From: Prevotella sp. tc2-28
GTDB lineage: Bacteria > Bacteroidota > Bacteroidia > Bacteroidales > Bacteroidaceae
Direction of reading: 5' to 3'
Length of the DNA: 64,000 nt
NCBI RefSeq assembly: GCF_900107705.1
Contig: NZ_FNRE01000002.1
Location: 186,001-250,000 of the forward strand
Each line of letters begins with the position of its first letter. The first letter of the stretch is position 1. The notes below the pieces were generated by a model. The model ran no database searches, had not been told where the DNA came from, and saw only the letters and a program-made list of their open reading frames with translations. Shown piece after piece: positions 1 to 64,000 of the stretch. A program made the translations under genes and the position numbers.

Positions 1-1
1 C

Positions 2-697
2 CTTGCCCTACTCGCCTCCTATATCGAAGAAATCAAGATCGCAATGGAACGTACTGGTACGACAATGCTGAACGTAAAAGGCGAAATAATCAGTGCCTCA
101 CAAGCTACCATACCCGATTTCATGAATTATTTCCAAGTCAACCTCATGAACCCGAAAGTGCTGGTGGGTGCGTTTATCGGTGCTATGGCAGCATTCTTGT
201 TCTGCGGACTAACCATGGAAGCCGTCGGACGGGCTGCACAAAAGATGGTGGAGGAAGTACGCCGACAGTTCCGCGATATACCCGGCATCCTGGAGGGCAA
301 AGCCACTCCTGACTACGGTTCCTGTGTAGAAATCAGTACGCGTGCCGCCCAACGTGAAATGATATTCCCGTCACTTTTGGCTATCGCCATTCCGATTATC
401 GTTGGCATCGTACTTGGTGTTGCGGGTGTTTTAGGTTTGTTGGTTGGTGGACTGGCAGGCGGATTCACCTTGGCTGTTTTTATGGCCAATGCAGGTGGTG
501 CCTGGGATAATGCCAAGAAAATGGTCGAAGAAGGCAACTTCGGCGGAAAAGGCTCTTTTGCCCATAAGGCCACCATTGTTGGCGATACCGTTGGTGATCC
601 ATTTAAAGATACCTCTGGCCCATCGCTGAATATCCTGATCAAATTGATGTCTATGGTAAGCATTGTAATGGCAGGGTTAACCATATTATTCATCTAA
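2..697 (+). CDS. hppA: Membrane-bound proton/sodium pyrophosphatase, 3' part
   Basis: This is the C-terminal part (about 231 residues) of an ion-translocating membrane pyrophosphatase, which couples PPi hydrolysis to H+ or Na+ export. The frame is open to the left window edge, so the start lies outside. The visible part begins in the conserved LLASYIEEI stretch. It carries hydrophobic helices and ends with the family's strongly conserved C-terminal block (VGDTVGDPFKDTSGPSLN), which holds acidic and lysine residues of the PPi/Mg site. The residue that decides K+ dependence lies just upstream and is not visible, so K+ dependence cannot be read; the transported ion is also not assigned. A strong hairpin terminator follows directly. 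Family call is secure. Confidence 0.95.
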   Translation, partial: LALLASYIEEIKIAMERTGTTMLNVKGEIISASQATIPDFMNYFQVNLMNPKVLVGAFIGAMAAFLFCGLTMEAVGRAAQKMVEEVRRQFRDIPGILEGKATPDYGSCVEISTRAAQREMIFPSLLAIAIPIIVGIVLGVAGVLGLLVGGLAGGFTLAVFMANAGGAWDNAKKMVEEGNFGGKGSFAHKATIVGDTVGDPFKDTSGPSLNILIKLMSMVSIVMAGLTILFI

Positions 698-705
698 TAA
701 CAAAG

Positions 706-741
706 AAAAAGGCTCGATAATTCGGTTTTCGAGCCTTTTTT
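706..741 (+). terminator. Rho-independent terminator of hppA
   Basis: A 12-bp stem (A-tract plus GGCTCGA, paired with TCGAGCC plus T-tract) lies 9 bases after the hppA stop and ends in a run of Ts. It separates hppA from the tRNA unit. Confidence 0.9.
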
Positions 742-771
742 CTATTTTTTTTGAAAAAAGTCCCCAAAAAG

Positions 772-803
772 TTTGGTAGATTCAAAATTACTCCTTACCT
801 TTG
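772..803 (+). promoter_or_regulatory. Bacteroidetes-type promoter of tRNA-Lys
   Basis: TTTG at 772-775 and TACCTTTG at 796-803 are separated by 20 bases. This is a perfect match to the -33/-7 consensus of the primary Bacteroidetes sigma factor. Transcription would start about 40 bases before the mature tRNA. Confidence 0.85.
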
Positions 804-849
804 CACCCGCAATTCAGCAAGAGCGCTGAATGAAGAAACAAAAAATGAT

Positions 850-922
850 GCACCCGTAGCTCAGTTGGTAGAGCACCTGACTCTTAATCAGGGTGTCCAG
901 GGTTCGAGCCCCTGCGGGTGTA
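850..922 (+). tRNA. tRNA-Lys (anticodon CTT)
   Basis: A full cloverleaf can be folded. The acceptor stem is GCACCCG with CGGGTGT (one G-U pair). The D-loop contains AGCTCAGTTGG, the anticodon loop is CTCTTAA with anticodon CTT, and the T-arm contains GGTTCGAGCC. The 3' CCA is not encoded. Its own promoter lies upstream and a terminator follows at 949. Confidence 0.97.
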
Positions 923-948
923 CTAAGATTACACAACATGAAAAAAGT

Positions 949-975
949 AGCAGACTAAGTAAGTCTGCTTTTTTT
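949..975 (+). terminator. Terminator after tRNA-Lys
   Basis: AGCAGACT (949-956) pairs with AGTCTGCT (962-969) over a 5-base loop and is followed by a T run. It would end the tRNA precursor. Confidence 0.85.
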
Positions 976-1113
976 GCCTAGTAATCCAATGATTTGGACA
1001 CCTAAATCCCTAAGTATAAGCTAGTTTCAATAGAATTTAATTAATTGTTGAACTCAGCAGTTTATAGGATTTGAGTCGACTTGATGCGACTGGTTTCGAC
1101 ACTTTGCGACAGG

Positions 1114-1158
1114 TTTTTGTTACCAAATTTGTTACCAGTATCAAATTTTTGTTACCAG
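1114..1158 (+). repeat. Three direct copies of a TTGTTACCA motif
   Basis: The motif TTTGTTACCA(G) occurs three times in 45 bases, about 190 bases after tRNA-Lys. Closely spaced direct repeats beside a tRNA gene resemble arm-type sites of tyrosine recombinases. No integrase gene and no second copy of the tRNA 3' end were seen in the window, so this is at most a scar. The rest of 976-1260 shows no gene. Confidence 0.35.
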
Positions 1159-1257
1159 ATTAAACAGATCTTGTTCGTTAGCAAAGATTAGCCCTCGCTG
1201 TTTAAGAATAGAAACCTGCTGAGCGAGGGGTATTGCTTGTTTTGTGTAAATCATAAT

Positions 1258-1315
1258 ATAAAAAAACGGCCCGGCGTGTTGCACTGTTCTAATGGGAAGT
1301 GTGCCGGGATTTATT
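1258..1315 (-). ncRNA. Candidate small RNA: hairpin plus T-tract behind its own promoter
   Basis: On the minus strand a TATCTTTG -7 element (1321-1328) is followed within about 60 bases by a hairpin and seven Ts. The hairpin's main stem is CCCGGC (1270-1275) with GCCGGG (1303-1308), and there is an inner CACT/AGTG stem. No ORF of any size fits inside. The unit would give a transcript of roughly 50-60 nt that is almost entirely terminator. It could be a real small RNA, or the remnant leader of a lost gene. No family was recognised. Confidence 0.4.
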
Positions 1316-1320
1316 GGGTG

Positions 1321-1328
1321 CAAAGATA
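1321..1328 (-). promoter_or_regulatory. -7 element of the candidate small RNA
   Basis: TATCTTTG on the minus strand, an exact match to TAnnTTTG. No clear -33 TTTG was found at the usual distance. Confidence 0.45.
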
Positions 1329-1392
1329 CGACTTTTTTATGAAATAACAAGCATTTTTCAATTTTTCTTATCAAAAATGCCTCATTTTTCCC

Positions 1393-1557
1393 CTATAAGT
1401 TGCTGACTGTATCTTCATCAAGCGTGACGGATAGCTCCAACTCGATAGCCATGCGTTGCTCGTTATACCTGAGGTCCCAGATACATTCCCCCAGAACGGC
1501 GTTCACTACCGTTCGGATTTCGTCCTGCGTTCGCCAGATGGAGTCGTAGTCAGTCAT
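1393..1557 (-). CDS. 54-residue microprotein coupled to the acetyltransferase gene
   Basis: A short ORF begins MTDYDSIWRTQDEIRTVV and ends TLDEDTVSNL. Its ATG overlaps the stop codon of the upstream acetyltransferase gene (ATGA), so translation is probably coupled. The protein is acidic with no signal peptide or membrane segment, and an amphipathic helix is plausible over residues 10-45. It is the last gene of a four-gene minus-strand cassette. Codon use looks like a real gene, and both the tight overlap and clean stop support this. No family was recognised and no function is proposed. Confidence 0.6.
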   Translation of the reverse strand: MTDYDSIWRTQDEIRTVVNAVLGECIWDLRYNEQRMAIELELSVTLDEDTVSNL

Positions 1558-2108
1558 ATATGCTTGATAACCTTACAAGGATTGCCAACGGCAACAGAGT
1601 TTGAAGGTATGTCCTTAGTCACCACTGAACCAGTACCGATGGTTACGTTGTCACCGATGGTAACACCTGGGAGAATGGTCACACTGCCTCCAATCCACAC
1701 GTTATTGCCAATGGTGACAGGCTTGGCCCATTCCTGACGAGTGTTGCGCTCTACAGGGTCCGTGCTGTGGCAAGCCGTGTAAATACTTACGTTAGGTCCG
1801 ATGAAACAGTCATCGCCAATGATGACGGGGGCTTCATCGAGCACCGTGAAGTTGAAGTTGGCAAAGAACCTCTGGCCAATGCTTATTTGTTTGCCATAGT
1901 CGCAGCGGAATGGCTGATTAATCAGGAAGTTGTTATCACCTACATGACCAAACAAATCCTTGATGATTTCCTTCATATTGTCAGTCTCTGACGGTCGAAG
2001 GGCATTGTATTCATATATCTTTTCCCTCGCCACTTTCAGTTCCTCCAATAACTGTGGGTCAATGGCAGAATACACTTCGCCTGCCAGCATTTTTTCTTTC
2101 TCTGTCAT
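1554..2108 (-). CDS. Maltose/galactoside-type O-acetyltransferase (hexapeptide repeat)
   Basis: A 184-residue acetyl-CoA-dependent O-acetyltransferase of the Maa/LacA/NodL group. The N-terminal helix motif (MLAGEVYSAIDPQLLEEL) is the Mac domain typical of these enzymes. Residues about 75-175 form left-handed beta-helix hexapeptide repeats (IGDDCFIGPNV, IGNNVWIGGSV, IGDNVTIGTGS). The likely catalytic histidine is His114 in YTACHSTDP. The usual acceptor is a sugar hydroxyl in the cytoplasm, but the specific substrate cannot be read. It starts 2 bases after the preceding ORF and overlaps the following microprotein by 4 bases, so it belongs to a compact operon. Family call is firm; substrate unknown. 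Confidence 0.9.
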   Translation of the reverse strand: MTEKEKMLAGEVYSAIDPQLLEELKVAREKIYEYNALRPSETDNMKEIIKDLFGHVGDNNFLINQPFRCDYGKQISIGQRFFANFNFTVLDEAPVIIGDDCFIGPNVSIYTACHSTDPVERNTRQEWAKPVTIGNNVWIGGSVTILPGVTIGDNVTIGTGSVVTKDIPSNSVAVGNPCKVIKHI

Positions 2109-2110
2109 CT

Positions 2111-2449
2111 TTATCTGATAATCTTTGCTTTCTGTAGGTTGTCGAAGTTGCTCCAGAAGTCCTCCTGTTCGGGAGCGGTGAAACCATCGTTTTCTAATTC
2201 TTTCAAGATTGCATCCAGCAACTGTGTCTTGGAAACTTTCAGGTTCGGGTCAACATCGATACTGTAGGTGAGGATGTCGCCCAACGAGCCGACGTGAACA
2301 CCCGTAACGATGATGTTGCCATCGGTTTCAGCCACCTGAATATGATGATTTGCGCCATATTCGGGTTTGGTCTGTGTAAGCTGCTGGAATAGCGGAGATT
2401 CGCTATACTGCTCAGAGTCTACAGAATATGTAAGTTCGCGGAGTGTCAT
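2111..2449 (-). CDS. Uncharacterised 112-residue protein
   Basis: A soluble, acidic 112-residue protein starting MTLRELTYSVDSEQ. It has alternating strands in the middle (IIVTGVHVGSLGDILTYSIDV) followed by a C-terminal helical region rich in Asp, Glu and Phe. There is no signal peptide and no recognised domain. Its ATG overlaps the stop of the upstream membrane-protein gene (ATGA), and its stop lies 2 bases before the acetyltransferase ATG. It is therefore co-translated with both. I do not recognise the family. Confidence 0.7.
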   Translation of the reverse strand: MTLRELTYSVDSEQYSESPLFQQLTQTKPEYGANHHIQVAETDGNIIVTGVHVGSLGDILTYSIDVDPNLKVSKTQLLDAILKELENDGFTAPEQEDFWSNFDNLQKAKIIR

Positions 2450-3048
2450 TTTTGGGGTATAGGTTTTGCCAGTTTCATGGCATCTTTGGTGCCAAATGTT
2501 CTTCTAATGAGGGTTTCAACATACTTCGTGATGTATATCTCATCATCAATATGCGTGATGACTCTCAACACTCTCGTTTGATTGAACCACACGATTTGCA
2601 CAGAACTGTTTAATGTGTGACTATGACCGTATATACTTAGTCTTGCCTTTTCTTTTTTCAACTTCTCAAAGTTTTTCAGCCCCACTTTGTTCTGGTTGTA
2701 CACATGGGCAAGCTCTGTTCCTATAGCTTCAGCTAAATCTGCAACTATGACGCTTTCAATCATGTTGATGTCTGCCGACTCCATGTAGGCTGCCCAATCT
2801 ACTATTGTTTCCCAGTCATAGTGCTGTGCAGCTAACAGGATGTCATATTGTTGCCACACCACATTTCCTGCATTTCCATGCAGGTGTTTTATCTCTTGAA
2901 TGTAGCTTATGTCATCAAGCATTGTCTCTGCTTCGTTATCGGCTTTTGCTCTCGTTTTCGCTTTGCGCTTACCTTCTATGAACATGTAGGCTAAAATGCC
3001 TGCTAATGGACCGCTGATAGCGGCTAGAGCTTGAAAGAATGTATCCAT
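2446..3048 (-). CDS. Uncharacterised membrane-anchored protein
   Basis: A 200-residue protein with one N-terminal membrane segment (about residues 5-25, FFQALAAISGPLAGILAYMF). A basic stretch follows (EGKRKAKTRAKA), then a mostly helical cytoplasmic domain with a Lys/Glu-rich coiled part near residue 130 and a beta-rich C-terminus. The ATG at 3048 was chosen over an in-frame TTG at 3072 because a purine-rich AAAAAGGA lies 7 bases upstream. It is the first gene of the four-gene cassette, behind a -7 element at 3070-3077. No family was recognised. Confidence 0.7.
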   Translation of the reverse strand: MDTFFQALAAISGPLAGILAYMFIEGKRKAKTRAKADNEAETMLDDISYIQEIKHLHGNAGNVVWQQYDILLAAQHYDWETIVDWAAYMESADINMIESVIVADLAEAIGTELAHVYNQNKVGLKNFEKLKKEKARLSIYGHSHTLNSSVQIVWFNQTRVLRVITHIDDEIYITKYVETLIRRTFGTKDAMKLAKPIPQK

Positions 3049-3069
3049 TATTATATCCTTTTTGGAATG

Positions 3070-3077
3070 CAAAGTTA
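3070..3077 (-). promoter_or_regulatory. -7 element of the four-gene cassette
   Basis: TAACTTTG on the minus strand matches TAnnTTTG and lies 21 bases before the chosen ATG at 3048. No good -33 TTTG is visible. Confidence 0.5.
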
Positions 3078-3309
3078 TAAATTAAATATCATAAAATGGC
3101 TGAATTAACGGCTAAAATAATCGCTGTTTTATCAATTATTACTGATTTGGATCTGAAGACTGACAGAGTTTGCCTGTATATATTCTCGCTTTGCCATATG
3201 TAGGCCATAGCAATTCCTAATATTTCGTAAAACTTGGGACAAAGGTAAAAATAATAATTCTTTTTTGTACCTTTTCAAACAAATATTATGTTTTGTCCTC
3301 GCTTATTCG

Positions 3310-3317
3310 TATCTTTG
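3310..3317 (+). promoter_or_regulatory. -7 element abutting the hydrolase start codon
   Basis: TATCTTTG is followed after 4 bases by the ATG at 3322. Transcription would then begin at or next to the start codon, giving a leaderless mRNA. Confidence 0.6.
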
Positions 3318-3321
3318 CAAC

Positions 3322-3927
3322 ATGAAAGCAAAGATTCTTTTTTTGCATGGATTCTATGCCAGTGGTCAGTGTGTGCCGGCAATGGCATTAAGGAATGCTT
3401 TCGAGGGTAATGCGGAGGTGCTGACACCCGACCTCCCGATACATCCCAAGGAGGCTGTCGGCTATATCCGTGGCTTGATTGACAAAGAGAAGCCTGATAT
3501 GCTGGTGGGCAACAGTTGCGGTTCGTTCTATGCACAGATGATAGCTCCTACGCTCGAACTACCTGCATTACTTGGAAATCCACACTTCAGGATGACGGAG
3601 TTTCTAGAAACACGTATTGGCGCACACCAATACAAGTCGCCACGAAAGAATGGCAAGCAGGACTTTATCATCGATAGCCAGCTGATAGCAGAGTTTGCGG
3701 AAATGGAGGCACACCAATTCGACAACTGCAATCCGGACTACAAGGAAAGGATATGGGGAATCTTTGGCGAACAGGATACGCTGGCACACTTCGAACCACT
3801 TTTTCTGCAGTACTATAGTCACTCATTCCATTTCCCTGGTGGCCATACACCAACTGCTGAGGAAGTACAACAATATTACGTACCACTTATCAAGAAGATG
3901 CTCACCACAAATCTTTGCAATCAATAA
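3322..3927 (+). CDS. YqiA-like alpha/beta-fold esterase
   Basis: A 201-residue alpha/beta hydrolase of the YqiA/UPF0227 group. It has an FLHGFYASG oxyanion-type motif (residues 7-15), a nucleophile elbow GNSCG with Ser65, Asp152 in the FGEQD motif and His175 in GGHTP, which together make a complete catalytic triad. YqiA-type proteins hydrolyse short acyl esters; the natural substrate is unknown. The ATG at 3322 is preferred over upstream in-frame codons because homology begins at MKAKILFLHGF and the promoter -7 element lies inside the longer reading. Its last codons (tail TTNLCNQ) fall in a sequence shared with the promoter region at 9,333, so the native C-terminus may have been replaced. Confidence 0.85.
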   Translation: MKAKILFLHGFYASGQCVPAMALRNAFEGNAEVLTPDLPIHPKEAVGYIRGLIDKEKPDMLVGNSCGSFYAQMIAPTLELPALLGNPHFRMTEFLETRIGAHQYKSPRKNGKQDFIIDSQLIAEFAEMEAHQFDNCNPDYKERIWGIFGEQDTLAHFEPLFLQYYSHSFHFPGGHTPTAEEVQQYYVPLIKKMLTTNLCNQ

Positions 3928-3937
3928 GTAACATAAC
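3914..3937 (+). repeat. 24-bp copy of the 9,333 promoter segment
   Basis: Bases 3914-3937 match 9333-9356 at 23 of 24 positions, starting TTTGCAATCAATA and ending GTAACATAAC. In the other copy the first bases form the TTTG of a -7 element. Here the copy straddles the hydrolase stop codon and could act as a weak promoter (AATCTTTG) for the small membrane protein gene at 3954. Confidence 0.8.
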
Positions 3938-3953
3938 AATAAAAGACTAAAAT

Positions 3954-4217
3954 ATGTTTGAGCACATTGTAGAATTCACTGCCTGGCCGATACTGACCGG
4001 CATTTTGATTGGCTATGTTGCCAACCGCATCATGAGCGGTGAAGGCAAGGGTTGTTGTATGAACCTCATTGTGGGTATTGCCGGCAGTTATGCAGGTACT
4101 TTCATCAGTCACTTACTGAATATAGAACTTTTTGGTAAGGGTTATCTCACCAACTTTGTGTTCTGTGTTGTAGGTGCTATCACCGTGTTGTGGATTTGGA
4201 AAAAACTCTTTGATTGA
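3954..4217 (+). CDS. GlsB/YeaQ/YmgE-family small membrane protein
   Basis: An 87-residue inner-membrane protein with three hydrophobic segments (about residues 9-26, 36-58 and 64-84). A conserved small-residue loop around NRIMSGEGKGCCMNLIVGIAGS fits the GlsB/YeaQ/YmgE (transglycosylase-associated) family. Members are general stress-response membrane proteins of unclear mechanism. It lies 26 bases after the hydrolase gene and could be co-transcribed or use the weak promoter copy at 3914. The family is recognised from topology and the glycine-rich turn. Confidence 0.8.
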   Translation: MFEHIVEFTAWPILTGILIGYVANRIMSGEGKGCCMNLIVGIAGSYAGTFISHLLNIELFGKGYLTNFVFCVVGAITVLWIWKKLFD

Positions 4218-4219
4218 CG

Positions 4220-4354
4220 ATGATTACCATTGACACTACCAACATGTGCTCGCATCTTCAGAAGAAGCTGTTTGAAGAGGATGGTATCTATCATTCTCTT
4301 TGGTTGGCCATGCAAGATGATGCTGAGGTGACGGCGGCATACTCAGTACGCTGA
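4220..4354 (+). pseudogene. 44-residue 5' gene fragment fused to a thioesterase remnant
   Basis: An ORF starts MITIDTTNMCSHLQKKLF and stops after 44 codons. From about 4333 the DNA encodes, in the other forward frame, the middle of a hotdog thioesterase. The first part is therefore foreign to the thioesterase and the junction is out of frame. The bases around its internal MCSHL (4241-4254) match the start of the metallo-hydrolase gene at 9358-9371. The parent gene was not identified. A start this close to the previous stop suggests it could still be translated as a short peptide. Confidence 0.5.
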
Positions 4355-4632
4355 TTGATGAAGTGTGCGGCTGGGTAGTAACCCGTAAGTTGCAGACCAG
4401 TGGTTATACCGTCCAGCTGAATGTGAAGTTCCGTAAGGCAGTGCCTACAACCGAACCGGAGCTGACCATTCGGGCAAAGGTGACCAAGCAAGTACGGAAT
4501 CTGGCCTACATCAATGCGGAGATCATTAACTCAAAAGGTGAAGTCTGCAATGAGGGCGAGGCCGTCTACTTCCTGATGAACCAAGAGAAGGCAAAGGAAA
4601 TGGGGTTCTTACATTGCGATGTAGAGGAATGA
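4330..4632 (+). pseudogene. 5'-truncated PaaI-type hotdog thioesterase
   Basis: In this frame the DNA reads GGILSTLIDEVCGWVV, then a long beta-rich stretch (SGYTVQLNVKFRKAVP) to the stop at 4632. This is the central helix and C-terminal sheet of a hotdog-fold acyl-CoA thioesterase; the GGILSTLID helix carries the usual active-site region. About 60 N-terminal residues are missing. A TGA lies in frame just upstream (4324-4326) and no ATG precedes the domain; a GTG at 4363 would start inside it. It is probably not functional. Confidence 0.75.
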
Positions 4633-4680
4633 TGGTGATCTGTCATTAATTAGAAAGGTAATTCCAATTTAACAAATCAT

Positions 4681-4860
4681 ATGAACATAGAAGACTATCG
4701 CAAGTACTGTCTGTCATTAGGCGATGACATTGAAGAAAAACTACCTTTCCAGAAGTTCAAAAACGGAGAGGGCGTGTTGGTGTTCTATGTAATGGGACAC
4801 ATGTTCTCATTATTTGATTGTAATGATTTCTCGGTCATCTCGTTGAAATCATATTATTAG
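4681..4860 (+). pseudogene. N-terminal fragment of a YjbR/MmcQ-family protein
   Basis: A 59-residue ORF begins MNIEDYRKYCLSLGDDIEEK and continues through LPFQKFKNGEGVLVFYVMG, then stops after SVISLKSYY. This matches the first half of the YjbR/MmcQ (DUF419) fold. Full members run about 110-120 residues and have a conserved second half absent here. The sequence passes directly into the next gene at 4868. The start is intact and may be translated, but half the domain is lost. It belongs to the run of truncated genes in this zone. Confidence 0.7.
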
Positions 4861-4867
4861 TAAAGAA

Positions 4868-5161
4868 ATGGCTTGGAAACTCAAATATCGCTGCAGCCAA
4901 TGTGGCTACGAAGCCGAGGTGTACGAAGGCAGAGGACTCTTCCGACAAGAGATCCGTGCCGTGTCGTGCCCGGATTGCAAGAGCATCCAGAACATCGTGG
5001 TGGGTGGTATCATTGCCGACGTGGCTCCCTCCTATAGAAGCGAAGTCGGCAGGCTTTGTTTGCAGTGCGGCAGTGATAATATCCGAGTATGGGATGGGCA
5101 TACCTGTCCCAAGTGCCAGGGCCAGATGGAGCTGACGGGGGAGAAAGAGTTTTGGACTTGA
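4868..5161 (+). CDS. Small double zinc-ribbon protein
   Basis: A 97-residue protein with four CxxC pairs: CSQC (residues 9-12), CPDC near 36, CLQC near 63 and CPKC near 78. Such spacing makes two zinc ribbons. The last part (QGQMELTGEKEFW) is acidic. It has no signal peptide and no catalytic motif, so a cytoplasmic nucleic-acid or protein-binding role is possible but unproven. It begins 7 bases after the YjbR fragment. I do not recognise a named family. Confidence 0.65.
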   Translation: MAWKLKYRCSQCGYEAEVYEGRGLFRQEIRAVSCPDCKSIQNIVVGGIIADVAPSYRSEVGRLCLQCGSDNIRVWDGHTCPKCQGQMELTGEKEFWT

Positions 5162-5165
5162 TGAA

Positions 5166-5222
5166 AGTGAGTAAAGCGAAGAATTAATTTCTGAGACAAA
5201 GGTATATGATAACGTTCTATCT
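5166..5222 (+). repeat. 57-bp dispersed repeat, copy 1
   Basis: Bases 5166-5222 match 9231-9287 at 54 of 57 positions (starts AGTGAGTAAAGCGAAG, ends TTCTATCT). It is non-coding and includes a minus-strand -7 element (TACCTTTG at 5197-5204). Both copies sit in gaps between genes. Confidence 0.9.
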
Positions 5223-5230
5223 AAGAATGC

Positions 5231-5274
5231 TGGAGGGGAAAATCCTACTAAGGTTTAGGAGTTTCACCCCTCCA
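5231..5274 (+). other. Two-part stem-loop between genes
   Basis: TGGAGGGG (5231-5238) pairs with CCCCTCCA (5267-5274), enclosing an inner TCCTA/TAGGA stem. There is no T-tract, so it is not a standard terminator. It lies before the promoter of the gene at 5374 and could be an operator or the end of the zinc-ribbon transcript. Confidence 0.5.
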
Positions 5275-5289
5275 CTTTAGGATTTATCC

Positions 5290-5321
5290 TTTGCAAATCA
5301 GCCGAAAAATGCCGTACTTTG
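5290..5321 (+). promoter_or_regulatory. Promoter of the secreted protein gene
   Basis: TTTG (5290-5293), 21 bases, then TACTTTG (5315-5321). The -7 element is one base shorter than consensus. An AGGAG Shine-Dalgarno-like sequence precedes the ATG at 5374. Confidence 0.5.
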
Positions 5322-5373
5322 CACTGTGATTAAGAAACAAATGTATAACTCTTTAAAGATAGGAGATTAAGAT

Positions 5374-6057
5374 ATGAAGAAGAAGATGATGATTCTGGCA
5401 ATGATGATGGTCATGACTATCTCTGCCACAGCTATGAGCTATAACGCAGCAAAGAACGAAGCCCTCTTCCTCTCTGACAAGATGGCTTACGAGCTCAACC
5501 TCACCGCTGCACAGTATGAGGCAGTCTATGAGATCAACCTCGACTACCTGATGAGCCTGAACGGACACGCTGATGTCTTCGGCATCTGGTGGGAACGCCG
5601 CAACGCAGACCTCCGCTATGTTCTGAACAGCTGGCAGTACGACAAGTATGTGGCTCTCTCCCATTTCTATCGCCCTGTGGCTTGGAAGGCCGGTAGCTGG
5701 ACGTTCGCAGTGTACGCTCACTATAAGAGGGGCCATTTCTACAATGACCGTCCAAAGGTGTACGTGACCTACAAGGGTGGAAACCGCTCGACCTATGGTC
5801 GCTTGCAAGGCAAGAACCGTCGTGACGTCCGCTTCTATGCTGACCGCAAGGTGACAAAGCCCATTGTACATCATGCAAACAACGTTCCTGCTAAAGTCAA
5901 CAAGTCCAGCAACGGCTCTACATGGAGAAATACAGGAAACACCTCTCGTCCTGCCACCACAACGAAGGCCAACGGTCTTTCTAACGGCAATCGCCAGATA
6001 GCAATGAATACAAACAACAATCGCAGCGGTTCAGGCCACTTCGGAGGACGCAGATAA
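5374..6057 (+). CDS. Secreted basic protein of unknown function
   Basis: A 227-residue protein with a signal peptide (residues 1-20, rich in Met, cleavage likely after ATA). Residues 25-120 form a folded part with Trp- and Tyr-rich helices (SDKMAYELNLTAAQYEAVYE), recalling periplasmic LTxxQ-type helical proteins. After about residue 130 comes a long low-complexity tail rich in Asn, Thr, Arg, Ser and Gly ending GSGHFGGRR. The protein is strongly basic and probably periplasmic or surface-exposed. It has its own promoter and terminator and is thus monocistronic. Function unknown. Confidence 0.75.
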   Translation: MKKKMMILAMMMVMTISATAMSYNAAKNEALFLSDKMAYELNLTAAQYEAVYEINLDYLMSLNGHADVFGIWWERRNADLRYVLNSWQYDKYVALSHFYRPVAWKAGSWTFAVYAHYKRGHFYNDRPKVYVTYKGGNRSTYGRLQGKNRRDVRFYADRKVTKPIVHHANNVPAKVNKSSNGSTWRNTGNTSRPATTTKANGLSNGNRQIAMNTNNNRSGSGHFGGRR

Positions 6058-6103
6058 AAGCACACGTTTTGCCTCTACATATGCCTTTCAAAAAAGGACA
6101 CGG

Positions 6104-6135
6104 GGGAGCTCTCAGAAACGGGAGTTCCCTTTTTA
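6104..6135 (+). terminator. Terminator of the secreted protein gene
   Basis: GGGAGCTCTC (6104-6113) pairs with GGGAGTTCCC (6120-6129) using G-U pairs, followed by five Ts. Confidence 0.8.
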
Positions 6136-6149
6136 GTTATGCCCCAATG

Positions 6150-6563
6150 TTAATCTGTTACCACATCATTGAAATGCTCCTTGCCCCAGGCTATCAGAGC
6201 TGTGAGTGCAGGCATCAACGATTTACCAGTCTCTGTCAGGGAATACTCCACTCGGGGAGGAACCTCCGGATAGACCTCACGATGTACAAGGTGGCTCTGC
6301 TCCAGATTCTTCAGCGTCTGCGAGAGCATCTTCTGGGAACAGTCCGTCATCAGACGGCGGATCTCATTAAAGCGCAAAACACCCGTCTCGCTAGTGTGAA
6401 GCATATAGAGCACCAGCATAGACCACTTGTCACCAAAACGACTCACTACTTGCCTGATTGGACAAGCCAAATATTGACTTCGTCGAGCTTCTTCGCGACT
6501 CGCCCATTTGAGCGAGCTCAATGGGTCTCGCTGCTTCGAACCTTCTGCTTTGATATCTGCCAT
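6150..6563 (-). CDS. HxlR-family transcriptional regulator
   Basis: A 137-residue winged-helix regulator. The HxlR signature runs CPIRQVVSRFGDKWSMLVLYML (residues 34-55), followed by RFNEIRRLMTDCSQKMLSQTLKNL as the recognition helix region and a wing at PEVPPRVEYSLTETG. The N-terminal cysteine of the CP pair is the usual redox or electrophile-sensing position in this family. It is divergent from a cupin and a flavin-binding oxidase, and the shared intergenic region holds palindromic GGTAAC/GTTACC sites, so local autoregulation is likely. The inducing signal is not readable. Confidence 0.92.
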   Translation of the reverse strand: MADIKAEGSKQRDPLSSLKWASREEARRSQYLACPIRQVVSRFGDKWSMLVLYMLHTSETGVLRFNEIRRLMTDCSQKMLSQTLKNLEQSHLVHREVYPEVPPRVEYSLTETGKSLMPALTALIAWGKEHFNDVVTD

Positions 6564-6616
6564 TTCAATTTACGATTTGACTTTTTACTATTTACTATTG
6601 ATGTTTACACGGCGAA

Positions 6617-6633
6617 GGTAACAAATAGTTACC
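6617..6633. promoter_or_regulatory. Palindromic operator 1 near hxlR
   Basis: A perfect inverted repeat, GGTAAC, 5 bases, GTTACC, lies 54 bases before the hxlR start. A further GTAAC follows at 6636-6640. This symmetry suits a dimeric winged-helix regulator. Confidence 0.6.
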
Positions 6634-6713
6634 AAGTAACAGCATTATACTTAGTTAATCTAAGTTAATGTCACTTTCGCAGAAGTCCGATAACATCACA
6701 ATTCCTACTTTTT

Positions 6714-6728
6714 GGTAACTATGTCACC
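6714..6728. promoter_or_regulatory. Palindromic operator 2 before the cupin promoter
   Basis: GGTAAC, 3 bases, GTCACC: the same half-site as operator 1 with one mismatch and a shorter spacer. It lies upstream of the cupin -7 element, suited to activation or partial repression. Confidence 0.5.
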
Positions 6729-6764
6729 TAAAAGTGCCTTCTTGTGGGATTGAGGAAAAGGTTG

Positions 6765-6772
6765 TAATTTTG
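6765..6772 (+). promoter_or_regulatory. -7 element of the cupin gene
   Basis: TAATTTTG, matching TAnnTTTG, with a weak TTG at 6742-6744 (20-base spacing). Confidence 0.5.
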
Positions 6773-6819
6773 CAGCGCAATTCGAGATAAACATGTATAA
6801 TCAATATAAGGAAAAAACA

Positions 6820-7275
6820 ATGAAACAGATTGAGACAATTAAGAGTGGTAAGAATTACAGCGCAGTAAGCGTAGGTAAGATGAGTGAGATTATCGAGCAT
6901 GTGCTTCCGATGGGCCCCAACGTAACCATTCAAGGTAAGGTATTCGCAGGTCAGGCCGTAGGTGCTACAGGTAGCGAACTGAGTTTCCAGACGCTCGCTC
7001 CTGGTCAGGACAGCGGTTTCCTGCACACTCACAAGACTCACGAGGAACTTTACATTATCCTGAAGGGTGAAGGTCTGTATCAGGTGGATGGTGAGATCTT
7101 CCCCGTCAGCGAAGGCACCATCATCCGCGTTGCTCCCAATGGCAAGCGTGCTCTGAAGAACACGGGCAGCGAGAACCTGACGATGCTCTGCATCCAGTAC
7201 AAGGCCAATGCCTTCACCGAGGCTGACAGCCCTATGACTGATGGCACAATCCTGCAGGAAGAACTGAAATGGTAA
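6820..7275 (+). CDS. Cupin-domain protein
   Basis: A 151-residue single-domain cupin. The two cupin motifs are visible: HTHKTHEELYIILKGEG with metal-ligand His/His/Glu, and FPVSEGTIIRVAPNGKRALKN. The second lacks the usual late His and has an Asn-rich end instead. ATG 6820 is preferred to ATG 6793 because AAGGA lies 8 bases before it. The gene overlaps the following flavin-protein gene and is divergent from hxlR, so all three probably respond to one signal such as reactive carbonyls or quinones (inference from similar loci). Enzymatic activity not assignable. Confidence 0.85.
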   Translation: MKQIETIKSGKNYSAVSVGKMSEIIEHVLPMGPNVTIQGKVFAGQAVGATGSELSFQTLAPGQDSGFLHTHKTHEELYIILKGEGLYQVDGEIFPVSEGTIIRVAPNGKRALKNTGSENLTMLCIQYKANAFTEADSPMTDGTILQEELKW

Positions 7276-7745
7276 GCGAGATGTTCGACAAAGCTTTTCA
7301 GTTTCTGAAAGACCATAAGGAAGTCGCCTTCGCCACAAGCGAGGGCGATTGTCCTAAGTTGCGCATCTTCCAGATTATGAAGCAGGAAGGGCATGTGCTC
7401 TACTTCGCCACTTCTGCTAAGAAGGCCGTCTATCGGGAGTTACGCCAGAATCCCAATGTTGAGATACTGGCCTACGCAGATAATATATCCGTTAGATGCT
7501 CTGGCATGGTAAACTTTAACGTCGAGGATGATGTGAAGCGATGGATATATGACAATAATCCCGTGCTGTCTCGTCTTTATACGAGCTATGACCAGATGGA
7601 ATATTTCTGTCTGCCAATAGCAGAAATGGACTATTACGATTTGTCACCTACTCCACCCATGTTCCAACATTTCGACCTAATTGCAGGCGAAGTTTGCGAT
7701 TCAGCGAGAGAATTGCCAAACATGTTTGAGCAATCCCGAGCGTAA
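7269..7745 (+). CDS. Pyridoxamine 5'-phosphate oxidase-like flavoprotein
   Basis: A 158-residue split-barrel protein. The N-terminal part (FLKDHKEVAFATSEGDCPKL), followed by FATSAKKAVYRELRQNPNVEI, is the FMN-binding pattern of small PNPOx-like proteins. They usually reduce quinones, nitro compounds or F420-like substrates rather than make PLP. Its ATG lies within the last codons of the cupin gene (7-base overlap), showing translational coupling. A second ATG at 7281 is possible. It shares the HxlR-controlled locus. Confidence 0.85.
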   Translation: MVSEMFDKAFQFLKDHKEVAFATSEGDCPKLRIFQIMKQEGHVLYFATSAKKAVYRELRQNPNVEILAYADNISVRCSGMVNFNVEDDVKRWIYDNNPVLSRLYTSYDQMEYFCLPIAEMDYYDLSPTPPMFQHFDLIAGEVCDSARELPNMFEQSRA

Positions 7746-7814
7746 GCAAACTCGACCGAAGGTCAAGTTGGACAAGGTTTTGTAGGTGAGAGATTCTCAA
7801 AATGAAAGCCTTAC

Positions 7815-8984
7815 TTATATGTAGTCTTTTGCCTTGCTATCAAGTTCTGAAAGACGGTCAAGGGCAGCTTGCAATGTCTCGTCACGCTTGGCAAAATGGA
7901 AACGGATGAGATGATGCACATCCTCTTTGAAGAAACAACTGCCCGGAACGGCTCCCACCCCGACATGCTCTGCAAGCCACTCACAGAAATGCAGGTCATC
8001 CTTCACACCATACTTTGAGACATCAAGCATCACATAATAGGCACCTTCAGGATCAGTAAACTCCAATCCAAATTGACTAAGTCCGTCGCAGAACAGATGC
8101 TTCATGTGAGTATAATGCGCCTGCAACCCTTCGTAATAGGAATCTGGGAAAGATAGGCCAACTGTGGCAGCCTCCATCAATGGAGCCGCTGCACCGACAG
8201 TCAGGAAGTCATGTACCTTTTTTACACGGTCGATGATGCGTTCTGGGGCAATGACATAGCCGAGTCGCCAGCCTGTGATGCTGTAGGTCTTAGAAAGCGA
8301 GCTACATGAGACCGTGCGCTCCCACATGCCTGGCAGCGTAGAGATATAGACATGCTTGTGAGGCGCATAGACAATGTGCTCATAGACCTCATCGGTAATC
8401 ACATAGCCGTCGTACCTTATGACGATATCTGCTATCGTCTGAAGTTCCTCACGTGTAAAGACCTTGCCACAGGGGTTTGACGGATTGCAGAGCACCAATG
8501 CCTTAGCACCCTGTCTGAATGCATCCTCTATCAGGTTGGCATCGAAAGAAAATTTAGGCGGCACGAGCGGGATGTATATCGGCTCAGCACCGCTCAGGAT
8601 AGTGTCTGCCGTATAGTTCTCATAGAACGGTGAGAAGATGGCTACTTTGTCGCCAGGATTCACAACAGTCATCATGGCAGCCATCATGGCCTCCGTAGAT
8701 CCGCATGTCACCACGATGTTCTTATCAGGGTCAATGTCCAAACCAGTGAAGTGACTCTGTTTCTTTGCCAATGCCTCACGGAAATTCTGCGCTCCCCAGG
8801 TAATGGCATACTGGTGAGGGCCATGGGGAGCAATCTCCGTCAGGCGGTCTGTGATCTCCTTTGGAGGATCGAAGTCCGGGAATCCCTGAGAGAGATTGAT
8901 GGCTCCGTACCTGTTTGATATCCTGGTCATTCTACGGATAACGGAATCCGTGAATCCTGCTGTTCTTGTTGATAATGGTCGCAT
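7815..8984 (-). CDS. PLP aminotransferase class I/II (YbdL/methionine aminotransferase-like)
   Basis: A 389-residue fold-type I PLP enzyme. Landmarks are LSQGFPDFDPP (residues 31-41), NPSNPCG (167-173, substrate carboxylate contact region), ITDEVY (Asp198 to the pyridine N, Tyr201) and SLSKTYSITGWRLGY with PLP lysine 232. The early QGFPDF motif and length match the methionine/kynurenine aminotransferase (YbdL, KAT) group. A longer reading to 9098 exists, but ATG 8984 fits the family start, and the extra part overlaps a foreign gene fragment. The -7 element at 9176-9183 would give a long leader of about 190 bases that contains that fragment. Confidence 0.9.
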   Translation of the reverse strand: MRPLSTRTAGFTDSVIRRMTRISNRYGAINLSQGFPDFDPPKEITDRLTEIAPHGPHQYAITWGAQNFREALAKKQSHFTGLDIDPDKNIVVTCGSTEAMMAAMMTVVNPGDKVAIFSPFYENYTADTILSGAEPIYIPLVPPKFSFDANLIEDAFRQGAKALVLCNPSNPCGKVFTREELQTIADIVIRYDGYVITDEVYEHIVYAPHKHVYISTLPGMWERTVSCSSLSKTYSITGWRLGYVIAPERIIDRVKKVHDFLTVGAAAPLMEAATVGLSFPDSYYEGLQAHYTHMKHLFCDGLSQFGLEFTDPEGAYYVMLDVSKYGVKDDLHFCEWLAEHVGVGAVPGSCFFKEDVHHLIRFHFAKRDETLQAALDRLSELDSKAKDYI

Positions 8985-9031
8985 ATCTATGTATCTAATA
9001 ATCCTAAATCGTTTATATAGGGCGGGCAGAT

Positions 9032-9151
9032 TTATCGGGCTTCTGGAAGAGGTACATTTTTGCGGTATCCTATGCCGGTGACTTCTGTTATCTGGCATCC
9101 TGCAGCCGCTGCAAAGCGGTCTGTCATATTCAATATTTCCTTGATATCCAT
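9032..9151 (-). pseudogene. 5' fragment of a PaaI-like thioesterase
   Basis: A 39-residue ORF reads MDIKEILNMTDRFAAAAGCQ, then ITEVTG, and then diverges to an unrelated tail before TAA. The first 25 residues are the characteristic N-terminal helix and first strand of PaaI-like hotdog thioesterases (DRFAxxxGxxITEV). The remaining 100 or so residues are gone. It lies in the leader of the aminotransferase transcript and keeps its own start, so it may act as an upstream ORF. It is a different family branch from the thioesterase 3' half at 4330. Confidence 0.65.
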
Positions 9152-9175
9152 ATCTGTCTTTGTTATATCTGCCTG

Positions 9176-9183
9176 CAAAGGTA
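9176..9183 (-). promoter_or_regulatory. -7 element upstream of the aminotransferase
   Basis: TACCTTTG on the minus strand, probably once the promoter of the truncated PaaI-like gene and now inherited by the aminotransferase. Another TACCTTTG on the same strand lies at 9262-9269 inside the 57-bp repeat. Confidence 0.5.
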
Positions 9184-9230
9184 TAAAAAAATATTGAGCA
9201 TTCCTTACGGGCTGCCCAATAAAAATTTAA

Positions 9231-9287
9231 AGTGAATAAAGCGAAGAATTAATTTCTGAGACAAAGGTATATGATTACTTTCTATCT
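9231..9287 (+). repeat. 57-bp dispersed repeat, copy 2
   Basis: 54 of 57 positions are identical to 5166-5222. It lies in the divergent gap between the aminotransferase and the metallo-hydrolase and carries a minus-strand TACCTTTG at 9262-9269. Confidence 0.9.
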
Positions 9288-9328
9288 TAAAAAGACATGA
9301 AAAGATTGGGTTTTTCCATCTGTTTTCG

Positions 9329-9356
9329 TACCTTTGCAATCAATATGTAACATAAC
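9329..9356 (+). promoter_or_regulatory. Promoter and 24-bp repeat before the metallo-hydrolase
   Basis: TACCTTTG at 9329-9336, with ATTG at 9305-9308 exactly 20 bases before it, makes a good promoter. Bases 9333-9356 are the second copy of the 24-bp segment found at 3914-3937. Confidence 0.6.
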
Positions 9357-9360
9357 GAAC

Positions 9361-10119
9361 ATGTGCTCGCACCTGCTGACCTACATCTTTCATAGCGGCT
9401 TTGTGCTCGAAATGGAGCGTTCTATCCTGGTCTTCGATTACTGGTTGGATCCCAGTGGTGTAATGGATGGCGTGCTTCGGAGCGGAAAGCCCATGTATGT
9501 CTTTTCCAGCCACTTCCATGAAGACCATTTTACGAAGGAGATTTTTGAGTGGAAGAAGCTGCGAAAGGATGTCACCTACATTCTCTCCAAGGACATCTAC
9601 AAACACCGGAGAGCCAGCAAGGAGGATGCAGATGTATGGTTGGCAAAAGGCGGCACATGGTCTGATGATACCATATCCGTATGGGCATTAGGCAGTACGG
9701 ACAGCGGCGTATCGTGGATAGTTGAGTCAGAGGGCAAGCGTATCTTTCATGCGGGCGACTTGAACAACTGGTATGCTAAGTTCTTGTCAGACGATAATCC
9801 TGATCAGGAGCGATATAGTTTTGAGATGGAGGAGACGTTCAATCCGATAGCTCACGAAAAGCAATTCCTGGGCGAGCTGAAGGACATCCGCAAGGTTACC
9901 GATAGTTTCGATGTGGTGATGTTTCCCGTAGATGGACGTGTCGGTAATGGCTATACCCTTGGTGCCCGTCAGTTCATCGAACGGTTCAAAGTCGGGTTAT
10001 TCGTTCCAATGCACTTCACTACAGGATTTCAATCCTCCTGGCGCATGAAGGAATTTACGGATGAAAAGAACATTTCCTTCTGGGAAATCAACAGGGAAGG
10101 AGAAACAATCGAAATCTGA
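9361..10119 (+). CDS. Metallo-beta-lactamase-fold hydrolase
   Basis: A 252-residue protein of the metallo-beta-lactamase superfamily. The metal motif is SHFHEDHF (residues 50-57, HxHxDH type), further ligands are likely in FHAGDLNNWY and the final histidine is in FVPMHFTTG. It has no signal peptide, so it is cytoplasmic. ATG 9361 was chosen over the upstream in-frame start because the promoter -7 element overlaps the longer version. Substrate cannot be read; the pattern recalls UlaG-like hydrolases. Its first bases are duplicated at 4241-4254. Confidence 0.85.
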   Translation: MCSHLLTYIFHSGFVLEMERSILVFDYWLDPSGVMDGVLRSGKPMYVFSSHFHEDHFTKEIFEWKKLRKDVTYILSKDIYKHRRASKEDADVWLAKGGTWSDDTISVWALGSTDSGVSWIVESEGKRIFHAGDLNNWYAKFLSDDNPDQERYSFEMEETFNPIAHEKQFLGELKDIRKVTDSFDVVMFPVDGRVGNGYTLGARQFIERFKVGLFVPMHFTTGFQSSWRMKEFTDEKNISFWEINREGETIEI

Positions 10120-10232
10120 GTGCAACTCAGGAGTATGCGAAAGGTTTCTATGAGAGCGTTGGTTTCCGTCAGTCCTCTTCCATCTTTATCCTTGACGGCA
10201 TCCCACATATCCAGATGACGTACAAGTTTTAG
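10116..10232 (+). pseudogene. 3' fragment of a GNAT acetyltransferase
   Basis: Immediately after the metallo-hydrolase stop, another frame reads LSATQEYAKGFYESVGF, then FILDGIPHIQMTYKF and a stop. This is the last 38 residues of a GNAT N-acetyltransferase: the AxxFYExxGF motif lies in the final helix and beta-bulge, and the DGIPHIxM tail is typical. The rest of the gene is missing. The metallo-hydrolase ends right at the junction. The following bases to 10364 show no further gene. Confidence 0.7.
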
Positions 10233-10364
10233 TCTTTATTCATCTTCGCAGGAAGGCTGCAATCAACAATAACAAATCTTAGACCTTTGGCTTATACAGC
10301 ATAGCGACAGTTAAAGTATGATAGATTAATCTGGAATCTTCAGGGATGGCAAGAAGGTAGGCGG

Positions 10365-11297
10365 TTATAGTTCCACAGCGGGCCAGCCATTATCCTGATA
10401 GAAGCGGATGTTGAGGCCATGCTGTTTGATATACCATTGCAGTTGTTCCTTGCGGGCTGCCTCACGAACGTCTTGGTTGCTATTCATGTTTTGGAAAACA
10501 TCATAATGCTTGCCGAAGATACGCTTACCACTGGCCTCATTCCCTGAACCATCGACAGTTTGTTCGAAAGCAGTCACTACGGAGTTCCCGTCTTTCTGTA
10601 GAACAGTCATACAGCCGGCATGATTGCCACCTGACACCGTCTTCAGCGTATCGCCTTCGATGTTGTACCAATATACCCAGGAGTCACACCATACTCGGGT
10701 TTCATTACCCTGTTCCTCTTCAGCTACAATCAGCAGCGTAGGAATGCATAGCTGTCCCTGCAGATAGTGAGCGCCAATCTCCTTCACCAGATAGCCGCTC
10801 ATGGCATCACGCAAGGTCTGCTCCTTGCGATTGATGGCAATATGGCGGATGCAATCTTTCTTATGGTCGTCAAAATCTGATATCAGCCACTCGCCGTCCA
10901 CCTTTTCCATGTACAGCTTGTGTTCCTCAACATCGCTGTTCTCGTCGAACGAGCCATCCTCCCATTTCTGGCGAACCTTAATCGTCGCTACGGCATGAGT
11001 ATCATCAGTCTGTTCAACACCAGCCACCTCAAAGTCGGCTATTGTGCCGCCATTGCCTGTCACGAAGTAATACAACCACTCATGATCCATGGCCTCCTGT
11101 TCGGGCAGGTGGTTGAACATGGTGTCCAACACCGCATAGAAGTCGGTAGTCATAAACGGCTTCGACTCAGCTTTTAACTCATGGTCGGGAATATACTTAC
11201 ACAACTCTGCAGCGCGTTCTTTCAGCTGCTGTTCCTTATTTCCACAGGCGGCCAATAATAAAGCTGCCAGAATGATTGTAACTATTTGCTTTATCAT
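10365..11297 (-). CDS. Uncharacterised lipoprotein
   Basis: A 310-residue protein with a lipoprotein signal (LAAC, Cys18). Next come a helical part (KERAAELCKYIPDHEL), a mixed alpha/beta domain around residues 60-150 with Trp and Asp/Glu clusters (NTF2-like shape possible) and a C-terminal beta-rich domain ending in FYQDNGWPAVEL. It is anchored in the envelope. It lies 14 bases downstream of the sigma-macrodomain gene and is probably co-transcribed with it. No named family was recognised. Confidence 0.7.
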   Translation of the reverse strand: MIKQIVTIILAALLLAACGNKEQQLKERAAELCKYIPDHELKAESKPFMTTDFYAVLDTMFNHLPEQEAMDHEWLYYFVTGNGGTIADFEVAGVEQTDDTHAVATIKVRQKWEDGSFDENSDVEEHKLYMEKVDGEWLISDFDDHKKDCIRHIAINRKEQTLRDAMSGYLVKEIGAHYLQGQLCIPTLLIVAEEEQGNETRVWCDSWVYWYNIEGDTLKTVSGGNHAGCMTVLQKDGNSVVTAFEQTVDGSGNEASGKRIFGKHYDVFQNMNSNQDVREAARKEQLQWYIKQHGLNIRFYQDNGWPAVEL

Positions 11298-11311
11298 ATA
11301 TCAACTTTATA

Positions 11312-12385
11312 TTACCATCCCTCCGGCAACACGATATTCTCTACCTCGTGTGCACCTTCGAACAACGGAGCAATCTCTTCGTCGGTAAAGCCTGCGATGC
11401 CACAACCGATGCGGGTCACGAGGAAAGTCAGTTCCGGATGCTCCTTGGCGAACTGGATAAACTCATCCACATACGGACGGATGGTTTCTACCCCACCCTG
11501 CATCGTCGGGATGCCGTAGCTCTGCCCCTGCAGTCCTACGCCCTGCCCCATGATAGCTCCAAACTTGCGGTAGGCGATATAAGCCGCTCCGCCGCCATGC
11601 ATTCCCTTCAGGTTGCTGCCGAATACGAAAATCTCGTTAGGCTGCAGTTCTGTAATAAATTCTGGTGTTGTACGTTTCTGTTCCATAACCGATTCTTTGA
11701 ATAGGTTTATCATCGACTTTGTCATGCTGCCCGTTCCGAGAGAAGGAGCCTCCATAACCTCTGCAAAAACCATTCCACGCTCGTCCATGACCTCTGGCAT
11801 ATCCAAGTCCATATCGAAGTTCTTCTTGAAATAAGGAATGATGATTCGTTCCTTCAACTTATTATATTTCTGCGATACAGCTGATGGTGTCATACCCAGT
11901 TCTGCAGCAATCTCCTTACCTTTGAAGCCCTTCAACAGCATCATGGTAATAAGCCATCTCTCCTCCCTGTCCAATGATGCATGGTCGCAGATATCCTCCA
12001 CCATCCGGTTGAACTGCAGCCGCAGGTCACTCGTTACGTCGAACGAGCGCAGATAGTCTTCAAAGGTAATGCTGCCATACTCCTTCTTGTACCATTTCAG
12101 CGCGTCGAGCACCACATATCTGAAACCATTGATAAGCCAAGTGCGTAGACTCAAGTTGGGCGAGTGATCCTCCAATGGTTTCCAGTCGTGCTCCATCAGA
12201 TAAAGCGCATACTGGTGAGCCAGTGACATAAAGTCCAGGTTCTCCTTCTCGCGCAATTGGTACCGTTGGTCAAAGATGTTATACCCCACTCGACAGTACC
12301 CGTAGAAATATTCGCGGATAATGTCTGCGTCGCCCTCACGGAACCCGTCTAGAATCTCTTTGTCTGACAGTTGCTGATAGTACAT
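11312..12385 (-). CDS. Sigma-70-like factor fused to a macrodomain-like module
   Basis: A 357-residue two-part protein. Residues 1-185 resemble an ECF/sigma-70 factor: an N-terminal SDKEILDGFREGDADIIREY helix pair like region 2, and a region-4 helix-turn-helix at about 155-180 (KGKEIAAELGMTPSAVSQKY). Residues 240-357 match the phage A1S_2505/macrodomain-like family, with FGSNLKGMHGGGAA (255-268) as the nucleotide-binding loop and TRIGCGIAGF (324-333). The linker (190-240) is acidic. The fusion suggests transcription tied to ADP-ribose or a related nucleotide (inference). It is divergent from a vWA protein across 84 bases. A truncated copy of its 3' end lies at 14706. Confidence 0.8.
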   Translation of the reverse strand: MYYQQLSDKEILDGFREGDADIIREYFYGYCRVGYNIFDQRYQLREKENLDFMSLAHQYALYLMEHDWKPLEDHSPNLSLRTWLINGFRYVVLDALKWYKKEYGSITFEDYLRSFDVTSDLRLQFNRMVEDICDHASLDREERWLITMMLLKGFKGKEIAAELGMTPSAVSQKYNKLKERIIIPYFKKNFDMDLDMPEVMDERGMVFAEVMEAPSLGTGSMTKSMINLFKESVMEQKRTTPEFITELQPNEIFVFGSNLKGMHGGGAAYIAYRKFGAIMGQGVGLQGQSYGIPTMQGGVETIRPYVDEFIQFAKEHPELTFLVTRIGCGIAGFTDEEIAPLFEGAHEVENIVLPEGW

Positions 12386-12401
12386 ATACGATTATTTTCT
12401 G

Positions 12402-12409
12402 CAAAAATA
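12402..12409 (-). promoter_or_regulatory. -7 element of the sigma-macrodomain gene
   Basis: TATTTTTG on the minus strand, 16 bases before the ATG at 12385, so the leader would be very short. The 12386-12469 gap between the divergent genes is very A+T-rich. Confidence 0.4.
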
Positions 12410-12469
12410 CAAAATATTTTTTCTACTTGCTTAATTTTTCTGCAAATTCTTCTTTAAAGAGATAAAGAC

Positions 12470-13165
12470 ATGTCTAAAAAGAAGTTTCAAACAATTAAAA
12501 ACATGACCATTATGAAAACAATGATGCAAGACCCACTGCCCACCAAGCGTGTTCACAACCTGATTATCGTCGATGAAAGCGGTTCCATGGAAGTTATCCA
12601 TAAACAAGCCTTCACCGGTATGAACGAAACCCTGCAAACCGTTCGACAGCTGCAGAAGAAATACCCTGATCATACACAACTCGTCACCCTCCTCACCTTT
12701 GACAGCGGTCACACCACCTGGCACTACGATAATGCTTCGGCTCTGAAGACCAGAGGCCTCAGTTGGAGAGCCTATAACCCCTGTGGCGGAACCCCTCTCT
12801 ATGATTCCATCGGTAAAGGTATCTCCAAAGTCAATGCCCAGATAGAAGAAGACGACCATGTACTTGTTACCATCATCACTGACGGCGAGGAGAACAGCAG
12901 CGAAGAATGGACGCTGAAGATGGTTCGCACGATGATTGAGAAGCTGAAGAAACAAGGTTGGACCTTTACCCTCATCGGTACCGACAACCTCGATGTAGAA
13001 TCTATGGCTCATTCCTTTGCCATTGATGAGCACCTGGAGTTCCAACAGGACGAGGAAGGCACTAAGGCTATGTTTGCCCGTGAGCGCCACAGTCGTGTAC
13101 GCTTTAACTGCTGTTTGGCTGAGGGAGCTCCGATGGATAAAGGCTCATTCTTTAAAGAAGACTAA
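12470..13165 (+). CDS. von Willebrand factor A-domain protein (TerY-like)
   Basis: A 231-residue cytoplasmic vWA protein. A complete MIDAS metal site is visible: DESGS (Asp35, Ser37, Ser39), Thr108 in CGGTPLYD and Asp138 in ITDGEE. The whole chain is one vWA fold plus a short tail ending GSFFKED. Such stand-alone vWA proteins (TerY, YegL) act as Mg-dependent scaffolds in stress and nucleotide-linked signalling systems. It is transcribed away from the sigma-macrodomain gene, implying common control. A 13-bp hairpin terminator follows. The first ATG was used; internal ATGs at codons 12 and 15 are alternatives. Confidence 0.85.
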   Translation: MSKKKFQTIKNMTIMKTMMQDPLPTKRVHNLIIVDESGSMEVIHKQAFTGMNETLQTVRQLQKKYPDHTQLVTLLTFDSGHTTWHYDNASALKTRGLSWRAYNPCGGTPLYDSIGKGISKVNAQIEEDDHVLVTIITDGEENSSEEWTLKMVRTMIEKLKKQGWTFTLIGTDNLDVESMAHSFAIDEHLEFQQDEEGTKAMFARERHSRVRFNCCLAEGAPMDKGSFFKED

Positions 13166-13170
13166 GAAAG

Positions 13171-13206
13171 AAGAAGCGGCTACTTATTAAATGGTAGCCG
13201 CTTCTT
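13171..13206 (+). terminator. Terminator of the vWA gene
   Basis: A perfect 13-bp stem: AAGAAGCGGCTAC (13171-13183) with GTAGCCGCTTCTT (13194-13206). The T-tract is weak. Confidence 0.8.
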
Positions 13207-13253
13207 GTCAATTTATTAGTTCAATTATCTTTCTTCTGAATCTGCTACAAAAA

Positions 13254-13285
13254 TTTGGAACTTTCAGTTTTATTTACTATATTTG
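13254..13285 (+). promoter_or_regulatory. Promoter of the lipoprotein gene
   Basis: TTTG (13254-13257), 20 bases, TATATTTG (13278-13285): an exact match to the Bacteroidetes consensus. Confidence 0.8.
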
Positions 13286-13327
13286 CCCCCATATAACTGA
13301 TAAAAGAAGCTAAACGAGAAAATAATT

Positions 13328-14191
13328 ATGAGAGCCAAACGATTTTTCAACTATTTGTTAGCAGCCCTGTTATCTTACAACGCTGCAGTCATGCTCACCG
13401 CATGTAGCAAGGATGACAATCCCGTTAATTACGAAATTACGCTTGAGAATGCTCTGGACGATGGGACCATAGTAGCTTTTACTTTCAACGTGAACGGCGA
13501 GGACTTCTACATTGCCTTCATGAGAGTGGGCGACACCTACGAACTGCTGGACTATGGCCCGATGGGTGCTGTCGCCAATTCCTTGAGGCGTGCCGATGAA
13601 CCGACCATCACCGAGCAAGATTGCGAATTTACGATGGAGCACGACAAAGCTAACAACGTGCTTAAATTGACCGTCAAGGAGAAGAAGACTTCCAACCTGG
13701 TGCTGATTGCTATCTTCGACGTCAAGGAGAGTACTATGGAGGTGATACCTGGAGACCCGAAGTACAAGGTGACAGGTGTTAAGATGAAGGTTTCAGACGT
13801 TGAGATTACTAAACTGCTGAAGGAGAAAGGCAAAGGCATCACACTGACTGACGCACTTGTGAAAGGAGCTAAGGTGCAGATTGTATACAAGTGGAACAAC
13901 AGTTACACAACCACCTTTACTTTCACCAATGAGGGTGGGACGTTCTCCTGCGCCACTACAGGCGACAATGCTGATATGTTCAACAGTTTCCTGAAGCAGG
14001 AGGGCAACGAACTCTTTTTCTCTGCTAAAGATAAAGACTGGTTTTCCAGTGGTGAATGTAATCTCGAGATTAAATTCAACTACGTGAAGAACACCTATAA
14101 GTTCTGGACGGTCACACATGACGTTTACGACTCCTTCACTATCAGTGTGAACGGCACCAATATCACATCGTCGCTGACCAAGGAGAATTAA
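13328..14191 (+). CDS. Uncharacterised lipoprotein
   Basis: A 287-residue protein with a lipoprotein signal peptide ending in LTAC (Cys26), followed by SKDDNP, a typical acidic surface-export-like start. The rest is beta-rich with repeated strand pairs (TLENALDDGTIVAFTFNVN; VYKWNNSYTTTFTFTNEGG), suggesting two beta-sandwich domains. It is probably exposed at the outer membrane. It has its own promoter and no partner gene. Function unknown. Confidence 0.75.
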   Translation: MRAKRFFNYLLAALLSYNAAVMLTACSKDDNPVNYEITLENALDDGTIVAFTFNVNGEDFYIAFMRVGDTYELLDYGPMGAVANSLRRADEPTITEQDCEFTMEHDKANNVLKLTVKEKKTSNLVLIAIFDVKESTMEVIPGDPKYKVTGVKMKVSDVEITKLLKEKGKGITLTDALVKGAKVQIVYKWNNSYTTTFTFTNEGGTFSCATTGDNADMFNSFLKQEGNELFFSAKDKDWFSSGECNLEIKFNYVKNTYKFWTVTHDVYDSFTISVNGTNITSSLTKEN

Positions 14192-14229
14192 TAAGAGAAC
14201 GGGAGAGCGACGACAGATGACGTACAAGC

Positions 14230-14695
14230 CTATGCCCTAAGTGATTGCAGAAACACACTCAGAATGATAAGCGAGAGTCCCAAGTAAAAGGAGAAGTTGA
14301 TTTCGCGGCCTTCTCCGAATACCAAAAACGCCAAAGCAATGGTATAGCACGGCTCCAGGTTATGTTTCTTGAATATCAGGGGCTCGAAGATGGCAGTAAA
14401 GAAACCTATCAGTGAGAAACAAATAACACCGATGGAGACATTTTAGGCCTTGATGGAACCATAGAACAAAATCCAATGGAAGCCCAGCAAGGCGCCACAT
14501 CCACACAACTGCAAGAACAACCTCCCCCACCCTTGGCAGACCTGTAAACACAACAAGAATGGAGGTGGTGAACAGCATACGATACCATATGATGTCCACC
14601 TCGTTCAGCGTTATCAATCTGCCGAACAAACCAGTAAAGCCAGCTAGTAGCACACTGGTATGCAGTTGGATAAATCCTTTCTTTGTTTCCGTCAT
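14230..14695 (-). pseudogene. EamA/DMT-family transporter, deleted and frameshifted
   Basis: The start is intact (MTETKKGFIQLHTSVLLAGFTG, then FGRLITLNEVDIIWYRML), matching the first helices of a drug/metabolite transporter. Reading then breaks. In another minus frame the last two helices are recognisable (SIGVICFSLIGFFTAIFEPL; INFSFYLGLSLIILSVFLQS) to a stop at 14230. About 150 codons remain of a usual 290-300. At least one internal deletion and one frameshift are needed, so it is not functional. An intact relative lies at 17613. Confidence 0.8.
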
Positions 14696-14705
14696 CTTTT
14701 AAAGT

Positions 14706-14771
14706 TTACCATCCCTCCGGGGCAACACGATATTCTCTACCTCGTGAACCTTCTCGAACAGAGGAGCAAAA
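14706..14771 (-). pseudogene. Duplicated 3' remnant of the sigma-macrodomain gene
   Basis: About 60 bases match the 3' end of the gene at 11312 (11312-11374), with a 2-base G insertion and a few changes. On the minus strand it would encode APLFEKVHEVENIVLP, like the APLFEGAHEVENIVLP of the intact protein. The remainder of that copy is absent. It is a direct repeat of the intact gene's end, 3.4 kb away. Confidence 0.8.
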
Positions 14772-14809
14772 TAATTGCTGCAAAATTAATGATTTTGCGA
14801 CAAAATAAG

Positions 14810-14817
14810 TAACTTTG
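14810..14817 (+). promoter_or_regulatory. -7 element before a truncated ORF
   Basis: TAACTTTG, 14 bases before the ATG at 14832. A TTTG lies at 14794, closer than usual. Confidence 0.4.
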
Positions 14818-14831
14818 CCCTTAGTTTTAAT

Positions 14832-14939
14832 ATGTTTTGTGATATGATAGACCAGATTATTGACTACAACAAGGAGTTTGTGGCTCGCAGGTTTATCATT
14901 GACTCAGAGACTGGGGCATTGGAAGAGATTAAAGCATAG
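14832..14939 (+). pseudogene. 35-residue gene start, possibly from a beta-carbonic anhydrase
   Basis: The ORF reads MFCDMIDQIIDYNKEFVARR, then FIIDSETGALEEIKA and stops. The MIDxIIDYNKEFV opening resembles the N-terminal helix of Bacteroidales beta-carbonic anhydrases, but none of the zinc-binding sequence follows. It keeps a promoter-like element and an intact start. Treat as a remnant; the parent family is a guess. Confidence 0.35.
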
Positions 14940-15003
14940 CCCACATTATTGTAATCCTTCATAATTTAAAATGAAATCAAGGCTTTCAGATTCCAAAATA
15001 CTA

Positions 15004-15309
15004 TCACAAGGAATCTTTTCCCTGCTTCAAATCCCTGAAGAAATTGTCAAATGCTCTCTGCAAATTATCAAAAGGTTGCTCTGTAGCACATTTCGTTACC
15101 TCATAGACAAATGGGAACTGCTCTTTCTTGATGGCGTTAAACTGTGTTCTGAGTTTCCTCCCGCTTGGCTTCTCGCCCACCTCATACATCCGTTTCCATT
15201 CAGCCAGCCCCCAATTATATGCCAACCGTGCACAGCCGAAAGCCTTGCGGAAGTAGGTCTTCTGCTTGTTGTTCGGTTTCAGTTCTATTCTATGAGCAAT
15301 TGAAATCAT
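15004..15309 (-). pseudogene. N-terminal remnant of a TnpB (IS200/IS605 OrfB) gene
   Basis: About 101 residues beginning MISIAHRIELKPNNKQKTYF, with GCARLAYNWGLAEWKRMYE, then KLRTQFNAIKKEQFPFVYEV and NLQRAFDNFF. This is the N-terminal helix-turn-helix/wedge region of IS605-type TnpB. The RuvC-like catalytic part (about 270 residues) and the 3' omega-RNA region are missing; the frame stops at 15004. No tnpA and no flanking palindromes were identified. It is a dead insertion-sequence relic. Confidence 0.85.
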
Positions 15310-15607
15310 ATAGTAGTGAGGGCTATTGCATGCCAAGTTACACAATTTCTTTGACTCTTGGATGCTTATTGTCTAAAAAACATAAATCTTAACCGTTTTT
15401 CATAGAAAGGTGTAAGTACTTGCACTTCGTCAGGACGGGTAACCCCGACCGCTGTGACTTCATCATCGAAAGAGTCGATAAATAAGGTCTAGCAATTTGT
15501 ATACGTAGGATTACGGAGAAAGGTACGGGCAAACTGGGAATGAGACGGCAGGTAACAGGGAGCGAGGCGGTATCTCGCTAGATTTGGGCGAACGGACGCA
15601 TAAATTA
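15310..15607. other. Gene-poor stretch beside the TnpB relic
   Basis: About 300 bases without a credible gene. A minus-strand open stretch near 15366-15490 has no start codon and matches nothing I recognise. Confidence 0.5.
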
Positions 15608-15656
15608 GGGCGGGCGCCCTTATATCTTGGAGCGCCCGCCCTTATATATTGGAGCG
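15608..15656. repeat. G+C-rich hairpin with a repeated half
   Basis: GGGCGGGCGC (15608-15617) pairs perfectly with GCGCCCGCCC (15632-15641). The segment from CGCCCTTATAT to GGAGCG occurs twice in tandem with a 22-base period (15615-15634 and 15637-15656, one difference). It lies just after the HU-like gene's stop on the minus strand and may end its transcript. Confidence 0.7.
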
Positions 15657-15674
15657 GTCGGTCGAAACCGAGTT

Positions 15675-16310
15675 TTATTCTGTAGTACTATTCTTTTTAG
15701 GGAAGTAGAGCCAGCGGCGGCTTTCGCGCACCTTCCACAGACGCGGATGTTCGCCCTTGCAGAGGCTGTCGAGATAGGCTTTGGCTGAGTCGCGTTTCAA
15801 CCCGCTGAATATCATAAATTCTGGAATCGTCGCATAACCCAGCCGCATGCAGCGTCGCAAAGCCTCGTCCATAGCCTTTTCGTCGTACATCTGGCTGTTA
15901 CCTACCTGAGCCTCACTCTTGCGGTAGCCCTCACGGTTCTTTCCCCCCTCCTTGATGAATTCCTTGGAAGGGATGAACTCAATACCCGCATACACAATGT
16001 CTCTGCCATGAATGGTCTTAGGGTCAGTATGCTCACCCAGCAGTTTCAGCTTGGGTGCAAACGAGCCGATGGGTGTTTCCACACGGTAGCCGTCTGATAG
16101 CCAGAGGCCAACAACGTCTATCACTACGTCGAACACCATCTGCAACTCTCCTGTACGCAGGTTGCGATACTTGTTGCAGAAATCTTCCAGTTGCTTGAAG
16201 CTCTTCTTACGACCTTTTGCTGGGCGCACATAGAGCAGCGGCTTGCCGTCCTCACCCTTCGTTGGGCGAGGATGAATCTCGAATTCTATTCCGTCTGTCT
16301 TACGTGGCAT
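15675..16310 (-). CDS. HU-like DNA-binding protein with C-terminal extension
   Basis: A 211-residue protein. Residues 1-125 fit the Bacteroidetes HU-like (HU-HIG) domain: a beta start IEFEIHPRPTKGEDGKPLLYVRP, then helices KSFKQLEDFCNKYRNL and ELQMVFDVVIDVVGLWLSDG, and strands VETPIGSFAPKLKL. Residues 145-205 form a small helical, winged-helix-like part (MRLGYATIPEFMIFSGLKRD) ending in RRWLYFPKK. It probably binds DNA in the cytoplasm. Such proteins are abundant in Bacteroidales accessory regions; target unknown. It has its own -7 element. Confidence 0.8.
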   Translation of the reverse strand: MPRKTDGIEFEIHPRPTKGEDGKPLLYVRPAKGRKKSFKQLEDFCNKYRNLRTGELQMVFDVVIDVVGLWLSDGYRVETPIGSFAPKLKLLGEHTDPKTIHGRDIVYAGIEFIPSKEFIKEGGKNREGYRKSEAQVGNSQMYDEKAMDEALRRCMRLGYATIPEFMIFSGLKRDSAKAYLDSLCKGEHPRLWKVRESRRWLYFPKKNSTTE

Positions 16311-16330
16311 AATAATTCCATTTTAGATTG

Positions 16331-16338
16331 CAAAGTTA
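16331..16338 (-). promoter_or_regulatory. -7 element of the HU-like gene
   Basis: TAACTTTG on the minus strand, 20 bases before the ATG at 16310. Confidence 0.5.
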
Positions 16339-16453
16339 CTAAAAAACGAGTGAAATGAAAAAGGAAAACTAATTTTTCTTTTCATTTCCGAGTGCTGCTA
16401 ACTTCGGCAAGACCAAAGTCACGAAAAAATGAGGAGGAATCCAAATATTTTCG

Positions 16454-16461
16454 TAACTTTG
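16454..16461 (+). promoter_or_regulatory. -7 element of glycerate kinase
   Basis: TAACTTTG, 45 bases before the ATG at 16507. No TTTG is visible at the -33 position. Confidence 0.5.
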
Positions 16462-16506
16462 CACCATTATTTCAAGCACTATTAAATTGGAAGTATTAGT
16501 AATGTT

Positions 16507-17610
16507 ATGAAAATAGTCGTTGCCATAGATTCGATGAAAGGCTGTCTGAGCTCTGCCGATGCCAATCTGGCGGCAGCCGATGGTGTCAGAAACGTTTACC
16601 CAGATGCAGACATCGTTCAGATACCTGTTAGCGATGGTGGCGAAGGCTTTACAGATGCTTTCCATGCGGCTATCGGAGGTGCGCTCCAGGAAGTGACGGT
16701 GCGTGACCCGATGACGCGGCTTATTACCGCCAAGTATCTTTTATGTGGTCATGAGGCAGTCATTGAGATTGCGCAAGCCAGTGGACTTACTCTTCTTTCC
16801 GAAGAAGAGCGTAATCCCATGATAGCCACAAGTTATGGCACAGGACAACTGATTGCAGATGCCGTCAAGAAAGGTGCCAAACGGATTGTCGTAGGACTTG
16901 GCGGTAGTGCTACCAGCGATGCAGGTATTGGAATGCTTAGAGCCCTGATTGACGCTTTTGCCAAGCATGGGCAGTTTGATGATATTACAGAACTCCACGA
17001 TATTCAGTTTATCATTGCCTCCGATGTCAAGAATCCTCTTTGTGGCATACAGGGAGCTGCTCATATCTTTGCGCCGCAGAAAGGAGCTTCTGCAGAAATA
17101 GTGGAGCGTTTGGATGCTCGCGCCAGAAAGTTTGCCGAGCTATCTGCCAAGCATTTCGGTTATGACTGTTCCAATGACGAAGGAGCAGGTGCAGCCGGTG
17201 GATTAGGATATGCTCTGCTGCAATACATGCATGCAACTTGCAGGCCAGGTATCGAAGTGTTGCTTGAAGCGACCCGTTTCAGCGATATGGTCAAAGATGC
17301 AGATCTTGTTATCACTGGCGAAGGATCTGCAGATAGACAGACACTCATGGGTAAGTTGCCCATTGGCGTTTTGCAGCAGTCAGGTGCCGTGCCCGTATGC
17401 CTGATAGCCGGTCGCATCAGAGACAGAGAAGCGCTTTTGCGAGCCGGTTTCTCTGACGTCAGATGCATCAATCCGGAAGGTATTCCTCTGCAGGAAGCCA
17501 TGCGTCCAGAAGTGGCCAGAAAGCATATTTCAGACACGATTAGGGAACTTTTTCGCTCGAGATTTATAAACCCATTGCAAGGAGATGGATTATGGCTCGC
17601 TTTGCCATAA
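16507..17610 (+). CDS. glxK: Glycerate kinase
   Basis: A 367-residue glycerate kinase of the GlxK/GarK family, which phosphorylates D-glycerate (usually at O2) with ATP. Visible motifs are KIVVAIDSMKGCLSS (residues 2-16), PVSDGGEGF (38-46), GLGGSATSDAGIGML (about 137-151), NDEGAGAAGGLGYAL (about 219-233) and ITGEGSADRQTLMGKLP (about 272-288). These cover the nucleotide and substrate sites. The last 15 residues (FINPLQGDGLWLALP) look unlike the usual family end and may be a replaced tail. It is convergent with the EamA gene, with 2 bases between the stops. Confidence 0.93.
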   Translation: MKIVVAIDSMKGCLSSADANLAAADGVRNVYPDADIVQIPVSDGGEGFTDAFHAAIGGALQEVTVRDPMTRLITAKYLLCGHEAVIEIAQASGLTLLSEEERNPMIATSYGTGQLIADAVKKGAKRIVVGLGGSATSDAGIGMLRALIDAFAKHGQFDDITELHDIQFIIASDVKNPLCGIQGAAHIFAPQKGASAEIVERLDARARKFAELSAKHFGYDCSNDEGAGAAGGLGYALLQYMHATCRPGIEVLLEATRFSDMVKDADLVITGEGSADRQTLMGKLPIGVLQQSGAVPVCLIAGRIRDREALLRAGFSDVRCINPEGIPLQEAMRPEVARKHISDTIRELFRSRFINPLQGDGLWLALP

Positions 17611-17612
17611 TT

Positions 17613-18545
17613 TTATGATTTCCAACGCCAAGTTTTCCTGACGATTGTTGTTATCGTATGTTTGATCGTACGCAGGTGGAAACTTTTACCCATCACAATT
17701 AGCAATACAGCAGAAAGGATAAGTATAATACCTACAGTTAGTCTAAAAGTGAGTGATTCGTCAAATACAATCACGCCAATGGCTACCGCTGTCAATGGTT
17801 CCAGTGCTCCCATGATAGCTGTTGGCGTAGCTCCAACTTCATGAACAGCAATGGTCATTAATAACAACGAAAGAACCGTAGGCACCAATCCCAGCCAACA
17901 GACAAAGAACCATGCACGGGGTGAAGGCGGCAACATCAGATGCAGTTCGGGCGAAGTAAATGAATAGGCCATCAGGCACGACATACAAATCAACAATATA
18001 TAAAACGTGAGTTTCAATGTTGACATGCGGATGCTCGACTGGTTGACTATCACAATATAGACGGCATAGGTCAGCGACGAAATCATCACCAGAAGTATTC
18101 CCATCGTACTAAGTGAAATGCCTGCATTTCCTTTGTATAGCAGTCTTATACCAACCAAGGCAAGGAGGATAGAGGTAACGGTTGTAGCGGTAACTTTCTC
18201 TCGGAAGAATGTTGCCATGATGACAGCCACCATCACGGGATAGACGAACAGGATGGTGGAGGCGATACCAGCGTCCATGTAATGGAAACTCTGGTAATAT
18301 GTGATGCTGGATGCTGCCATTAAGGCTCCGAGACTGGCCATCGTCGTCAATTCGGCTCTTGTCACTGCAAAACTCTTCCGATTGGCAATAAGGACGACAC
18401 CCAGTATAACCGTAGCTATAGAAAAGCGAAAGAAAAGAACGGACGACGTATTCACCCCTTCCGCATAGAGCGGCAAGGCTCCTAACGGGTTGGTACCGTA
18501 ACAGACAGCCGCCAGTATGCCGCAGATGATTCCCTTATGTTTCAT
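17613..18545 (-). CDS. EamA/DMT-family transporter
   Basis: A 310-residue inner-membrane protein with ten predicted helices and two EamA repeats (residues about 5-138 and 148-285). The first has the NPLGALPLYAEGVNTSSVLFFRF pattern; each repeat ends with a glutamate or proline-rich loop typical of the drug/metabolite transporter superfamily (ALEPLTAVAIGVIVF). It probably exports a small metabolite; substrate unknown. It starts 1 base after the stop of the rhodanese-metallo-hydrolase gene, so the two are co-transcribed. The end is basic. Confidence 0.9.
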   Translation of the reverse strand: MKHKGIICGILAAVCYGTNPLGALPLYAEGVNTSSVLFFRFSIATVILGVVLIANRKSFAVTRAELTTMASLGALMAASSITYYQSFHYMDAGIASTILFVYPVMVAVIMATFFREKVTATTVTSILLALVGIRLLYKGNAGISLSTMGILLVMISSLTYAVYIVIVNQSSIRMSTLKLTFYILLICMSCLMAYSFTSPELHLMLPPSPRAWFFVCWLGLVPTVLSLLLMTIAVHEVGATPTAIMGALEPLTAVAIGVIVFDESLTFRLTVGIILILSAVLLIVMGKSFHLRTIKHTITTIVRKTWRWKS

Positions 18546-18546
18546 T

Positions 18547-19602
18547 CTACTCGTAGTGCCTGATTCTAACGTCTATACCTTCATCTTTAAGCTGTGCAGA
18601 AATCCCACTTACGTTTGTCTGTCCGTAGTGATAAGGGAACAGCACCTGGGGCTTTATTATCTTTGCGGCCTTGACCAATTGCTCCGTAGTCATCGTATAA
18701 GGCTGGTTGCAAGGTAAGAAGGCAATGTCAATATTCTTGATATTGGCCATTTCAGGAATATCCTCCGTATCTCCAGCAATGTAAATCCGTAGCCCGTCAA
18801 TAGTCAGAATATAGCCGTTGTCGCGCCCTTTGGGATGGAACTGAGTACGTCCTTCTGTGATGTTATAAGCAAGAACTGCCTCAATCGTGAAGTCATCGGT
18901 TATCTGTATCTTATCGCCATTCTTCATCACCTCACCAGAGCCATACATTTCAGCGCATCGTTTGTTGGTAATGAATCGTGTCTTGTCGCCTGTCAGCAAC
19001 TTGATGGCTCCTTGGTTGAAGTGGTCAAAATGTTCGTGAGTCACCAAAAGATAGTCGGCCTTGGGCATAGAGGCATAGTCAATAGTCTTGTTCCCCAACT
19101 TCGTCACGGGGTCAATCTCAATCTCCTTTCCGTCATACTGAATGCGGATGCTTGCATGTGTCAAAGCATAGCATTTCAAGGTCTTGCCGCTTTTGGTTTG
19201 GAACACATCTACTTCGTATGTGTCTGTAGTGACAGGTTTGCCAGCTTCTTTCCAAGCCATGATACCACCTTTGAGATTAACACACTTATAGCCGATGTCA
19301 GCCAGTTTCTCTGCAGCATTGGTTGAGCGACGCCCGCTTCTACAGTAAATGGCAATGGTTTTATCGATGGGAAGCACTGCTTTTGCTTTCTCCACGAAAT
19401 CGTCTTGTTTTTGGTCTATCAGCACAGCACCCTCGATGTGTCCCTCTGCATATTCTTCAGCAGTGCGCACGTCAAGTAGCACAACTTTGGGGTTAGTTAT
19501 CAACTCAGAAAATTCCTGTACGTCAGCGTTCTCGAAATTCTGTTGGCCACAAGCTGATGTCAGTCCAAACGTAGCCAGTAGGCATGTTAGTATCTTCTTC
19601 AT
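18547..19602 (-). CDS. Lipoprotein fusing a rhodanese and a metallo-beta-lactamase-fold domain
   Basis: A 351-residue envelope protein with a lipoprotein signal (LTSAC, Cys18). Residues 25-120 form a rhodanese domain with active-site loop CRSGRRS and the VRTAEEYAEGHIEGA motif. From about 130 on comes an UlaG-like metallo-beta-lactamase fold with THEHFDHFN as the HxHxDH motif, AGDTEDIPE and a late FPYHYG histidine. ATG 19602 was chosen because the signal peptide starts there. Fused sulfurtransferase and metallo-hydrolase suggests persulfide handling (inference). The first gene of a two-gene unit with the EamA transporter. Confidence 0.9.
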   Translation of the reverse strand: MKKILTCLLATFGLTSACGQQNFENADVQEFSELITNPKVVLLDVRTAEEYAEGHIEGAVLIDQKQDDFVEKAKAVLPIDKTIAIYCRSGRRSTNAAEKLADIGYKCVNLKGGIMAWKEAGKPVTTDTYEVDVFQTKSGKTLKCYALTHASIRIQYDGKEIEIDPVTKLGNKTIDYASMPKADYLLVTHEHFDHFNQGAIKLLTGDKTRFITNKRCAEMYGSGEVMKNGDKIQITDDFTIEAVLAYNITEGRTQFHPKGRDNGYILTIDGLRIYIAGDTEDIPEMANIKNIDIAFLPCNQPYTMTTEQLVKAAKIIKPQVLFPYHYGQTNVSGISAQLKDEGIDVRIRHYE

Positions 19603-19627
19603 TTTATTTTGATGTTTTATTTTTCTG

Positions 19628-19635
19628 CAAAGGTA
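19628..19635 (-). promoter_or_regulatory. -7 element of the rhodanese-metallo-hydrolase operon
   Basis: TACCTTTG on the minus strand, 25 bases before ATG 19602. It is back to back with the + strand element at 19657. Confidence 0.55.
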
Positions 19636-19656
19636 CAAAAATTATTCTATTTTTAG

Positions 19657-19664
19657 TACTTTTG
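19657..19664 (+). promoter_or_regulatory. -7 element abutting the formate/nitrite channel start
   Basis: TACTTTTG, with only 5 bases before the ATG at 19670. The message should be leaderless or nearly so. Confidence 0.6.
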
Positions 19665-19669
19665 CACCC

Positions 19670-20275
19670 ATGAAACAGCAAATAGTCATTCTTCGTTCAG
19701 CCATTATTGCAGGCATTTGTATCTCTATCGGCTGTGTTGTCAACCTCCGTGTTGGCGGTGTTGCCGGTGCAGTATTATTCGCTTTCGGCCTCCTTGCCGT
19801 CGTCTATTATAAGCTAAAGCTCTATACTGGTACAGCCGGTTTTATCCGTTCCCATGGCGACTGGTCAATGCTTGGAACCGTTCTTCTTGGTAATATCATG
19901 GGCTGTGCACTTACTGCCCTTGCCTGTAGCTATGCCCAGCCCGATATCCTGCCTCCAGACCTTGCTATCGTCCAGTCAAGACTGGCAAAAGGTCCGTTTG
20001 CTTGCTTCCTGCTTGCCATAGGATGCGGATTTATTATGACCACTGCCGTTCAATTTGGGCGCGAAGGAAAATTTCTTCCCCTACTCTTCGGCGTTCCCGC
20101 CTTCATCCTGTGTGGTTTTGCCCACTCCGTTGCTGACGCCTTTTATTTCCTGGCCGTTCCAGAGCTGTACAGCATTGATTTGCTGATAATATATATTGCC
20201 GAGGTGCTGGGTAATTTTGCGGGCTGCAATCTTTACCGATGGGTAATCGCTAAGCAAGATCATATTAATCCATAG
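19670..20275 (+). CDS. Short formate/nitrite-type channel
   Basis: A 201-residue inner-membrane protein with six helices. The pattern SAIIAGICISIGCVVNLRVGG, then KLKLYTGTAG in the first re-entrant (omega) loop and GNIMGCALTAL, matches the FNT family of formate/nitrite/hydrosulfide channels. Typical members have 260-290 residues; this one is shorter because of compact loops and a missing extension, not because of a visible truncation. The substrate could be formate, nitrite or HS-. Monocistronic, with a hairpin terminator after it. Placement opposite a rhodanese gene makes hydrosulfide worth considering (inference). Confidence 0.8.
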   Translation: MKQQIVILRSAIIAGICISIGCVVNLRVGGVAGAVLFAFGLLAVVYYKLKLYTGTAGFIRSHGDWSMLGTVLLGNIMGCALTALACSYAQPDILPPDLAIVQSRLAKGPFACFLLAIGCGFIMTTAVQFGREGKFLPLLFGVPAFILCGFAHSVADAFYFLAVPELYSIDLLIIYIAEVLGNFAGCNLYRWVIAKQDHINP

Positions 20276-20341
20276 TTATCATTCCACTAGTACCTGCGAC
20301 AATGAGGGGAAACAGAAACTCTATTCAGCCCTCCAGATAAA

Positions 20342-20373
20342 TAATGGAGAAAGCGCTAAAGCTTTCTCCATTA
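20342..20373. terminator. Bidirectional terminator between the FNT gene and nqrF
   Basis: A perfect 13-bp stem (TAATGGAGAAAGC with GCTTTCTCCATTA) with a 6-base loop lies between convergent genes. On the minus strand it is followed by TTATTTAT, serving the nqr operon. Confidence 0.85.
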
Positions 20374-20399
20374 CAATAACAAGTAACGACAGGTGATGA

Positions 20400-21668
20400 T
20401 TATCCACCGAAGTTATCGTACATAATTGACTCGGGTTCTACACCAAGTGAGTCGAGCATGGAAACGACGGCCTTTGACATCGGTCCAGGACCGCACATGT
20501 AGTACTCGATGTCCTCGGGAGCCTCGTGGTCCTTCAGATAGGTGTTGAGCATCACCTGATGGACGAAGCCCGGGGTGTACTTGACGCCGGCTGCATCGGC
20601 AGCGGGATCGGGACGGTCGAGGGCTAGGTGGAAGTGGAAGTTGGGATATTCCTTCTCCAAGCCCAGGAAGTCGTCGAGGTAGAACACCTCGTTCAGCGCA
20701 CGTGCACCATAGAAGTAGTGCATCTCGCGATCGGTAGTGTGCAGCGTCTTTGTCATGTGCATAATCTGAGCACGCAACGGAGCCATACCGGCACCACCAC
20801 CAACCCATATCATCTCCTTCTTCGAGTCGAAGTGCGGGTGGAAGTCGCCGAAAGGACCGCTCATAATCACCTTGTCGCCTGGTTTCAGCGAGAAGATGTA
20901 AGACGAGGCAATACCGGGGTTGACATCCATAAATCCGCTCTTGTCTGCCTTGAACGGAGGCGTGGCGATACGTACGGTCAGCATGAAGACGTCGCCCTCT
21001 GCAGGATAGTTAGCCATTGAATAGGCACGGATGGTGTCCTCGGGGTTCTTACACTTCAATGGGAACAGACCGAACTTCTCCCAACTGGGCAGATACTCGT
21101 CGCCGATGAGGCTCTTGTCGATGTCCTTGTCGTAGTCGATGCAGTCGAACTTAGGGATCTTGATCTGGGCATACGAGCCAGGCAGGAAGTCCATGTGCTC
21201 GCCTGCTGGCAGTTGCACCTTGAACTCCTTGATGAACGTAGCCACGTTCTTGTTGGAGATAACGGTACACTCGTACTCCTTAACCCCCAGAATACTCTCG
21301 TCGACGTGTATCTTCAGGTCGCCCTTCACCTTACACTGACATCCCAGACGCCAATGGTCCTTAATCTGCTTACGAGTGAAGTGAGGCTTCTCAGAATCGA
21401 GGATCTCGCCCCCACCCTCCAGTACCTGTACCTTACACTGTCCGCAGCTGGCCTTACCGCCACAGGCAGAGGGCAGGAAGATGCCGTTCTGGTTGAGCGT
21501 AGCCATCAGATTATTGCCCTGAGGAACGTTGATGGTACGGTCGCCATTGATTTCAATATTCACGTTGCCGCTGGGGCTCAGATATTTCTTTGCCACCAAC
21601 AGGATAATCACCAGCAAGATGATTACCAAGAGGAAAACTCCTATACTATATGCTATAAACTGAGCCAT
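20400..21668 (-). CDS. nqrF: Na+-translocating NADH:quinone reductase subunit F
   Basis: A 422-residue NADH-oxidising subunit of Na+-NQR. There is an N-terminal membrane helix (residues 5-26), then a [2Fe-2S] ferredoxin domain with Cys69, Cys75, Cys78 and Cys110. The FAD domain has RAYSMANYP, and the NADH domain has [10 protein letters not shown] and a late YMCGPGPM motif. It passes electrons from NADH through FAD and the iron-sulfur cluster to the membrane subunits. It is the last gene of nqrABCDEF and lies 34 bases after nqrE, in a gap with a CAATTCTTCAATTTTT repeat. Length and motifs are complete. Confidence 0.97.
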
Positions 21669-21702
21669 AACTTCAATTCTTCAATTTTTCAATTCTTCAA
21701 TT

Positions 21703-22329
21703 TTATATGTTCAGTCCGCTGAAACACATCATCGCCATAGCCATCAGACCTACGGTGATAAATACGATTCCAAGCCCCTGCAAGGGTTTGGGAACATCCG
21801 AATACTGCATCTTCTCGCGAATGGCACCCATAGCCACGATGGCAAGCATCCAGCCGATACCCGAGCCGAAGCCATAGACGATAGCATCCCATACGGAGGT
21901 GATGGCCTGCGAGTTAGAAGGATCCATCAGGATGCGCTGTTGCATGAACAGCGAAGCTCCCATAATGGCGCAATTGACAGCAATCAGCGGCAAGAAGATA
22001 CCCAGTGCGGCATAGAGCGACGGCGAGTATTTCTCGACAGTCATCTCAACCAACTGCACCATACCGGCGATGACAGCGATGAAGAGGATGAACGACAGGT
22101 AGCTGAGGTCGACACCATCAGCGAGGCAGTCGGGACCCAGTACCTTGGTCTGCAACAGATAGTTGACGGGAACGGTGACGGTGAGCACGAAGGTGACGGC
22201 ACAGCCCAGTCCCAATGAGGTCTTCACGGTCTTCGATACAGCCAGATAAGAGCACATACCGAGGAAGAAGGCGAAGATCATATTGTCGACGAATATCGAC
22301 CTGAACAGTAATGATATTGCGTGTTCCAT
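21703..22329 (-). CDS. nqrE: Na+-NQR subunit E
   Basis: A 208-residue six-helix membrane subunit. With NqrD it forms the inverted-repeat pair that holds an intramembrane iron centre; the cysteine-bearing segments [13 protein letters not shown] and [12 protein letters not shown] are visible. It takes part in Na+-coupled electron transfer. The gene starts 3 bases after nqrD. Confidence 0.97.
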
Positions 22330-22332
22330 ATC

Positions 22333-22956
22333 TTATTTCTCCTTATAAAAGTAAGCACGATGAACCCAGATGACACATCCCACGAGAATCAGCGCCATGG
22401 CAGGCATCGTCATCATACCATTGTTGACATAGCCGAAGTCGTAGCAGGCATCGGGTATAATCTGGAATCCCAACAGTGAGCCTCGACCGAGCAACTCGCG
22501 AACGGCACCGACAATAACCAGAATCATGGCATAGCCCAGACCGTTGCCTACACCGTCGAGGAACGAAGGCCATGGCTTGTTCTGCATGGCAAATGCCTCG
22601 AGGCGACCCATCAGGATACAATTGGTGATAATCAGACCGACATAGACTGACAGCTGTACGCTAACATCGTAGGCAAAAGCCTTCAGAATCTGCGATACGA
22701 TGGTTACGAGGGCTGCTACAACCACCAGCTGAACCACAATACGGATGCGGTTAGGAATGGTGTTGCGGATAATTGAAACAATGACATTCGCAAAGGCGGT
22801 GATGACTGTCACGGCGAGACCCATCACGATGGCGGGTTTCAACTGAGAAGTGACAGCCAGTGCCGAGCAGATGCCCAGTACTTGACCAAGAATAGGATGG
22901 TCGAGGTTCAACGGATTGGTGAAAACCTCTTTATTTTGTTTACTGAATAATGCCAT
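22333..22956 (-). CDS. nqrD: Na+-NQR subunit D
   Basis: A 207-residue six-helix membrane subunit, partner of NqrE. The conserved cysteine segments are LGICSALAVTSQL and LIITNCILMGRLEAFA. It is homologous to NqrE/RnfE proteins, but the full nqrABCDEF set excludes RNF. It starts 3 bases after nqrC. Confidence 0.96.
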   Translation of the reverse strand: MALFSKQNKEVFTNPLNLDHPILGQVLGICSALAVTSQLKPAIVMGLAVTVITAFANVIVSIIRNTIPNRIRIVVQLVVVAALVTIVSQILKAFAYDVSVQLSVYVGLIITNCILMGRLEAFAMQNKPWPSFLDGVGNGLGYAMILVIVGAVRELLGRGSLLGFQIIPDACYDFGYVNNGMMTMPAMALILVGCVIWVHRAYFYKEK

Positions 22957-22959
22957 AAC

Positions 22960-23715
22960 TTACTCCTCCTCCTTTACTTTTCTTACTTTCAACATCTTCT
23001 CAAGTTCAGCATCACTAATGGAATCCTTACCCAGGCAGCTCTTGATAAGCATCATCTTGAGTTCACCCTCGTCAATGTCAAGATCGTACTCACCGGTCCA
23101 AATGCCGAAAGTGCGCTTGATCATTTCATCGACGCCGTTAGAGGTCAGCGTGGCACCCGTCACACAGTCTACCTGTGTCTCAGGATCATCCACCTTCTTC
23201 ACGACAGAGAGCACCACACGGTCCTTCCCGTTGTCATTAGTTGCGATGATGCGCTTGCCGATGAATTTCTCCTGCCATTCCTGCGAGTCCTTGATCTCGG
23301 CACCAAGACCGGCTGTCTCAGACTCGTGGTTGAAATAGGCACCATATACCTTCAAGTCCATCGTCTCGGGATCGAAGTGAGTGGACATATAACCACTGAT
23401 GCCACCCCAGAGTCCCATACCCTTCATTTCGAAGATCATGATAGGCTCTTCGTTGATTTCTGCCATCAGGATTTTCTGACCAGCAAACTCCATCGTGTCA
23501 TTGACAAGCTCGGCATATTTTGCCTCAGCCTCCGCTCCATCCAGGTCGCGGATGTTGAGCGAATAGAGAATCTGCTTCTTCACGTCGAGTGCCACGTTAG
23601 CATCCTGCATGGGCTTCAGTGCTTGATAGACAAAAGCCAACAGGAAGGCCACGATGACCACGAGCACAGCACTATATATTATAATGTATGCGTTACTGTT
23701 AGTATTCAGTTTCAT
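22960..23715 (-). CDS. nqrC: Na+-NQR subunit C (covalent FMN)
   Basis: A 251-residue subunit with one N-terminal helix (residues 9-30) and a periplasmic flavin domain. The flavinylation motif CVTGATLTSNG is present; FMN is expected on Thr189. A separate flavin transferase (ApbE) is required for this attachment and is not in the window. Its ATG overlaps the nqrB stop by 4 bases. Confidence 0.96.
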   Translation of the reverse strand: MKLNTNSNAYIIIYSAVLVVIVAFLLAFVYQALKPMQDANVALDVKKQILYSLNIRDLDGAEAEAKYAELVNDTMEFAGQKILMAEINEEPIMIFEMKGMGLWGGISGYMSTHFDPETMDLKVYGAYFNHESETAGLGAEIKDSQEWQEKFIGKRIIATNDNGKDRVVLSVVKKVDDPETQVDCVTGATLTSNGVDEMIKRTFGIWTGEYDLDIDEGELKMMLIKSCLGKDSISDAELEKMLKVRKVKEEE

Positions 23716-24869
23716 TTGGTACCTCCTCTCTTTAAACGTTTCGAGATATTGCGCTCAACGATGAAATGGTCTATCGTGGGAGCAAACATATTACCAAAGA
23801 AGATGGCCAGCATCATACCCTCAGGATAGCCGGCATTCATTACACGGATGATGATAGCCATCGCACCAATGAGGAATCCATAGATATACTGACCTGTGGT
23901 TGTGCGGCAAGAGGTGACGGGGTCGGTAGCCATGAACACGGCACCGAATGCGAAGCCACCCAGAATGAAGTGATGCCACCATACCATAGACTGACCAGTT
24001 TGTTCGAAGATGAAGGCCAGTACGGCACCGCCCACGAAGACACTCAGCATGGTGCGCCAAGAGGCAATGCCCATCCACAACAAGAGACAGGCACCGATGG
24101 CAATGGCGATGACGGAGGTCTCACCGATAGAGCCAGGGATAAAGCCACAAATCATATCGCAGATAGATGCGTTAGGATTAACACCCTGAGCTATCTGTCC
24201 GAGCGGTGTGGCTGCAGTGTATCCGTCAGGCAGTGTGTTGCCCAGTCCGAAGATGCTGTCCTGAGCTACCCAGACGGTGTCGCCCGTCATCTTGGAGGGA
24301 TAAGCGAAGAACAGAAACATACGTGCGGCAATGGCAGGATTGAAGATGTTCATGCCGGTACCTCCGAAAATCTCCTTACAGAAGATGACCGAGAAGGCAC
24401 AAGCCAATGCCAGCATCCATAGCGGACAACCAATAGGGATAATCAATGGGATGATGATACCGCTGACGAGGTAACCCTCCTGGATCTCCTCATGCTTCCA
24501 CTGTGCCCAGGCAAACTCGATGCCCAGACCTACAATGTAGCTCACAAGAATCTTGGGCAGCACAGCAAGAAAACCATAGGCAAAAACCTCGAAGAACGAA
24601 GTGGTAGCCAAGGTGCCGGCAGCCAGGTAGTTCTGATAGCCGATATTATACATACCGAACAGCATGGCGGGCATCAGGGCGATAACCACCATACTCATAA
24701 TACGCTTCGAGTCGATGGCATCGTGAATATTCACGCTACCGGCCTTCGCCGTGTCGTTGGGCACGTAGAGGAAGGTCTCAAAGCCGTCGAACACCGACTG
24801 GAAGGCATGCAACTTGCCACCCTCCTCAAAGTTCGGCTTAATCTTATTGAGATAATTTCGTAAATTCAT
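23712..24869 (-). CDS. nqrB: Na+-NQR subunit B (covalent FMN, Na+ path)
   Basis: A 385-residue membrane subunit with about ten helices. The second covalent FMN site is expected in DGYTAATPLG (likely Thr221); the common form is SGAT, here TAAT. Other landmarks are FGGTGMNIFNPA and HHFILGGFAFGAVFMATDP. It contains the ubiquinone/menaquinone and Na+ sites. It lies 23 bases after nqrA. Confidence 0.96.
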   Translation of the reverse strand: MNLRNYLNKIKPNFEEGGKLHAFQSVFDGFETFLYVPNDTAKAGSVNIHDAIDSKRIMSMVVIALMPAMLFGMYNIGYQNYLAAGTLATTSFFEVFAYGFLAVLPKILVSYIVGLGIEFAWAQWKHEEIQEGYLVSGIIIPLIIPIGCPLWMLALACAFSVIFCKEIFGGTGMNIFNPAIAARMFLFFAYPSKMTGDTVWVAQDSIFGLGNTLPDGYTAATPLGQIAQGVNPNASICDMICGFIPGSIGETSVIAIAIGACLLLWMGIASWRTMLSVFVGGAVLAFIFEQTGQSMVWWHHFILGGFAFGAVFMATDPVTSCRTTTGQYIYGFLIGAMAIIIRVMNAGYPEGMMLAIFFGNMFAPTIDHFIVERNISKRLKRGGTK

Positions 24870-24892
24870 AATTCTTATTTCCTAATTCATCA

Positions 24893-26272
24893 TTAAGCAT
24901 TCTCCTTACGGAGGATGTTGAGACCTTCACGGACAATACGTTGCAATTCCAACTTGGAACTATCGACAAACTCAGCCAGGGCGAAGTCCTCAGGAGAAAC
25001 CTCATAGATACCCAACGCCTCCTGACGGTCAATGTCGCCGGAGATGATAGCCTTGATGAGGTATTCTCCGTAAATATCCATAGGCAGCACCTTGTCGTAC
25101 TCACCACTCATGATCATATGGCGTTCGCCACCCTTGATGCGGGCATCCAGCGCATAATTCTTCTTGCTGCCGAATCCGAGGTTTTGCAACCAAGAGAAAT
25201 AACTGCGGCTCACAGAGAACTGCTTGAAACGGGGAAGAATCCAACCAAAGAGCTCGTTGGCATCGTCGCCTTCAGGGATAACGGTAATCTCACTGGTATG
25301 AGCACCGAGGTATCCTTCCTTCGTCGTTGGACGTCCCGTCAGCACGTTACCGTTGATGATACGCACATGATGCGAGGCATTGTAGCTGTTGCTCAGCAAC
25401 GTGGACAGTTCTTCACCAACAAGCATGTCGACATATGCGGGAGACTTAATCTCACTACCGCAGAGGGCTACACGACGATGAAGGTCTACCTTGCCTGTGT
25501 TGAACAGGCGTCCAATGAACAATACCACCGTAGGATCACCAATGGTCCATACCACCTCGCCCTTGTTGACAGGAGACAGGTGGTTCACCTGTACGCCAAC
25601 ATTACCGGCAGGACATGGACCGTCGAAAATTGTCAACTGAGCATAGTTGTCAATGCCCATCTTGCGAATTTCAGACTGGAATTCCGGCTGGATGCCCAGG
25701 CCGACATACGTCTTGGCAATCTTAGACAGTGCCATAATACCCGTCACAAAGTCTACTTCCTGCTCCTTTACCTCGAACTGGAAATCACCGGCAAGGGGCT
25801 TATCGCGCAGAGCTGAGACAAAAATTGCCTTAGGCTGCACACTTGGATTGGTTGACACAGCATAAGGCAACTGATTGATATAACCGAAAATTCCGGCTTC
25901 CAGCAAGGCGTCGACCACCTGCTTGCCGTCCATCGCGATTACATCCCTCTTGCCAAAATCAACATGTTCCTGCTGAGCGTCGGCATCCACCTTCACGCAG
26001 AGAACTTTCCTTCGTTCACCACGAACCACCTCGCGGACTGTTCCACTAACGGGTGAGGCAAACTTCACTTCGGGATACATCTTGTTGACAAACAAAGCAT
26101 CCCCGGCCTTGACATGATCACCCTCCTTGACAACAACTTTTGGAGTGACTCCTTCGAAATCGTCAGGTACCAGCGCATACTGACCTTTCGATTTCAGTCG
26201 AATCAGTTTCTCTTCAGCTTTGCCTTTGAGGTTGATGTCCAAGCCTTTTCGTAACTTGATTACATTTACCAT
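24893..26272 (-). CDS. nqrA: Na+-NQR subunit A
   Basis: A 459-residue cytoplasmic subunit of Na+-NQR that sits on NqrB near the quinone site. It begins VNVIKLRKGLDINLKGKAEE, as usual in the family, followed by a barrel-sandwich (biotinyl-like) segment PKVVVKEGDHVKAGDALFV. ATG 26272 fits the family start better than the longer in-frame reading to 26314. First gene of the operon; a -7 element lies at 26312-26319. Confidence 0.95.
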   Translation of the reverse strand: MVNVIKLRKGLDINLKGKAEEKLIRLKSKGQYALVPDDFEGVTPKVVVKEGDHVKAGDALFVNKMYPEVKFASPVSGTVREVVRGERRKVLCVKVDADAQQEHVDFGKRDVIAMDGKQVVDALLEAGIFGYINQLPYAVSTNPSVQPKAIFVSALRDKPLAGDFQFEVKEQEVDFVTGIMALSKIAKTYVGLGIQPEFQSEIRKMGIDNYAQLTIFDGPCPAGNVGVQVNHLSPVNKGEVVWTIGDPTVVLFIGRLFNTGKVDLHRRVALCGSEIKSPAYVDMLVGEELSTLLSNSYNASHHVRIINGNVLTGRPTTKEGYLGAHTSEITVIPEGDDANELFGWILPRFKQFSVSRSYFSWLQNLGFGSKKNYALDARIKGGERHMIMSGEYDKVLPMDIYGEYLIKAIISGDIDRQEALGIYEVSPEDFALAEFVDSSKLELQRIVREGLNILRKENA

Positions 26273-26311
26273 TATAACAATGAATTTGAATAGTTTCTCA
26301 CAAGAATGCTG

Positions 26312-26319
26312 CAAAATTA
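26312..26319 (-). promoter_or_regulatory. -7 element of the nqr operon
   Basis: TAATTTTG on the minus strand, with TTTG at 26343-26346 (23-base spacing), 39 bases before the nqrA ATG. Confidence 0.5.
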
Positions 26320-26384
26320 ATCATTTTTAGCCATAAGAAAGACAAAAATCTGCCAAAATATGCCCTCGTCACAACTTTTTGATG

Positions 26385-26392
26385 TAATTTTG
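26385..26392 (+). promoter_or_regulatory. -7 element of the TamB-like gene
   Basis: TAATTTTG, 50 bases before the TTG start at 26443. No TTTG at -33 was seen. It is divergent from the nqr promoter. Confidence 0.4.
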
Positions 26393-26442
26393 TGCCAAAA
26401 TTGAAAATTAACAAAATAATTTGCTATCTCTAACTGCCAGTT

Positions 26443-29400
26443 TTGAAGATTCTGAAGCGCATATCTAACGTCATCGTATGGACCATCATCGGTCTATACA
26501 TCTTTTTCTTTATCCTGTCAAGTCTGCCACCGGTACAGGCATATATGGGTGAGCAGGCTGCCAAGATTCTGGCAAAGAAACTGGGTACCAACGTCACCAT
26601 TGGACGAGTTGACGTCAGACTGTTCGGACAACTGACGCTCAACGATGTCGATATCGAAGACCAACAAGGCGAGGATATGCTTTGGTGTGGACGGATTTCG
26701 GCACGTTTGGACTTGTTGCCGCTGATGGATGGAAAGATCAGCATCGCCAAAGCACAGCTGTTTAGTACCCACGCCCGCATCTACCAGGCTACCGAAAACG
26801 ACAAACTGAACTGCCAATTCTTGATTGACTCGCTGGCTTCGAAAGATACGACGAGCCATACCCCACTCGACTTGCGCATTCAATCACTCATTATCCGGCA
26901 TACCAGTGTGAGCTACGACTGTCTCAACGCCCCGAAAACTCCTGGGGTCCTCAACCCAAAGCACCTCTGGATGAAGAATATCAGTGCACACATCGTCTTG
27001 AAAGCGCTGACGGATGATTCGTTGAATATCAACGTAAAGCGACTGACGATGAATGAACAATCGGGACTTGAAATTAATCGTCTGGCATTTCATTACGAAG
27101 GGGGCAAGAATAGCAGTCTGCTCGAGAAATTCGTGCTGCGAATGCCTGGAACAAACCTGCAACTGGGCGACATCAAAGCCAATTACCGATTCCGCGGTGA
27201 CCACTTTGTGACACCGGCGCTGACCTATGAGGGAAGTATTCGGCCTTCAACGATTACGCTGGCAGACCTGGCTTGTTTGCTGCCTTCGCTAAAGACATTC
27301 CATAGTACCCTGTCATTGGAGGGAGCTTTCGATGGACAAGGCGAAACGCTGAATGTGCCTCACCTGACAGTCAGTTCCACAACGGGTGATATCGGACTGG
27401 ACATTAAAGGAACAATCAAAAACCTGCGACAAGAGGCACCTGCGTGGATGGCAGACATACAGCATCTGGACCTGTCGGGAAAGACCATCAACTTCATCTC
27501 GGAGAATCTGAAGGGTAAACGTGTCGAACTGCCTGACATCGTGAACCGACTGGGAAACATCCACCTGAAAGGCAAAACAACCGGACAAGGCATCCAACAT
27601 ATCATCACGCAAGACGTACTCACTACCGATGCCGGAGAGGTGAAAGTCAATATGACCTTAACCGACCAACATTATTTCAAGGGTGACATCAACACAAGCG
27701 GACTGAACCTGAAACGGCTGCTCGACAATCCGCAGTTCGGACAGATAGCCACCCAGATAGCGCTGAATGGTGAACTACCCAAGGATGGAAAATTCATCTT
27801 AAATGCCGATGGTGTGGTTAGCAATTTCCACTATAACGGCTATCTATACCAGAACATTCAGTTGAACGGACAATACAACAAAGAGGGCTTTCACGGAAAA
27901 GCATCCATCAACGACCCGAACATCGGACTGGACGTTGAAGGACACGCGGAACAAAAGGGCCGTACCAAAAACGTGCTGCTGACAGCCGTCTTAGACCATT
28001 TCTCACCTAAGCACGTCAATCTGACGGATAAATGGGACGATGCAGTCTTCTCTGGTAATCTGAGTGCAGAGTTTGTTGCCAGCAATCTTAATGATGCTGT
28101 GGGTTGCATTGACCTTCATGGCTTTACGATGTCGTCGCCGACTAGTTATTACAAGCTGGACTCACTTCACATCGAATCAAGTTATACCGAGGAGACACAC
28201 CACATAACCTTGAATAGTGACTTTGGTCATGTTGAGATAACGGGCGACTTCGATTATGAAACGCTGCCACAAAGCTTTACCAACATGATTGCGGCGAAAC
28301 TGCCCACCCTGCCAGGTATTCCAAAAGTTAACCCTCGTACAAATAATAATTTTGTCATCTCTGCTGAAATCCAAAAGTCCGACTGGATAGAAAAGTTGCT
28401 ACAACTGCCCGTCCAACTGCAAGAGCCGATGAAACTAGAAGGTATGGTTAACGACCAACTGCACAGCATCGCACTGGAATGCGAGGTACCACATATTATT
28501 TATAAAGAGAGTGCATATTCCAATGGCTTCGTCAACATCACGTCACCTGGCGACTCGCTGAAATACGAACTGAGTATCACAAAACAGATGGACAACGGAA
28601 AACATTTCGACCTGTCTGCAAAAGGAAATGCTATCAACAACAACCTGTTCACGGCGTTTATGTGGGACAACCACGATGAAGACCCGATGAGCGGACAACT
28701 GAACGCTACTGTCAGCTTCGGTTCTACGCTGGACAACAAACAAATGGCTTACATCAGTATCGAACCCTCGCAAGCCAACGTACACCACCAGCAGTGGACT
28801 ATCGAACCGTCATTTATCAGTTATTCCAAAAACCATATTGATATCAATAATTTCTCCATCCGTAATGACAAGCAATTTCTGACACTCAACGGTGTCGTCT
28901 CTGAAAATTCGGAAGACGCGCTGACCGTACAAATGCGAGACATCGACATTAGCTACGTCCTCGAACTGGTGAATTTCGACGCTGTCGACTTCAACGGACT
29001 TGCTACGGGTGGCGGTAACGTGAGAGGCATCTTCGGGTCACTTGAAGCAGATGGAAAACTGACCGTTCATGACTTCAAATTCGAGCACGGACGAATGGGC
29101 ACACTGGAGGCCAATGTTAACTGGAATAAAGAGCAAAAGCAAATTGACATACAAGCTGTTGCAAACGATGGAGATGACGCAATAACTCGCATTAACGGCC
29201 ATGTGTCACCCGATCGGAACTTCATCGATTTGGGCATTCGTGCGGAGGGTACCCATCTGGATTTCGCCCAGTCGTTCACCAGCAGTTTTCTGAGCAGCGT
29301 CGAAGGACACGGCTACGGAGAAGTCAGACTGGCAGGCCCGCTGGATGCCATTAATCTGACTGGACAGCTTACGTTGAACGGACAAGTACATGTCACCACG

Positions 29401-30858
29401 CTGGGAACTGACTATGAACTGCGAAATGACACCGTCCGCATGATTCCTAACGAGATAGAATTTGCAAATTGCCGCATCTACGATATCAATAACCACGAAG
29501 CCATTCTCACGGGTGGCATCCACCATAAGGAACTGACGCACATGACCTACGATATCTTCGTCAAAGCTCAGAACCTGCTGGCCTATGACTTCAAAGATTT
29601 TGGGGAGGAAGCATTCTATGGCACAGTATATGCCAATGGCGACGTCGCCATCCACGGACAAGACGGTAGTGTGCTGATTGAGGCTGATGTTACCCCACTG
29701 CAAAATTCAGTATTCGTCTATAATGCCGCTTCAACGGATGTTATCAATAATCAGGAGTTTATCCAATGGAACACACATGGCGAGGAGAACGGCTCTACAT
29801 CGTCGAATACCCAACAAGAAGACAATTTCCGCTCAGACCTTAATATGCGGTTGAAGGTGAACGCGACGCCACAGGCTGCCATCCGTCTGCTGATGGATCC
29901 GCGCACAAACGACTACATCACGCTACGAGGCAATGGCGAATTACAGACGACCTATTATAATAAAGGTGGTTTCAACATGTTTGGCACCTACACCATCACC
30001 GAAGGCACCTATGGACTGACTATCCAGAACATCATCAAGAAAAACTTCGTCTTCCGCGAGGGCGGAACAATTGTCTTTGGTGGTGATCCCTATGATGCCC
30101 AGCTGAACATGCAGGCTCAGCATACGGTTAATGGCGTCAGCTTGTCTGACCTTAACGTAGGACGTTCATTTGCCAATACCGTACGCGTCAACTGTCTGAT
30201 GAACATTACCGGTCAGCCCCGTGCACCAATCATCGGTTTTGACCTTGAGATGCCCAACGTCAATACTGACGAGCAGCAAATGGTACGCTCCATCATCAAC
30301 GGACAAGAGGAAATGAATCAGCAAGTCATCTACCTGCTGGCTGTAGGAAGATTCTATCCGCAAGGAGCCAACAATGCCACTCAAAATGCAGAAGGACCCA
30401 GCAAGACATCACTCGCCATGCAAAGTCTTCTGTCGGGTACACTCAGTGGACAAATCAACAGTGTGCTTGGACAGGTCATCAAGAGCAACAAATGGAATTT
30501 CGGAGCCAACATATCAACCGGTGACGAAGGGTGGAACAATGCTGAATATGAAGGACTTATCAGTGGACGATTGCTCAACAACCGCCTCCTCATCAACGGA
30601 CAATTTGGCTATCGCGACAAAGCCACCACAGCCACCCACTCGTTCATTGGCGACTTCGACATTCGCTACCTGCTGTTCCCCAATGGTAACCTGGCACTTA
30701 AAGTATACAATCAAAGCAATGACCGATACTTTACTCGTAGTTCACTGAACACCCAGGGCATTGGCATCATCATGAAGAAAGACTTTGATGGCATTCGAGA
30801 CCTCTTCGGAATCAAGAAGAAACTCAAGAAAGTGTCGGAAGATGTTAAAAAACCGTAA
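26443..30858 (+). CDS. tamB: TamB-like outer-membrane assembly/lipid transport protein
   Basis: A 1,471-residue envelope protein. One N-terminal membrane helix (about residues 8-28) is followed by over a thousand residues of beta-strand repeats of the AsmA/TamB type, forming a long hydrophobic groove across the periplasm. The C-terminal DUF490 domain (about 1,150-1,460) includes GNGELQTTYYNKGGFNMFG, TYTITEGTYGLTIQNI and the closing barrel-like part. Members assist outer-membrane protein insertion or phospholipid movement, often with TamA; no tamA lies next to it. The start appears to be TTG at 26443, because a stop lies 12 bases upstream and no earlier ATG exists. Confidence 0.9.
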   Translation: MKILKRISNVIVWTIIGLYIFFFILSSLPPVQAYMGEQAAKILAKKLGTNVTIGRVDVRLFGQLTLNDVDIEDQQGEDMLWCGRISARLDLLPLMDGKISIAKAQLFSTHARIYQATENDKLNCQFLIDSLASKDTTSHTPLDLRIQSLIIRHTSVSYDCLNAPKTPGVLNPKHLWMKNISAHIVLKALTDDSLNINVKRLTMNEQSGLEINRLAFHYEGGKNSSLLEKFVLRMPGTNLQLGDIKANYRFRGDHFVTPALTYEGSIRPSTITLADLACLLPSLKTFHSTLSLEGAFDGQGETLNVPHLTVSSTTGDIGLDIKGTIKNLRQEAPAWMADIQHLDLSGKTINFISENLKGKRVELPDIVNRLGNIHLKGKTTGQGIQHIITQDVLTTDAGEVKVNMTLTDQHYFKGDINTSGLNLKRLLDNPQFGQIATQIALNGELPKDGKFILNADGVVSNFHYNGYLYQNIQLNGQYNKEGFHGKASINDPNIGLDVEGHAEQKGRTKNVLLTAVLDHFSPKHVNLTDKWDDAVFSGNLSAEFVASNLNDAVGCIDLHGFTMSSPTSYYKLDSLHIESSYTEETHHITLNSDFGHVEITGDFDYETLPQSFTNMIAAKLPTLPGIPKVNPRTNNNFVISAEIQKSDWIEKLLQLPVQLQEPMKLEGMVNDQLHSIALECEVPHIIYKESAYSNGFVNITSPGDSLKYELSITKQMDNGKHFDLSAKGNAINNNLFTAFMWDNHDEDPMSGQLNATVSFGSTLDNKQMAYISIEPSQANVHHQQWTIEPSFISYSKNHIDINNFSIRNDKQFLTLNGVVSENSEDALTVQMRDIDISYVLELVNFDAVDFNGLATGGGNVRGIFGSLEADGKLTVHDFKFEHGRMGTLEANVNWNKEQKQIDIQAVANDGDDAITRINGHVSPDRNFIDLGIRAEGTHLDFAQSFTSSFLSSVEGHGYGEVRLAGPLDAINLTGQLTLNGQVHVTTLGTDYELRNDTVRMIPNEIEFANCRIYDINNHEAILTGGIHHKELTHMTYDIFVKAQNLLAYDFKDFGEEAFYGTVYANGDVAIHGQDGSVLIEADVTPLQNSVFVYNAASTDVINNQEFIQWNTHGEENGSTSSNTQQEDNFRSDLNMRLKVNATPQAAIRLLMDPRTNDYITLRGNGELQTTYYNKGGFNMFGTYTITEGTYGLTIQNIIKKNFVFREGGTIVFGGDPYDAQLNMQAQHTVNGVSLSDLNVGRSFANTVRVNCLMNITGQPRAPIIGFDLEMPNVNTDEQQMVRSIINGQEEMNQQVIYLLAVGRFYPQGANNATQNAEGPSKTSLAMQSLLSGTLSGQINSVLGQVIKSNKWNFGANISTGDEGWNNAEYEGLISGRLLNNRLLINGQFGYRDKATTATHSFIGDFDIRYLLFPNGNLALKVYNQSNDRYFTRSSLNTQGIGIIMKKDFDGIRDLFGIKKKLKKVSEDVKKP

Positions 30859-30907
30859 ATCTTTCTCCTCATCCACTAGATAAAGCTTTCTTCTCCCCCC
30901 TTTTTCG

Positions 30908-30915
30908 TACCTTTG
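30908..30915 (+). promoter_or_regulatory. -7 element of rpsA
   Basis: TACCTTTG, an exact consensus match, about 145 bases before rpsA. Confidence 0.6.
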
Positions 30916-30920
30916 CAGCC

Positions 30921-31060
30921 GTTTTATCCCCTAAAAGGGGAAATAGGGGCCGGAACAGGCGCTGACTCCTATTCATTATTAACCTTTTAAAGATGGTCTG
31001 GTAAACGTCTGTCCAGATCCAGCCCTGACAAACAAAACGAGGGGCAAAAAATTATTTATT
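30921..31060 (+). other. Structured leader of rpsA
   Basis: The roughly 140-base leader contains a CCCC/GGGG hairpin (CCCCTAAAAGGGG near 30930-30942) and a TCTGG...CCAGA stem (near 30998-31018), followed by an A-rich stretch before the ATG. S1 is autoregulated through its leader in other bacteria; such control here is inference. No named RNA family was identified. Confidence 0.4.
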
Positions 31061-32839
31061 ATGTCAGAATTAACAAAAAACGTCCAGCCGTTACAGGACT
31101 TCAACTGGGATGAGTTCGAGAATGGCACCGTGGCCAACGTCAGCAAGGAAGAGCTTGACAAAGCGTATGATGAGACGCTGAACAAAGTAAGCGAGCATCA
31201 GGTTGTTGATGGAACCGTCATCAGCGTCGACAAGAAGGAAGTCGTTGTTAACATCGGCTACAAGAGCGATGGTATCATCCCCGCTTCTGAGTTCCGTTAC
31301 AATCCCGACCTGAAGGCAGGTGACGTTGTAGAGGTTTACGTAGAGAATGCCGAGGACAAGAAGGGTCAGCTGGTGCTCTCGCACAAGAAGGCCCGCATGT
31401 CAAAGAGCTGGGAGCGTGTGAACGCAGCTCTCGAGGCTCAGGAGGTTATTCAGGGCTACATCAAGTGCCGCACGAAGGGTGGTATGATTGTAGACGTATT
31501 TGGTATCGAGGCCTTCTTGCCCGGTTCTCAAATCGACGTACACCCCATACGCGACTACGACCAGTTCGTTGGCAAGACCATGGAGTTCAAGGTTGTTAAG
31601 ATCAACCAGGAGTTCCGCAATGTTGTTGTTTCTCACAAAGCACTTATTGAGGCAGAACTCGAGGCTCAGAAGAAGGAGATTATCGGCAAACTTGAGAAGG
31701 GTCAGATTCTCGAAGGTATCGTTAAGAACATCACTTCTTACGGTGTATTCGTTGACCTGGGCGGTGTTGACGGACTCATCCACATCACCGACCTGTCTTG
31801 GGGCCGCGTAGACGATCCACACAAGGTTGTCGAACTCGACCAGAAGATCAATGTCGTTATCCTCGACTTCGACGACGAGAAGAAGCGCATTGCCCTCGGT
31901 CTGAAGCAGCTCACTCCTCATCCTTGGGATGCTTTGGATGCTAACCTCAAGGTGGGCGACCACGTTAAGGGTAAGGTAGTCGTTATTGCAGACTACGGTG
32001 CATTCGTTGAGATCCAGCCTGGTGTTGAGGGTCTTATCCACGTATCAGAGATGTCTTGGAGCCAGCACCTCCGTTCAGCTCAGGAGTTCCTGAAGGTTGG
32101 CGAGGAAATCGAGGCAGTCATCCTGACTCTCGACCGCGACGAGCGTAAGATGTCTCTTGGTATCAAGCAGCTCAAGGAAGATCCCTGGGAGACTATCGAG
32201 GTTAAATATCCTGTTGGTTCTAAGCACACCGCTAAGGTTCGCAACTTCACCAACTTCGGTGTATTTGTTGAGCTCGAGGAAGGTGTTGACGGTCTGATTC
32301 ACATCAGCGACCTCTCTTGGACCAAGAAGGTTAAGCATCCTTCAGAGTTTACTCAAGTTGGTGCCCAGATTGACGTTGTCGTTCTTGACATCGACAAGGA
32401 GAACCGCCGTCTTTCTCTCGGTCACAAGCAGCTCGAGGAGAATCCTTGGGATGTCTTCGAGGAGAAGTACACCGTTGGTTCTATCCACGAGGGTAAGATT
32501 ACCGAACTGCTCGAGAAGGGTGCTGTCGTAGCACTCGACGAGAACGTAGAAGGCTTCGCTACTCCTAAGCACCTGCAGAAGGAGGATGGCACACAGGCCG
32601 TTCAGGGTGAGACGCTGCCCTTCAAGGTTATCGAGTTCAACAAGGACTCTAAGCGCATCATCCTGTCTCACAGCCGCACCTTCGAGGATCCTCAGCGTGA
32701 GGAGAAGAAGGCTGCAGCCAAGAAGGCTCGTGCTCCGAAGAACGACACTCCGAAGATTGAGAACGTTGCTGCCAGCACAACGCTGGGCGACATCGACGTA
32801 CTCGCTGAGCTGAAGGCAAAGATGGAGAAGGGTGAGTAA
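31061..32839 (+). CDS. rpsA: 30S ribosomal protein S1
   Basis: A 592-residue ribosomal protein S1. Six S1/OB-fold RNA-binding repeats are visible; repeats 3-5 are the most alike, each with a GLIHITDLSW-type core (GVDGLIHITDLSW, GVEGLIHVSEMSW, GVDGLIHISDLSW) and closing LGxKQLxxxPW. The first two repeats serve ribosome docking, the rest bind mRNA. The C-terminus is a lysine/alanine-rich tail (KKAAAKKARAPKN) ending LAELKAKMEKGE, common in Bacteroidales. It is monocistronic, with a strong terminator and structured leader. Confidence 0.97.
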   Translation: MSELTKNVQPLQDFNWDEFENGTVANVSKEELDKAYDETLNKVSEHQVVDGTVISVDKKEVVVNIGYKSDGIIPASEFRYNPDLKAGDVVEVYVENAEDKKGQLVLSHKKARMSKSWERVNAALEAQEVIQGYIKCRTKGGMIVDVFGIEAFLPGSQIDVHPIRDYDQFVGKTMEFKVVKINQEFRNVVVSHKALIEAELEAQKKEIIGKLEKGQILEGIVKNITSYGVFVDLGGVDGLIHITDLSWGRVDDPHKVVELDQKINVVILDFDDEKKRIALGLKQLTPHPWDALDANLKVGDHVKGKVVVIADYGAFVEIQPGVEGLIHVSEMSWSQHLRSAQEFLKVGEEIEAVILTLDRDERKMSLGIKQLKEDPWETIEVKYPVGSKHTAKVRNFTNFGVFVELEEGVDGLIHISDLSWTKKVKHPSEFTQVGAQIDVVVLDIDKENRRLSLGHKQLEENPWDVFEEKYTVGSIHEGKITELLEKGAVVALDENVEGFATPKHLQKEDGTQAVQGETLPFKVIEFNKDSKRIILSHSRTFEDPQREEKKAAAKKARAPKNDTPKIENVAASTTLGDIDVLAELKAKMEKGE

Positions 32840-32862
32840 TCTTCCCCACTCCCTTTAACAAT

Positions 32863-32905
32863 AAAAAAGGCTGTTCTCAATGACGAGAGCAGCCTTTTTT
32901 TTTTT
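32863..32905. terminator. Bidirectional terminator after rpsA
   Basis: A 16-bp stem (AAAAAAGGCTGTTCTC with GAGAGCAGCCTTTTTT, one G-U pair) with flanking A and T tracts. It serves rpsA and the convergent lipoprotein gene. Confidence 0.9.
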
Positions 32906-32915
32906 ATCAGGACGA

Positions 32916-33416
32916 TTACTTTCGCTGATAATGGATGTAGGTTCGTGAATAGAGGATGCCCTTGTTGTAAATCTGTTGCTCAATGAGCATCTCGTCACCG
33001 TCCATTGTGTAGTTCCACACCATTTCATCACCCCATTCGGGAAGTACGATGCGATTATCCATCACCTGATAGGAACAATTCATTTCCCCCTCTCTGCTGA
33101 TGAGGTCGAGCGTGCCGTCAGTGTTGAGGGTCAGTTTACAGGGTTCATACTTGCCCTCTTCTTTCATGATGTCTTCCACGGCACCTGTTTCGTCGAAGAA
33201 ATAAGCTATTTGTTCGTCATCGTCATAGCAGAAGTAGCTTTCCACCGTCTCTCCATCTTGCAAGAAGGTATATCCCTCCTCGCTGATGCTTACCCATTGT
33301 CCCACGACGGGTGGCAGTGTTGGTTGCGAATAGTTATCACTCTTGGCACACGATGCGAGTGTCAGTAGCATGATGGCTGAAATCGCCGTCAGCATATTGT
33401 TTAGCGTTCTTTTCAT
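32916..33416 (-). CDS. Lipocalin-like lipoprotein
   Basis: A 166-residue lipoprotein (signal MKRTLNNMLTAISAIMLL, lipobox LASC, Cys23). The mature part opens with VVGQWVSISEEGYTF and runs as a series of beta strands with alternating acidic loops, typical of lipocalin-like or DUF5004-type beta-barrel lipoproteins in Bacteroidales. ATG 33416 is preferred because it places the lipobox at the usual distance; ATG 33440 is possible. It is probably at the outer membrane. Function unknown. Confidence 0.7.
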   Translation of the reverse strand: MKRTLNNMLTAISAIMLLTLASCAKSDNYSQPTLPPVVGQWVSISEEGYTFLQDGETVESYFCYDDDEQIAYFFDETGAVEDIMKEEGKYEPCKLTLNTDGTLDLISREGEMNCSYQVMDNRIVLPEWGDEMVWNYTMDGDEMLIEQQIYNKGILYSRTYIHYQRK

Positions 33417-33467
33417 CTTTCTTGTATATTTTGTTAGCATGTTACACGTCTGTTCGTTTTTCCTTTG

Positions 33468-35744
33468 TCAGAGTCTGATCAGCGTAGACCCCAGCTGTCG
33501 TCCGCTGGCATTAACCTGTACGGCATAGACCGCTGATGGAAGCTGTGGCAATTGTACGGTACCGTCCGTTGTGGTGGTTTGCAGCATCACCTGTCCGGTC
33601 AAGCTGTAAACGGTTACGCTTGCCACGTCGGCCCCGTTGATGCGCAGCGTCCGCCCTTCAAGAGCAATATCCGCCTGGCGTGTTGAGAGATTGGTAACGG
33701 AAGTGATGTTCAGAATCTTCAGCAGTCCCGCATAAGCATCGATTTCACCACTGCCATATATCGTATTGGGATAGGTCAGTGTGGGGTCCGGATGCTTGGC
33801 GGTAGCTGCTATCACCTCTTTGATGCGGTTGGGTGTCAGCGTCGGGTCTGCCTGAAGCCACAAAGCGACGGTACCAGTGACCACGGGCGCCGCCATCGAC
33901 GTGCCTGAAATACCCATGATGGGATAGCTGCGTCCGTCGTAGTCGAAATGCTCGACGAAATATTTTGATTCGCTCGGTATTTGTTTTTGCATAAGATTGC
34001 TGTTGCCTGCTGCGAAGATGTTATAGCCTGGTGCGCAGACATCCGGTTTCATGCGTCCGTCAAACGTGGGACCGGCAGAGCTCCAGCTGGATATGCGGCC
34101 TTCGGGGTTTTTCGTAGTGCCACTGGTCTTATCGCCTTTTTCGTTGATATAACTGAGTCGGTGGCACATCAATCCCACTCCGATAACGTCTTTATACGCA
34201 CCGATATCGCTCGCCGTATAGGGGCTGTTGGTGGCTTCCCATCCTTGTTTGAAGAATAGTTTGCTGCGTGTGCCATGCATGCGCATTTCCGCGCTTCCCT
34301 CCACTTTGATGGCCATTCCGCAAATGTCGTTGAGGTAGTCCATGCTTATTCTTGTAGGACATACCACTTTCAACAGCCAAGCCTCGTCGCCATTGGGCAA
34401 TGTCTTGCGCATGCCGAAGTCAAAGCCGAATCGGTATATACCCCGACGTCCAGACACCCCCTTCACATGCATTTCCGAATTTACCGTTGCATCAAAATCA
34501 GCAGCAGTGAATGTAAGTTGTGTATGTTCCTTGTTGTTTAGCGTGAGGGTGATTTTGAAGTCACGGTTCGAGGTGGTGAATGTCAGGTACGAGAAGTTTG
34601 AATTAACAATCAGCGAGTCTTCCAGTGTGGCATTGGCGGCTTTGTGCCGGTAAAAGTCCGCATCGCCGGCGTTACCTCCGGAAGCCACGATAACACGCCC
34701 CGGTCCCGTCATTTTCCCGAAGAACTCCTCCTCCAGGGAATTGTCAAAGAACAGAGACATCGCGCCGCCGAAGCTGCAATTCAGCACGGCAGGCTTGCCC
34801 TGCTCCTTAGCATAGTCGAAGAAGCGCTTGATGCCCATATAGCGGGCGATGTTCGACAAGTTTGTTGTATAGTGCTTCCATTCCTCTTTCAACTGAATTC
34901 CGTTATCCCCGGCGAAATCAAGAACTACGTTATACTCTAATTTGCGCTTGCCCAAGGGGTCTGTAGGGTCAACAGTATCATCGTCCGTCATGCATTCTAC
35001 CATGACGATGTCCGACTCGCATGCTATGCCGCGGTACTTACCGTTCAGTATCGGGCTTCCGGCGGCGATACTGGCAACATGCGAGCCGTGGTAATCCACC
35101 GAGTCGATAAAGCCCTTGGCAGCCATCAGCTTCTCATGCGTATCGTACAGCGAACCGATGCCACGGTAGCCCTCCTTAGCGCCACGGCCGGTGTATGGGT
35201 CCCACGCCCACTTGATGCGCGTCGTGCCGTCAGCGTTGCGGAACATCGGGTGCGTGAAGTCTAATCCGCCGTCGCAGATACCTACCAGCACGCCCTTTCC
35301 CGTAAATGCCTGTGGCAGACCGGTGCCCAAGCTCGCCTTCGTTGCACCAATCAACTCAGGCGTCTGGTTCATCTCCTTACTGGGTGCCTCGTTAGCCTCA
35401 ATGCGCACGACGTGGCTGCTTTGCGACAAGCGCTCCATCTGGCTCAAAGTCATCACGACGAAGTACAGGTCGTCAACGCGGTCCATCATCTTCGCGCCAC
35501 ACTCGCTGAAGACGCTTTCCGTGTCGGCCTTCACCAATGCAGAGACTACCGGGTCCACAGTATCCAGGGCACGATGCGTCTCAGCAACAGTGGCATAGCG
35601 CTCCTTCACCATACATCCAAGCATTGCCGACAGCTTACTGAAATCGGCTTGCTGGGCATTAACCGTTCCGCCAATGGTCATGGCAATGGCCAAGACAAAG
35701 AGCTTCTTCATCCCAGCCCATTTCTTGTAGAATTGTTCTTTCAT
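33468..35744 (-). CDS. Secreted S8 subtilisin-family protease with T9SS-type sorting domain
   Basis: A 758-residue exported serine protease. It has a signal peptide (about residues 12-31), a propeptide-like region (32-130) and a peptidase S8 domain with Asp158 (GICDGGLDFTHP), His222 (YHGSHVAS) and Ser616 (GISGTSMAAP). A large beta insertion (about 365-510) sits between His and Ser, as in C5a-peptidase-like subtilases. The last 80 residues form a beta domain (VTVYSLTGQVMLQ ... AVYAVQVNASG) of the type IX secretion sorting kind, so surface delivery is expected. ATG 35744 sits 25-30 bases after a good -7 element. Confidence 0.9.
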   Translation of the reverse strand: MKEQFYKKWAGMKKLFVLAIAMTIGGTVNAQQADFSKLSAMLGCMVKERYATVAETHRALDTVDPVVSALVKADTESVFSECGAKMMDRVDDLYFVVMTLSQMERLSQSSHVVRIEANEAPSKEMNQTPELIGATKASLGTGLPQAFTGKGVLVGICDGGLDFTHPMFRNADGTTRIKWAWDPYTGRGAKEGYRGIGSLYDTHEKLMAAKGFIDSVDYHGSHVASIAAGSPILNGKYRGIACESDIVMVECMTDDDTVDPTDPLGKRKLEYNVVLDFAGDNGIQLKEEWKHYTTNLSNIARYMGIKRFFDYAKEQGKPAVLNCSFGGAMSLFFDNSLEEEFFGKMTGPGRVIVASGGNAGDADFYRHKAANATLEDSLIVNSNFSYLTFTTSNRDFKITLTLNNKEHTQLTFTAADFDATVNSEMHVKGVSGRRGIYRFGFDFGMRKTLPNGDEAWLLKVVCPTRISMDYLNDICGMAIKVEGSAEMRMHGTRSKLFFKQGWEATNSPYTASDIGAYKDVIGVGLMCHRLSYINEKGDKTSGTTKNPEGRISSWSSAGPTFDGRMKPDVCAPGYNIFAAGNSNLMQKQIPSESKYFVEHFDYDGRSYPIMGISGTSMAAPVVTGTVALWLQADPTLTPNRIKEVIAATAKHPDPTLTYPNTIYGSGEIDAYAGLLKILNITSVTNLSTRQADIALEGRTLRINGADVASVTVYSLTGQVMLQTTTTDGTVQLPQLPSAVYAVQVNASGRQLGSTLIRL

Positions 35745-35774
35745 AATTATATTTATAATGGGATTACTTGTCTG

Positions 35775-35782
35775 CAAAAGTA
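35775..35782 (-). promoter_or_regulatory. -7 element of the subtilase gene
   Basis: TACTTTTG on the minus strand, 30 bases upstream of ATG 35744. Confidence 0.55.
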
Positions 35783-35943
35783 GAAAATAAATTTCTGTTC
35801 TGTGCATTCTCCGCGAGAAAATCTGTGGCTTTCTACGGCTGTTTTGTGTCAAAAAAACATAAAATCAGAAGATGTTCGGACAATCTGGTGGATTTTTTTA
35901 AATTTTGCGTTCAGACAATTGTAACAAACAGAAAGGAATAGTG

Positions 35944-36489
35944 ATGAAGAACATGTCGAACCATCAAAACAGCGAGCGCCCTCCGCCGGAAGGGGTTGCA
36001 GAAGGTCCGAAAAGGAAAAGTGTGCTGGAGAACCTGATAACCGACCTCTCGACTTCCGCGATGCAGGCGCACCTGGCGACCATCAACGGCACCTACCTCT
36101 TCCAGCAGATGGTGGAGGGTCAGAACCTCGTGAAGTCACTGCGACTGGAACAGGGTATCGAGGAGAGCGAGAAGGCCTATGGAACGCTGTCGGCTGCCCG
36201 CAAGGAGTGTGACACGCTGTACGACGAGATGACCGACCTGATTGAATCGTTCTCCAAGGTGGCCGACGATTCGACACCTTACGAGACCTTCATCCGTCAG
36301 TGGAACGGTACGGTGAAGCTTTATCAGGACATGCTGGACCGCAAGGGCGGCAGCACCACGGATAACGGCGGCAATACCGGCGATACCGGAAATACCGGCA
36401 ATTCCGGAGATACCGGAGATTCCGGCAATCCCGGAAATTCCGGAGATTCCGGCAGCGGAACCATCGTCGACGGTGTCGACGAGGGATAA
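35944..36489 (+). CDS. DUF6261-like protein with a Gly/Asn/Ser repeat tail
   Basis: A 181-residue cytoplasmic protein. Residues about 25-135 are helical (LENLITDLSTSAMQAHLATI; TLYDEMTDLIESFSKVAD; FIRQWNGTVKLYQDMLDRK) and resemble the C-terminal half of DUF6261 proteins. If so, the N-terminal half is missing, and the gene may be a shortened member. Residues about 138-172 are tripeptide repeats of the form G-(N/D)-(T/S/P). ATG 35944 is preferred because AAAGGAA precedes it by 8 bases. The gene is visibly richer in G+C at third positions than its neighbours. Terminator follows. Function unknown. Confidence 0.65.
   Translation: MKNMSNHQNSERPPPEGVAEGPKRKSVLENLITDLSTSAMQAHLATINGTYLFQQMVEGQNLVKSLRLEQGIEESEKAYGTLSAARKECDTLYDEMTDLIESFSKVADDSTPYETFIRQWNGTVKLYQDMLDRKGGSTTDNGGNTGDTGNTGNSGDTGDSGNPGNSGDSGSGTIVDGVDEG
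36370..36450 (+). repeat. Nine tandem 9-base units in a coding region
   Basis: Nine consecutive units of the form GGn-nAT-nCC encode G-N/D-T/S/P. Successive units place CCGG boxes 9 bases apart, so the DNA is also nearly palindromic. The array is prone to copy-number slippage in frame. Confidence 0.9.
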
Positions 36490-36500
36490 GCCAGAAAAAA

Positions 36501-36547
36501 AACAATGGCGCAGGATGCAGTCAAAAGCACCCTGCGCCATTGTTTTA
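36501..36547 (+). terminator. Terminator before rho
   Basis: A perfect 14-bp stem: AACAATGGCGCAGG (36501-36514) with CCTGCGCCATTGTT (36531-36544), followed by TTA. Confidence 0.85.
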
Positions 36548-36599
36548 TGCGAATTTCCTACAAGAAAAATAGCACAAGGCGATTTTTTGTGGTGTCTAA

Positions 36600-36631
36600 T
36601 TTGGACGTTTCCGAAAAAATGTGTATCTTTG
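36600..36631 (+). promoter_or_regulatory. Promoter of rho
   Basis: TTTG (36600-36603), 20 bases, TATCTTTG (36624-36631): an exact consensus promoter. It leaves an A/T-rich leader of about 95 bases. Confidence 0.8.
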
Positions 36632-36731
36632 CAGCGTATTTCAGAAAAATGTGTTTCCATCCGTGAAGCACTTCATTTCCAAAATCAATTTCAACATTTC
36701 GAAAACAAATAACGAATTACTGTATATCTAT

Positions 36732-38633
36732 ATGTACACGAAAGACGAATTAATTAAGATGCCTATCCCCGAACTGATGGAGATAGCCAGTGAATTGGGT
36801 GTCAAGGTCTCTCAGGACGACGAAATAGAGACCGTTATCTACGCCATTTTAGACAAGGCGGCGGAAGACTCCGCTGCAGGATCGACTGCTCCCAAGCGCA
36901 AGCGAACCCGCATAGCCAAGGACACGAACAAAGTTTATACCGTAAACGGCACAGACGGCGAGAATCTTGATAAGAAAGCCACAAAAGCTACCAAGAAGAA
37001 GTCGCTCGACACGCTTTTCGCCGAACAGGAGGCCGCCGAGCAACAGGCAGCTGCTGACGAGAAGAGCGTGGATACTGCTGTTGAAGAAAAGCCGGCTCCC
37101 AAGAAGCGTGGACGCAAGTCGAAGAAGGAATTGGAAGAAATAGCAGCTGCTAAAAAGGCTGAAGAAGAGAAAGCCGACGAAGAAGCTGCAGACGCTGTTG
37201 CAGAAGCTGAAGAAGACAAAGAAATCCCTGAAGCCGAAATCACAACGAACGAGGAATCTATAGATCCCGAATTGCTGAGTCAATTGCAGCAAAAGATGGC
37301 TCAGCCTCAGGAAGCGAGCACCTTTACTGACGGTGTTTGGGAAGGAGATCCCGGAGACGGCACCGACTTCATCCCCGTCGTCGACCTACCCATTGAGGAC
37401 GGCGCTGCTATTCCTTCACTAGACATTTTCGATCGTCCGATGTCACAGATTCCCGAGGTGTCAATGGAACGTCCAAGTTATAATACAGCACCAAGTGCCG
37501 ACAAGTTCGACTTCGCTGACCTCATTACCGGTAACGGCGTGTTGGAAATCCTCCAGGACGGCTACGGATTCCTGCGCTCATCGGATTATAACTACTTGTC
37601 GTCACCTGACGATATCTATGTCAGTCCACAACAGATCAAACGCTATGGTCTGAAGACTGGTGACGTCGTTGACTGCACCGTTCGTCCACCCCACGACAAC
37701 GAGAAATACTTTGCCTTGAGCACGGTAAAGACCATCAACGGACGACAACCCCAGGAAGTACGTGACCGCGTGTCATTCGAACATTTGACACCACTCTTCC
37801 CTGAAGAGAAATTCAAGCTTTGTGGCGATCCCGCTACCACCAACCCGTCGGTACGCATCGTAGATCTCTTCGCACCTATCGGTAAAGGTCAGCGTGCACT
37901 CATCGTGGCACAACCCAAGACCGGTAAGACCATATTGATGAAGGATATCGCCAATGCCATTGCCGCAAACCACCCCGAGGCCTACATCATGATGCTGCTC
38001 ATCGATGAGCGTCCTGAAGAGGTTACCGACATGAGCCGCACGGTGAATGCTGAGGTGATCGCTTCAACCTTCGACGAACCAGCCGACCGACATGTGAAGA
38101 TTGCCGGCATCGTGTTGGAGAAAGCTAAGCGTATGGTGGAATGCGGACATGATGTGGTTATCTTCCTTGACTCTATTACCCGTTTGGCTCGTGCTTATAA
38201 CACCGTCAGCCCGGCATCCGGAAAAGTACTTACCGGTGGTGTGGATGCCAATGCCCTGCAAAAGCCCAAGCGGTTTTTCGGTGCTGCCCGTAACATCGAG
38301 AATGGCGGTTCGCTGACGATTATCGCAACAGCTTTAACTGATACGGGTTCAAAGATGGACGAGGTGATCTTCGAGGAATTCAAGGGTACTGGTAACTCAG
38401 AACTGCAGCTCGACCGTATGTTGGCCAACAAGCGAATATTCCCTGCTGTCAACCTGGTACAGAGTTCTACTCGTCGCGACGACCTGCTGCAAGACCAGAC
38501 CACGCTCAATCGCATGTGGATCATCCGCAAGTTTATCGCAGAAATGAACCCCATCGAGGCAATGAACACCGTTCACGACCGTTTGGTGCAGACGCACTCG
38601 AACGAGGAGTTCCTGCTGTCGATGAATGGATAA
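36732..38633 (+). CDS. rho: Transcription termination factor Rho with long disordered insert
   Basis: A 633-residue Rho, much longer than the 419 of E. coli. Residues 1-42 are the N-terminal helical Rho_N domain ([20 protein letters not shown]). Residues about 43-255 are a low-complexity, Lys/Glu/Ala-rich disordered insert. The cold-shock RNA-binding domain lies at 262-335 ([20 protein letters not shown]). The ATPase domain has Walker A AQPKTGKT (394-401), then [13 protein letters not shown] and the Q-loop/R-loop. In Bacteroides thetaiotaomicron a similar insert is reported to drive Rho condensation. ATG 36732 was chosen because the Rho_N domain starts there. Confidence 0.96.
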
Positions 38634-38672
38634 ATGCCTTCATAACGTTATCGTGCTATAACGCTATAGAAA

Positions 38673-39293
38673 ATGAATATCATCCTGAAATATTTCCCCA
38701 ACATCAGTGTCGAGCAACAGCAACAGTTTGCTGCGCTCGACGCTTTGTATCGTGACTGGAATGCAAAAATCAATGTCATTTCACGCAAAGACATCGACAA
38801 CTTATACGAACATCATGTGCTTCACTCGATGGCTATTGCCAAAATGATACAGTTTACGGCAGGCACCCGCATCCTTGATTTCGGAACGGGCGGCGGGTTC
38901 CCTGGTATTCCATTGGCTATCCTTTTTCCCGATTGTGAGTTTAAATTGATCGACGGAACAGGCAAGAAAATACGTGTTGCCCAAGAAGTGTGCAATGCTA
39001 TTGGGCTAAAGAATTGCCATCCCGAACATCTGCGAGGCGAAGAAGAAAAAGGGAAATACGATTTCGTCGTCAGTCGAGCTGTTATGCCACTTCCCGACCT
39101 GATGAAAATCGTGCGCAAGAACATCTCCAAAGAACAACAGAATGCGTTGCCTAATGGTGTCATTTGCCTAAAGGGTGGTGACTTACAAGCTGAAACGCAG
39201 CCTTTTCGCCGCATTGTCGAGACTGAAGAACTAAGCAACTGGTTCGACGAAGAGTGGTTTAAAGAAAAACATTGTATATACGTTCCCGTTTAA
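38673..39293 (+). CDS. rsmG: 16S rRNA (guanine527-N7)-methyltransferase RsmG
   Basis: A 206-residue SAM-dependent methyltransferase that makes m7G527 in 16S rRNA. The SAM motif LDFGTGGGFPGIPLAI (residues about 70-85), then FKLIDGTGKKIRV and the later VSRAVMPLPDL motif are intact. It lies 39 bases after rho and 13 before the next gene, forming a likely rho-rsmG-hydrolase unit. Confidence 0.95.
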   Translation: MNIILKYFPNISVEQQQQFAALDALYRDWNAKINVISRKDIDNLYEHHVLHSMAIAKMIQFTAGTRILDFGTGGGFPGIPLAILFPDCEFKLIDGTGKKIRVAQEVCNAIGLKNCHPEHLRGEEEKGKYDFVVSRAVMPLPDLMKIVRKNISKEQQNALPNGVICLKGGDLQAETQPFRRIVETEELSNWFDEEWFKEKHCIYVPV

Positions 39294-39306
39294 ATTGTCA
39301 AAAGCT

Positions 39307-39954
39307 ATGGTAGAGATTAAAAGAATCATGTGCAACCCTTTGCAGGAGAATTGCTACGTCATAAGCGATGAGAGCAAAGAATGTGTCATCATTGACTGTG
39401 GTGTCTATTACCAGGACGAGAAGGATGCACTGATAGCATATATCCGTGATAAGCAGTTGACCCCCACCCACCTGATAGCTACCCACGGGCATCTGGACCA
39501 TAACTTTGGAAATGCCTTCATCTACAAAGAATACGGATTGAAGGTGGAAGTGTGCAGCGAGGACGAATACCTCATCAGCGACTTAGGAAAGCAAGCCAGC
39601 TCCCTGTTCGGCATGCAGCTTGAAGAAGCACAGCCCGAGGTGGGTAGATGGCTAAAGGATGGTGACACCATCACCTTCGGTCACCATGAACTGCGTGTGA
39701 TTCAGACGCCAGGACATACACCTGGCTCTGCCCTGCTCTACTGTGAAGCGGAGAAGACGGCTTTCACCGGAGACACCTTGTTCCGTATGAGCATCGGACG
39801 CACAGACTTCGATGGTGGCTCATGGCAACAGATGGAAAATAGCCTGCGAAATGTGGTCGGCAAACTACCAAAAGAAACAATCGTGCTTTCAGGTCATGGT
39901 CCTCAAAGCACGATTGCAGATGAGCTGACATACAACCCATACATGCGAGGCTAA
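39307..39954 (+). CDS. YcbL/glyoxalase II-like metallo-hydrolase
   Basis: A 215-residue cytoplasmic metallo-beta-lactamase-fold enzyme of the glyoxalase II-like group. It opens KRIMCNPLQENCYVI, has THGHLDHNFGN as the metal motif, then TPGHTPGSA, FTGDTLFRMSIGRTD and SGHGPQST, the complete ligand set of YcbL/hydroxyacylglutathione hydrolase-like proteins. ATG 39307 replaces a weaker upstream TTG. Its stop overlaps that of the convergent GHL10 gene by 4 bases. Confidence 0.92.
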   Translation: MVEIKRIMCNPLQENCYVISDESKECVIIDCGVYYQDEKDALIAYIRDKQLTPTHLIATHGHLDHNFGNAFIYKEYGLKVEVCSEDEYLISDLGKQASSLFGMQLEEAQPEVGRWLKDGDTITFGHHELRVIQTPGHTPGSALLYCEAEKTAFTGDTLFRMSIGRTDFDGGSWQQMENSLRNVVGKLPKETIVLSGHGPQSTIADELTYNPYMRG

Positions 39955-41414
39955 TACCTCACTTTTACTTTCTTATAACTACTCTCGTTCTGCATGCGGT
40001 CGAGGGCTGTAACCGCATACACGCAACGGCTACCCTCTGCAGCATCGGGAAGTTCGTAATGGGTATCACGGGTGATTGCAACCATTTTCGATGGGTCATC
40101 AAGGTTGATGCGCTCGCCATTTTCGAAGCGGTAGACGGCATAGTTAACTGCTTCGTCCTTCCATCCGTTGCCCTTGGGGGCTGTCCAGAAAAGAACTTTC
40201 TTGCCTTCAATGTCAATAGCCTTCACTTTACGGGGCTTCTTAGGGGCTTTGCCATCAATATGCTTCATCGTAGGCTGCAAGGCAGGATAACGCCAGTAGA
40301 AATCGCGTAGCCGACTACCATAGCCTCCGATATTGTCAACGGCTGCCTTGGCATACCACAGCACGGTACCCTTCACGTTAGGCAACTCGGCATGCAGCAT
40401 CATCTTGCGAGCCATTTGATTGAACTTGGCTGTACGCTCAACATCTTCGCCAATAACAAGCGCGGTATTCTTGCAATACTTATCCCACCAATGTATCAAC
40501 TCGTCATAGTCGGCAGCCTTATGTCCTATCTCCCAATAGAGCTGGGGAACACAATAGTCAACCCATCCTTTGTTACACCACAGCAGAATGTCAGCATACA
40601 ACTGGTCATAGTTCTGCAAACCATTGGTACGGCTACCATTGGGATCGTTCTTTATGTTGCGGTAGATACCAAAAGGAGAAACACCGAACTTCACCCAAGG
40701 CTTGGTTTCACGAATGGTATTGAACACCTGTTCTATGAAAAGGTTTACATTGTTACGGCGCCAGTCACCAACGTTGGTTATACCATAGTTGTTGGCACGA
40801 AAATAAGGTTCGTCAGGGATAGGCAAGCCATCCACTGGATAGGGATAGAAATAGTCGTCGATATGCAGTCCGTCGACATCATAACGCTGCAGTATGTCGC
40901 GCACCACATCACAGATGTAATGACGGTTCTCCTGAAGCGCAGGATTGAGCAACGTTAAGCCATCATATTGGAAACAACGCTCCGGGTGCTGACTGATAAC
41001 ATGATTGTAAGCATTTGTATGAGCCGTCTTGGTCTTGGCACGATAAGGATTGATCCATGCGTGCAACTCCATGCCGCGCTTGTGACATTGTTCTACCATC
41101 CATGCCAAAGGATCCCAATATGGCTGTGGCGCCCGTCCCTGCTGGCCGGTCAGATAGTAGCTCCAAGGCTCCAGCGAGCTCTCGTAGAGGGCATCGCACT
41201 CAGGACGTACTTGGAAGATGATGACGTTACAGCCGTCCTTCTGCAGTTCGTCCAATTGATACGACAGGGTACGTTGCATGGCTTTTGTACCCATACCCAT
41301 GAACTGTCCGTTAACACACTGTATCCATGCTCCACGGAACTCTCGCTTAGGCTGAGCACACAACGTTACACCCAGTAGGAAAGCGATGAAAAGTATGATC
41401 TTTCGCATATTCAT
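39951..41414 (-). CDS. Exported GHL10-family glycoside hydrolase-like protein
   Basis: A 487-residue exported protein with a signal peptide (residues 1-20, ending TLCAQ). Residues about 22-370 form a GHL10 (PF02638-type) barrel: REFRGAWIQCVNGQF, CNVIIFQVRPECDALY, GMELHAWINPYRAKT, DGLHIDDYFYPYP and VKFGVSPFGIYRN. The Asp-Asp pair in HIDDYF is the likely catalytic site. The last 100 residues are a fibronectin-like beta domain (KVLFWTAPKG). Substrate unknown; peptidoglycan or glycan cleavage has been suggested for the family. Starts 15 bases after metH. Confidence 0.9.
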   Translation of the reverse strand: MNMRKIILFIAFLLGVTLCAQPKREFRGAWIQCVNGQFMGMGTKAMQRTLSYQLDELQKDGCNVIIFQVRPECDALYESSLEPWSYYLTGQQGRAPQPYWDPLAWMVEQCHKRGMELHAWINPYRAKTKTAHTNAYNHVISQHPERCFQYDGLTLLNPALQENRHYICDVVRDILQRYDVDGLHIDDYFYPYPVDGLPIPDEPYFRANNYGITNVGDWRRNNVNLFIEQVFNTIRETKPWVKFGVSPFGIYRNIKNDPNGSRTNGLQNYDQLYADILLWCNKGWVDYCVPQLYWEIGHKAADYDELIHWWDKYCKNTALVIGEDVERTAKFNQMARKMMLHAELPNVKGTVLWYAKAAVDNIGGYGSRLRDFYWRYPALQPTMKHIDGKAPKKPRKVKAIDIEGKKVLFWTAPKGNGWKDEAVNYAVYRFENGERINLDDPSKMVAITRDTHYELPDAAEGSRCVYAVTALDRMQNESSYKKVKVRY

Positions 41415-41429
41415 ATAATATGTTTCAAA

Positions 41430-44135
41430 TTAATTTTCCCAGAAATCAGGTTTCTTCTTACGGGCTTCTTCCAGAGACAATAGCTGTTGTTGTTCTTGCT
41501 GGTACGACTCGCGCAGATGCTCATAGCGAGCATCAAGTTCTTTTTCCATTTGTTGTTCGTCCGTCTTGTTCATCAGCTTTGCTGCGACAAGCGCATTTTG
41601 CGAAGCATCCTTCATCCATACTACAGGACCGCCATAGACAGGAGCTATCTTTAGGGCGACATGCAGTTCGCTGGTAGTCGCACCACCAATCATAATGGGA
41701 ATATCCAGTCCGGCTCGTTGCATTTCATGAGCCACATTGACCATTTCTTCCAGTGAGGGAGTAATCAGTCCTGAGAGTCCTATCATATCTACGTGCTCCT
41801 CAATGGCCTTGCGCACTATCTGTTCGGCAGGAACCATTACACCCATGTCAATCACTTCGTAGTTGTTACAGGCAAGAATCACACTGACGATGTTTTTTCC
41901 AATATCGTGGACATCGCCCTTGACGGTGGCTAAGAGCACTTTTCCTGCTTTCTTGGCACCCTCTGAGCGCTCAGCCTCGATGTAGGGCTGTAGGATGGCA
42001 ACTGCCTGTTTCATCGTACGCGCCGTTTTTACCACCTGCGGTAAAAACATCTTGCCGGCGCCAAAGAGTTCGCCCACCTGGTTCATGCCTGCCATCAGCG
42101 GACCTTCAATGATGTTTACAGCCTTCGGATATTGTTTGAGGGCTTCAGCCAAATCTTCCTGTAAATAATCGCCGACACCCTTGATGAGTGCTTGTTGAAG
42201 GCGTTCTTCTACACTGGCATTCTTCCGAGCCTTGCTGTCGTCATTCGTCGCAGGGGTTCCTTTCGTCTTCTCATCCGTAGCAGCCAGTTCTGCAGCCAGC
42301 GCAATCAGTCGTTCTGCTGCATCTTTCCTGCGGTTCAGAATAACATCTTCAATGATGTCAAGTTGTTGGCGGGGAATGTCTGAATACAGCACTTTCGTAG
42401 CCGGATTGACAATGCCGAAGTCCATACCAGCCTGAATGGCATGATAGAGGAACACAGCATGCATGGCCTCGCGGATATAGTTGTTGCCACGGAACGAGAA
42501 CGACAGGTTGCTGACGCCTCCGCTGACATGAGCTCCGGGCAGGTTCTGACGAATCCAACGGGTGGCCTTGATAAAGTCGGCGGCATAGGCATCGTGCTCT
42601 GGCATGCCGGTAGCGACAGCCAGGATGTTCGGGTCGAAAATGATATCGAGCGGATTCATTCCAACCTGCTGAGTCAGGATGTCATAGGCCCGCCTGGCAA
42701 TCGCTATCCTGCGCTCAAAACTAGTTGCCTGACCTTGTTCGTCAAAGCACATCACGACAACGGCAGCACCGTATCGCTTGACATCGAGGGCATGTTGAAT
42801 GAACACTTCCTCGCCTTCCTTCAATGAGATGCTATTCACGATGCTTTTGCCCTGAACGCATTTCAGTCCGCTGACGATGGTGTTCCAGTCTGAGGAGTCA
42901 ATCATCACGGGAACAGAGGCGATATCTGGCTCGGAGGCTATCATGTTGAGGAAAGTCACCATCTCCTGACGGGCATCCAACAGACCGTCGTCCATATTGA
43001 TGTCAATGACCAAGGCACCGTTTGACACCTGTTTCCTGGCGATGGAGATGGCTTCATCGTATTGTTTCTCCTTAATCAGTCGAAGGAATTTCCTTGAACC
43101 TGCCACATTACAACGTTCACCCACATTAACAAAATGTACGTCGGGCGTCACGTCCAGCATTTCGAGTCCGCTGAGCCACATCGTCGTGGATGGTGCCACC
43201 GGTTTTCGTGGCTGTTTGCCCTCGACCAAGGCTGGGTACTTTTCGATAAAATGCTCATCGGTACCGCAACAGCCACCGATGATATTGACCAGTCCTTCGT
43301 CCACCATCTGTCCCATCTGCGGCGCCATGCTCTCTGCGGTCTCGTCGTAGAGTCCCATGGCATTGGGCAGTCCTGCATTGGGATAGGCACTGATATAATA
43401 GGGTGACTTGCGGGCCAACTGGCGCAGGAAGGGCATCATCTGACGAGCTCCGAACGAGCAATTCAGTCCGACGCTGAAAATAGGATATGTGCTAATACTA
43501 GCCAGAAAAGCGTCAAGCGTCTGGCCGCTCAGCGTACGACCGGCAAGGTCGCTCACCGTCACGCTTATCATGATGGGCACCTCGCGACGGCGCTGGCTCA
43601 TGGCCTGCAGCGAGGCATCAATGGCCACCTTTGCATTCAGCGTATCGAAGATGGTTTCAATAAGAATGGCGTCAACGCCTCCTTCTAACAGTGCGTCAGC
43701 CTCCTCGAAATAAGCATCAAACAAGGTGTCATAGGTCAACTCACGCAAGGCGGGATTGCTGACATCAGGCGACATGGAGCACGTTTTGTTGGTTGGGCCG
43801 ATAGAGCCAGCCACAAAACGGGGCTTTTCCGAGGAAGCAAAAGCATCGGCACACTTTCGGGCGAGACGAGCACCAGCCAGCGCCATCTGCCGGGCCTGGT
43901 TTTCCAGGTGGTAGTCTGCCTGCGAAATACGTTGTGAACTGAATGTATTGGTGGTAATGATGTCTGCACCTGCCTTCAGGTAGCGACGATGTATCTCTTC
44001 AATGACGTCAGGTCGCGTGAGATTCAATTCATCCGAGTTTCCTGTTTTCCCCATGAGCTTGCCAATCATCGTGCCCATAGCTCCGTCAAGAATCAGGATG
44101 CGCTGTTTTGCTAAGTCTTTGAGTGTGGTGTTCAT
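41430..44135 (-). CDS. metH: Cobalamin-dependent methionine synthase without activation domain
   Basis: A 901-residue MetH that transfers methyl from methyltetrahydrofolate through cobalamin to homocysteine. The homocysteine domain (1-305) has zinc ligands Cys226, Cys289 and Cys290 (GGCCGTD). The folate domain spans about 330-600 ([15 protein letters not shown]). The cap (about 645-735) is present, and the B12 domain has GDVHDIGKN with His743 as the cobalt ligand. The chain ends at [13 protein letters not shown], where other MetH proteins continue for about 325 residues with the SAM-binding activation domain. No fragment of that domain follows. An extra Ala/Lys/Asp-rich linker occurs at 618-645. 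Its ATG overlaps the smpB stop. Confidence 0.96.
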
Positions 44136-44614
44136 CGATATACCTTCATGGCGCGATCCATTTCGCGTTTGTCTTCTTTTTCTTTTAGCGTCTGTCGCTT
44201 GTCAAATTCCTTCTTACCCTTGCACAGGGCTATGTCCATCTTGGCGCGCCCTTTCTGGTCGATAAACACCAGCAAAGGAACAATGGTATAACCCGTCTGT
44301 TTGGTGGCAGCCGCCAACTTCTGAATCTCACGGCGTGTGAGCAGCAGTTTACGGTCGCGTTTCATCTCGTGGTTGTTGTAGGAGCCATAGAAATAGGGCG
44401 ACACGTTCATCCCCTTCACCCACAGTTCACCATTGGTAATGACGCAGTAGGTGTCGACCAGACTGGCCTTGCCCAGACGGATGCTTTTGATTTCCGTTCC
44501 CGTTAGCACAATGCCTGCCGTATAGGTTTCGATAAAGAAGTATTCAAATGAAGCCTTCTTGTTGCGTATGTTGACAGGACTTTTCTTCCTGATGAGTTCT
44601 TCTTCCTTGTTCAT
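44132..44614 (-). CDS. smpB: SsrA-binding protein SmpB
   Basis: A 160-residue tmRNA-binding protein for trans-translation. Conserved blocks are [39 protein letters not shown], then [20 protein letters not shown] and [19 protein letters not shown]-type C-terminal sequence. The short basic tail ([12 protein letters not shown]) is intact and reaches into the decoding centre. It lies 9 bases after the DMP19-like gene and overlaps metH by 4 bases. Confidence 0.96.
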
Positions 44615-44623
44615 TTTCCTTTT

Positions 44624-45130
44624 TCAGTCTTTCACCGTTGCAAAGCGCTCGATATGCTCGTCGATATAGCGGGCAATCTGTTCAGTCCATTCCTCTTCCT
44701 GTTCCACGAAAAGGTCGTCCATGTCATCAAACTCCGGGTATTGCTCGAACAATGCCATGAACTCGTCGTCGGTACAGTCACGCTCCAGTGCCTCGTGGTA
44801 TTTGTTGTAGAGTGTATGGGCATCATACACCAGTTTCGACAGTTCCCTCATGCCCCACAGCTTGACAGCCTTGGCGAAGGGGTTTTTGAAGATAAAGGGT
44901 CCGTAGCCATTGTGTATCAACTGTACAAAGCCGCCGTCCATCACCTCGTTATGCAGCACTTCCCATGCCAGCAATGTAATCTGGTCGCTATTCAGTTGTC
45001 CCATCGTCTCGGAAGTCAGTTCTCCACCGATAGAATCCTTAATAGCAGCTATAAAAACAGCAACAAAGGCGTCCATTCCTTCGCTGGCTGCCTGACGCAG
45101 TTGGGCATCTCGAATCGTTACTTCTATCAT
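44624..45130 (-). CDS. DMP19/DUF4375-like acidic protein
   Basis: A 168-residue very acidic helical protein. The middle (LAWEVLHNEVMDGGFVQLIHN), then FAKAVKLWGMRELSKLVYDA, fits the DUF4375/DMP19 family; DMP19 of Neisseria is described as a DNA mimic. The C-terminus is rich in Asp/Glu (DDMDDLFVEQEEEW). ATG 45130 was chosen over a TTG because the promoter overlaps the TTG. It heads the smpB-metH-GHL10 gene string, with a perfect promoter and a very short leader. Function here is not established. Confidence 0.75.
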   Translation of the reverse strand: MIEVTIRDAQLRQAASEGMDAFVAVFIAAIKDSIGGELTSETMGQLNSDQITLLAWEVLHNEVMDGGFVQLIHNGYGPFIFKNPFAKAVKLWGMRELSKLVYDAHTLYNKYHEALERDCTDDEFMALFEQYPEFDDMDDLFVEQEEEWTEQIARYIDEHIERFATVKD

Positions 45131-45139
45131 AATTGTTTG

Positions 45140-45171
45140 CAAAGATAGTGCAAACGAAATGAAAAACCAAA
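45140..45171 (-). promoter_or_regulatory. Promoter of the DMP19-smpB-metH string
   Basis: On the minus strand TTTG (45171-45168), 20 bases, TATCTTTG (45147-45140). It is an exact consensus promoter with the ATG only 9 bases further. Confidence 0.8.
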
Positions 45172-45172
45172 T

Positions 45173-46702
45173 TTATGATGGATTTTCTGCCACCCAGGGC
45201 TTTATCTCTCGTGCGATAAGGGCATCATAGCCGTAGACGTCCGGGAAAGTCTCAAGGGTTCCTGTTGCCGGATTGGGATAGACGGTGTAATACACGATGT
45301 ATACGGGAACCGAAGGTGACACTTTGGAATAGCTGACCAAACGGTGGGGTTTACTCTCGTCGCTATGTTCTTCAAGCCAGGTAATGCCACGCTCTGAGAC
45401 TGGTTCCAGGTCCATCGAGATACGTAACTTGTCGAGTTCCCATTCGCTGGCCTCCGGCAAGAGGAAACAAGCCAGTTCAAAGGGCTTCTGTACACGGATG
45501 CAGCCATGTGACAAGGAGCGTTTCTCACGACTGAACGCCCCACGGTTGTTCGTGTCGTGGAGATAGATGTCGAATTGGTTGGGGAAACGGAAGATGATAC
45601 GCCCCAGTGAGTTATGTGCCCCACCCGTCTGTCCAATACGATACTTTCCTGAGCGCATCTGATCGGCAGACACATGAGCCGGATTCAGGGTGTCACCAGT
45701 CTGACGGTCAACAATATAATAATGGTTACGGGCAAAGTATGCCGAGTCGTGCTCATGGCGCACCACATCCTTCTTGATGATGCTGAAGGGAATCAGCCAG
45801 TCGGGGTTGACCTGCATATACTTGATTTCACTGTACAAGACAGGGGTTTTCGTGGCTTTTGCCCCAAAACAGATACGCATGTCCAGTACGGAATCGGAAT
45901 GGATGGCCCACAGCTGCTGGGCGGGCAGGTTAACCAAAACACGAGGCGTGCGGTCGGGCTGTTTCGTGCGCCAACGGCAACGTTCCATGTTGACAAGCAA
46001 CTGCTGTCTGGCTTGCCGACTTGTGGTCTTTGACAGCGCTTCACGTAAGGTGGTATAGAGCGGATTCTGGGGGTCCGAGGACTGCAGGTAGTTCATACGG
46101 TCGTCGTCAGTCAGTTGCTTGACAGCCTCCTGATAGTCCGGTGACTCCACTTGATAGTCGAACAGTCGCGCATATCCCGTGCTGTCATCCCTCATAAATG
46201 ATTGGTTTAACAGCTTCTCAGGGCGCACGAATCCGTAGCGCTGGTAGGTAGAATAGACCACGAAAGCGCGTGACAGGTGATATTCCAGACGGGGAAGGAC
46301 ATCGTTGATGTCAACTCCTAAAGAATCGAATGACAGCTCATGGATGATCTTCAGGTCAGAGGCGATATCCGGCAAACGAAAGGAAATGGTGTCCAGTCCA
46401 TTCTGAGGCAACTCCCGTTGCAGGTAAGCGAGCAGCTGGTCTGCATCCTCACTAACACCCTGATGGGTGAACCATACCGGGGTGCTGTTCTCTTGATAAT
46501 AATGCTTTAAAGTGGTTATGGCTGCCCATCGTGATGAGTCACTGTCCATCATCTGACGTAACACTTGCTGCATCTTCTGGTCGTCCAACAGCTCAGCATA
46601 ACGGCCAAAGGCAGAATCGGCATCCTTCGCCTGTTGCCCACAGGCAGCCAACAGGATGACACTCACCATCAATAATACAACGCTCTTCCCTACTCTATAC
46701 AT
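45173..46702 (-). CDS. YcbB-type L,D-transpeptidase lipoprotein
   Basis: A 509-residue envelope protein with lipobox LAAC (Cys21). An N-terminal helical scaffold precedes the YkuD catalytic domain, about residues 255-430, with HGCIRV near residue 400 (SHGCIRVQ) holding the active-site cysteine. A helical-to-beta lid and a C-terminal beta region follow. It forms 3-3 crosslinks or links proteins to peptidoglycan. The gene lies 8 bases after ettA and ends just beyond the next promoter. Confidence 0.92.
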   Translation of the reverse strand: MYRVGKSVVLLMVSVILLAACGQQAKDADSAFGRYAELLDDQKMQQVLRQMMDSDSSRWAAITTLKHYYQENSTPVWFTHQGVSEDADQLLAYLQRELPQNGLDTISFRLPDIASDLKIIHELSFDSLGVDINDVLPRLEYHLSRAFVVYSTYQRYGFVRPEKLLNQSFMRDDSTGYARLFDYQVESPDYQEAVKQLTDDDRMNYLQSSDPQNPLYTTLREALSKTTSRQARQQLLVNMERCRWRTKQPDRTPRVLVNLPAQQLWAIHSDSVLDMRICFGAKATKTPVLYSEIKYMQVNPDWLIPFSIIKKDVVRHEHDSAYFARNHYYIVDRQTGDTLNPAHVSADQMRSGKYRIGQTGGAHNSLGRIIFRFPNQFDIYLHDTNNRGAFSREKRSLSHGCIRVQKPFELACFLLPEASEWELDKLRISMDLEPVSERGITWLEEHSDESKPHRLVSYSKVSPSVPVYIVYYTVYPNPATGTLETFPDVYGYDALIAREIKPWVAENPS

Positions 46703-46710
46703 CTTCTTGC

Positions 46711-48408
46711 TTATTCTTCCATCAGTTTACGGTATCTGGCACGCTTGGGCTCTTCCAGTCCTAGGCGGGCAGCCTTGTTTGACTCATATTCAGAATAATT
46801 GCCTTCGAAATAGAACACGTTGCCTTCGCCCTCAAAAGCAAGGATATGCGTACAGATACGGTCCAGGAACCAACGGTCGTGACTGATTACCACGGCACAG
46901 CCGGCAAAGGCTTCCAAGCCTTCTTCTAAGGCACGCAACGTGTTGACGTCAATATCGTTGGTGGGCTCGTCAAGCAACAGGACGTTTCCTTCTTGTTTTA
47001 AAGCGATGGCCAGATGAAGACGATTGCGTTCACCGCCAGACAACACGCCACATTTCTTCTCTTGGTCGACGCCTGTGAAGTTGAACCTTGACAGATAGGC
47101 TCGTACATTCACGTCACGTCCTCCCATGCGAATGGTGTCGTTGCCGCCGCTGACCACTTGGTAAACGGTCTTCTCGGGATCAATATCCTTATGTTGCTGG
47201 TCCACATAGCTGAGCTTCACCGTCTCGCCAACGCTGAACGTTCCTTGGTCAGCCTGTTCGAGTCCCATGATCAGACGGAAAAGAGTCGTCTTGCCAGCAC
47301 CATTAGGACCGATCACTCCTACGATGCCGTTAGGAGGAAGAACAAAGTTCAAGTCAGAGAAAAGCATCTTCTCAGGGAATGATTTCGCCACATGCTCAGC
47401 CTCTATCACCTTGTTACCCAGACGAGGACCGTTGGGAATGAAGATCTCCAGTTTCTCCTCTTTCTGTTTCTGTTCCTCATTCAACATCTTGTCATAGGAG
47501 TTCAAACGAGCCTTTCCCTTGGCATGACGGGCCTTAGGAGCCATACGTACCCACTCCAGCTCACGTTCCAGTGTCTTACGACGCTTCGAGGCTGTCTTCT
47601 CTTCTAATGCCAAGCGCTGGGACTTCTGTTCCAGCCATGACGAATAGTTTCCTTTCCATGGGATACCTTCACCCCTGTCGAGTTCAAGAATCCATTCAGC
47701 CACATCATCCAGGAAGTAACGGTCGTGAGTAACGGCAATAACCGTCCCTTCATATTGTTGCAGGTGTTGCTCCAGCCAGTCTATGGACTCTGCGTCCAGG
47801 TGGTTGGTAGGCTCATCGAGCAACAGCACATCGGGTTTCTGCAACAACAATCGACAGAGTGCCACACGACGGCGTTCTCCTCCTGACAGTGTCTTGACGC
47901 TCCAGTCTCCTGGAGGACAGTGAAGGGCAGCCATGGCACGATCCAGTTTGGAATCCATATTCCATGCATCGGTCGAATCGATGATATCCTGCAGCTCTGC
48001 TTGTCGAGCCATCAGCTTATCCATCTTGTCCGCATCTTCATAATACTCAGGAAGTCCGAACTTGATGTTGATATCGTCATATTCTGCCAACGCATCATAG
48101 ACATACTGAACACCTTCCATCACGTTTTCCTTCACGGTTTTCTCCTCATTCAAAGGAGGATCCTGTGGCAGATATCCTACGGAATAACCTGGACTCCACA
48201 CCACTTCACCCTGGAACTGCTGGTCCAGTCCGGCGATAATCTTCATCAACGTCGACTTACCTGCACCATTCAAGCCAATAATACCGATCTTTGCTCCGTA
48301 AAAGAAACTAAGATAGATGTTTTTAAGCACCTGTTTCTGATTCTGCTGAATGGTCTTGCTCACACCGACCATCGAGAAAATCACTTTCTTGTCGTCAACT
48401 GTAGCCAT
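46711..48408 (-). CDS. ettA: ABC-F ATPase EttA
   Basis: A 565-residue ABC-F protein without membrane helices; it binds the ribosomal E site and senses the ATP/ADP ratio. Two ABC cassettes are visible: Walker A GLNGAGKST near residue 45 and GPNGAGKTT near 365, and signature motifs LSGGERRRV and LSGGERNRL. The Walker B motifs are LLLDEPTNHLDAES and LLLDEPTNDIDVNT. The arm and linker region is of EttA length. It lies 21 bases after tlpA and 8 before the L,D-transpeptidase gene. Confidence 0.95.
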   Translation of the reverse strand: MATVDDKKVIFSMVGVSKTIQQNQKQVLKNIYLSFFYGAKIGIIGLNGAGKSTLMKIIAGLDQQFQGEVVWSPGYSVGYLPQDPPLNEEKTVKENVMEGVQYVYDALAEYDDINIKFGLPEYYEDADKMDKLMARQAELQDIIDSTDAWNMDSKLDRAMAALHCPPGDWSVKTLSGGERRRVALCRLLLQKPDVLLLDEPTNHLDAESIDWLEQHLQQYEGTVIAVTHDRYFLDDVAEWILELDRGEGIPWKGNYSSWLEQKSQRLALEEKTASKRRKTLERELEWVRMAPKARHAKGKARLNSYDKMLNEEQKQKEEKLEIFIPNGPRLGNKVIEAEHVAKSFPEKMLFSDLNFVLPPNGIVGVIGPNGAGKTTLFRLIMGLEQADQGTFSVGETVKLSYVDQQHKDIDPEKTVYQVVSGGNDTIRMGGRDVNVRAYLSRFNFTGVDQEKKCGVLSGGERNRLHLAIALKQEGNVLLLDEPTNDIDVNTLRALEEGLEAFAGCAVVISHDRWFLDRICTHILAFEGEGNVFYFEGNYSEYESNKAARLGLEEPKRARYRKLMEE

Positions 48409-48429
48409 AATCGTCGTTGTTGATGTCTC

Positions 48430-49518
48430 TTACTCTCCGAATATCTTTTGCAGACGCTTATGCAGCATCTTGCCACGAAGTGCTCTGTCTATGATCTTCC
48501 CCTGTGGGTCGATGAGGATGTTGTCGGGAATGCCCTCAACCTTGTAGACGGGGGCGGCGGCGCATTTCCAGCCCTTCAGGTCGGAAATCTGCAGCCACGG
48601 CATTTTCAGCTGCTCGACGGCCTTGACCCATGCCTCCTTCTTCTGGTCGAAGGAGATGCCGACGATTTCGAAGCCCTTGGCGTGGTACTTGCTGTAGGCT
48701 TCCAGCACGTTGGGCATCTCGGCGCGACAGGGACCGCACCACGAGGCCCAGAAGTCTACGAGCACCCATTTTCCCTTGCCCACGAGGTCGCTGATGCGGT
48801 GCATCTTGCCGTTGGCATCGGCCATCTCGAGGTCGGTGTACTGCTGACCGATGAAGGCGGTCTGCGGACTGTCCTTGGGTTTCAGGATTTTCTCCACGTC
48901 GTCCTTGGCTTTCTTCAGATAGGGATGACCGGCGTAGGCCACTCGCTGGGCAACCAGCTCGTCGTAGGCGTCCCACCCGTTGTCGAAGAAGTACAGCTGG
49001 GCGAAGGCCACCGGAATGAGCGTGTTCGACTCGTCCTGGAAAATCTTGTTGGTCATCGCCGTCTGGTGGGCTTGTATCTTGTTGTACTCGGCCATAAGCT
49101 CGTCCTGGCGGGCACCGATTTCTGCCCTTGTCAGCTTGGCGACCTTGGCATTGAAAACCTTGCTCGGAGCGTCCATCTCCAGGTCGTACTTCGTCAGCCG
49201 CTCGTTCAGCGCAGAGCCTTTCAGCGTGCTGTCGTTGACGTTGATGGTCACGGGCGTGCCGTCGTTGAAGAACGGCGTCTCCCACTGGCTTCCACCCGCC
49301 CTCACGGCCATGAGGGCGTTCTTCTCGGCCGTGCCGCTGAAGGCAAACTTGTCGCTGGCAACGGTCACGCTGTCAATGGGCCGTTCGCTCAGCCGGTCAA
49401 TCAGGTAGACCTTCTGGCCGTTCTTCGCCGACGTGCCGCTGACGCTGTATTTCACCTGCTGCGCCATCGTCGGCAGTGTCATGGCCACGAGGACCACCGA
49501 TAAAATACCTTTTTTCAT
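48430..49518 (-). CDS. TlpA-like thiol-disulfide protein with DUF4369 domain
   Basis: A 362-residue exported protein. It has a signal peptide (1-20, ending TMAQQ), an N-terminal DUF4369-type beta domain (22-120: VKYSVSGTSAKNGQKVYLID), a helical spacer, then a TlpA-like thioredoxin domain (220-362) with WASWCGPC (Cys261, Cys264). It acts as a periplasmic thiol reductant or oxidase. Third codon positions are strikingly G/C-rich compared with its neighbours, so that other frames stay open for hundreds of codons. No promoter was seen between it and the atp terminator. Confidence 0.92.
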   Translation of the reverse strand: MKKGILSVVLVAMTLPTMAQQVKYSVSGTSAKNGQKVYLIDRLSERPIDSVTVASDKFAFSGTAEKNALMAVRAGGSQWETPFFNDGTPVTINVNDSTLKGSALNERLTKYDLEMDAPSKVFNAKVAKLTRAEIGARQDELMAEYNKIQAHQTAMTNKIFQDESNTLIPVAFAQLYFFDNGWDAYDELVAQRVAYAGHPYLKKAKDDVEKILKPKDSPQTAFIGQQYTDLEMADANGKMHRISDLVGKGKWVLVDFWASWCGPCRAEMPNVLEAYSKYHAKGFEIVGISFDQKKEAWVKAVEQLKMPWLQISDLKGWKCAAAPVYKVEGIPDNILIDPQGKIIDRALRGKMLHKRLQKIFGE

Positions 49519-49550
49519 AAGTTTAGTTTGATATTCTTAAATGGTTGATA

Positions 49551-49592
49551 GGGAAAAATGAGAGGTAAGAGATTGCTACCCTTACCTCTCAT
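49551..49592 (-). terminator. Terminator of the atp operon
   Basis: On the minus strand ATGAGAGGTAAG (49592-49581) pairs with CTTACCTCTCAT (49569-49558), followed by TTTTTCCC. It begins 3 bases after the atpG stop. Confidence 0.9.
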
Positions 49593-49594
49593 CG

Positions 49595-50563
49595 TTAGTT
49601 GTTTACGCTGCCGCCGACAATGTCGAGCAGTTCGCTGGTGATAGCTTGCTGGCGCGACTTGTTGTACTGCAGGTTCAGCTGGCGCAACAGCTCGTCGGCA
49701 TTGTCCGTGGCGGTCTGCATGGCTACCATACGGGCGGCATGCTCAGAAGCCACACTGTCAAGGAGAGCTGTGTAGAGCATCAGATGTGCCATCTTGGGCA
49801 ACAGCTTCGACAAGACGGTGTTCATGTCGGGCTCAACGATGAAGTTGTCGTTAAGCGGGGCAACCTCACCCTCCTTCGTCTCGCGCTGCCGGCGGTTCTT
49901 GCGCAGATAGTCCTGCGCTTTCTTCGTCGCAATGTTACTGGTCAAATCGCGCTCGTGGTCACGGCCCAGCTCAGCCTCCAGGTCAATGGGCAGGAAAGTC
50001 TTGTTGGTCAGAATCTGCGAACCGGCACTCTTGAAGTGATGATACAGAATCTCCACGCGGTCTACCTCGCCTTCTGCGAAACGACGGCCCAATTCCATGG
50101 CCATGTCGATGCATTGGCGCACCTGAGGATGGTCTATCAGTTCGGCATAGTCGCACTGCACGTCGTAGCCCAGTTTGCGAGCCTTCTCTGCCACCTTGCG
50201 ACCGATGGGCCACACTTCGACACTGCCCTGCCCCAACTCCTGGGTGTAGGCATCCACCGTGCGCTGCATCAGTTTGATGACGTTGGCATTGAAGCCACCG
50301 CACAGCGATGAGTTGCTGGAGAATACGACAATGGCGACGCGCTTCACAGGACGTTCCTGGTCAAAGATGGTCTGTGGCTCTGCCTCGGCAGCGAGGAACG
50401 ATTTCAGAATATGCTCAAGCATCGTTTCGTATGGCAGCATATTCTGGATAGCCACCTGCGCATGGTGCAACTTCGAGGAAGCCACCATCTTCATGGCAGA
50501 GGTAATCTTTCGTGTGCTGTTTACCGAAGCAATACGGCCCTTAATTTCTTTCAGGCTTGGCAT
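49595..50563 (-). CDS. atpG: ATP synthase gamma subunit
   Basis: A 322-residue central rotor subunit. Conserved ends are present: PSLKEIKGRIASVNSTRKIT with SAMKMVASSKL at the N-terminus, and the C-terminal helix MVAMQTATDNADELL, then NLQYNKSRQQAITSEL. An insertion near residues 200-235 (KKAQDYLRKNRRQRETKEGE) makes it longer than the 286 of E. coli. It is the last gene of the operon. Confidence 0.97.
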   Translation of the reverse strand: MPSLKEIKGRIASVNSTRKITSAMKMVASSKLHHAQVAIQNMLPYETMLEHILKSFLAAEAEPQTIFDQERPVKRVAIVVFSSNSSLCGGFNANVIKLMQRTVDAYTQELGQGSVEVWPIGRKVAEKARKLGYDVQCDYAELIDHPQVRQCIDMAMELGRRFAEGEVDRVEILYHHFKSAGSQILTNKTFLPIDLEAELGRDHERDLTSNIATKKAQDYLRKNRRQRETKEGEVAPLNDNFIVEPDMNTVLSKLLPKMAHLMLYTALLDSVASEHAARMVAMQTATDNADELLRQLNLQYNKSRQQAITSELLDIVGGSVNN

Positions 50564-50569
50564 AGGCTG

Positions 50570-52156
50570 TTACTTTTTATACGTTCCTGCGATGTCGGCC
50601 ATGACAGCTTCTATCTTCTTCGTCACCTCGTCATCTATCTTACCAGCGGCAAGCGTTTCGATAACCTCTGGTGCTGATGAGCGTAACTTATCGAGGAACT
50701 GGTTCTGACATTCACGAACTTGATCGATGGGCACGTCACGCATCAATCCGTGTACACCACAATACAGTATGGCAACCTGCTCACCTACGGGCATAGGTGA
50801 ATACTGGGGCTGGATAAGCAACTGATTGTTCTTACGTCCACGGTCAAGCGTCATCGCCGTCACAGCATCCATATCACTTGAGAATTTGGAGAATGCTTCA
50901 AGTTCACGATACTGTGCCTGGTCAATCTTCAGCGTACCGGCAACCTTCTTCATCGACTTGATTTGTGCCGAACCACCCACACGGCTCACGGAGATACCGA
51001 CGTTGATGGCAGGACGGAAACCTTGGTTGAAGAGGTCGCTCTCAAGGAAAATCTGACCATCGGTGATAGAGATCACGTTGGTGGGGATGTATGCCGACAC
51101 GTCACCTGCCTGGGTCTCGATGATAGGCAGTGCAGTGAGTGAACCACCGCCACGAACATGTCCCTTCATACATTCTGGAAGGTCGTTCATCTGCTCGGCA
51201 ACTTCCTGTTGCTCGTTCATCTTGGCAGCACGCTCCAACAGACGAGAGTGCAGATAGAACACATCGCCAGGATAGGCCTCACGTCCGGAAGGACGACGCA
51301 GGATCAATGACACCTCACGATAGGCAACAGCCTGCTTTGACAGATCATCGTATACCACGAGGGCTGCATAGCCTCGATCACGGAAATACTCACCGATAGC
51401 AGCTCCAGCAAACGGAGCATAATACTGCATGGCGGCAGGATCAGCTGCTGTTGCGGCTACTACAATGGTGTAAGGCATGGCACCATGCTCCTTCAGTGTC
51501 TGAACGAGGGTAGCTACCGTACTGGCCTTCTGGCCAATGGCTACATAGATACAATAGACGGGGTTACCTGCCTCATAGAAACTCTTCTGGTTGATAATCG
51601 TGTCAACAGCAATCGCGGTCTTACCGGTCTGACGGTCGCCGATAATCAACTCACGCTGACCGCGACCGATAGGAATCATGGAGTCGACAGCCTTCAGACC
51701 CGTCTGTAGCGGTTCCTTTACAGGCTGACGATAGATAACACCAGGTGCCTTACGGTCTAGCGGCATCTCGAAAGCATCCTTCAGGTCGATATCGCCCTTT
51801 CCGTCAACAGCCTGTCCGAGTGGATTGATTACTCGACCCAACATGTTGTCGTTGACACGGATAGAGGCAATGCGCTTGGTGCGTTTGACAACCATACCTT
51901 CCTTGATGCCAGCAGTGGAACCCAAAAGCACACAACCCACGTTGTCTTCTTCCAAGTTCATCACAATAGCCATCGTGCCGTTCTCAAATTCCAACAACTC
52001 GTTGGCCTCGGCATTGCGTAGTCCGTAGATACGGGCTACACCATCGCTGACAGTCAGTACGGTACCCACCTCGTCGAAACGTTCAGCATCGCTGATACCC
52101 TTCAACTGCTCCAGCAGTACCTGGGACACTTCGCTTGGTTTAATTTTATCTGACAT
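50570..52156 (-). CDS. atpA: ATP synthase alpha subunit
   Basis: A 528-residue non-catalytic F1 subunit. P-loop [15 protein letters not shown] (near residues 170-184), then [21 protein letters not shown], and the family signature near [17 protein letters not shown]. Length and motifs are normal. It lies 5 bases after atpH. Confidence 0.98.
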
Positions 52157-52161
52157 TTGTT

Positions 52162-52698
52162 TTACTTTTTAAGTGTGTTAAGAATGTTGTTGAGCTTGGT
52201 CCTGACACTCGCATCCATACGATAGGTGTCATACTCCAGGATGAATCCGCCAATGATGTCGGGATTCACCTCGGTCTCAAACTCTACAATACCATTAGTC
52301 TGGCTTTCCACCATCTGTCGCATCTTCTGCTCGGTCTGTGCAGACACGCGAGCCGCAGTGGTCAGCTTGCCACTGATGACGTTCTTCTGCTTGCGATAAA
52401 GCGTGACGTACGAATTAGCCATAAACTGTATCATGTTCTCGCGGTCTTCCTTCAGTACTAGACTGATGAAGGTACGACAGAGTTGACTAATCTGACCACC
52501 ACAGGCGGTCTCGAGCAACTCCTGTTTCTTGTCCTTTGAGAGCATGGGATTGTCTATCGTCTGGCGTAATGCGGGCACCTCGATATAACTCTTAGCCAGC
52601 ATGGTCATCTCCTGACATAACTGGTTATCAAGCCCTGCGTCGGTGGCACTCTTCAAGAGCGCTCTCGCATATCTGACCGATATTACTCCTATATCCAT
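52162..52698 (-). CDS. atpH: ATP synthase delta subunit
   Basis: A 178-residue peripheral-stalk subunit. It opens [17 protein letters not shown] and ends with the typical beta/helix module [20 protein letters not shown], then [13 protein letters not shown]. It joins the b subunits to the top of F1. It lies 12 bases after atpF. Confidence 0.95.
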
Positions 52699-52710
52699 AC
52701 GTTATTCCAT

Positions 52711-53226
52711 TTATTTTTTAGCAGAAACTTCATCCAGCATACGGTCAATCAAATCCATCTGAGACTTGTCGTCCTTTAAGTTTTGCTTCAGGACTTTCTC
52801 TGCGATGTCAACACTCAGGGCGGCTACTTGTTGGCGAATATCGGCAATGGCGGCCTTCTTCTCCTGTTCAATGGCAGCCTTGGCCTCGTCCATCAGACGG
52901 GCACCCTCTGCCCTAGCCTTTTCCTGGGCTTTTTCTACCATCGCATCACGCGTGGCAGCAGCCTCCTTCAATATCAGAGCCTGCTTCTCGCGAGCCTCCT
53001 GCAAGATGGATTCACCTTCTTTCTCGATATTGGCTAAGCGCTCCTGGGCCTCATGGGCCTTGCGAAGACTTTCGTCTATGTATTTGTTTCGCTCATCCAC
53101 CATGTTGATGATGGCTGGGAAACCAAACTTAGCAAGCACCCCAAAGACCACCAAGAACGCCAATAGCATCCAGAACAATAGTCCGAGATCAGGCGTAAGG
53201 ATTGATGGTAATTGAGTGAAATCCAT
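52711..53226 (-). CDS. atpF: ATP synthase b subunit
   Basis: A 171-residue stator subunit with one N-terminal membrane helix (LLFWMLLAFLVVFGVLAKFG) and a long charged coiled coil (AHEAQERLANIEKEGESILQ and onward). Only one b-type gene is present, so the stalk is a homodimer. It lies 9 bases after atpE. Confidence 0.96.
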   Translation of the reverse strand: MDFTQLPSILTPDLGLLFWMLLAFLVVFGVLAKFGFPAIINMVDERNKYIDESLRKAHEAQERLANIEKEGESILQEAREKQALILKEAAATRDAMVEKAQEKARAEGARLMDEAKAAIEQEKKAAIADIRQQVAALSVDIAEKVLKQNLKDDKSQMDLIDRMLDEVSAKK

Positions 53227-53235
53227 TTGCTAAAC

Positions 53236-53496
<261 letters not shown>

Positions 53497-53530
53497 TTAA
53501 TATTAATAATGTATTTGTTTTTTATTTTGT

Positions 53531-54568
53531 TTATTCTTCGTGATCCTTATGTGCCAAGCCGATAAACACCGCACTAAGCATGGTAAAGACGTATGCCTGA
53601 ACGAAAGCGACCAGCAACTCAAGTGCATTCATAAAGAGCAGCATGACAATACTGAAGAGGTTCAAGCCAAGGCCATAGCCAACACCCATAGACCACCCGA
53701 GGAAGATGACGCAAGTGAAACTCAGTATCACTGCGTGACCTGCCATCATATTGGCAAAAAGACGGATCATCAAGGCAAAAGGCTTGGTAAACACGCCAAA
53801 CAGCTCTATAGCTGGCATCACAGGGATGGCTTTCAGGAAAATAGGTACATCAGGCCAGAAAATCTCTTTCCAATACTCCTTGTTTCCAAACAGGTTGATG
53901 GCAAGGAAAGTACAGAAGGCCAAAAAGAAGGTGATATTGATGTTGCCTGTCACGTTGGCACCACCCGGGAATATTGGAAGGAGTCCTACCAGGTTCGTTA
54001 CCAATATGAAGAAGAACACCGTAAGCAGATAGGGTGCGTATGGCTTGTAGTGCTTCTCACCTATCGACGACTTAATCACGTCGTCGTTGATCATGACTAC
54101 CAACATCTCCACAGCACCAACAAAGCCGCCTGGGGCATTGCTGGTCTTATCATGTTTCTTGTACCATCTCGCACAACACAAGAATATAGCCAGCAGTACT
54201 GCAACAACTATCCATATCTGCAATACATTGCGCGTAATACTCAAGTCCAGCGGACGCACGGATGATCCGTCAGCCATCTGCTCATAGATCTTTCCATGAG
54301 CCTCCTCATTGAAGAAGAAACCTTGAGGCAGAGAGTGTTCTGTACAGAAGAACCATTCACCTGTCTGTTCACTCCTTATGATAATAGGTAGTGGTATACT
54401 CAGGTGTTTTCCCTCATATGACGCAATGTGCCACTCATAAGCGTCGGCCAAGTGCTCAAGAACCACTTCTGGTATGTTGAGCTCCTCACCCTGTTGCTCA
54501 TTTGCCAGCATAGACATTGGTGTCAGTGTCAGCATCAACAAGAGACATATTGACTTTAATTGTTTCAT
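53531..54568 (-). CDS. atpB: ATP synthase a subunit with signal-like N-terminal extension
   Basis: A 345-residue a subunit. The first 20 residues look like a signal peptide (SICLLLMLTLTPMSMLANEQ), followed by a beta-rich extramembrane part to about 115. The usual membrane part follows (LRTVFFF-like helices; PYLLTVFFFILVTNLVGLLP). The essential arginine lies in KPFALMIRLFANMMAGHAVI and a late helix has LEVAFVQAYVFTMLSAV-type sequence (LELLVAFVQAYVFTML). The extended N-terminus is usual in Bacteroidetes. Confidence 0.96.
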   Translation of the reverse strand: MKQLKSICLLLMLTLTPMSMLANEQQGEELNIPEVVLEHLADAYEWHIASYEGKHLSIPLPIIIRSEQTGEWFFCTEHSLPQGFFFNEEAHGKIYEQMADGSSVRPLDLSITRNVLQIWIVVAVLLAIFLCCARWYKKHDKTSNAPGGFVGAVEMLVVMINDDVIKSSIGEKHYKPYAPYLLTVFFFILVTNLVGLLPIFPGGANVTGNINITFFLAFCTFLAINLFGNKEYWKEIFWPDVPIFLKAIPVMPAIELFGVFTKPFALMIRLFANMMAGHAVILSFTCVIFLGWSMGVGYGLGLNLFSIVMLLFMNALELLVAFVQAYVFTMLSAVFIGLAHKDHEE

Positions 54569-54591
54569 TTAACTTTTTGGGGTTTAAACCG

Positions 54592-54987
54592 TTATAAGCG
54601 ATTAGCTATTCTCGAAAAGAAGATAGAATGGTGTATCAGAGAAACCATGTAGAACAATAGGAAGACAACGATAAACGTCATCATCTCTTGACGTCCAGAT
54701 GCCAGATACCAGATAGCCATTACCATCAATGCTCCCAGGAAACGGAAGCCAGAAACAGCCGTGAAGAACGAAGGCAGCATATCACTGTGTTTTTTGGCTA
54801 CCCAGCGCCATACAAGTGCAGCAGTTACCTCCAGAACTAGAACAAACAGCGAACTCACCAATACTGGTACTACGATATTGCCTACATAGTGATAGTGCAT
54901 GGCCACACTTGCCAGGAAATTCAGCAAAATGAACAAGGCAATACACTGAACGATGTAATGGCTACACTGTTTGTCGATATCTACCAT
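54592..54987 (-). CDS. AtpI-like membrane protein in the atp operon
   Basis: A 131-residue protein with four hydrophobic segments (about residues 12-32, 36-60, 75-95 and 100-122). It sits between the epsilon and a subunit genes, where other operons have atpI, whose product helps c-ring assembly. The sequence is not close to E. coli AtpI, so the assignment rests on position and topology. It overlaps nothing; gaps are 13 and 23 bases. Confidence 0.65.
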   Translation of the reverse strand: MVDIDKQCSHYIVQCIALFILLNFLASVAMHYHYVGNIVVPVLVSSLFVLVLEVTAALVWRWVAKKHSDMLPSFFTAVSGFRFLGALMVMAIWYLASGRQEMMTFIVVFLLFYMVSLIHHSIFFSRIANRL

Positions 54988-55000
54988 CTCTGAACTCAGT

Positions 55001-55246
55001 TTATTCTATTTCTATACAAAGACTGACGACATTCTTCTGAACTTCTACGAAGCCTCCAATGACATCAAGACTTTTCTTCTCACCCGACGCCAGACCATAT
55101 ACCACCTTCCCTTTGTCCAATGACGAGATGATAGGGGCATGGTTCGTCAGAATCTCAAATTGTCCGAGAGAGCCAGGTACGAGAACACGCTCGACCTCGC
55201 CATCGAACTCTATCCGCTCGGGAGAAACTATCTTCAGCTTTAACAT
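55001..55246 (-). CDS. atpC: ATP synthase epsilon subunit, short form
   Basis: An 81-residue epsilon subunit consisting only of the N-terminal beta sandwich (LKIVSPERIEFDGEVERVLVPG; FEILTNHAPIISSLDKG). The C-terminal two-helix hairpin that inhibits ATP hydrolysis in other bacteria (about 50 residues) is missing. Short forms are usual in Bacteroidales, so this is probably not a truncation. It lies 31 bases after atpD. Confidence 0.95.
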   Translation of the reverse strand: MLKLKIVSPERIEFDGEVERVLVPGSLGQFEILTNHAPIISSLDKGKVVYGLASGEKKSLDVIGGFVEVQKNVVSLCIEIE

Positions 55247-55277
55247 ATTGTAAATTTACAATTTGACCATTTACTAT

Positions 55278-56810
<1,533 letters not shown>

Positions 56811-56850
56811 TTAAATATTTAAAGTTATTATTGTTTTAGCAATATTGTTG

Positions 56851-56858
56851 CAAAGATA
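56851..56858 (-). promoter_or_regulatory. -7 element of the atp operon
   Basis: TATCTTTG on the minus strand, 47 bases before the atpD ATG. TTTG copies at 56871 and 56875 lie slightly closer than consensus. Confidence 0.55.
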
Positions 56859-56870
56859 GAAAAAAAAATT

Positions 56871-56912
56871 CAAACAAAAAAAACATTTCCGTTTTTTTTT
56901 CGGAAATGTTTT
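56871..56912 (-). terminator. Terminator of the SPOR-ruvX-def-TPR-nhaD string
   Basis: On the minus strand AAAACATTTCCG pairs with CGGAAATGTTTT around an A-rich loop and is followed by a long T run. It separates nhaD from the atp promoter, and the A run on the + side would also allow + strand function. Confidence 0.85.
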
Positions 56913-56953
56913 CATAAAAATTACTTTTAGAACATATTTTGTCCAATTTGAAA

Positions 56954-58327
56954 TCAAATACTGATGATATTGATTTCTATCCAAAGGATCACATAACCCA
57001 GTACCCAGCCTAGCAGGACTTTAGGCGTCAGATGTCTGATATACCAAAGTAGCGAAACATGTTCTGCACGCATGAGGGCTAAGCCGCTAATACTTCCTAC
57101 GGAAAGCAGGCACCCGCCTACAGCAGTAGTATAGGCAATGATCTTCCAGAAGGATCCATTGGTCGCGATGTCGCCTATTCCGACCACATACAGGGAGATA
57201 TTGGAGATGGCAATGGTAAAGCTGTCGACGATAGCGCTCAGTAGTCCAGCCCCGAATCCTAATATCCAGATATCATGAACATAGGTGTCCATCCAGTTGG
57301 ATACGTCAGCCCATACACCTGTCTCCGTAACGACGCCCATGCCTAACATGATACCCATGACGAAGAGCAGTTGTTGCAATACCCCATACTGCAGTGACAT
57401 CGGGATGCGACGTTGTGTCGTTCTGTCTGAACTGATGAGTCTGTGATTGAACGCCTCGTTGACCACCCATAGCACGCTCAGCACACACAGGGCCCCCAGG
57501 AATGGAGCCAGCTTGGTGATGTTGTGGAACGTTGGGATGAACCACAGTCCGCCAATGCCCACAATCAGCATCACGAAGCGCTGCCAGCGGTTCAGACGGG
57601 TGTCATCACCACGATAAGGCGAGGGACTCCATGCGGTATCCAGTCTGTCGGGCAGCTCGCGATTGATGAAGATGGTTGGGATGACCCATGCGATGATGGC
57701 AGGAAGTGCCAGGTAGGCAGAGAAATGACTTGCCGTCACGGCACCGTTCCCCCACAGGATGAGTCCTGTCGGGTCGCCAATGACCGTAAAGCAACCTCCG
57801 CAGTTGGCGGCCAGTACGATGGCAGACCCCACATACATACGCTGTCGTGAGTTCTGCAGGATGTTATGCATGATGACCAGCATCATGGTGGTCGTCGTCA
57901 GGTTGTCAAGGTTGGCAGAGAGGATGAACGTGGCCAGTGTGATGGTCCACAGCAGACGCTTGGAATTACGCGTACGTATCCACTCCGTGATAAAGTCGAA
58001 GCAGCCGTTGTTGTTCAGCAGTTCTACGATAGACATCGTCGCCAACAGGAACATCACAATGGCCGCAGCCCTTCCCACATATTTCAGGAAGATATTGTCA
58101 TAGATGAAATATTTCACTGCATCGCTCGATGCCTCGCTGCCGGCAAGCCATTCAAGATAGTCTGCCGGATGCTGGTCCATGACAAAGTCTGAGCCCCAGC
58201 ACACATAGACCACCCAGCCTACGGTACCCAGGAACATGGCGATGGCCGCTTTGTTTACTCCCGTCAAGTGACCTGTTGCTATCAGCACGTAGGACACAAT
58301 CAGCATTGTAACGATAATCAGTGTCAT
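56954..58327 (-). CDS. nhaD: NhaD-type Na+/H+ antiporter
   Basis: A 457-residue inner-membrane antiporter of the ArsB/NhaD (ion transporter) superfamily with about eleven to thirteen helices. Landmarks are FILSANLDNLTTTTMMLVIM (a conserved Asp/Thr motif of NhaD), CGGCFTVIGDPTGLILWGNG and AIVDSFTIAISNISLY. It exchanges Na+ (or Li+) for H+. It lies 32 bases after the TPR gene. NhaD complements the Na+-exporting NQR encoded nearby. Confidence 0.92.
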   Translation of the reverse strand: MTLIIVTMLIVSYVLIATGHLTGVNKAAIAMFLGTVGWVVYVCWGSDFVMDQHPADYLEWLAGSEASSDAVKYFIYDNIFLKYVGRAAAIVMFLLATMSIVELLNNNGCFDFITEWIRTRNSKRLLWTITLATFILSANLDNLTTTTMMLVIMHNILQNSRQRMYVGSAIVLAANCGGCFTVIGDPTGLILWGNGAVTASHFSAYLALPAIIAWVIPTIFINRELPDRLDTAWSPSPYRGDDTRLNRWQRFVMLIVGIGGLWFIPTFHNITKLAPFLGALCVLSVLWVVNEAFNHRLISSDRTTQRRIPMSLQYGVLQQLLFVMGIMLGMGVVTETGVWADVSNWMDTYVHDIWILGFGAGLLSAIVDSFTIAISNISLYVVGIGDIATNGSFWKIIAYTTAVGGCLLSVGSISGLALMRAEHVSLLWYIRHLTPKVLLGWVLGYVILWIEINIISI

Positions 58328-58359
58328 ATCTCAGTGTCTTTTGTTTTACTTTGTAGTGC

Positions 58360-60150
58360 TTATTTATTCCTTTGCCGCTTTAAGATACTATAGGCTGTAT
58401 ATAAGCCAAGCTCACCGGCCTTGCTGAGGTCGTTGTTGCCTTCGATCTGTTGCTTATTGGCCAGACGGGCAAGTCCACGGTTATAGTAGGCTTCCGCCAT
58501 GTTTCCATCCAACTGGATAGCTTTGGAGTAGTCGGCTATGGCCTGTTGGAATTCCAGACACTTCACATAGGCATTTCCTCTGTTATAGTAGAGGTAGGCA
58601 TTGGCGGGTGCCTGCTGGATGGCCTTTGTCAGAAGCTCTATCAGGTTTGACGTACGCATCGGCAGGTCAATGCTTTCGTCCTGCCATTGGGCGATGGCCC
58701 TTATCCATAAGGCCAGTGCCGAGCTGCCGTCATCCTTGAGATAGACTGAAGGGTCCTTGATGTCACTTTCCCCGGCAACGATATACAGCTGTCGGTTTTG
58801 GGGCAGCTCGTGGTTCAGCGAGTCCACCTGACGGTCATAGGTCACATAATGCCTGACAGCACTGATCTTCTGTCTGGTAGAGAGGCAGTACATGGGCATG
58901 TAGTCCATGTCAACCTTCCTGTTCTGCACACGACCGCGGTATTCACTCTGATACTCATGCTGCATCTCCTCCTCGTCAGCAACAGCCAACTGGTTGTACT
59001 TCTCGATATCCTCGTCGCTGCGCTTGCGCATCTGTTTCTTCGAGAGACGGGGCTGTTTGCCATAGCGCTTGTCTATCTGCGCCTTCAGGATACGGAACTC
59101 ATCCTGTTCTGCCTGCCTGGTCATGCCTAGCTTCCGGTAGCACGAGGCACGCTGTTGGAGTCCTATCCAGAAATTCGGATATTGCTCGATCACCTTTGAG
59201 TAGTCCCTGATGGCAGCACGTGGATTACCCGTATTCTCCAACAGCAAGGCACGGTTATAGAGAGCCATCAGGTTGTCGGGCTCCAGTTTCAGCACGAAGT
59301 CGAAGTCCGTGATGGCCCTGTTGTCGTCACCCACCTGTGCTCTGAGCAGTCCACGGTTATAGTGTCCCAGGAAGTTGTTGGGGTCATAGTCAAGGGCCAT
59401 GTCATAGTCAGCCATGGCACCCCGTAGATTGTTCTGGTTAAAGCGGGCCAGGGCACGGTTGATGTATAGTCCTGCCTCCTTCGGCAACAGATGGATGGCC
59501 TTGTCAAGATATCCCTCACCCTCCTTCCATTCCTGGCGCGCCAGACTGATGGAAGAGCGCTGTGCCCAGGTGCTTCCGTTGTAGGCATCCATGTCCAGGC
59601 TCTTGTCAAGGGCGGCGATGGCCTTGGTGGTGTCCTTCTGTGCCAGGTATACTTCCGACTGCATGGCGTATATCCTGGCATTCCTGCTCCACATGACAGC
59701 CATGGAGTCAAGGTCGTTCAGTGCATGGTCATAGTCTTTCTGTTGAATACGACATAAGGCACGGTTATGCCAGATATTCATATTCACGGGATCATAGCGT
59801 AGTGCGACGTTATAGTCGCGGATGGCATTGTCATACTGCTTCTGCTGAATACGACAAAGTCCACGCAGTTCATAGATGCCGACGACATAGGGATTTCTTT
59901 CAATAGCCTCCGTACAATCTTGTTCCGCACCCACATAGTCGTCAAGATAGAACTTGGCTATCGCACGGTAGTACCAGGGGTCGAAGAGATAGGGCTTGGC
60001 AGAAATCGCCTGGTTGAAATATTGGATAGAAAGTACATAGTCCTCATAATAGAGCGCTGAGCGTCCTATCATGACCAAACGGTCTGTGTTGAACTGAGCC
60101 CATCCGACCGCAGGATATAACAAGATAAGGAACAAGAACTTCCTAAGCAT
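58360..60150 (-). CDS. Exported TPR-repeat protein
   Basis: A 596-residue protein with a signal peptide (1-19, ending VGWAQ). Residues 20-350 hold about ten tetratricopeptide repeats (for example ALRYDPVNMNIWHNRALCRI; LDYDPNNFLGHYNRGLLRAQ). A charged middle follows (KQMRKRSDEDIEKYNQLAVA), and two or three more repeats end the protein. It is a periplasmic or outer-membrane-facing scaffold; partner unknown. It lies 7 bases after def. Confidence 0.85.
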   Translation of the reverse strand: MLRKFLFLILLYPAVGWAQFNTDRLVMIGRSALYYEDYVLSIQYFNQAISAKPYLFDPWYYRAIAKFYLDDYVGAEQDCTEAIERNPYVVGIYELRGLCRIQQKQYDNAIRDYNVALRYDPVNMNIWHNRALCRIQQKDYDHALNDLDSMAVMWSRNARIYAMQSEVYLAQKDTTKAIAALDKSLDMDAYNGSTWAQRSSISLARQEWKEGEGYLDKAIHLLPKEAGLYINRALARFNQNNLRGAMADYDMALDYDPNNFLGHYNRGLLRAQVGDDNRAITDFDFVLKLEPDNLMALYNRALLLENTGNPRAAIRDYSKVIEQYPNFWIGLQQRASCYRKLGMTRQAEQDEFRILKAQIDKRYGKQPRLSKKQMRKRSDEDIEKYNQLAVADEEEMQHEYQSEYRGRVQNRKVDMDYMPMYCLSTRQKISAVRHYVTYDRQVDSLNHELPQNRQLYIVAGESDIKDPSVYLKDDGSSALALWIRAIAQWQDESIDLPMRTSNLIELLTKAIQQAPANAYLYYNRGNAYVKCLEFQQAIADYSKAIQLDGNMAEAYYNRGLARLANKQQIEGNNDLSKAGELGLYTAYSILKRQRNK

Positions 60151-60157
60151 CGTCTTT

Positions 60158-60718
60158 CTATCGCTTTGCCACCTTGGTCTTGTATCCGCAACGGAAACGA
60201 CCTTGCAGCAATGCTTTCAGTTTACTTTTTATCAGCTGTTTCCGCAGTGGTGAGACACGGTCGACAAACATCTTTCCATCCAGATGGTCAAACTCATGTT
60301 GCATGACGCGAGCCAGATAGCCTTCTATCCACTCGTCATGGGGTTGCATCTTTTCGTCAAGCCACTGGACATGGATACGCTTGGGACGCAACACCTTCTC
60401 GTGGATGGCTGGCAGTGAGAGACACCCTTCCTCCAAGGCTTCTGTTTCCGAGTCGTCATACTCCACGATGTGGGCATTGATGAATACCCGACGGAAGTCT
60501 TTGTACTCCGGCATGTCTTCACTGATGAGGTCCAAGTCAATCACCACTACGCGGATAGATTTCCCTACCTGAGGAGCAGCCAGACCTATCCCCTCGCTCT
60601 CAGCCAGCGTATCCCACATATCTTTGATAAAAGCGTCCAACTCCGGATAGTCGGCAGGAATATCTTCTGCCACCTTGCGAAGGACGGGCTGTCCATATAT
60701 ATATATAGGTAATACCAT
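60158..60718 (-). CDS. def: Peptide deformylase
   Basis: A 186-residue metalloenzyme that removes formyl from N-terminal methionine. All three motifs are intact: GIGLAAPQVG (43-52), EGCLSLP (metal ligand Cys99) and HEFDHLDG (His141, Glu142, His145). It lies 22 bases after ruvX and is part of the minus-strand housekeeping string. Confidence 0.97.
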   Translation of the reverse strand: MVLPIYIYGQPVLRKVAEDIPADYPELDAFIKDMWDTLAESEGIGLAAPQVGKSIRVVVIDLDLISEDMPEYKDFRRVFINAHIVEYDDSETEALEEGCLSLPAIHEKVLRPKRIHVQWLDEKMQPHDEWIEGYLARVMQHEFDHLDGKMFVDRVSPLRKQLIKSKLKALLQGRFRCGYKTKVAKR

Positions 60719-60740
60719 ATTCTATTATGTTTTTATCGAT

Positions 60741-61160
60741 TTACCATTTTTGGCGCCAGCGCATATAGTCTTGCAGGATAATGGTGGCACTGATCTCGTC
60801 CACCAACCCCTTGTCTTGGCGCGCCTTCTTTTTGAGTCCTCCGTCCAGCATGGCCTGATGAGCCAATACAGACGTGAAGCGCTCGTCAAAATAGTCAATG
60901 GGCACGTCAGGCATCGCCTTGCGCCATCTGTTCACGAACTGCTGAACGCGTTGAAGATTCTCGCTGGGCTGTCCATTGGGCTGGCGGGGCTCGCCAATGA
61001 CGATGCACTCCACCTGCTCAGCGGCAACATATTTTTTCAGATAGTCAAAAAGTTCAGATGTAGAAACAGTTGCCAACCCGCTGGCAATCATCTGCTGCGG
61101 GTCGGTAACTGCTAATCCTGTACGTTTTTTACCGTAATCTATTGATAATATTCTGGCCAC
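60741..61160 (-). CDS. ruvX: Putative Holliday junction resolvase / pre-16S rRNA nuclease RuvX (YqgF)
   Basis: A 139-residue RNase H-fold protein. It has ARILSIDYGKKRTGLAVTDP (Asp8 in the catalytic site), IVIGEPRQPNGQPSE, YFDERFTS (Glu) and DEISATIILQDYM (late Asp). These match YqgF/RuvX proteins, which mature the 5' end of 16S rRNA. It begins 3 bases after the SPOR gene. Confidence 0.95.
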   Translation of the reverse strand: MARILSIDYGKKRTGLAVTDPQQMIASGLATVSTSELFDYLKKYVAAEQVECIVIGEPRQPNGQPSENLQRVQQFVNRWRKAMPDVPIDYFDERFTSVLAHQAMLDGGLKKKARQDKGLVDEISATIILQDYMRWRQKW

Positions 61161-61163
61161 TGC

Positions 61164-61658
61164 TTATTTAGCATAGAGCAGCCATGCGCCAGGATACTTC
61201 GTCTGCAAAGCGTTACGGCTGGCAGCTGCATCGGCTTTTGTATCGAATGTAGTAGCCACTACGCGATACATAGCAGGCGATACATTACTGTTCATAACCA
61301 CCTGAGCGTCATAGCCCTCGCTCTTCAGCGTCTGCTGCAGACCCTCGGCATTGGCTCTCAGTGAGAAGGAGCCTACCACCACACTGAAGTTCTTCAGACC
61401 AGAACCGTTCACAACGGTGACGTTCTCCTGACGAACAGCGATGTTGTCGGCATTGTCCACGACACGTGCCTGGTTAGCGGGCTTCTCTACCATCGGAGCG
61501 ACGGTGACCTCATTGGCAGCGGGAGCAGTGGCCTGTTGCATCTCTTCCTGCTGTTTAGCCTTCAGGTAAGCTTGCTTATAAGCACTTTCGCTAGACTTAC
61601 AACCGGTGAAGAGCAAAGCTGCGCACATTGTTGCGCAAAAAACAGTGTACTTTTTCAT
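61164..61658 (-). CDS. SPOR-domain lipoprotein
   Basis: A 164-residue lipoprotein (lipobox FTGC, Cys20) with an Ala/Gln/Glu-rich linker and a C-terminal SPOR domain from about residue 85 (LKNFSVVVGSFSLRANAEGL; YRVVATTFDTKADAAASRNA). SPOR domains bind denuded septal peptidoglycan, so it may act in division or envelope maintenance. It is the first gene of a five-gene string. Confidence 0.9.
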   Translation of the reverse strand: MKKYTVFCATMCAALLFTGCKSSESAYKQAYLKAKQQEEMQQATAPAANEVTVAPMVEKPANQARVVDNADNIAVRQENVTVVNGSGLKNFSVVVGSFSLRANAEGLQQTLKSEGYDAQVVMNSNVSPAMYRVVATTFDTKADAAASRNALQTKYPGAWLLYAK

Positions 61659-61836
61659 AATTCCTTTTTACAGTTTCAATATATAAAAATTAGTTTTGTC
61701 ATAAAAACACTGCGAAGATACGTATTTTTGCAGAAAAAACAACAAAAAACGTGCATAAAGTTTGTTAAATAAAAAAAAACGGCCCTTTTTAACAAAAAAT
61801 TAGGATTTTTCTGTGCCATATTTCAATTTATTTTTG

Positions 61837-61844
61837 TATTTTTG
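61837..61844 (+). promoter_or_regulatory. -7 element of the YtxH cassette
   Basis: TATTTTTG, 42 bases upstream of the ATG at 61887, in a very A/T-rich gap. Confidence 0.5.
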
Positions 61845-61886
61845 CGATGAAAACAGAAACATGTTTAACTCTTAAAAAATACGATT

Positions 61887-62099
61887 ATGAAAAGTTTAGG
61901 TTATTTAGGTGCATTCTTCGGTGGTGCTATCGCCGGAGCAGTTATCGGACTTCTGTTGGCTCCTGAAAAGGGCGAAGACACCCGTACGAAGATCACGGAC
62001 GCTGTTGACGACTTCATGAAGAAGCACAACATCAAACTGAGCCGCAAGGAAGTCAGCGACCTCGTCGACGACATTGCAGATGCAGCTCCTGAGGTATAA
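61887..62099 (+). CDS. YtxH-domain membrane protein
   Basis: A 70-residue protein. One glycine-rich membrane segment (YLGAFFGGAIAGAVIGLLLAP) is followed by the YtxH signature APEKGEDTRTKI and an amphipathic charged helix. YtxH proteins are stress-related and membrane-anchored. It starts a three-gene + strand cassette. Confidence 0.88.
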   Translation: MKSLGYLGAFFGGAIAGAVIGLLLAPEKGEDTRTKITDAVDDFMKKHNIKLSRKEVSDLVDDIADAAPEV

Positions 62100-62108
62100 T
62101 CATCTGTT

Positions 62109-62462
62109 ATGGCTATGTTTTCAAGCGACAAGAACGTAGAATCCATTGCTCAACTCATTGAGGTGCTAAAAGATTACATGGGGCTTCAGAAGGAATATCT
62201 GAAGCTCGATGTAATCGAGAAAGTGGTACGTCTTGTCACGGCACTCATCCTGGCCTTTGTCTTGGTTGTACTGGGCATTGCCGTGATGTTCTACCTTTCA
62301 CTGGCCGTAGCCTATTGGCTGACGCCCGTCATCGGTACCGGTTGGGCATTCTTCTTCATTGCAATGGTCTTCTTCCTGCTGCTCCTGCTGGTATTCTCTT
62401 TCCGCAAGTCCTGGATTGAGCGTCCCCTTGTCCGTTTCCTTGCAAACATCTTAATGAATTAG
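62109..62462 (+). CDS. Holin-like (DUF1469 / phage_holin_3_6 type) membrane protein
   Basis: A 117-residue protein with an N-terminal amphipathic helix (IAQLIEVLKDYMGLQKEYLK) and two adjoining membrane segments (about 43-67 and 73-95). This layout matches the Phage_holin_3_6/DUF1469 family, which despite the name usually sits beside YtxH genes in chromosomes, not in phages. No phage genes are nearby. Confidence 0.85.
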   Translation: MAMFSSDKNVESIAQLIEVLKDYMGLQKEYLKLDVIEKVVRLVTALILAFVLVVLGIAVMFYLSLAVAYWLTPVIGTGWAFFFIAMVFFLLLLLVFSFRKSWIERPLVRFLANILMN

Positions 62463-62466
62463 AACC

Positions 62467-62721
62467 ATGCCACAGTCCACCTACAGTACTTTAGAACAGA
62501 TCCAGCAACGTAAGGAAGCCCTTCATGCCAATATCCAGAAGGATAACGAGCAGATCGGCCTCTTGTGGCATCAACTGACAGCCCCCCAGAAGTCAGATTC
62601 CAAGGGGGAACTCATTGCCAACCTGATCAGCAACAGCATCACAGCTATTGATGCCTTCCTGCTCGTCCGTAAACTGATGAAGAGCTACGGACATCTCTTC
62701 GGCAAGAAGAAACGCAAGTAA
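62467..62721 (+). CDS. Small helical protein of the YtxH cassette
   Basis: An 84-residue protein with a charged coiled-coil N-terminus (LEQIQQRKEALHANIQKDNE), a short hydrophobic region (LISNSITAIDAFLLVRKLM) and a basic tail (GKKKRK). It follows the holin-like gene by 4 bases and is always expected with its two partners. No named family was recognised. Confidence 0.75.
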   Translation: MPQSTYSTLEQIQQRKEALHANIQKDNEQIGLLWHQLTAPQKSDSKGELIANLISNSITAIDAFLLVRKLMKSYGHLFGKKKRK

Positions 62722-62736
62722 AATCAATTCTTTCTT

Positions 62737-63495
62737 TCAGACTTCAATGACCTGTCCATCGTACGCCAGTTGGATATCACTGGGTAGCTGGGCATTGACC
62801 TCCTTGTGTCGACCGATGTCGTGACTGCTATGAATCAGCCACGTCTGTCTGGCACCAATCCTTCTGGCGAAGTCTACAGCCTCTGAAAGGGTTTGATGAG
62901 AGTGATGCGGTGTATTACGTAACGCATTGACTACCAGCGTTTCGCATCCTTTTATAAAAGTAATTTCTTCCTCATGGATGGATTTCATGTCCGTGATATA
63001 TGCCAGGGAACCAATGCGGAATCCAAGGATGGGAAGGTCGTGGTGCATCACTTCGAAAGGCATGATCTGCAAGTCGCCAATCTGGAAGGGATGGTGTTTC
63101 TCGATTTGGTGCAACTGGATGGCAGGCACGCCAGGATAGCGGTGCTCTGCAAAGCAGTAAGGCAACATCTGTAACATGCCCTGACATGCCAAGGGATCAG
63201 CATAGACATTGATTTCTCCGAACTGGCAATAGGGTCTGATATCATCCATGCCACCCATATGGTCGTAATGGGCATGGGTGATCAGGATACCGTCAATCTT
63301 CCTGAACGGCTGCGTCATGATCTGTTGCCGGAAGTCGGGACCGCAGTCGATAAGCAGTCGTGTCTGTTCTGTTTCCAGCAGTGCCGAGCAGCGCAGCCGC
63401 TTGTCATGAGGGTCCTTGCTGGTGCAGGTATAGCACTTACACCCGATGGTGGGTACCCCACATGATGTCCCTGTTCCCAAGAAAGTTAGCTTCAT
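62737..63495 (-). CDS. PhnP-like metallo-beta-lactamase-fold hydrolase
   Basis: A 252-residue metallo-hydrolase. It opens LTFLGTGTSCGVPTIGCKC with a CKCYTCTSKDP cysteine cluster, the hallmark of PhnP and RNase Z-like phosphodiesterases. The metal motif is THAHYDHMGGMDD, with later MPFEVMHHDLP, YITDMK and HSSHDIGRHKE. It probably cleaves a cyclic phosphodiester or similar; substrate not fixed. Its ATG overlaps the murB stop by 4 bases. Confidence 0.92.
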   Translation of the reverse strand: MKLTFLGTGTSCGVPTIGCKCYTCTSKDPHDKRLRCSALLETEQTRLLIDCGPDFRQQIMTQPFRKIDGILITHAHYDHMGGMDDIRPYCQFGEINVYADPLACQGMLQMLPYCFAEHRYPGVPAIQLHQIEKHHPFQIGDLQIMPFEVMHHDLPILGFRIGSLAYITDMKSIHEEEITFIKGCETLVVNALRNTPHHSHQTLSEAVDFARRIGARQTWLIHSSHDIGRHKEVNAQLPSDIQLAYDGQVIEV

Positions 63496-64000
63496 ATGAC
63501 GTTCACCTCCGGATGAATGGCAATGCCAAAACGTTGTTGTACATCGCGTTGAATGGTCTCACAAAGGGCCACTATCTCGTTACCCGTAGCACCTCCGCGG
63601 TTCACCAGGACGAGCGCCTGTCTGTCGTGCACCCCTGCCCTTCCCTGTGACTTTCCTTTCCAGCCACACTGTTCTATCAGCCATCCTGCGGGAATCTTCT
63701 CGTGGTCGTCGTCAATGAAATAGTGTGGCATCTGCGGATATTCCTTCGCCAGCAGCTCGTATTGTTCACGGCTGACAATAGGATTCATGAAGAAGCTGCC
63801 GGCATTGCCCAGTACGGCAGGATCAGGCAGTTTCTGGTTACGGATGTCGATGATCGTGTCGCGTAATGCCTGGGCCGACACCTCGTCTATCTTTTTCTCA
63901 GCGAGTGCTGTGCGAATATTGCCATAGTCCAGAACAGGCTGGAAGGCGGTAGACAGCTGATACACCACATGCGTGATGAGGTATTGGTTCTTCCACGCAT
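63492..64000 (-). CDS. murB: UDP-N-acetylenolpyruvoylglucosamine reductase, 3' part
   Basis: The C-terminal 169 residues of MurB, which reduces UDP-GlcNAc-enolpyruvate to UDP-MurNAc. The visible part includes WKNQYLITHVVYQLS, PDPAVLGNAGSFFMNP (with Ser as proton donor), PAGWLIEQCGWKGKSQG and IHPEVNVI with the catalytic Glu near the end. The frame is open to the window edge, so the FAD domain and the start are outside. It is co-translated with the PhnP-like gene. Confidence 0.96.
   Translation of the reverse strand, partial: AWKNQYLITHVVYQLSTAFQPVLDYGNIRTALAEKKIDEVSAQALRDTIIDIRNQKLPDPAVLGNAGSFFMNPIVSREQYELLAKEYPQMPHYFIDDDHEKIPAGWLIEQCGWKGKSQGRAGVHDRQALVLVNRGGATGNEIVALCETIQRDVQQRFGIAIHPEVNVI

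Follow-up and report, generated by a model that had tools for sequence, protein, structure and literature searches.

A conserved divergent gene pair of a predicted sigma-macrodomain fusion and a vWA protein in Prevotella as a candidate ADP-ribose-responsive unit

Introduction

The closest described relatives of the locus reported here are ADP-ribose systems in which, according to passages of Iyer et al. (2022; PMC9503650), an ADP-ribosylglycohydrolase is combined with a Nudix or WYL regulator, a vWA protein and a macro or NADAR protein. The same passages place these ADP-ribosylglycohydrolase (ARG)-centred systems in lineages including actinobacteria, planctomycetes and proteobacteria, and read the vWA protein in them as a peptide-binding chaperone.

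Here, a divergent gene pair of Prevotella sp. tc2-28 was analyzed. All coordinates refer to the window, the whole stretch of 64,000 nucleotides that was analyzed (contig NZ_FNRE01000002.1, positions 186,001 to 250,000). The initial annotation of the pair had proposed a nucleotide-sensing transcription switch, in which a sigma factor fused to a macrodomain faces a vWA protein, and knew of no described system of this form. This last statement has to be narrowed, since ADP-ribose systems with vWA and macro proteins are known, and it stands for the sigma fusion, as the passages of PMC9503650 contain no mention of sigma. Likewise, no description of a sigma-macrodomain fusion was found in the accessible parts of the open-licence literature, nor in the passages of PMC11125620, PMC8195603 and PMC7824862.

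The chances are judged to be about even that the pair encodes an ADP-ribose-responsive one-component sigma factor, with the macrodomain as sensor and the vWA protein as adaptor, for an ADP-ribose-processing module. An ADP-ribose-responsive sigma factor appears to be the best supported reading, based on the predicted fold, the gene context and the replacement of a regulator.

Results

The fusion ORF (11312..12385, minus strand) encodes 357 aa and the ORF facing it (12470..13165, plus strand) 231 aa, both exactly as initially annotated. The fusion consists of an ECF-like sigma half with sigma2 and sigma4 and without sigma3 (residues 1-190; 11816..12385, minus strand), a variable linker modelled with low confidence (residues 191-235; 11681..11815, minus strand) and an A1S_2505-family macrodomain (residues 236-357; 11315..11680, minus strand). 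In the AlphaFold model of the fusion protein, which was built with 87 sequences and reached a mean pLDDT of 81.7 and a pTM of 0.50, the linker has pLDDT values below 50 at residues 195-219 and 225-230, and the low pTM probably results from this free linker. Coding constraint is strong in the sigma half and the macrodomain and weaker in the linker: after leaving out pairs with saturated or unusable dS, the median dN/dS was 0.069 (46 of 85 pairs usable), 0.052 (73 of 85) and 0.33 (37 of 85), respectively. A weak CARF match of the fusion protein in PADLOC (E 0.024) was set aside.

Relatives were collected with sigma-half peptides as seeds. A scan of a genome collection (84,980 species) yielded 122 relatives, the best 80 of which were kept, and a scan of viral contigs added five, giving 85 fetched loci. 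The claimed fusion is real: both halves lie in one ORF in 85 of these 85 loci (84 distinct proteins), the loci having been picked by sigma-half peptides. The vWA gene is the immediate divergent neighbour in 74 of the 85 fetched loci. When a small spurious ORF between the genes is tolerated, it is divergent in 76 of the 82 fetched loci with upstream sequence, and in 53 of 55 after dereplication, so the pair, whose adjacency across relatives the initial annotation had wanted surveyed, is not confined to one genome. Four loci show no vWA gene near the fusion (L119, L124, L166 and L126), and the contig of L126 ends just past the fusion gene; the vWA gene lies 7.7 kb away in L120 and is convergent in L132. 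The other neighbours of the fusion change. Within eight genes, the next families are Nudix (15 of 85 loci) and ADP-ribosylglycohydrolase (11 of 85), and the rest occur in at most 7; in the 56 dereplicated loci these two families are found in 4 and 3, respectively, and unrelated families in up to 5. A linked ADP-ribosylglycohydrolase gene is present in 13 and SIR2/sirtuin genes in 5 of the 85 fetched sigma-fusion loci.

By record title, the hosts are Prevotella, Prevotellaceae, Bacteroidaceae and other Bacteroidales. They are largely rumen and gut MAGs, and isolates (Prevotella ruminicola KHT3, Xylanibacter brevis ATCC 19188) are also represented. In the closest sample, which comprised 60 genomes, six carry the fusion (G000, G019, G020, G028, G033 and G035). 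The vWA gene is divergent in G000, G019, G028 and G035 and convergent in G020, and in G033 the sigma N-terminus is apparently disrupted and the contig ends; L132, L130 and L138 are the same loci as G020, G035 and G028, respectively. It is concluded that the fusion and the vWA gene form a real, conserved two-gene unit, which is probably functional.

The C-terminal half is a member of the A1S_2505 macrodomain family. Residues 252-357 match NCBIfam NF049995 A1S_2505 (E 7.9e-45; 151.6 bits against a cut-off of 45), the half also matches phrog_2072 (E 5e-36), and no Pfam family, PF01661 included, matched it. The predicted fold is that of a macrodomain. In VIA-align, the best match was the macrodomain of Venezuelan equine encephalitis virus with ADP-ribose (3gqo; Z 12.1, rmsd 2.7, 121 residues), tied with TARG1 (Z 12.1) and DarG (Z 11.7), as rows less than 1 Z apart count as tied; the aligned lengths were 121-126 residues. 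The residues of FVFGSN and GCGIAGF are invariant in 86 fusion sequences and those of GGG are kept in 82 to 86. We take these loops to be the ADP-ribose-binding loops of macrodomains. Identical macrodomain residues are invariant across the fusions and the stand-alone viral relatives. The fusion protein matches 442 phage records, and among the 40 phage matches listed all except MT839816.1 align to the macrodomain half only.

The linker ends near Met234 (11684..11686, minus strand), a possible internal start, at the place where the stand-alone macrodomain relatives have their start codon. Although the linker around it varies, 78 of 86 fusion sequences retain Met234. In Prevotella sp. E2-28 an ORF of 371 aa is open, and the gene table, which describes itself as incomplete, lists there only a macrodomain gene of 124 aa, beginning at Met234. 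Because only the macrodomain is annotated in at least one public genome, similar fusions may be under-annotated.

The lipoprotein gene located 14 bp downstream of the fusion gene (10365..11297, minus strand) had been suggested as the output of the switch. This suggestion was abandoned, as no relative of the lipoprotein is present in the 85 fetched sigma-fusion loci and the gene does not belong to the conserved sigma-vWA unit; its sole relative among all protein sets made follows a stand-alone macrodomain in G253, a genome of another family. There, the macrodomain is 92% and the lipoprotein 72% identical to the proteins of the window, and the cassette aligns with window positions 10393-11688 at 71.5% nucleotide identity. 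The alignment stops at Met234, and thus the macrodomain-lipoprotein cassette and the sigma-vWA unit look separately inherited here.

These results bear on the strongest alternative, which is considered unlikely. The macrodomain would then be a working ADP-ribosyl hydrolase, the sigma half would tie its production to transcription without being gated by ADP-ribose, and a separate product could be made from Met234. The residues shared invariantly with stand-alone viral relatives, the retention of Met234 together with the annotation of the short form alone in E2-28, and the separate cassette of G253 are all consistent with such an enzyme. However, the fusion is kept in every fetched locus, albeit in a set selected by the sigma half, which would be needless for a merely co-expressed enzyme, and Met234 could be a mere relic of the fusion event.

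The partner of the fusion is a stand-alone vWA protein, with an ORF from 12470 and a conserved start at 12512 (12512..13165, plus strand). It matches PF00092 with 24.2 bits (cut-off 23.8) and phrog_7371 (E 3.6e-31), and its model (pLDDT 93.2) matches integrin I domains (Z 19.6) and the TFIIH vWA domain (Z 18.8). The median dN/dS of the gene is 0.086 (51 pairs usable). The protein has a vWA fold with the MIDAS motif DxSxS...T...D, and the site is complete, as had been claimed: across 62 vWA sequences D35, S39, T108 and D138 are invariant and S37 is present in at least 90%. The analogy drawn with TerY-like proteins proved weak, with TerF-type PF10138 reaching 14.2 bits against a cut-off of 29.4 and no ter families in the eight neighbour ORFs scanned (window 6.8-18.5 kb).

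The vWA protein could be a direct regulator of the sigma factor, either an anti-sigma or an activating partner, with the macrodomain serving mainly to dock it. We regard this as improbable. It would fit the near-strict divergent pairing and the resemblance of the model to integrin I and TFIIH vWA domains, which bind proteins, and the single polypeptides of vWA and macrodomain found elsewhere (see below) hint at physical contact. On the other hand, such vWA-macro fusions also exist without this sigma factor, and four of the loci listed above, one of them at a contig end, show no vWA gene near the fusion.

In the N-terminal half, residues 136-176 match Pfam Sigma70_r4_2 (27.9 bits; gathering cut-off 25.7), residues 68-181 match TIGR02937 sigma70-ECF under its cut-off (E 1e-7; 31.7 bits against 42.9), and residues 1-185 gave no match to Pfam region 2 (Sigma70_r2). 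In Foldseek against the PDB, the top match was E. coli SigE (1or7; E 9.7e-4, prob 1.00), the sole PDB match with E of 0.001 or less. The following ranks are mostly other ECF sigmas (E 0.0025 to 0.02) and stand above macrodomains; SigE, SigL, SigH, SigW and AlgU are among the top ranks, with alignments of ∼180 columns. Both the AlphaFold model and Foldseek thus give the ECF domain order, sigma2 then sigma4 without sigma3. A sigma-half profile had matches in 31 of 295 Bacteroidales genomes, at 7e-119 in the window genome and at 5e-9 or weaker in the other 30, and all five of the matches checked from these 30 pass the TIGR02937 cut-off and are ordinary ECF sigmas. When a profile of the whole fusion was compared with PDB sequences, seven matches were obtained, all of them MarR-type or similar transcriptional regulators, which cover region 4 (best E 7e-4). 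Combining the TIGR02937 match under cut-off and the lack of a region 2 match with the ECF-like model and profile matches, the half is named a divergent ECF-like sigma factor, by prediction; a sigma-like N-terminal half, as initially annotated, is thereby supported. That it is instead a degenerate DNA-binding module with only the region 4 HTH, acting as repressor or activator without binding RNA polymerase, is very unlikely: only region 4 passes Pfam, TIGR02937 stays under its cut-off and the PDB sequence matches are MarR-type regulators, but the model contains sigma2 and sigma4 helices, Foldseek puts ECF sigmas first, the relative L372 passes TIGR02937 although it too has no Pfam region-2 match, and the whole half is under constraint.

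A second sigma-like gene, recognized by its pattern by eye, adjoins the vWA gene in L051, L077 and L089. It is a lead only, with no Pfam sigma match, an hhalign probability of 6.7% and a weak NCBIfam region-4 match in one of the three; its profile matches 7 of 295 genomes, including the three source genomes.

The divergent layout of the two genes was confirmed, and the 84 bases first given for the gap between them need correction. When the intergenic regions of 74 loci were aligned with that of the window (75 in all), the vWA ATG common to the relatives fell at window position 12512. The vWA gene therefore probably starts at 12512, judging from this alignment, and the shared divergent region would measure 126 bp (12386..12511). 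Among gap lengths, which rest on the start codons of the ORF finder, the most frequent one is 126 bp (9 of 76), with 44 of 76 falling between 110 and 135 bp. The region holds a conserved 38-bp block (12429..12466; TTTATCTCTTTAAAGA...AAAAATTAAGC on the minus strand), which remains upstream of the vWA gene in L120 and L132, two loci with a split divergent pair.

The fusion gene has a promoter-like element, AAAATTAAGC-N19-TAnnTTTG (12402..12438, minus strand), which in the form A(TT or TG)AAG-N-(18 to 20)-TAnnTTnG lies upstream of the fusion gene in 66 of the 75 regions. The TAnnTTTG part resembles the housekeeping Bacteroides promoter, and the promoter of the fusion gene may thus not be read by the fusion itself. 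No second copy of the element was seen as a vWA promoter. The strict element matched 6 times in 60 genomes, compared with 3 times for its reversed form as control, and it recovered two of the six fusion loci (G000 and G028), missing four; hence a regulon is not visible, by a test that is insensitive. Before the operon-leading ADP-ribose genes of the fetched loci, the element was missing in 11 of 12 cases. The exception is L123, in which it precedes a macrodomain-ADP-ribosylglycohydrolase-sirtuin operon; this operon was rejected as a target, as the element there resembles a copied 5′ end of the fusion gene itself. The element, or a weaker match, also stands before unrelated genes in L132 and L113, and no convincing target was found besides the fusion's own locus. 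With the element at its own gene in most regions and other targets lacking, autoregulation of the fusion sigma factor is plausible from the sequence, and a wider regulon is unproven.

Beyond the pair, vWA and macrodomain proteins tend to occur together in Bacteroidales. In 295 Bacteroidales genomes, strong vWA matches were found in 29, macrodomains in 48 and both in 14, against 4.7 expected (hypergeometric p 1.9e-5, uncorrected for relatedness); when six genomes with a weaker vWA match were added, 14 were observed and 5.7 expected. The two are neighbours or fused in 7 of those 14 genomes: they form a single ORF in G038, G155, G236 and G246 (4 of 295 genomes), are adjacent in G053, 0.85 kb apart in G146 and divergent in G000. 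A phylum-wide link was not seen in 306 genomes (vWA in 24, macrodomain in 4), where only the window genome has both. The vWA-macro gene is flanked by Nudix and ADP-ribosylglycohydrolase genes in G038 and G155, and has only a Nudix neighbour in G236 and only an ADP-ribosylglycohydrolase neighbour in G246. The Nudix proteins of G038, G053 and G155 consist of NUDIX and NrtR_WHD (Pfam). Elsewhere, the A1S_2505 macrodomain is fused to ADP_ribosyl_GH, DUF1810, PARG_cat_microb or NUDIX, and in G033 ADP-ribosylglycohydrolase, SIR2 and NUDIX genes come after the sigma fusion. Because the macrodomains of relatives are fused to or adjoin ADP-ribosylglycohydrolase, Nudix (NrtR-type in several), microbial PARG and sirtuin genes, the ADP-ribose setting raised in the initial annotation is supported. 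The window genome has its ADP-ribosylglycohydrolase, sirtuin and Nudix genes away from the pair, either ∼60 kb off or on separate contigs.

The NrtR winged helix was detected in 6 of 8 Nudix proteins from other loci and in 0 of 21 from sigma-fusion loci; these 21 have a common ancestry, L043 and L130 are one locus, and two are short ORFs. As the Nudix proteins of sigma-fusion loci are without this DNA-binding domain, the fusion may replace NrtR.

Discussion

The conserved pair suggests that Prevotella cells switch genes upon ADP-ribose signals. In the preferred reading, an ADP-ribose-responsive sigma factor, a cytoplasmic ECF-like sigma would use its C-terminal macrodomain as sensor. The macrodomain would bind ADP-ribose or an ADP-ribosylated compound, which could be free ADPr, sirtuin-made O-acyl-ADPr or ADP-ribosylated macromolecules. 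The ligand would alter the engagement of sigma2 and sigma4 with RNA polymerase, in the way proposed for ECF sigmas whose C-terminal extensions bind ligands, and the sigma factor may then transcribe its own gene, the divergent vWA gene or both. The vWA protein would cooperate with the macrodomain and would probably be a metal-dependent adaptor, either binding the ADP-ribosylated target or retaining the sigma factor. The fusion would occupy the place of the NrtR-type Nudix regulator that accompanies the macrodomain-vWA pair elsewhere in Bacteroidales, and the job of the module would be to detect and clear ADP-ribosylation, whether it is made by transferases, of phages or others, or stems from the cell's own use of NAD+.

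A more specific proposal is made tentatively. In a macrodomain-gated sigma factor, the bound ADP-ribose or ADP-ribosylated target would directly set promoter choice and, with the vWA protein, the fusion would form a self-contained switch that replaces NrtR in Prevotella and turns on the clearance of ADP-ribosylation, possibly phage-made. If true, common bacteria of the rumen and gut would have ADP-ribose chemistry wired directly to RNA polymerase. The two-gene unit with its shared promoter region provides a simple setting in which ligand sensing by a macrodomain can be tested with reporters. It also suggests roles, open to testing, for stand-alone vWA proteins and for a macrodomain family rich in phage members.

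The C-terminal half belongs to the same family as the A1S_2505 or N4 gp14-like phage macrodomains (NF049995, phrog_2072). The listed phage members are small and without a sigma half, whereas the macrodomain here is fused to one.

With the ARG-centred systems, as described in passages of Iyer, Burroughs, Anantharaman and Aravind (2022; PMC9503650), the locus shares the vWA and macrodomain proteins, linked in relatives to ADP-ribosylglycohydrolase, Nudix and phosphatase genes. The accessory vWA and Macro genes are present in the window genome, a linked ADP-ribosylglycohydrolase is not, and the winged-helix result above gives no Nudix-HTH regulator at sigma-fusion loci. The regulator is a sigma-macrodomain fusion here and a Nudix-HTH or WYL repressor there. 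Moreover, unlike in those systems as these passages present them, the core is a divergent gene pair, often without a linked ARG. Coupled ADP-ribosyltransferase or sirtuin genes are not a feature of those systems, and a sirtuin gene can lie near the fusion, as in 5 of the 85 fetched loci.

For NrtR, the passages of PMC9503650 describe an ADP-ribose-class ligand that controls expression, and the same is proposed for the fusion. NrtR-type genes adjoin the vWA-macro pair in other Bacteroidales. However, NrtR is a repressor with a Nudix sensor, whereas the protein described here would be a sigma factor with a macrodomain sensor.

Finally, the fusion resembles the ECF sigmas with C-terminal extensions treated in passages of a review (PMC8999054), in which sigma2 and sigma4 are followed by a presumed sensor domain for a small molecule or a partner. 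Here the extension is a macrodomain, and those passages name neither macro nor ADP-ribose. From these comparisons, the novelty of the locus would lie in the fusion of a sigma factor within an ADP-ribose-processing system, and in a macrodomain as the putative sensor of a C-terminally extended sigma factor.

Relatives of the sigma-macrodomain fusion

In Prevotella sp. E2-28 (NZ_CP091789.1), a reading frame of 371 aa that joins a sigma half to a macrodomain was found open at 7988-9103 of locus L371; the distributed annotation of this genome gives at the same place a macrodomain protein of 124 aa only, and the sigma half is absent from it. A more distant sigma-macrodomain fusion may perhaps be encoded by MT839816.1, a 4-kb faecal record named 'Bacteriophage sp.' that shows 44% identity to residues 4-281 of the fusion.

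Macrodomain and vWA genes in other arrangements

At 4501-5874 of locus L091, from another family, a stand-alone macrodomain gene and a lipoprotein gene form a cassette, the DNA of which is 71.5% identical to window 10393-11688. Tandem genes with two macrodomains of the family found in the fusion were observed at L078 5023-5850, and also on G103:C18 and G301:C29. On four viral contigs (L226, L299, L355 and L356) the vWA and macrodomain families are both present, spaced by 1.4-7.1 kb, and on the viral contig L213 both are held by one ORF.

In three other Bacteroidales, a second sigma-looking protein (L051 6021-6653, L077 3298-4272 and L089 4593-5708) adjoins the vWA gene or stands one gene off; its profile support went no further than a weak region-4 match for a single one of these proteins.

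Sir2 and ADP-ribosylglycohydrolase genes

In E2-28, a Sir2 gene lies on the far side of the vWA gene. At L357 1501-3667, on contig C24 of the window genome, the sole ADP-ribosylglycohydrolase match (PF03747) of this genome is found close to a phage-like protein whose C-terminus appears ADP-ribosyltransferase-like by eye. Long proteins in which a DSP-type phosphatase domain is flanked by two ADP-ribosylglycohydrolase domains (L055 3571-6087, layout from Pfam; L088 12893-15430, layout by eye) are each adjoined by a vWA or macrodomain gene.
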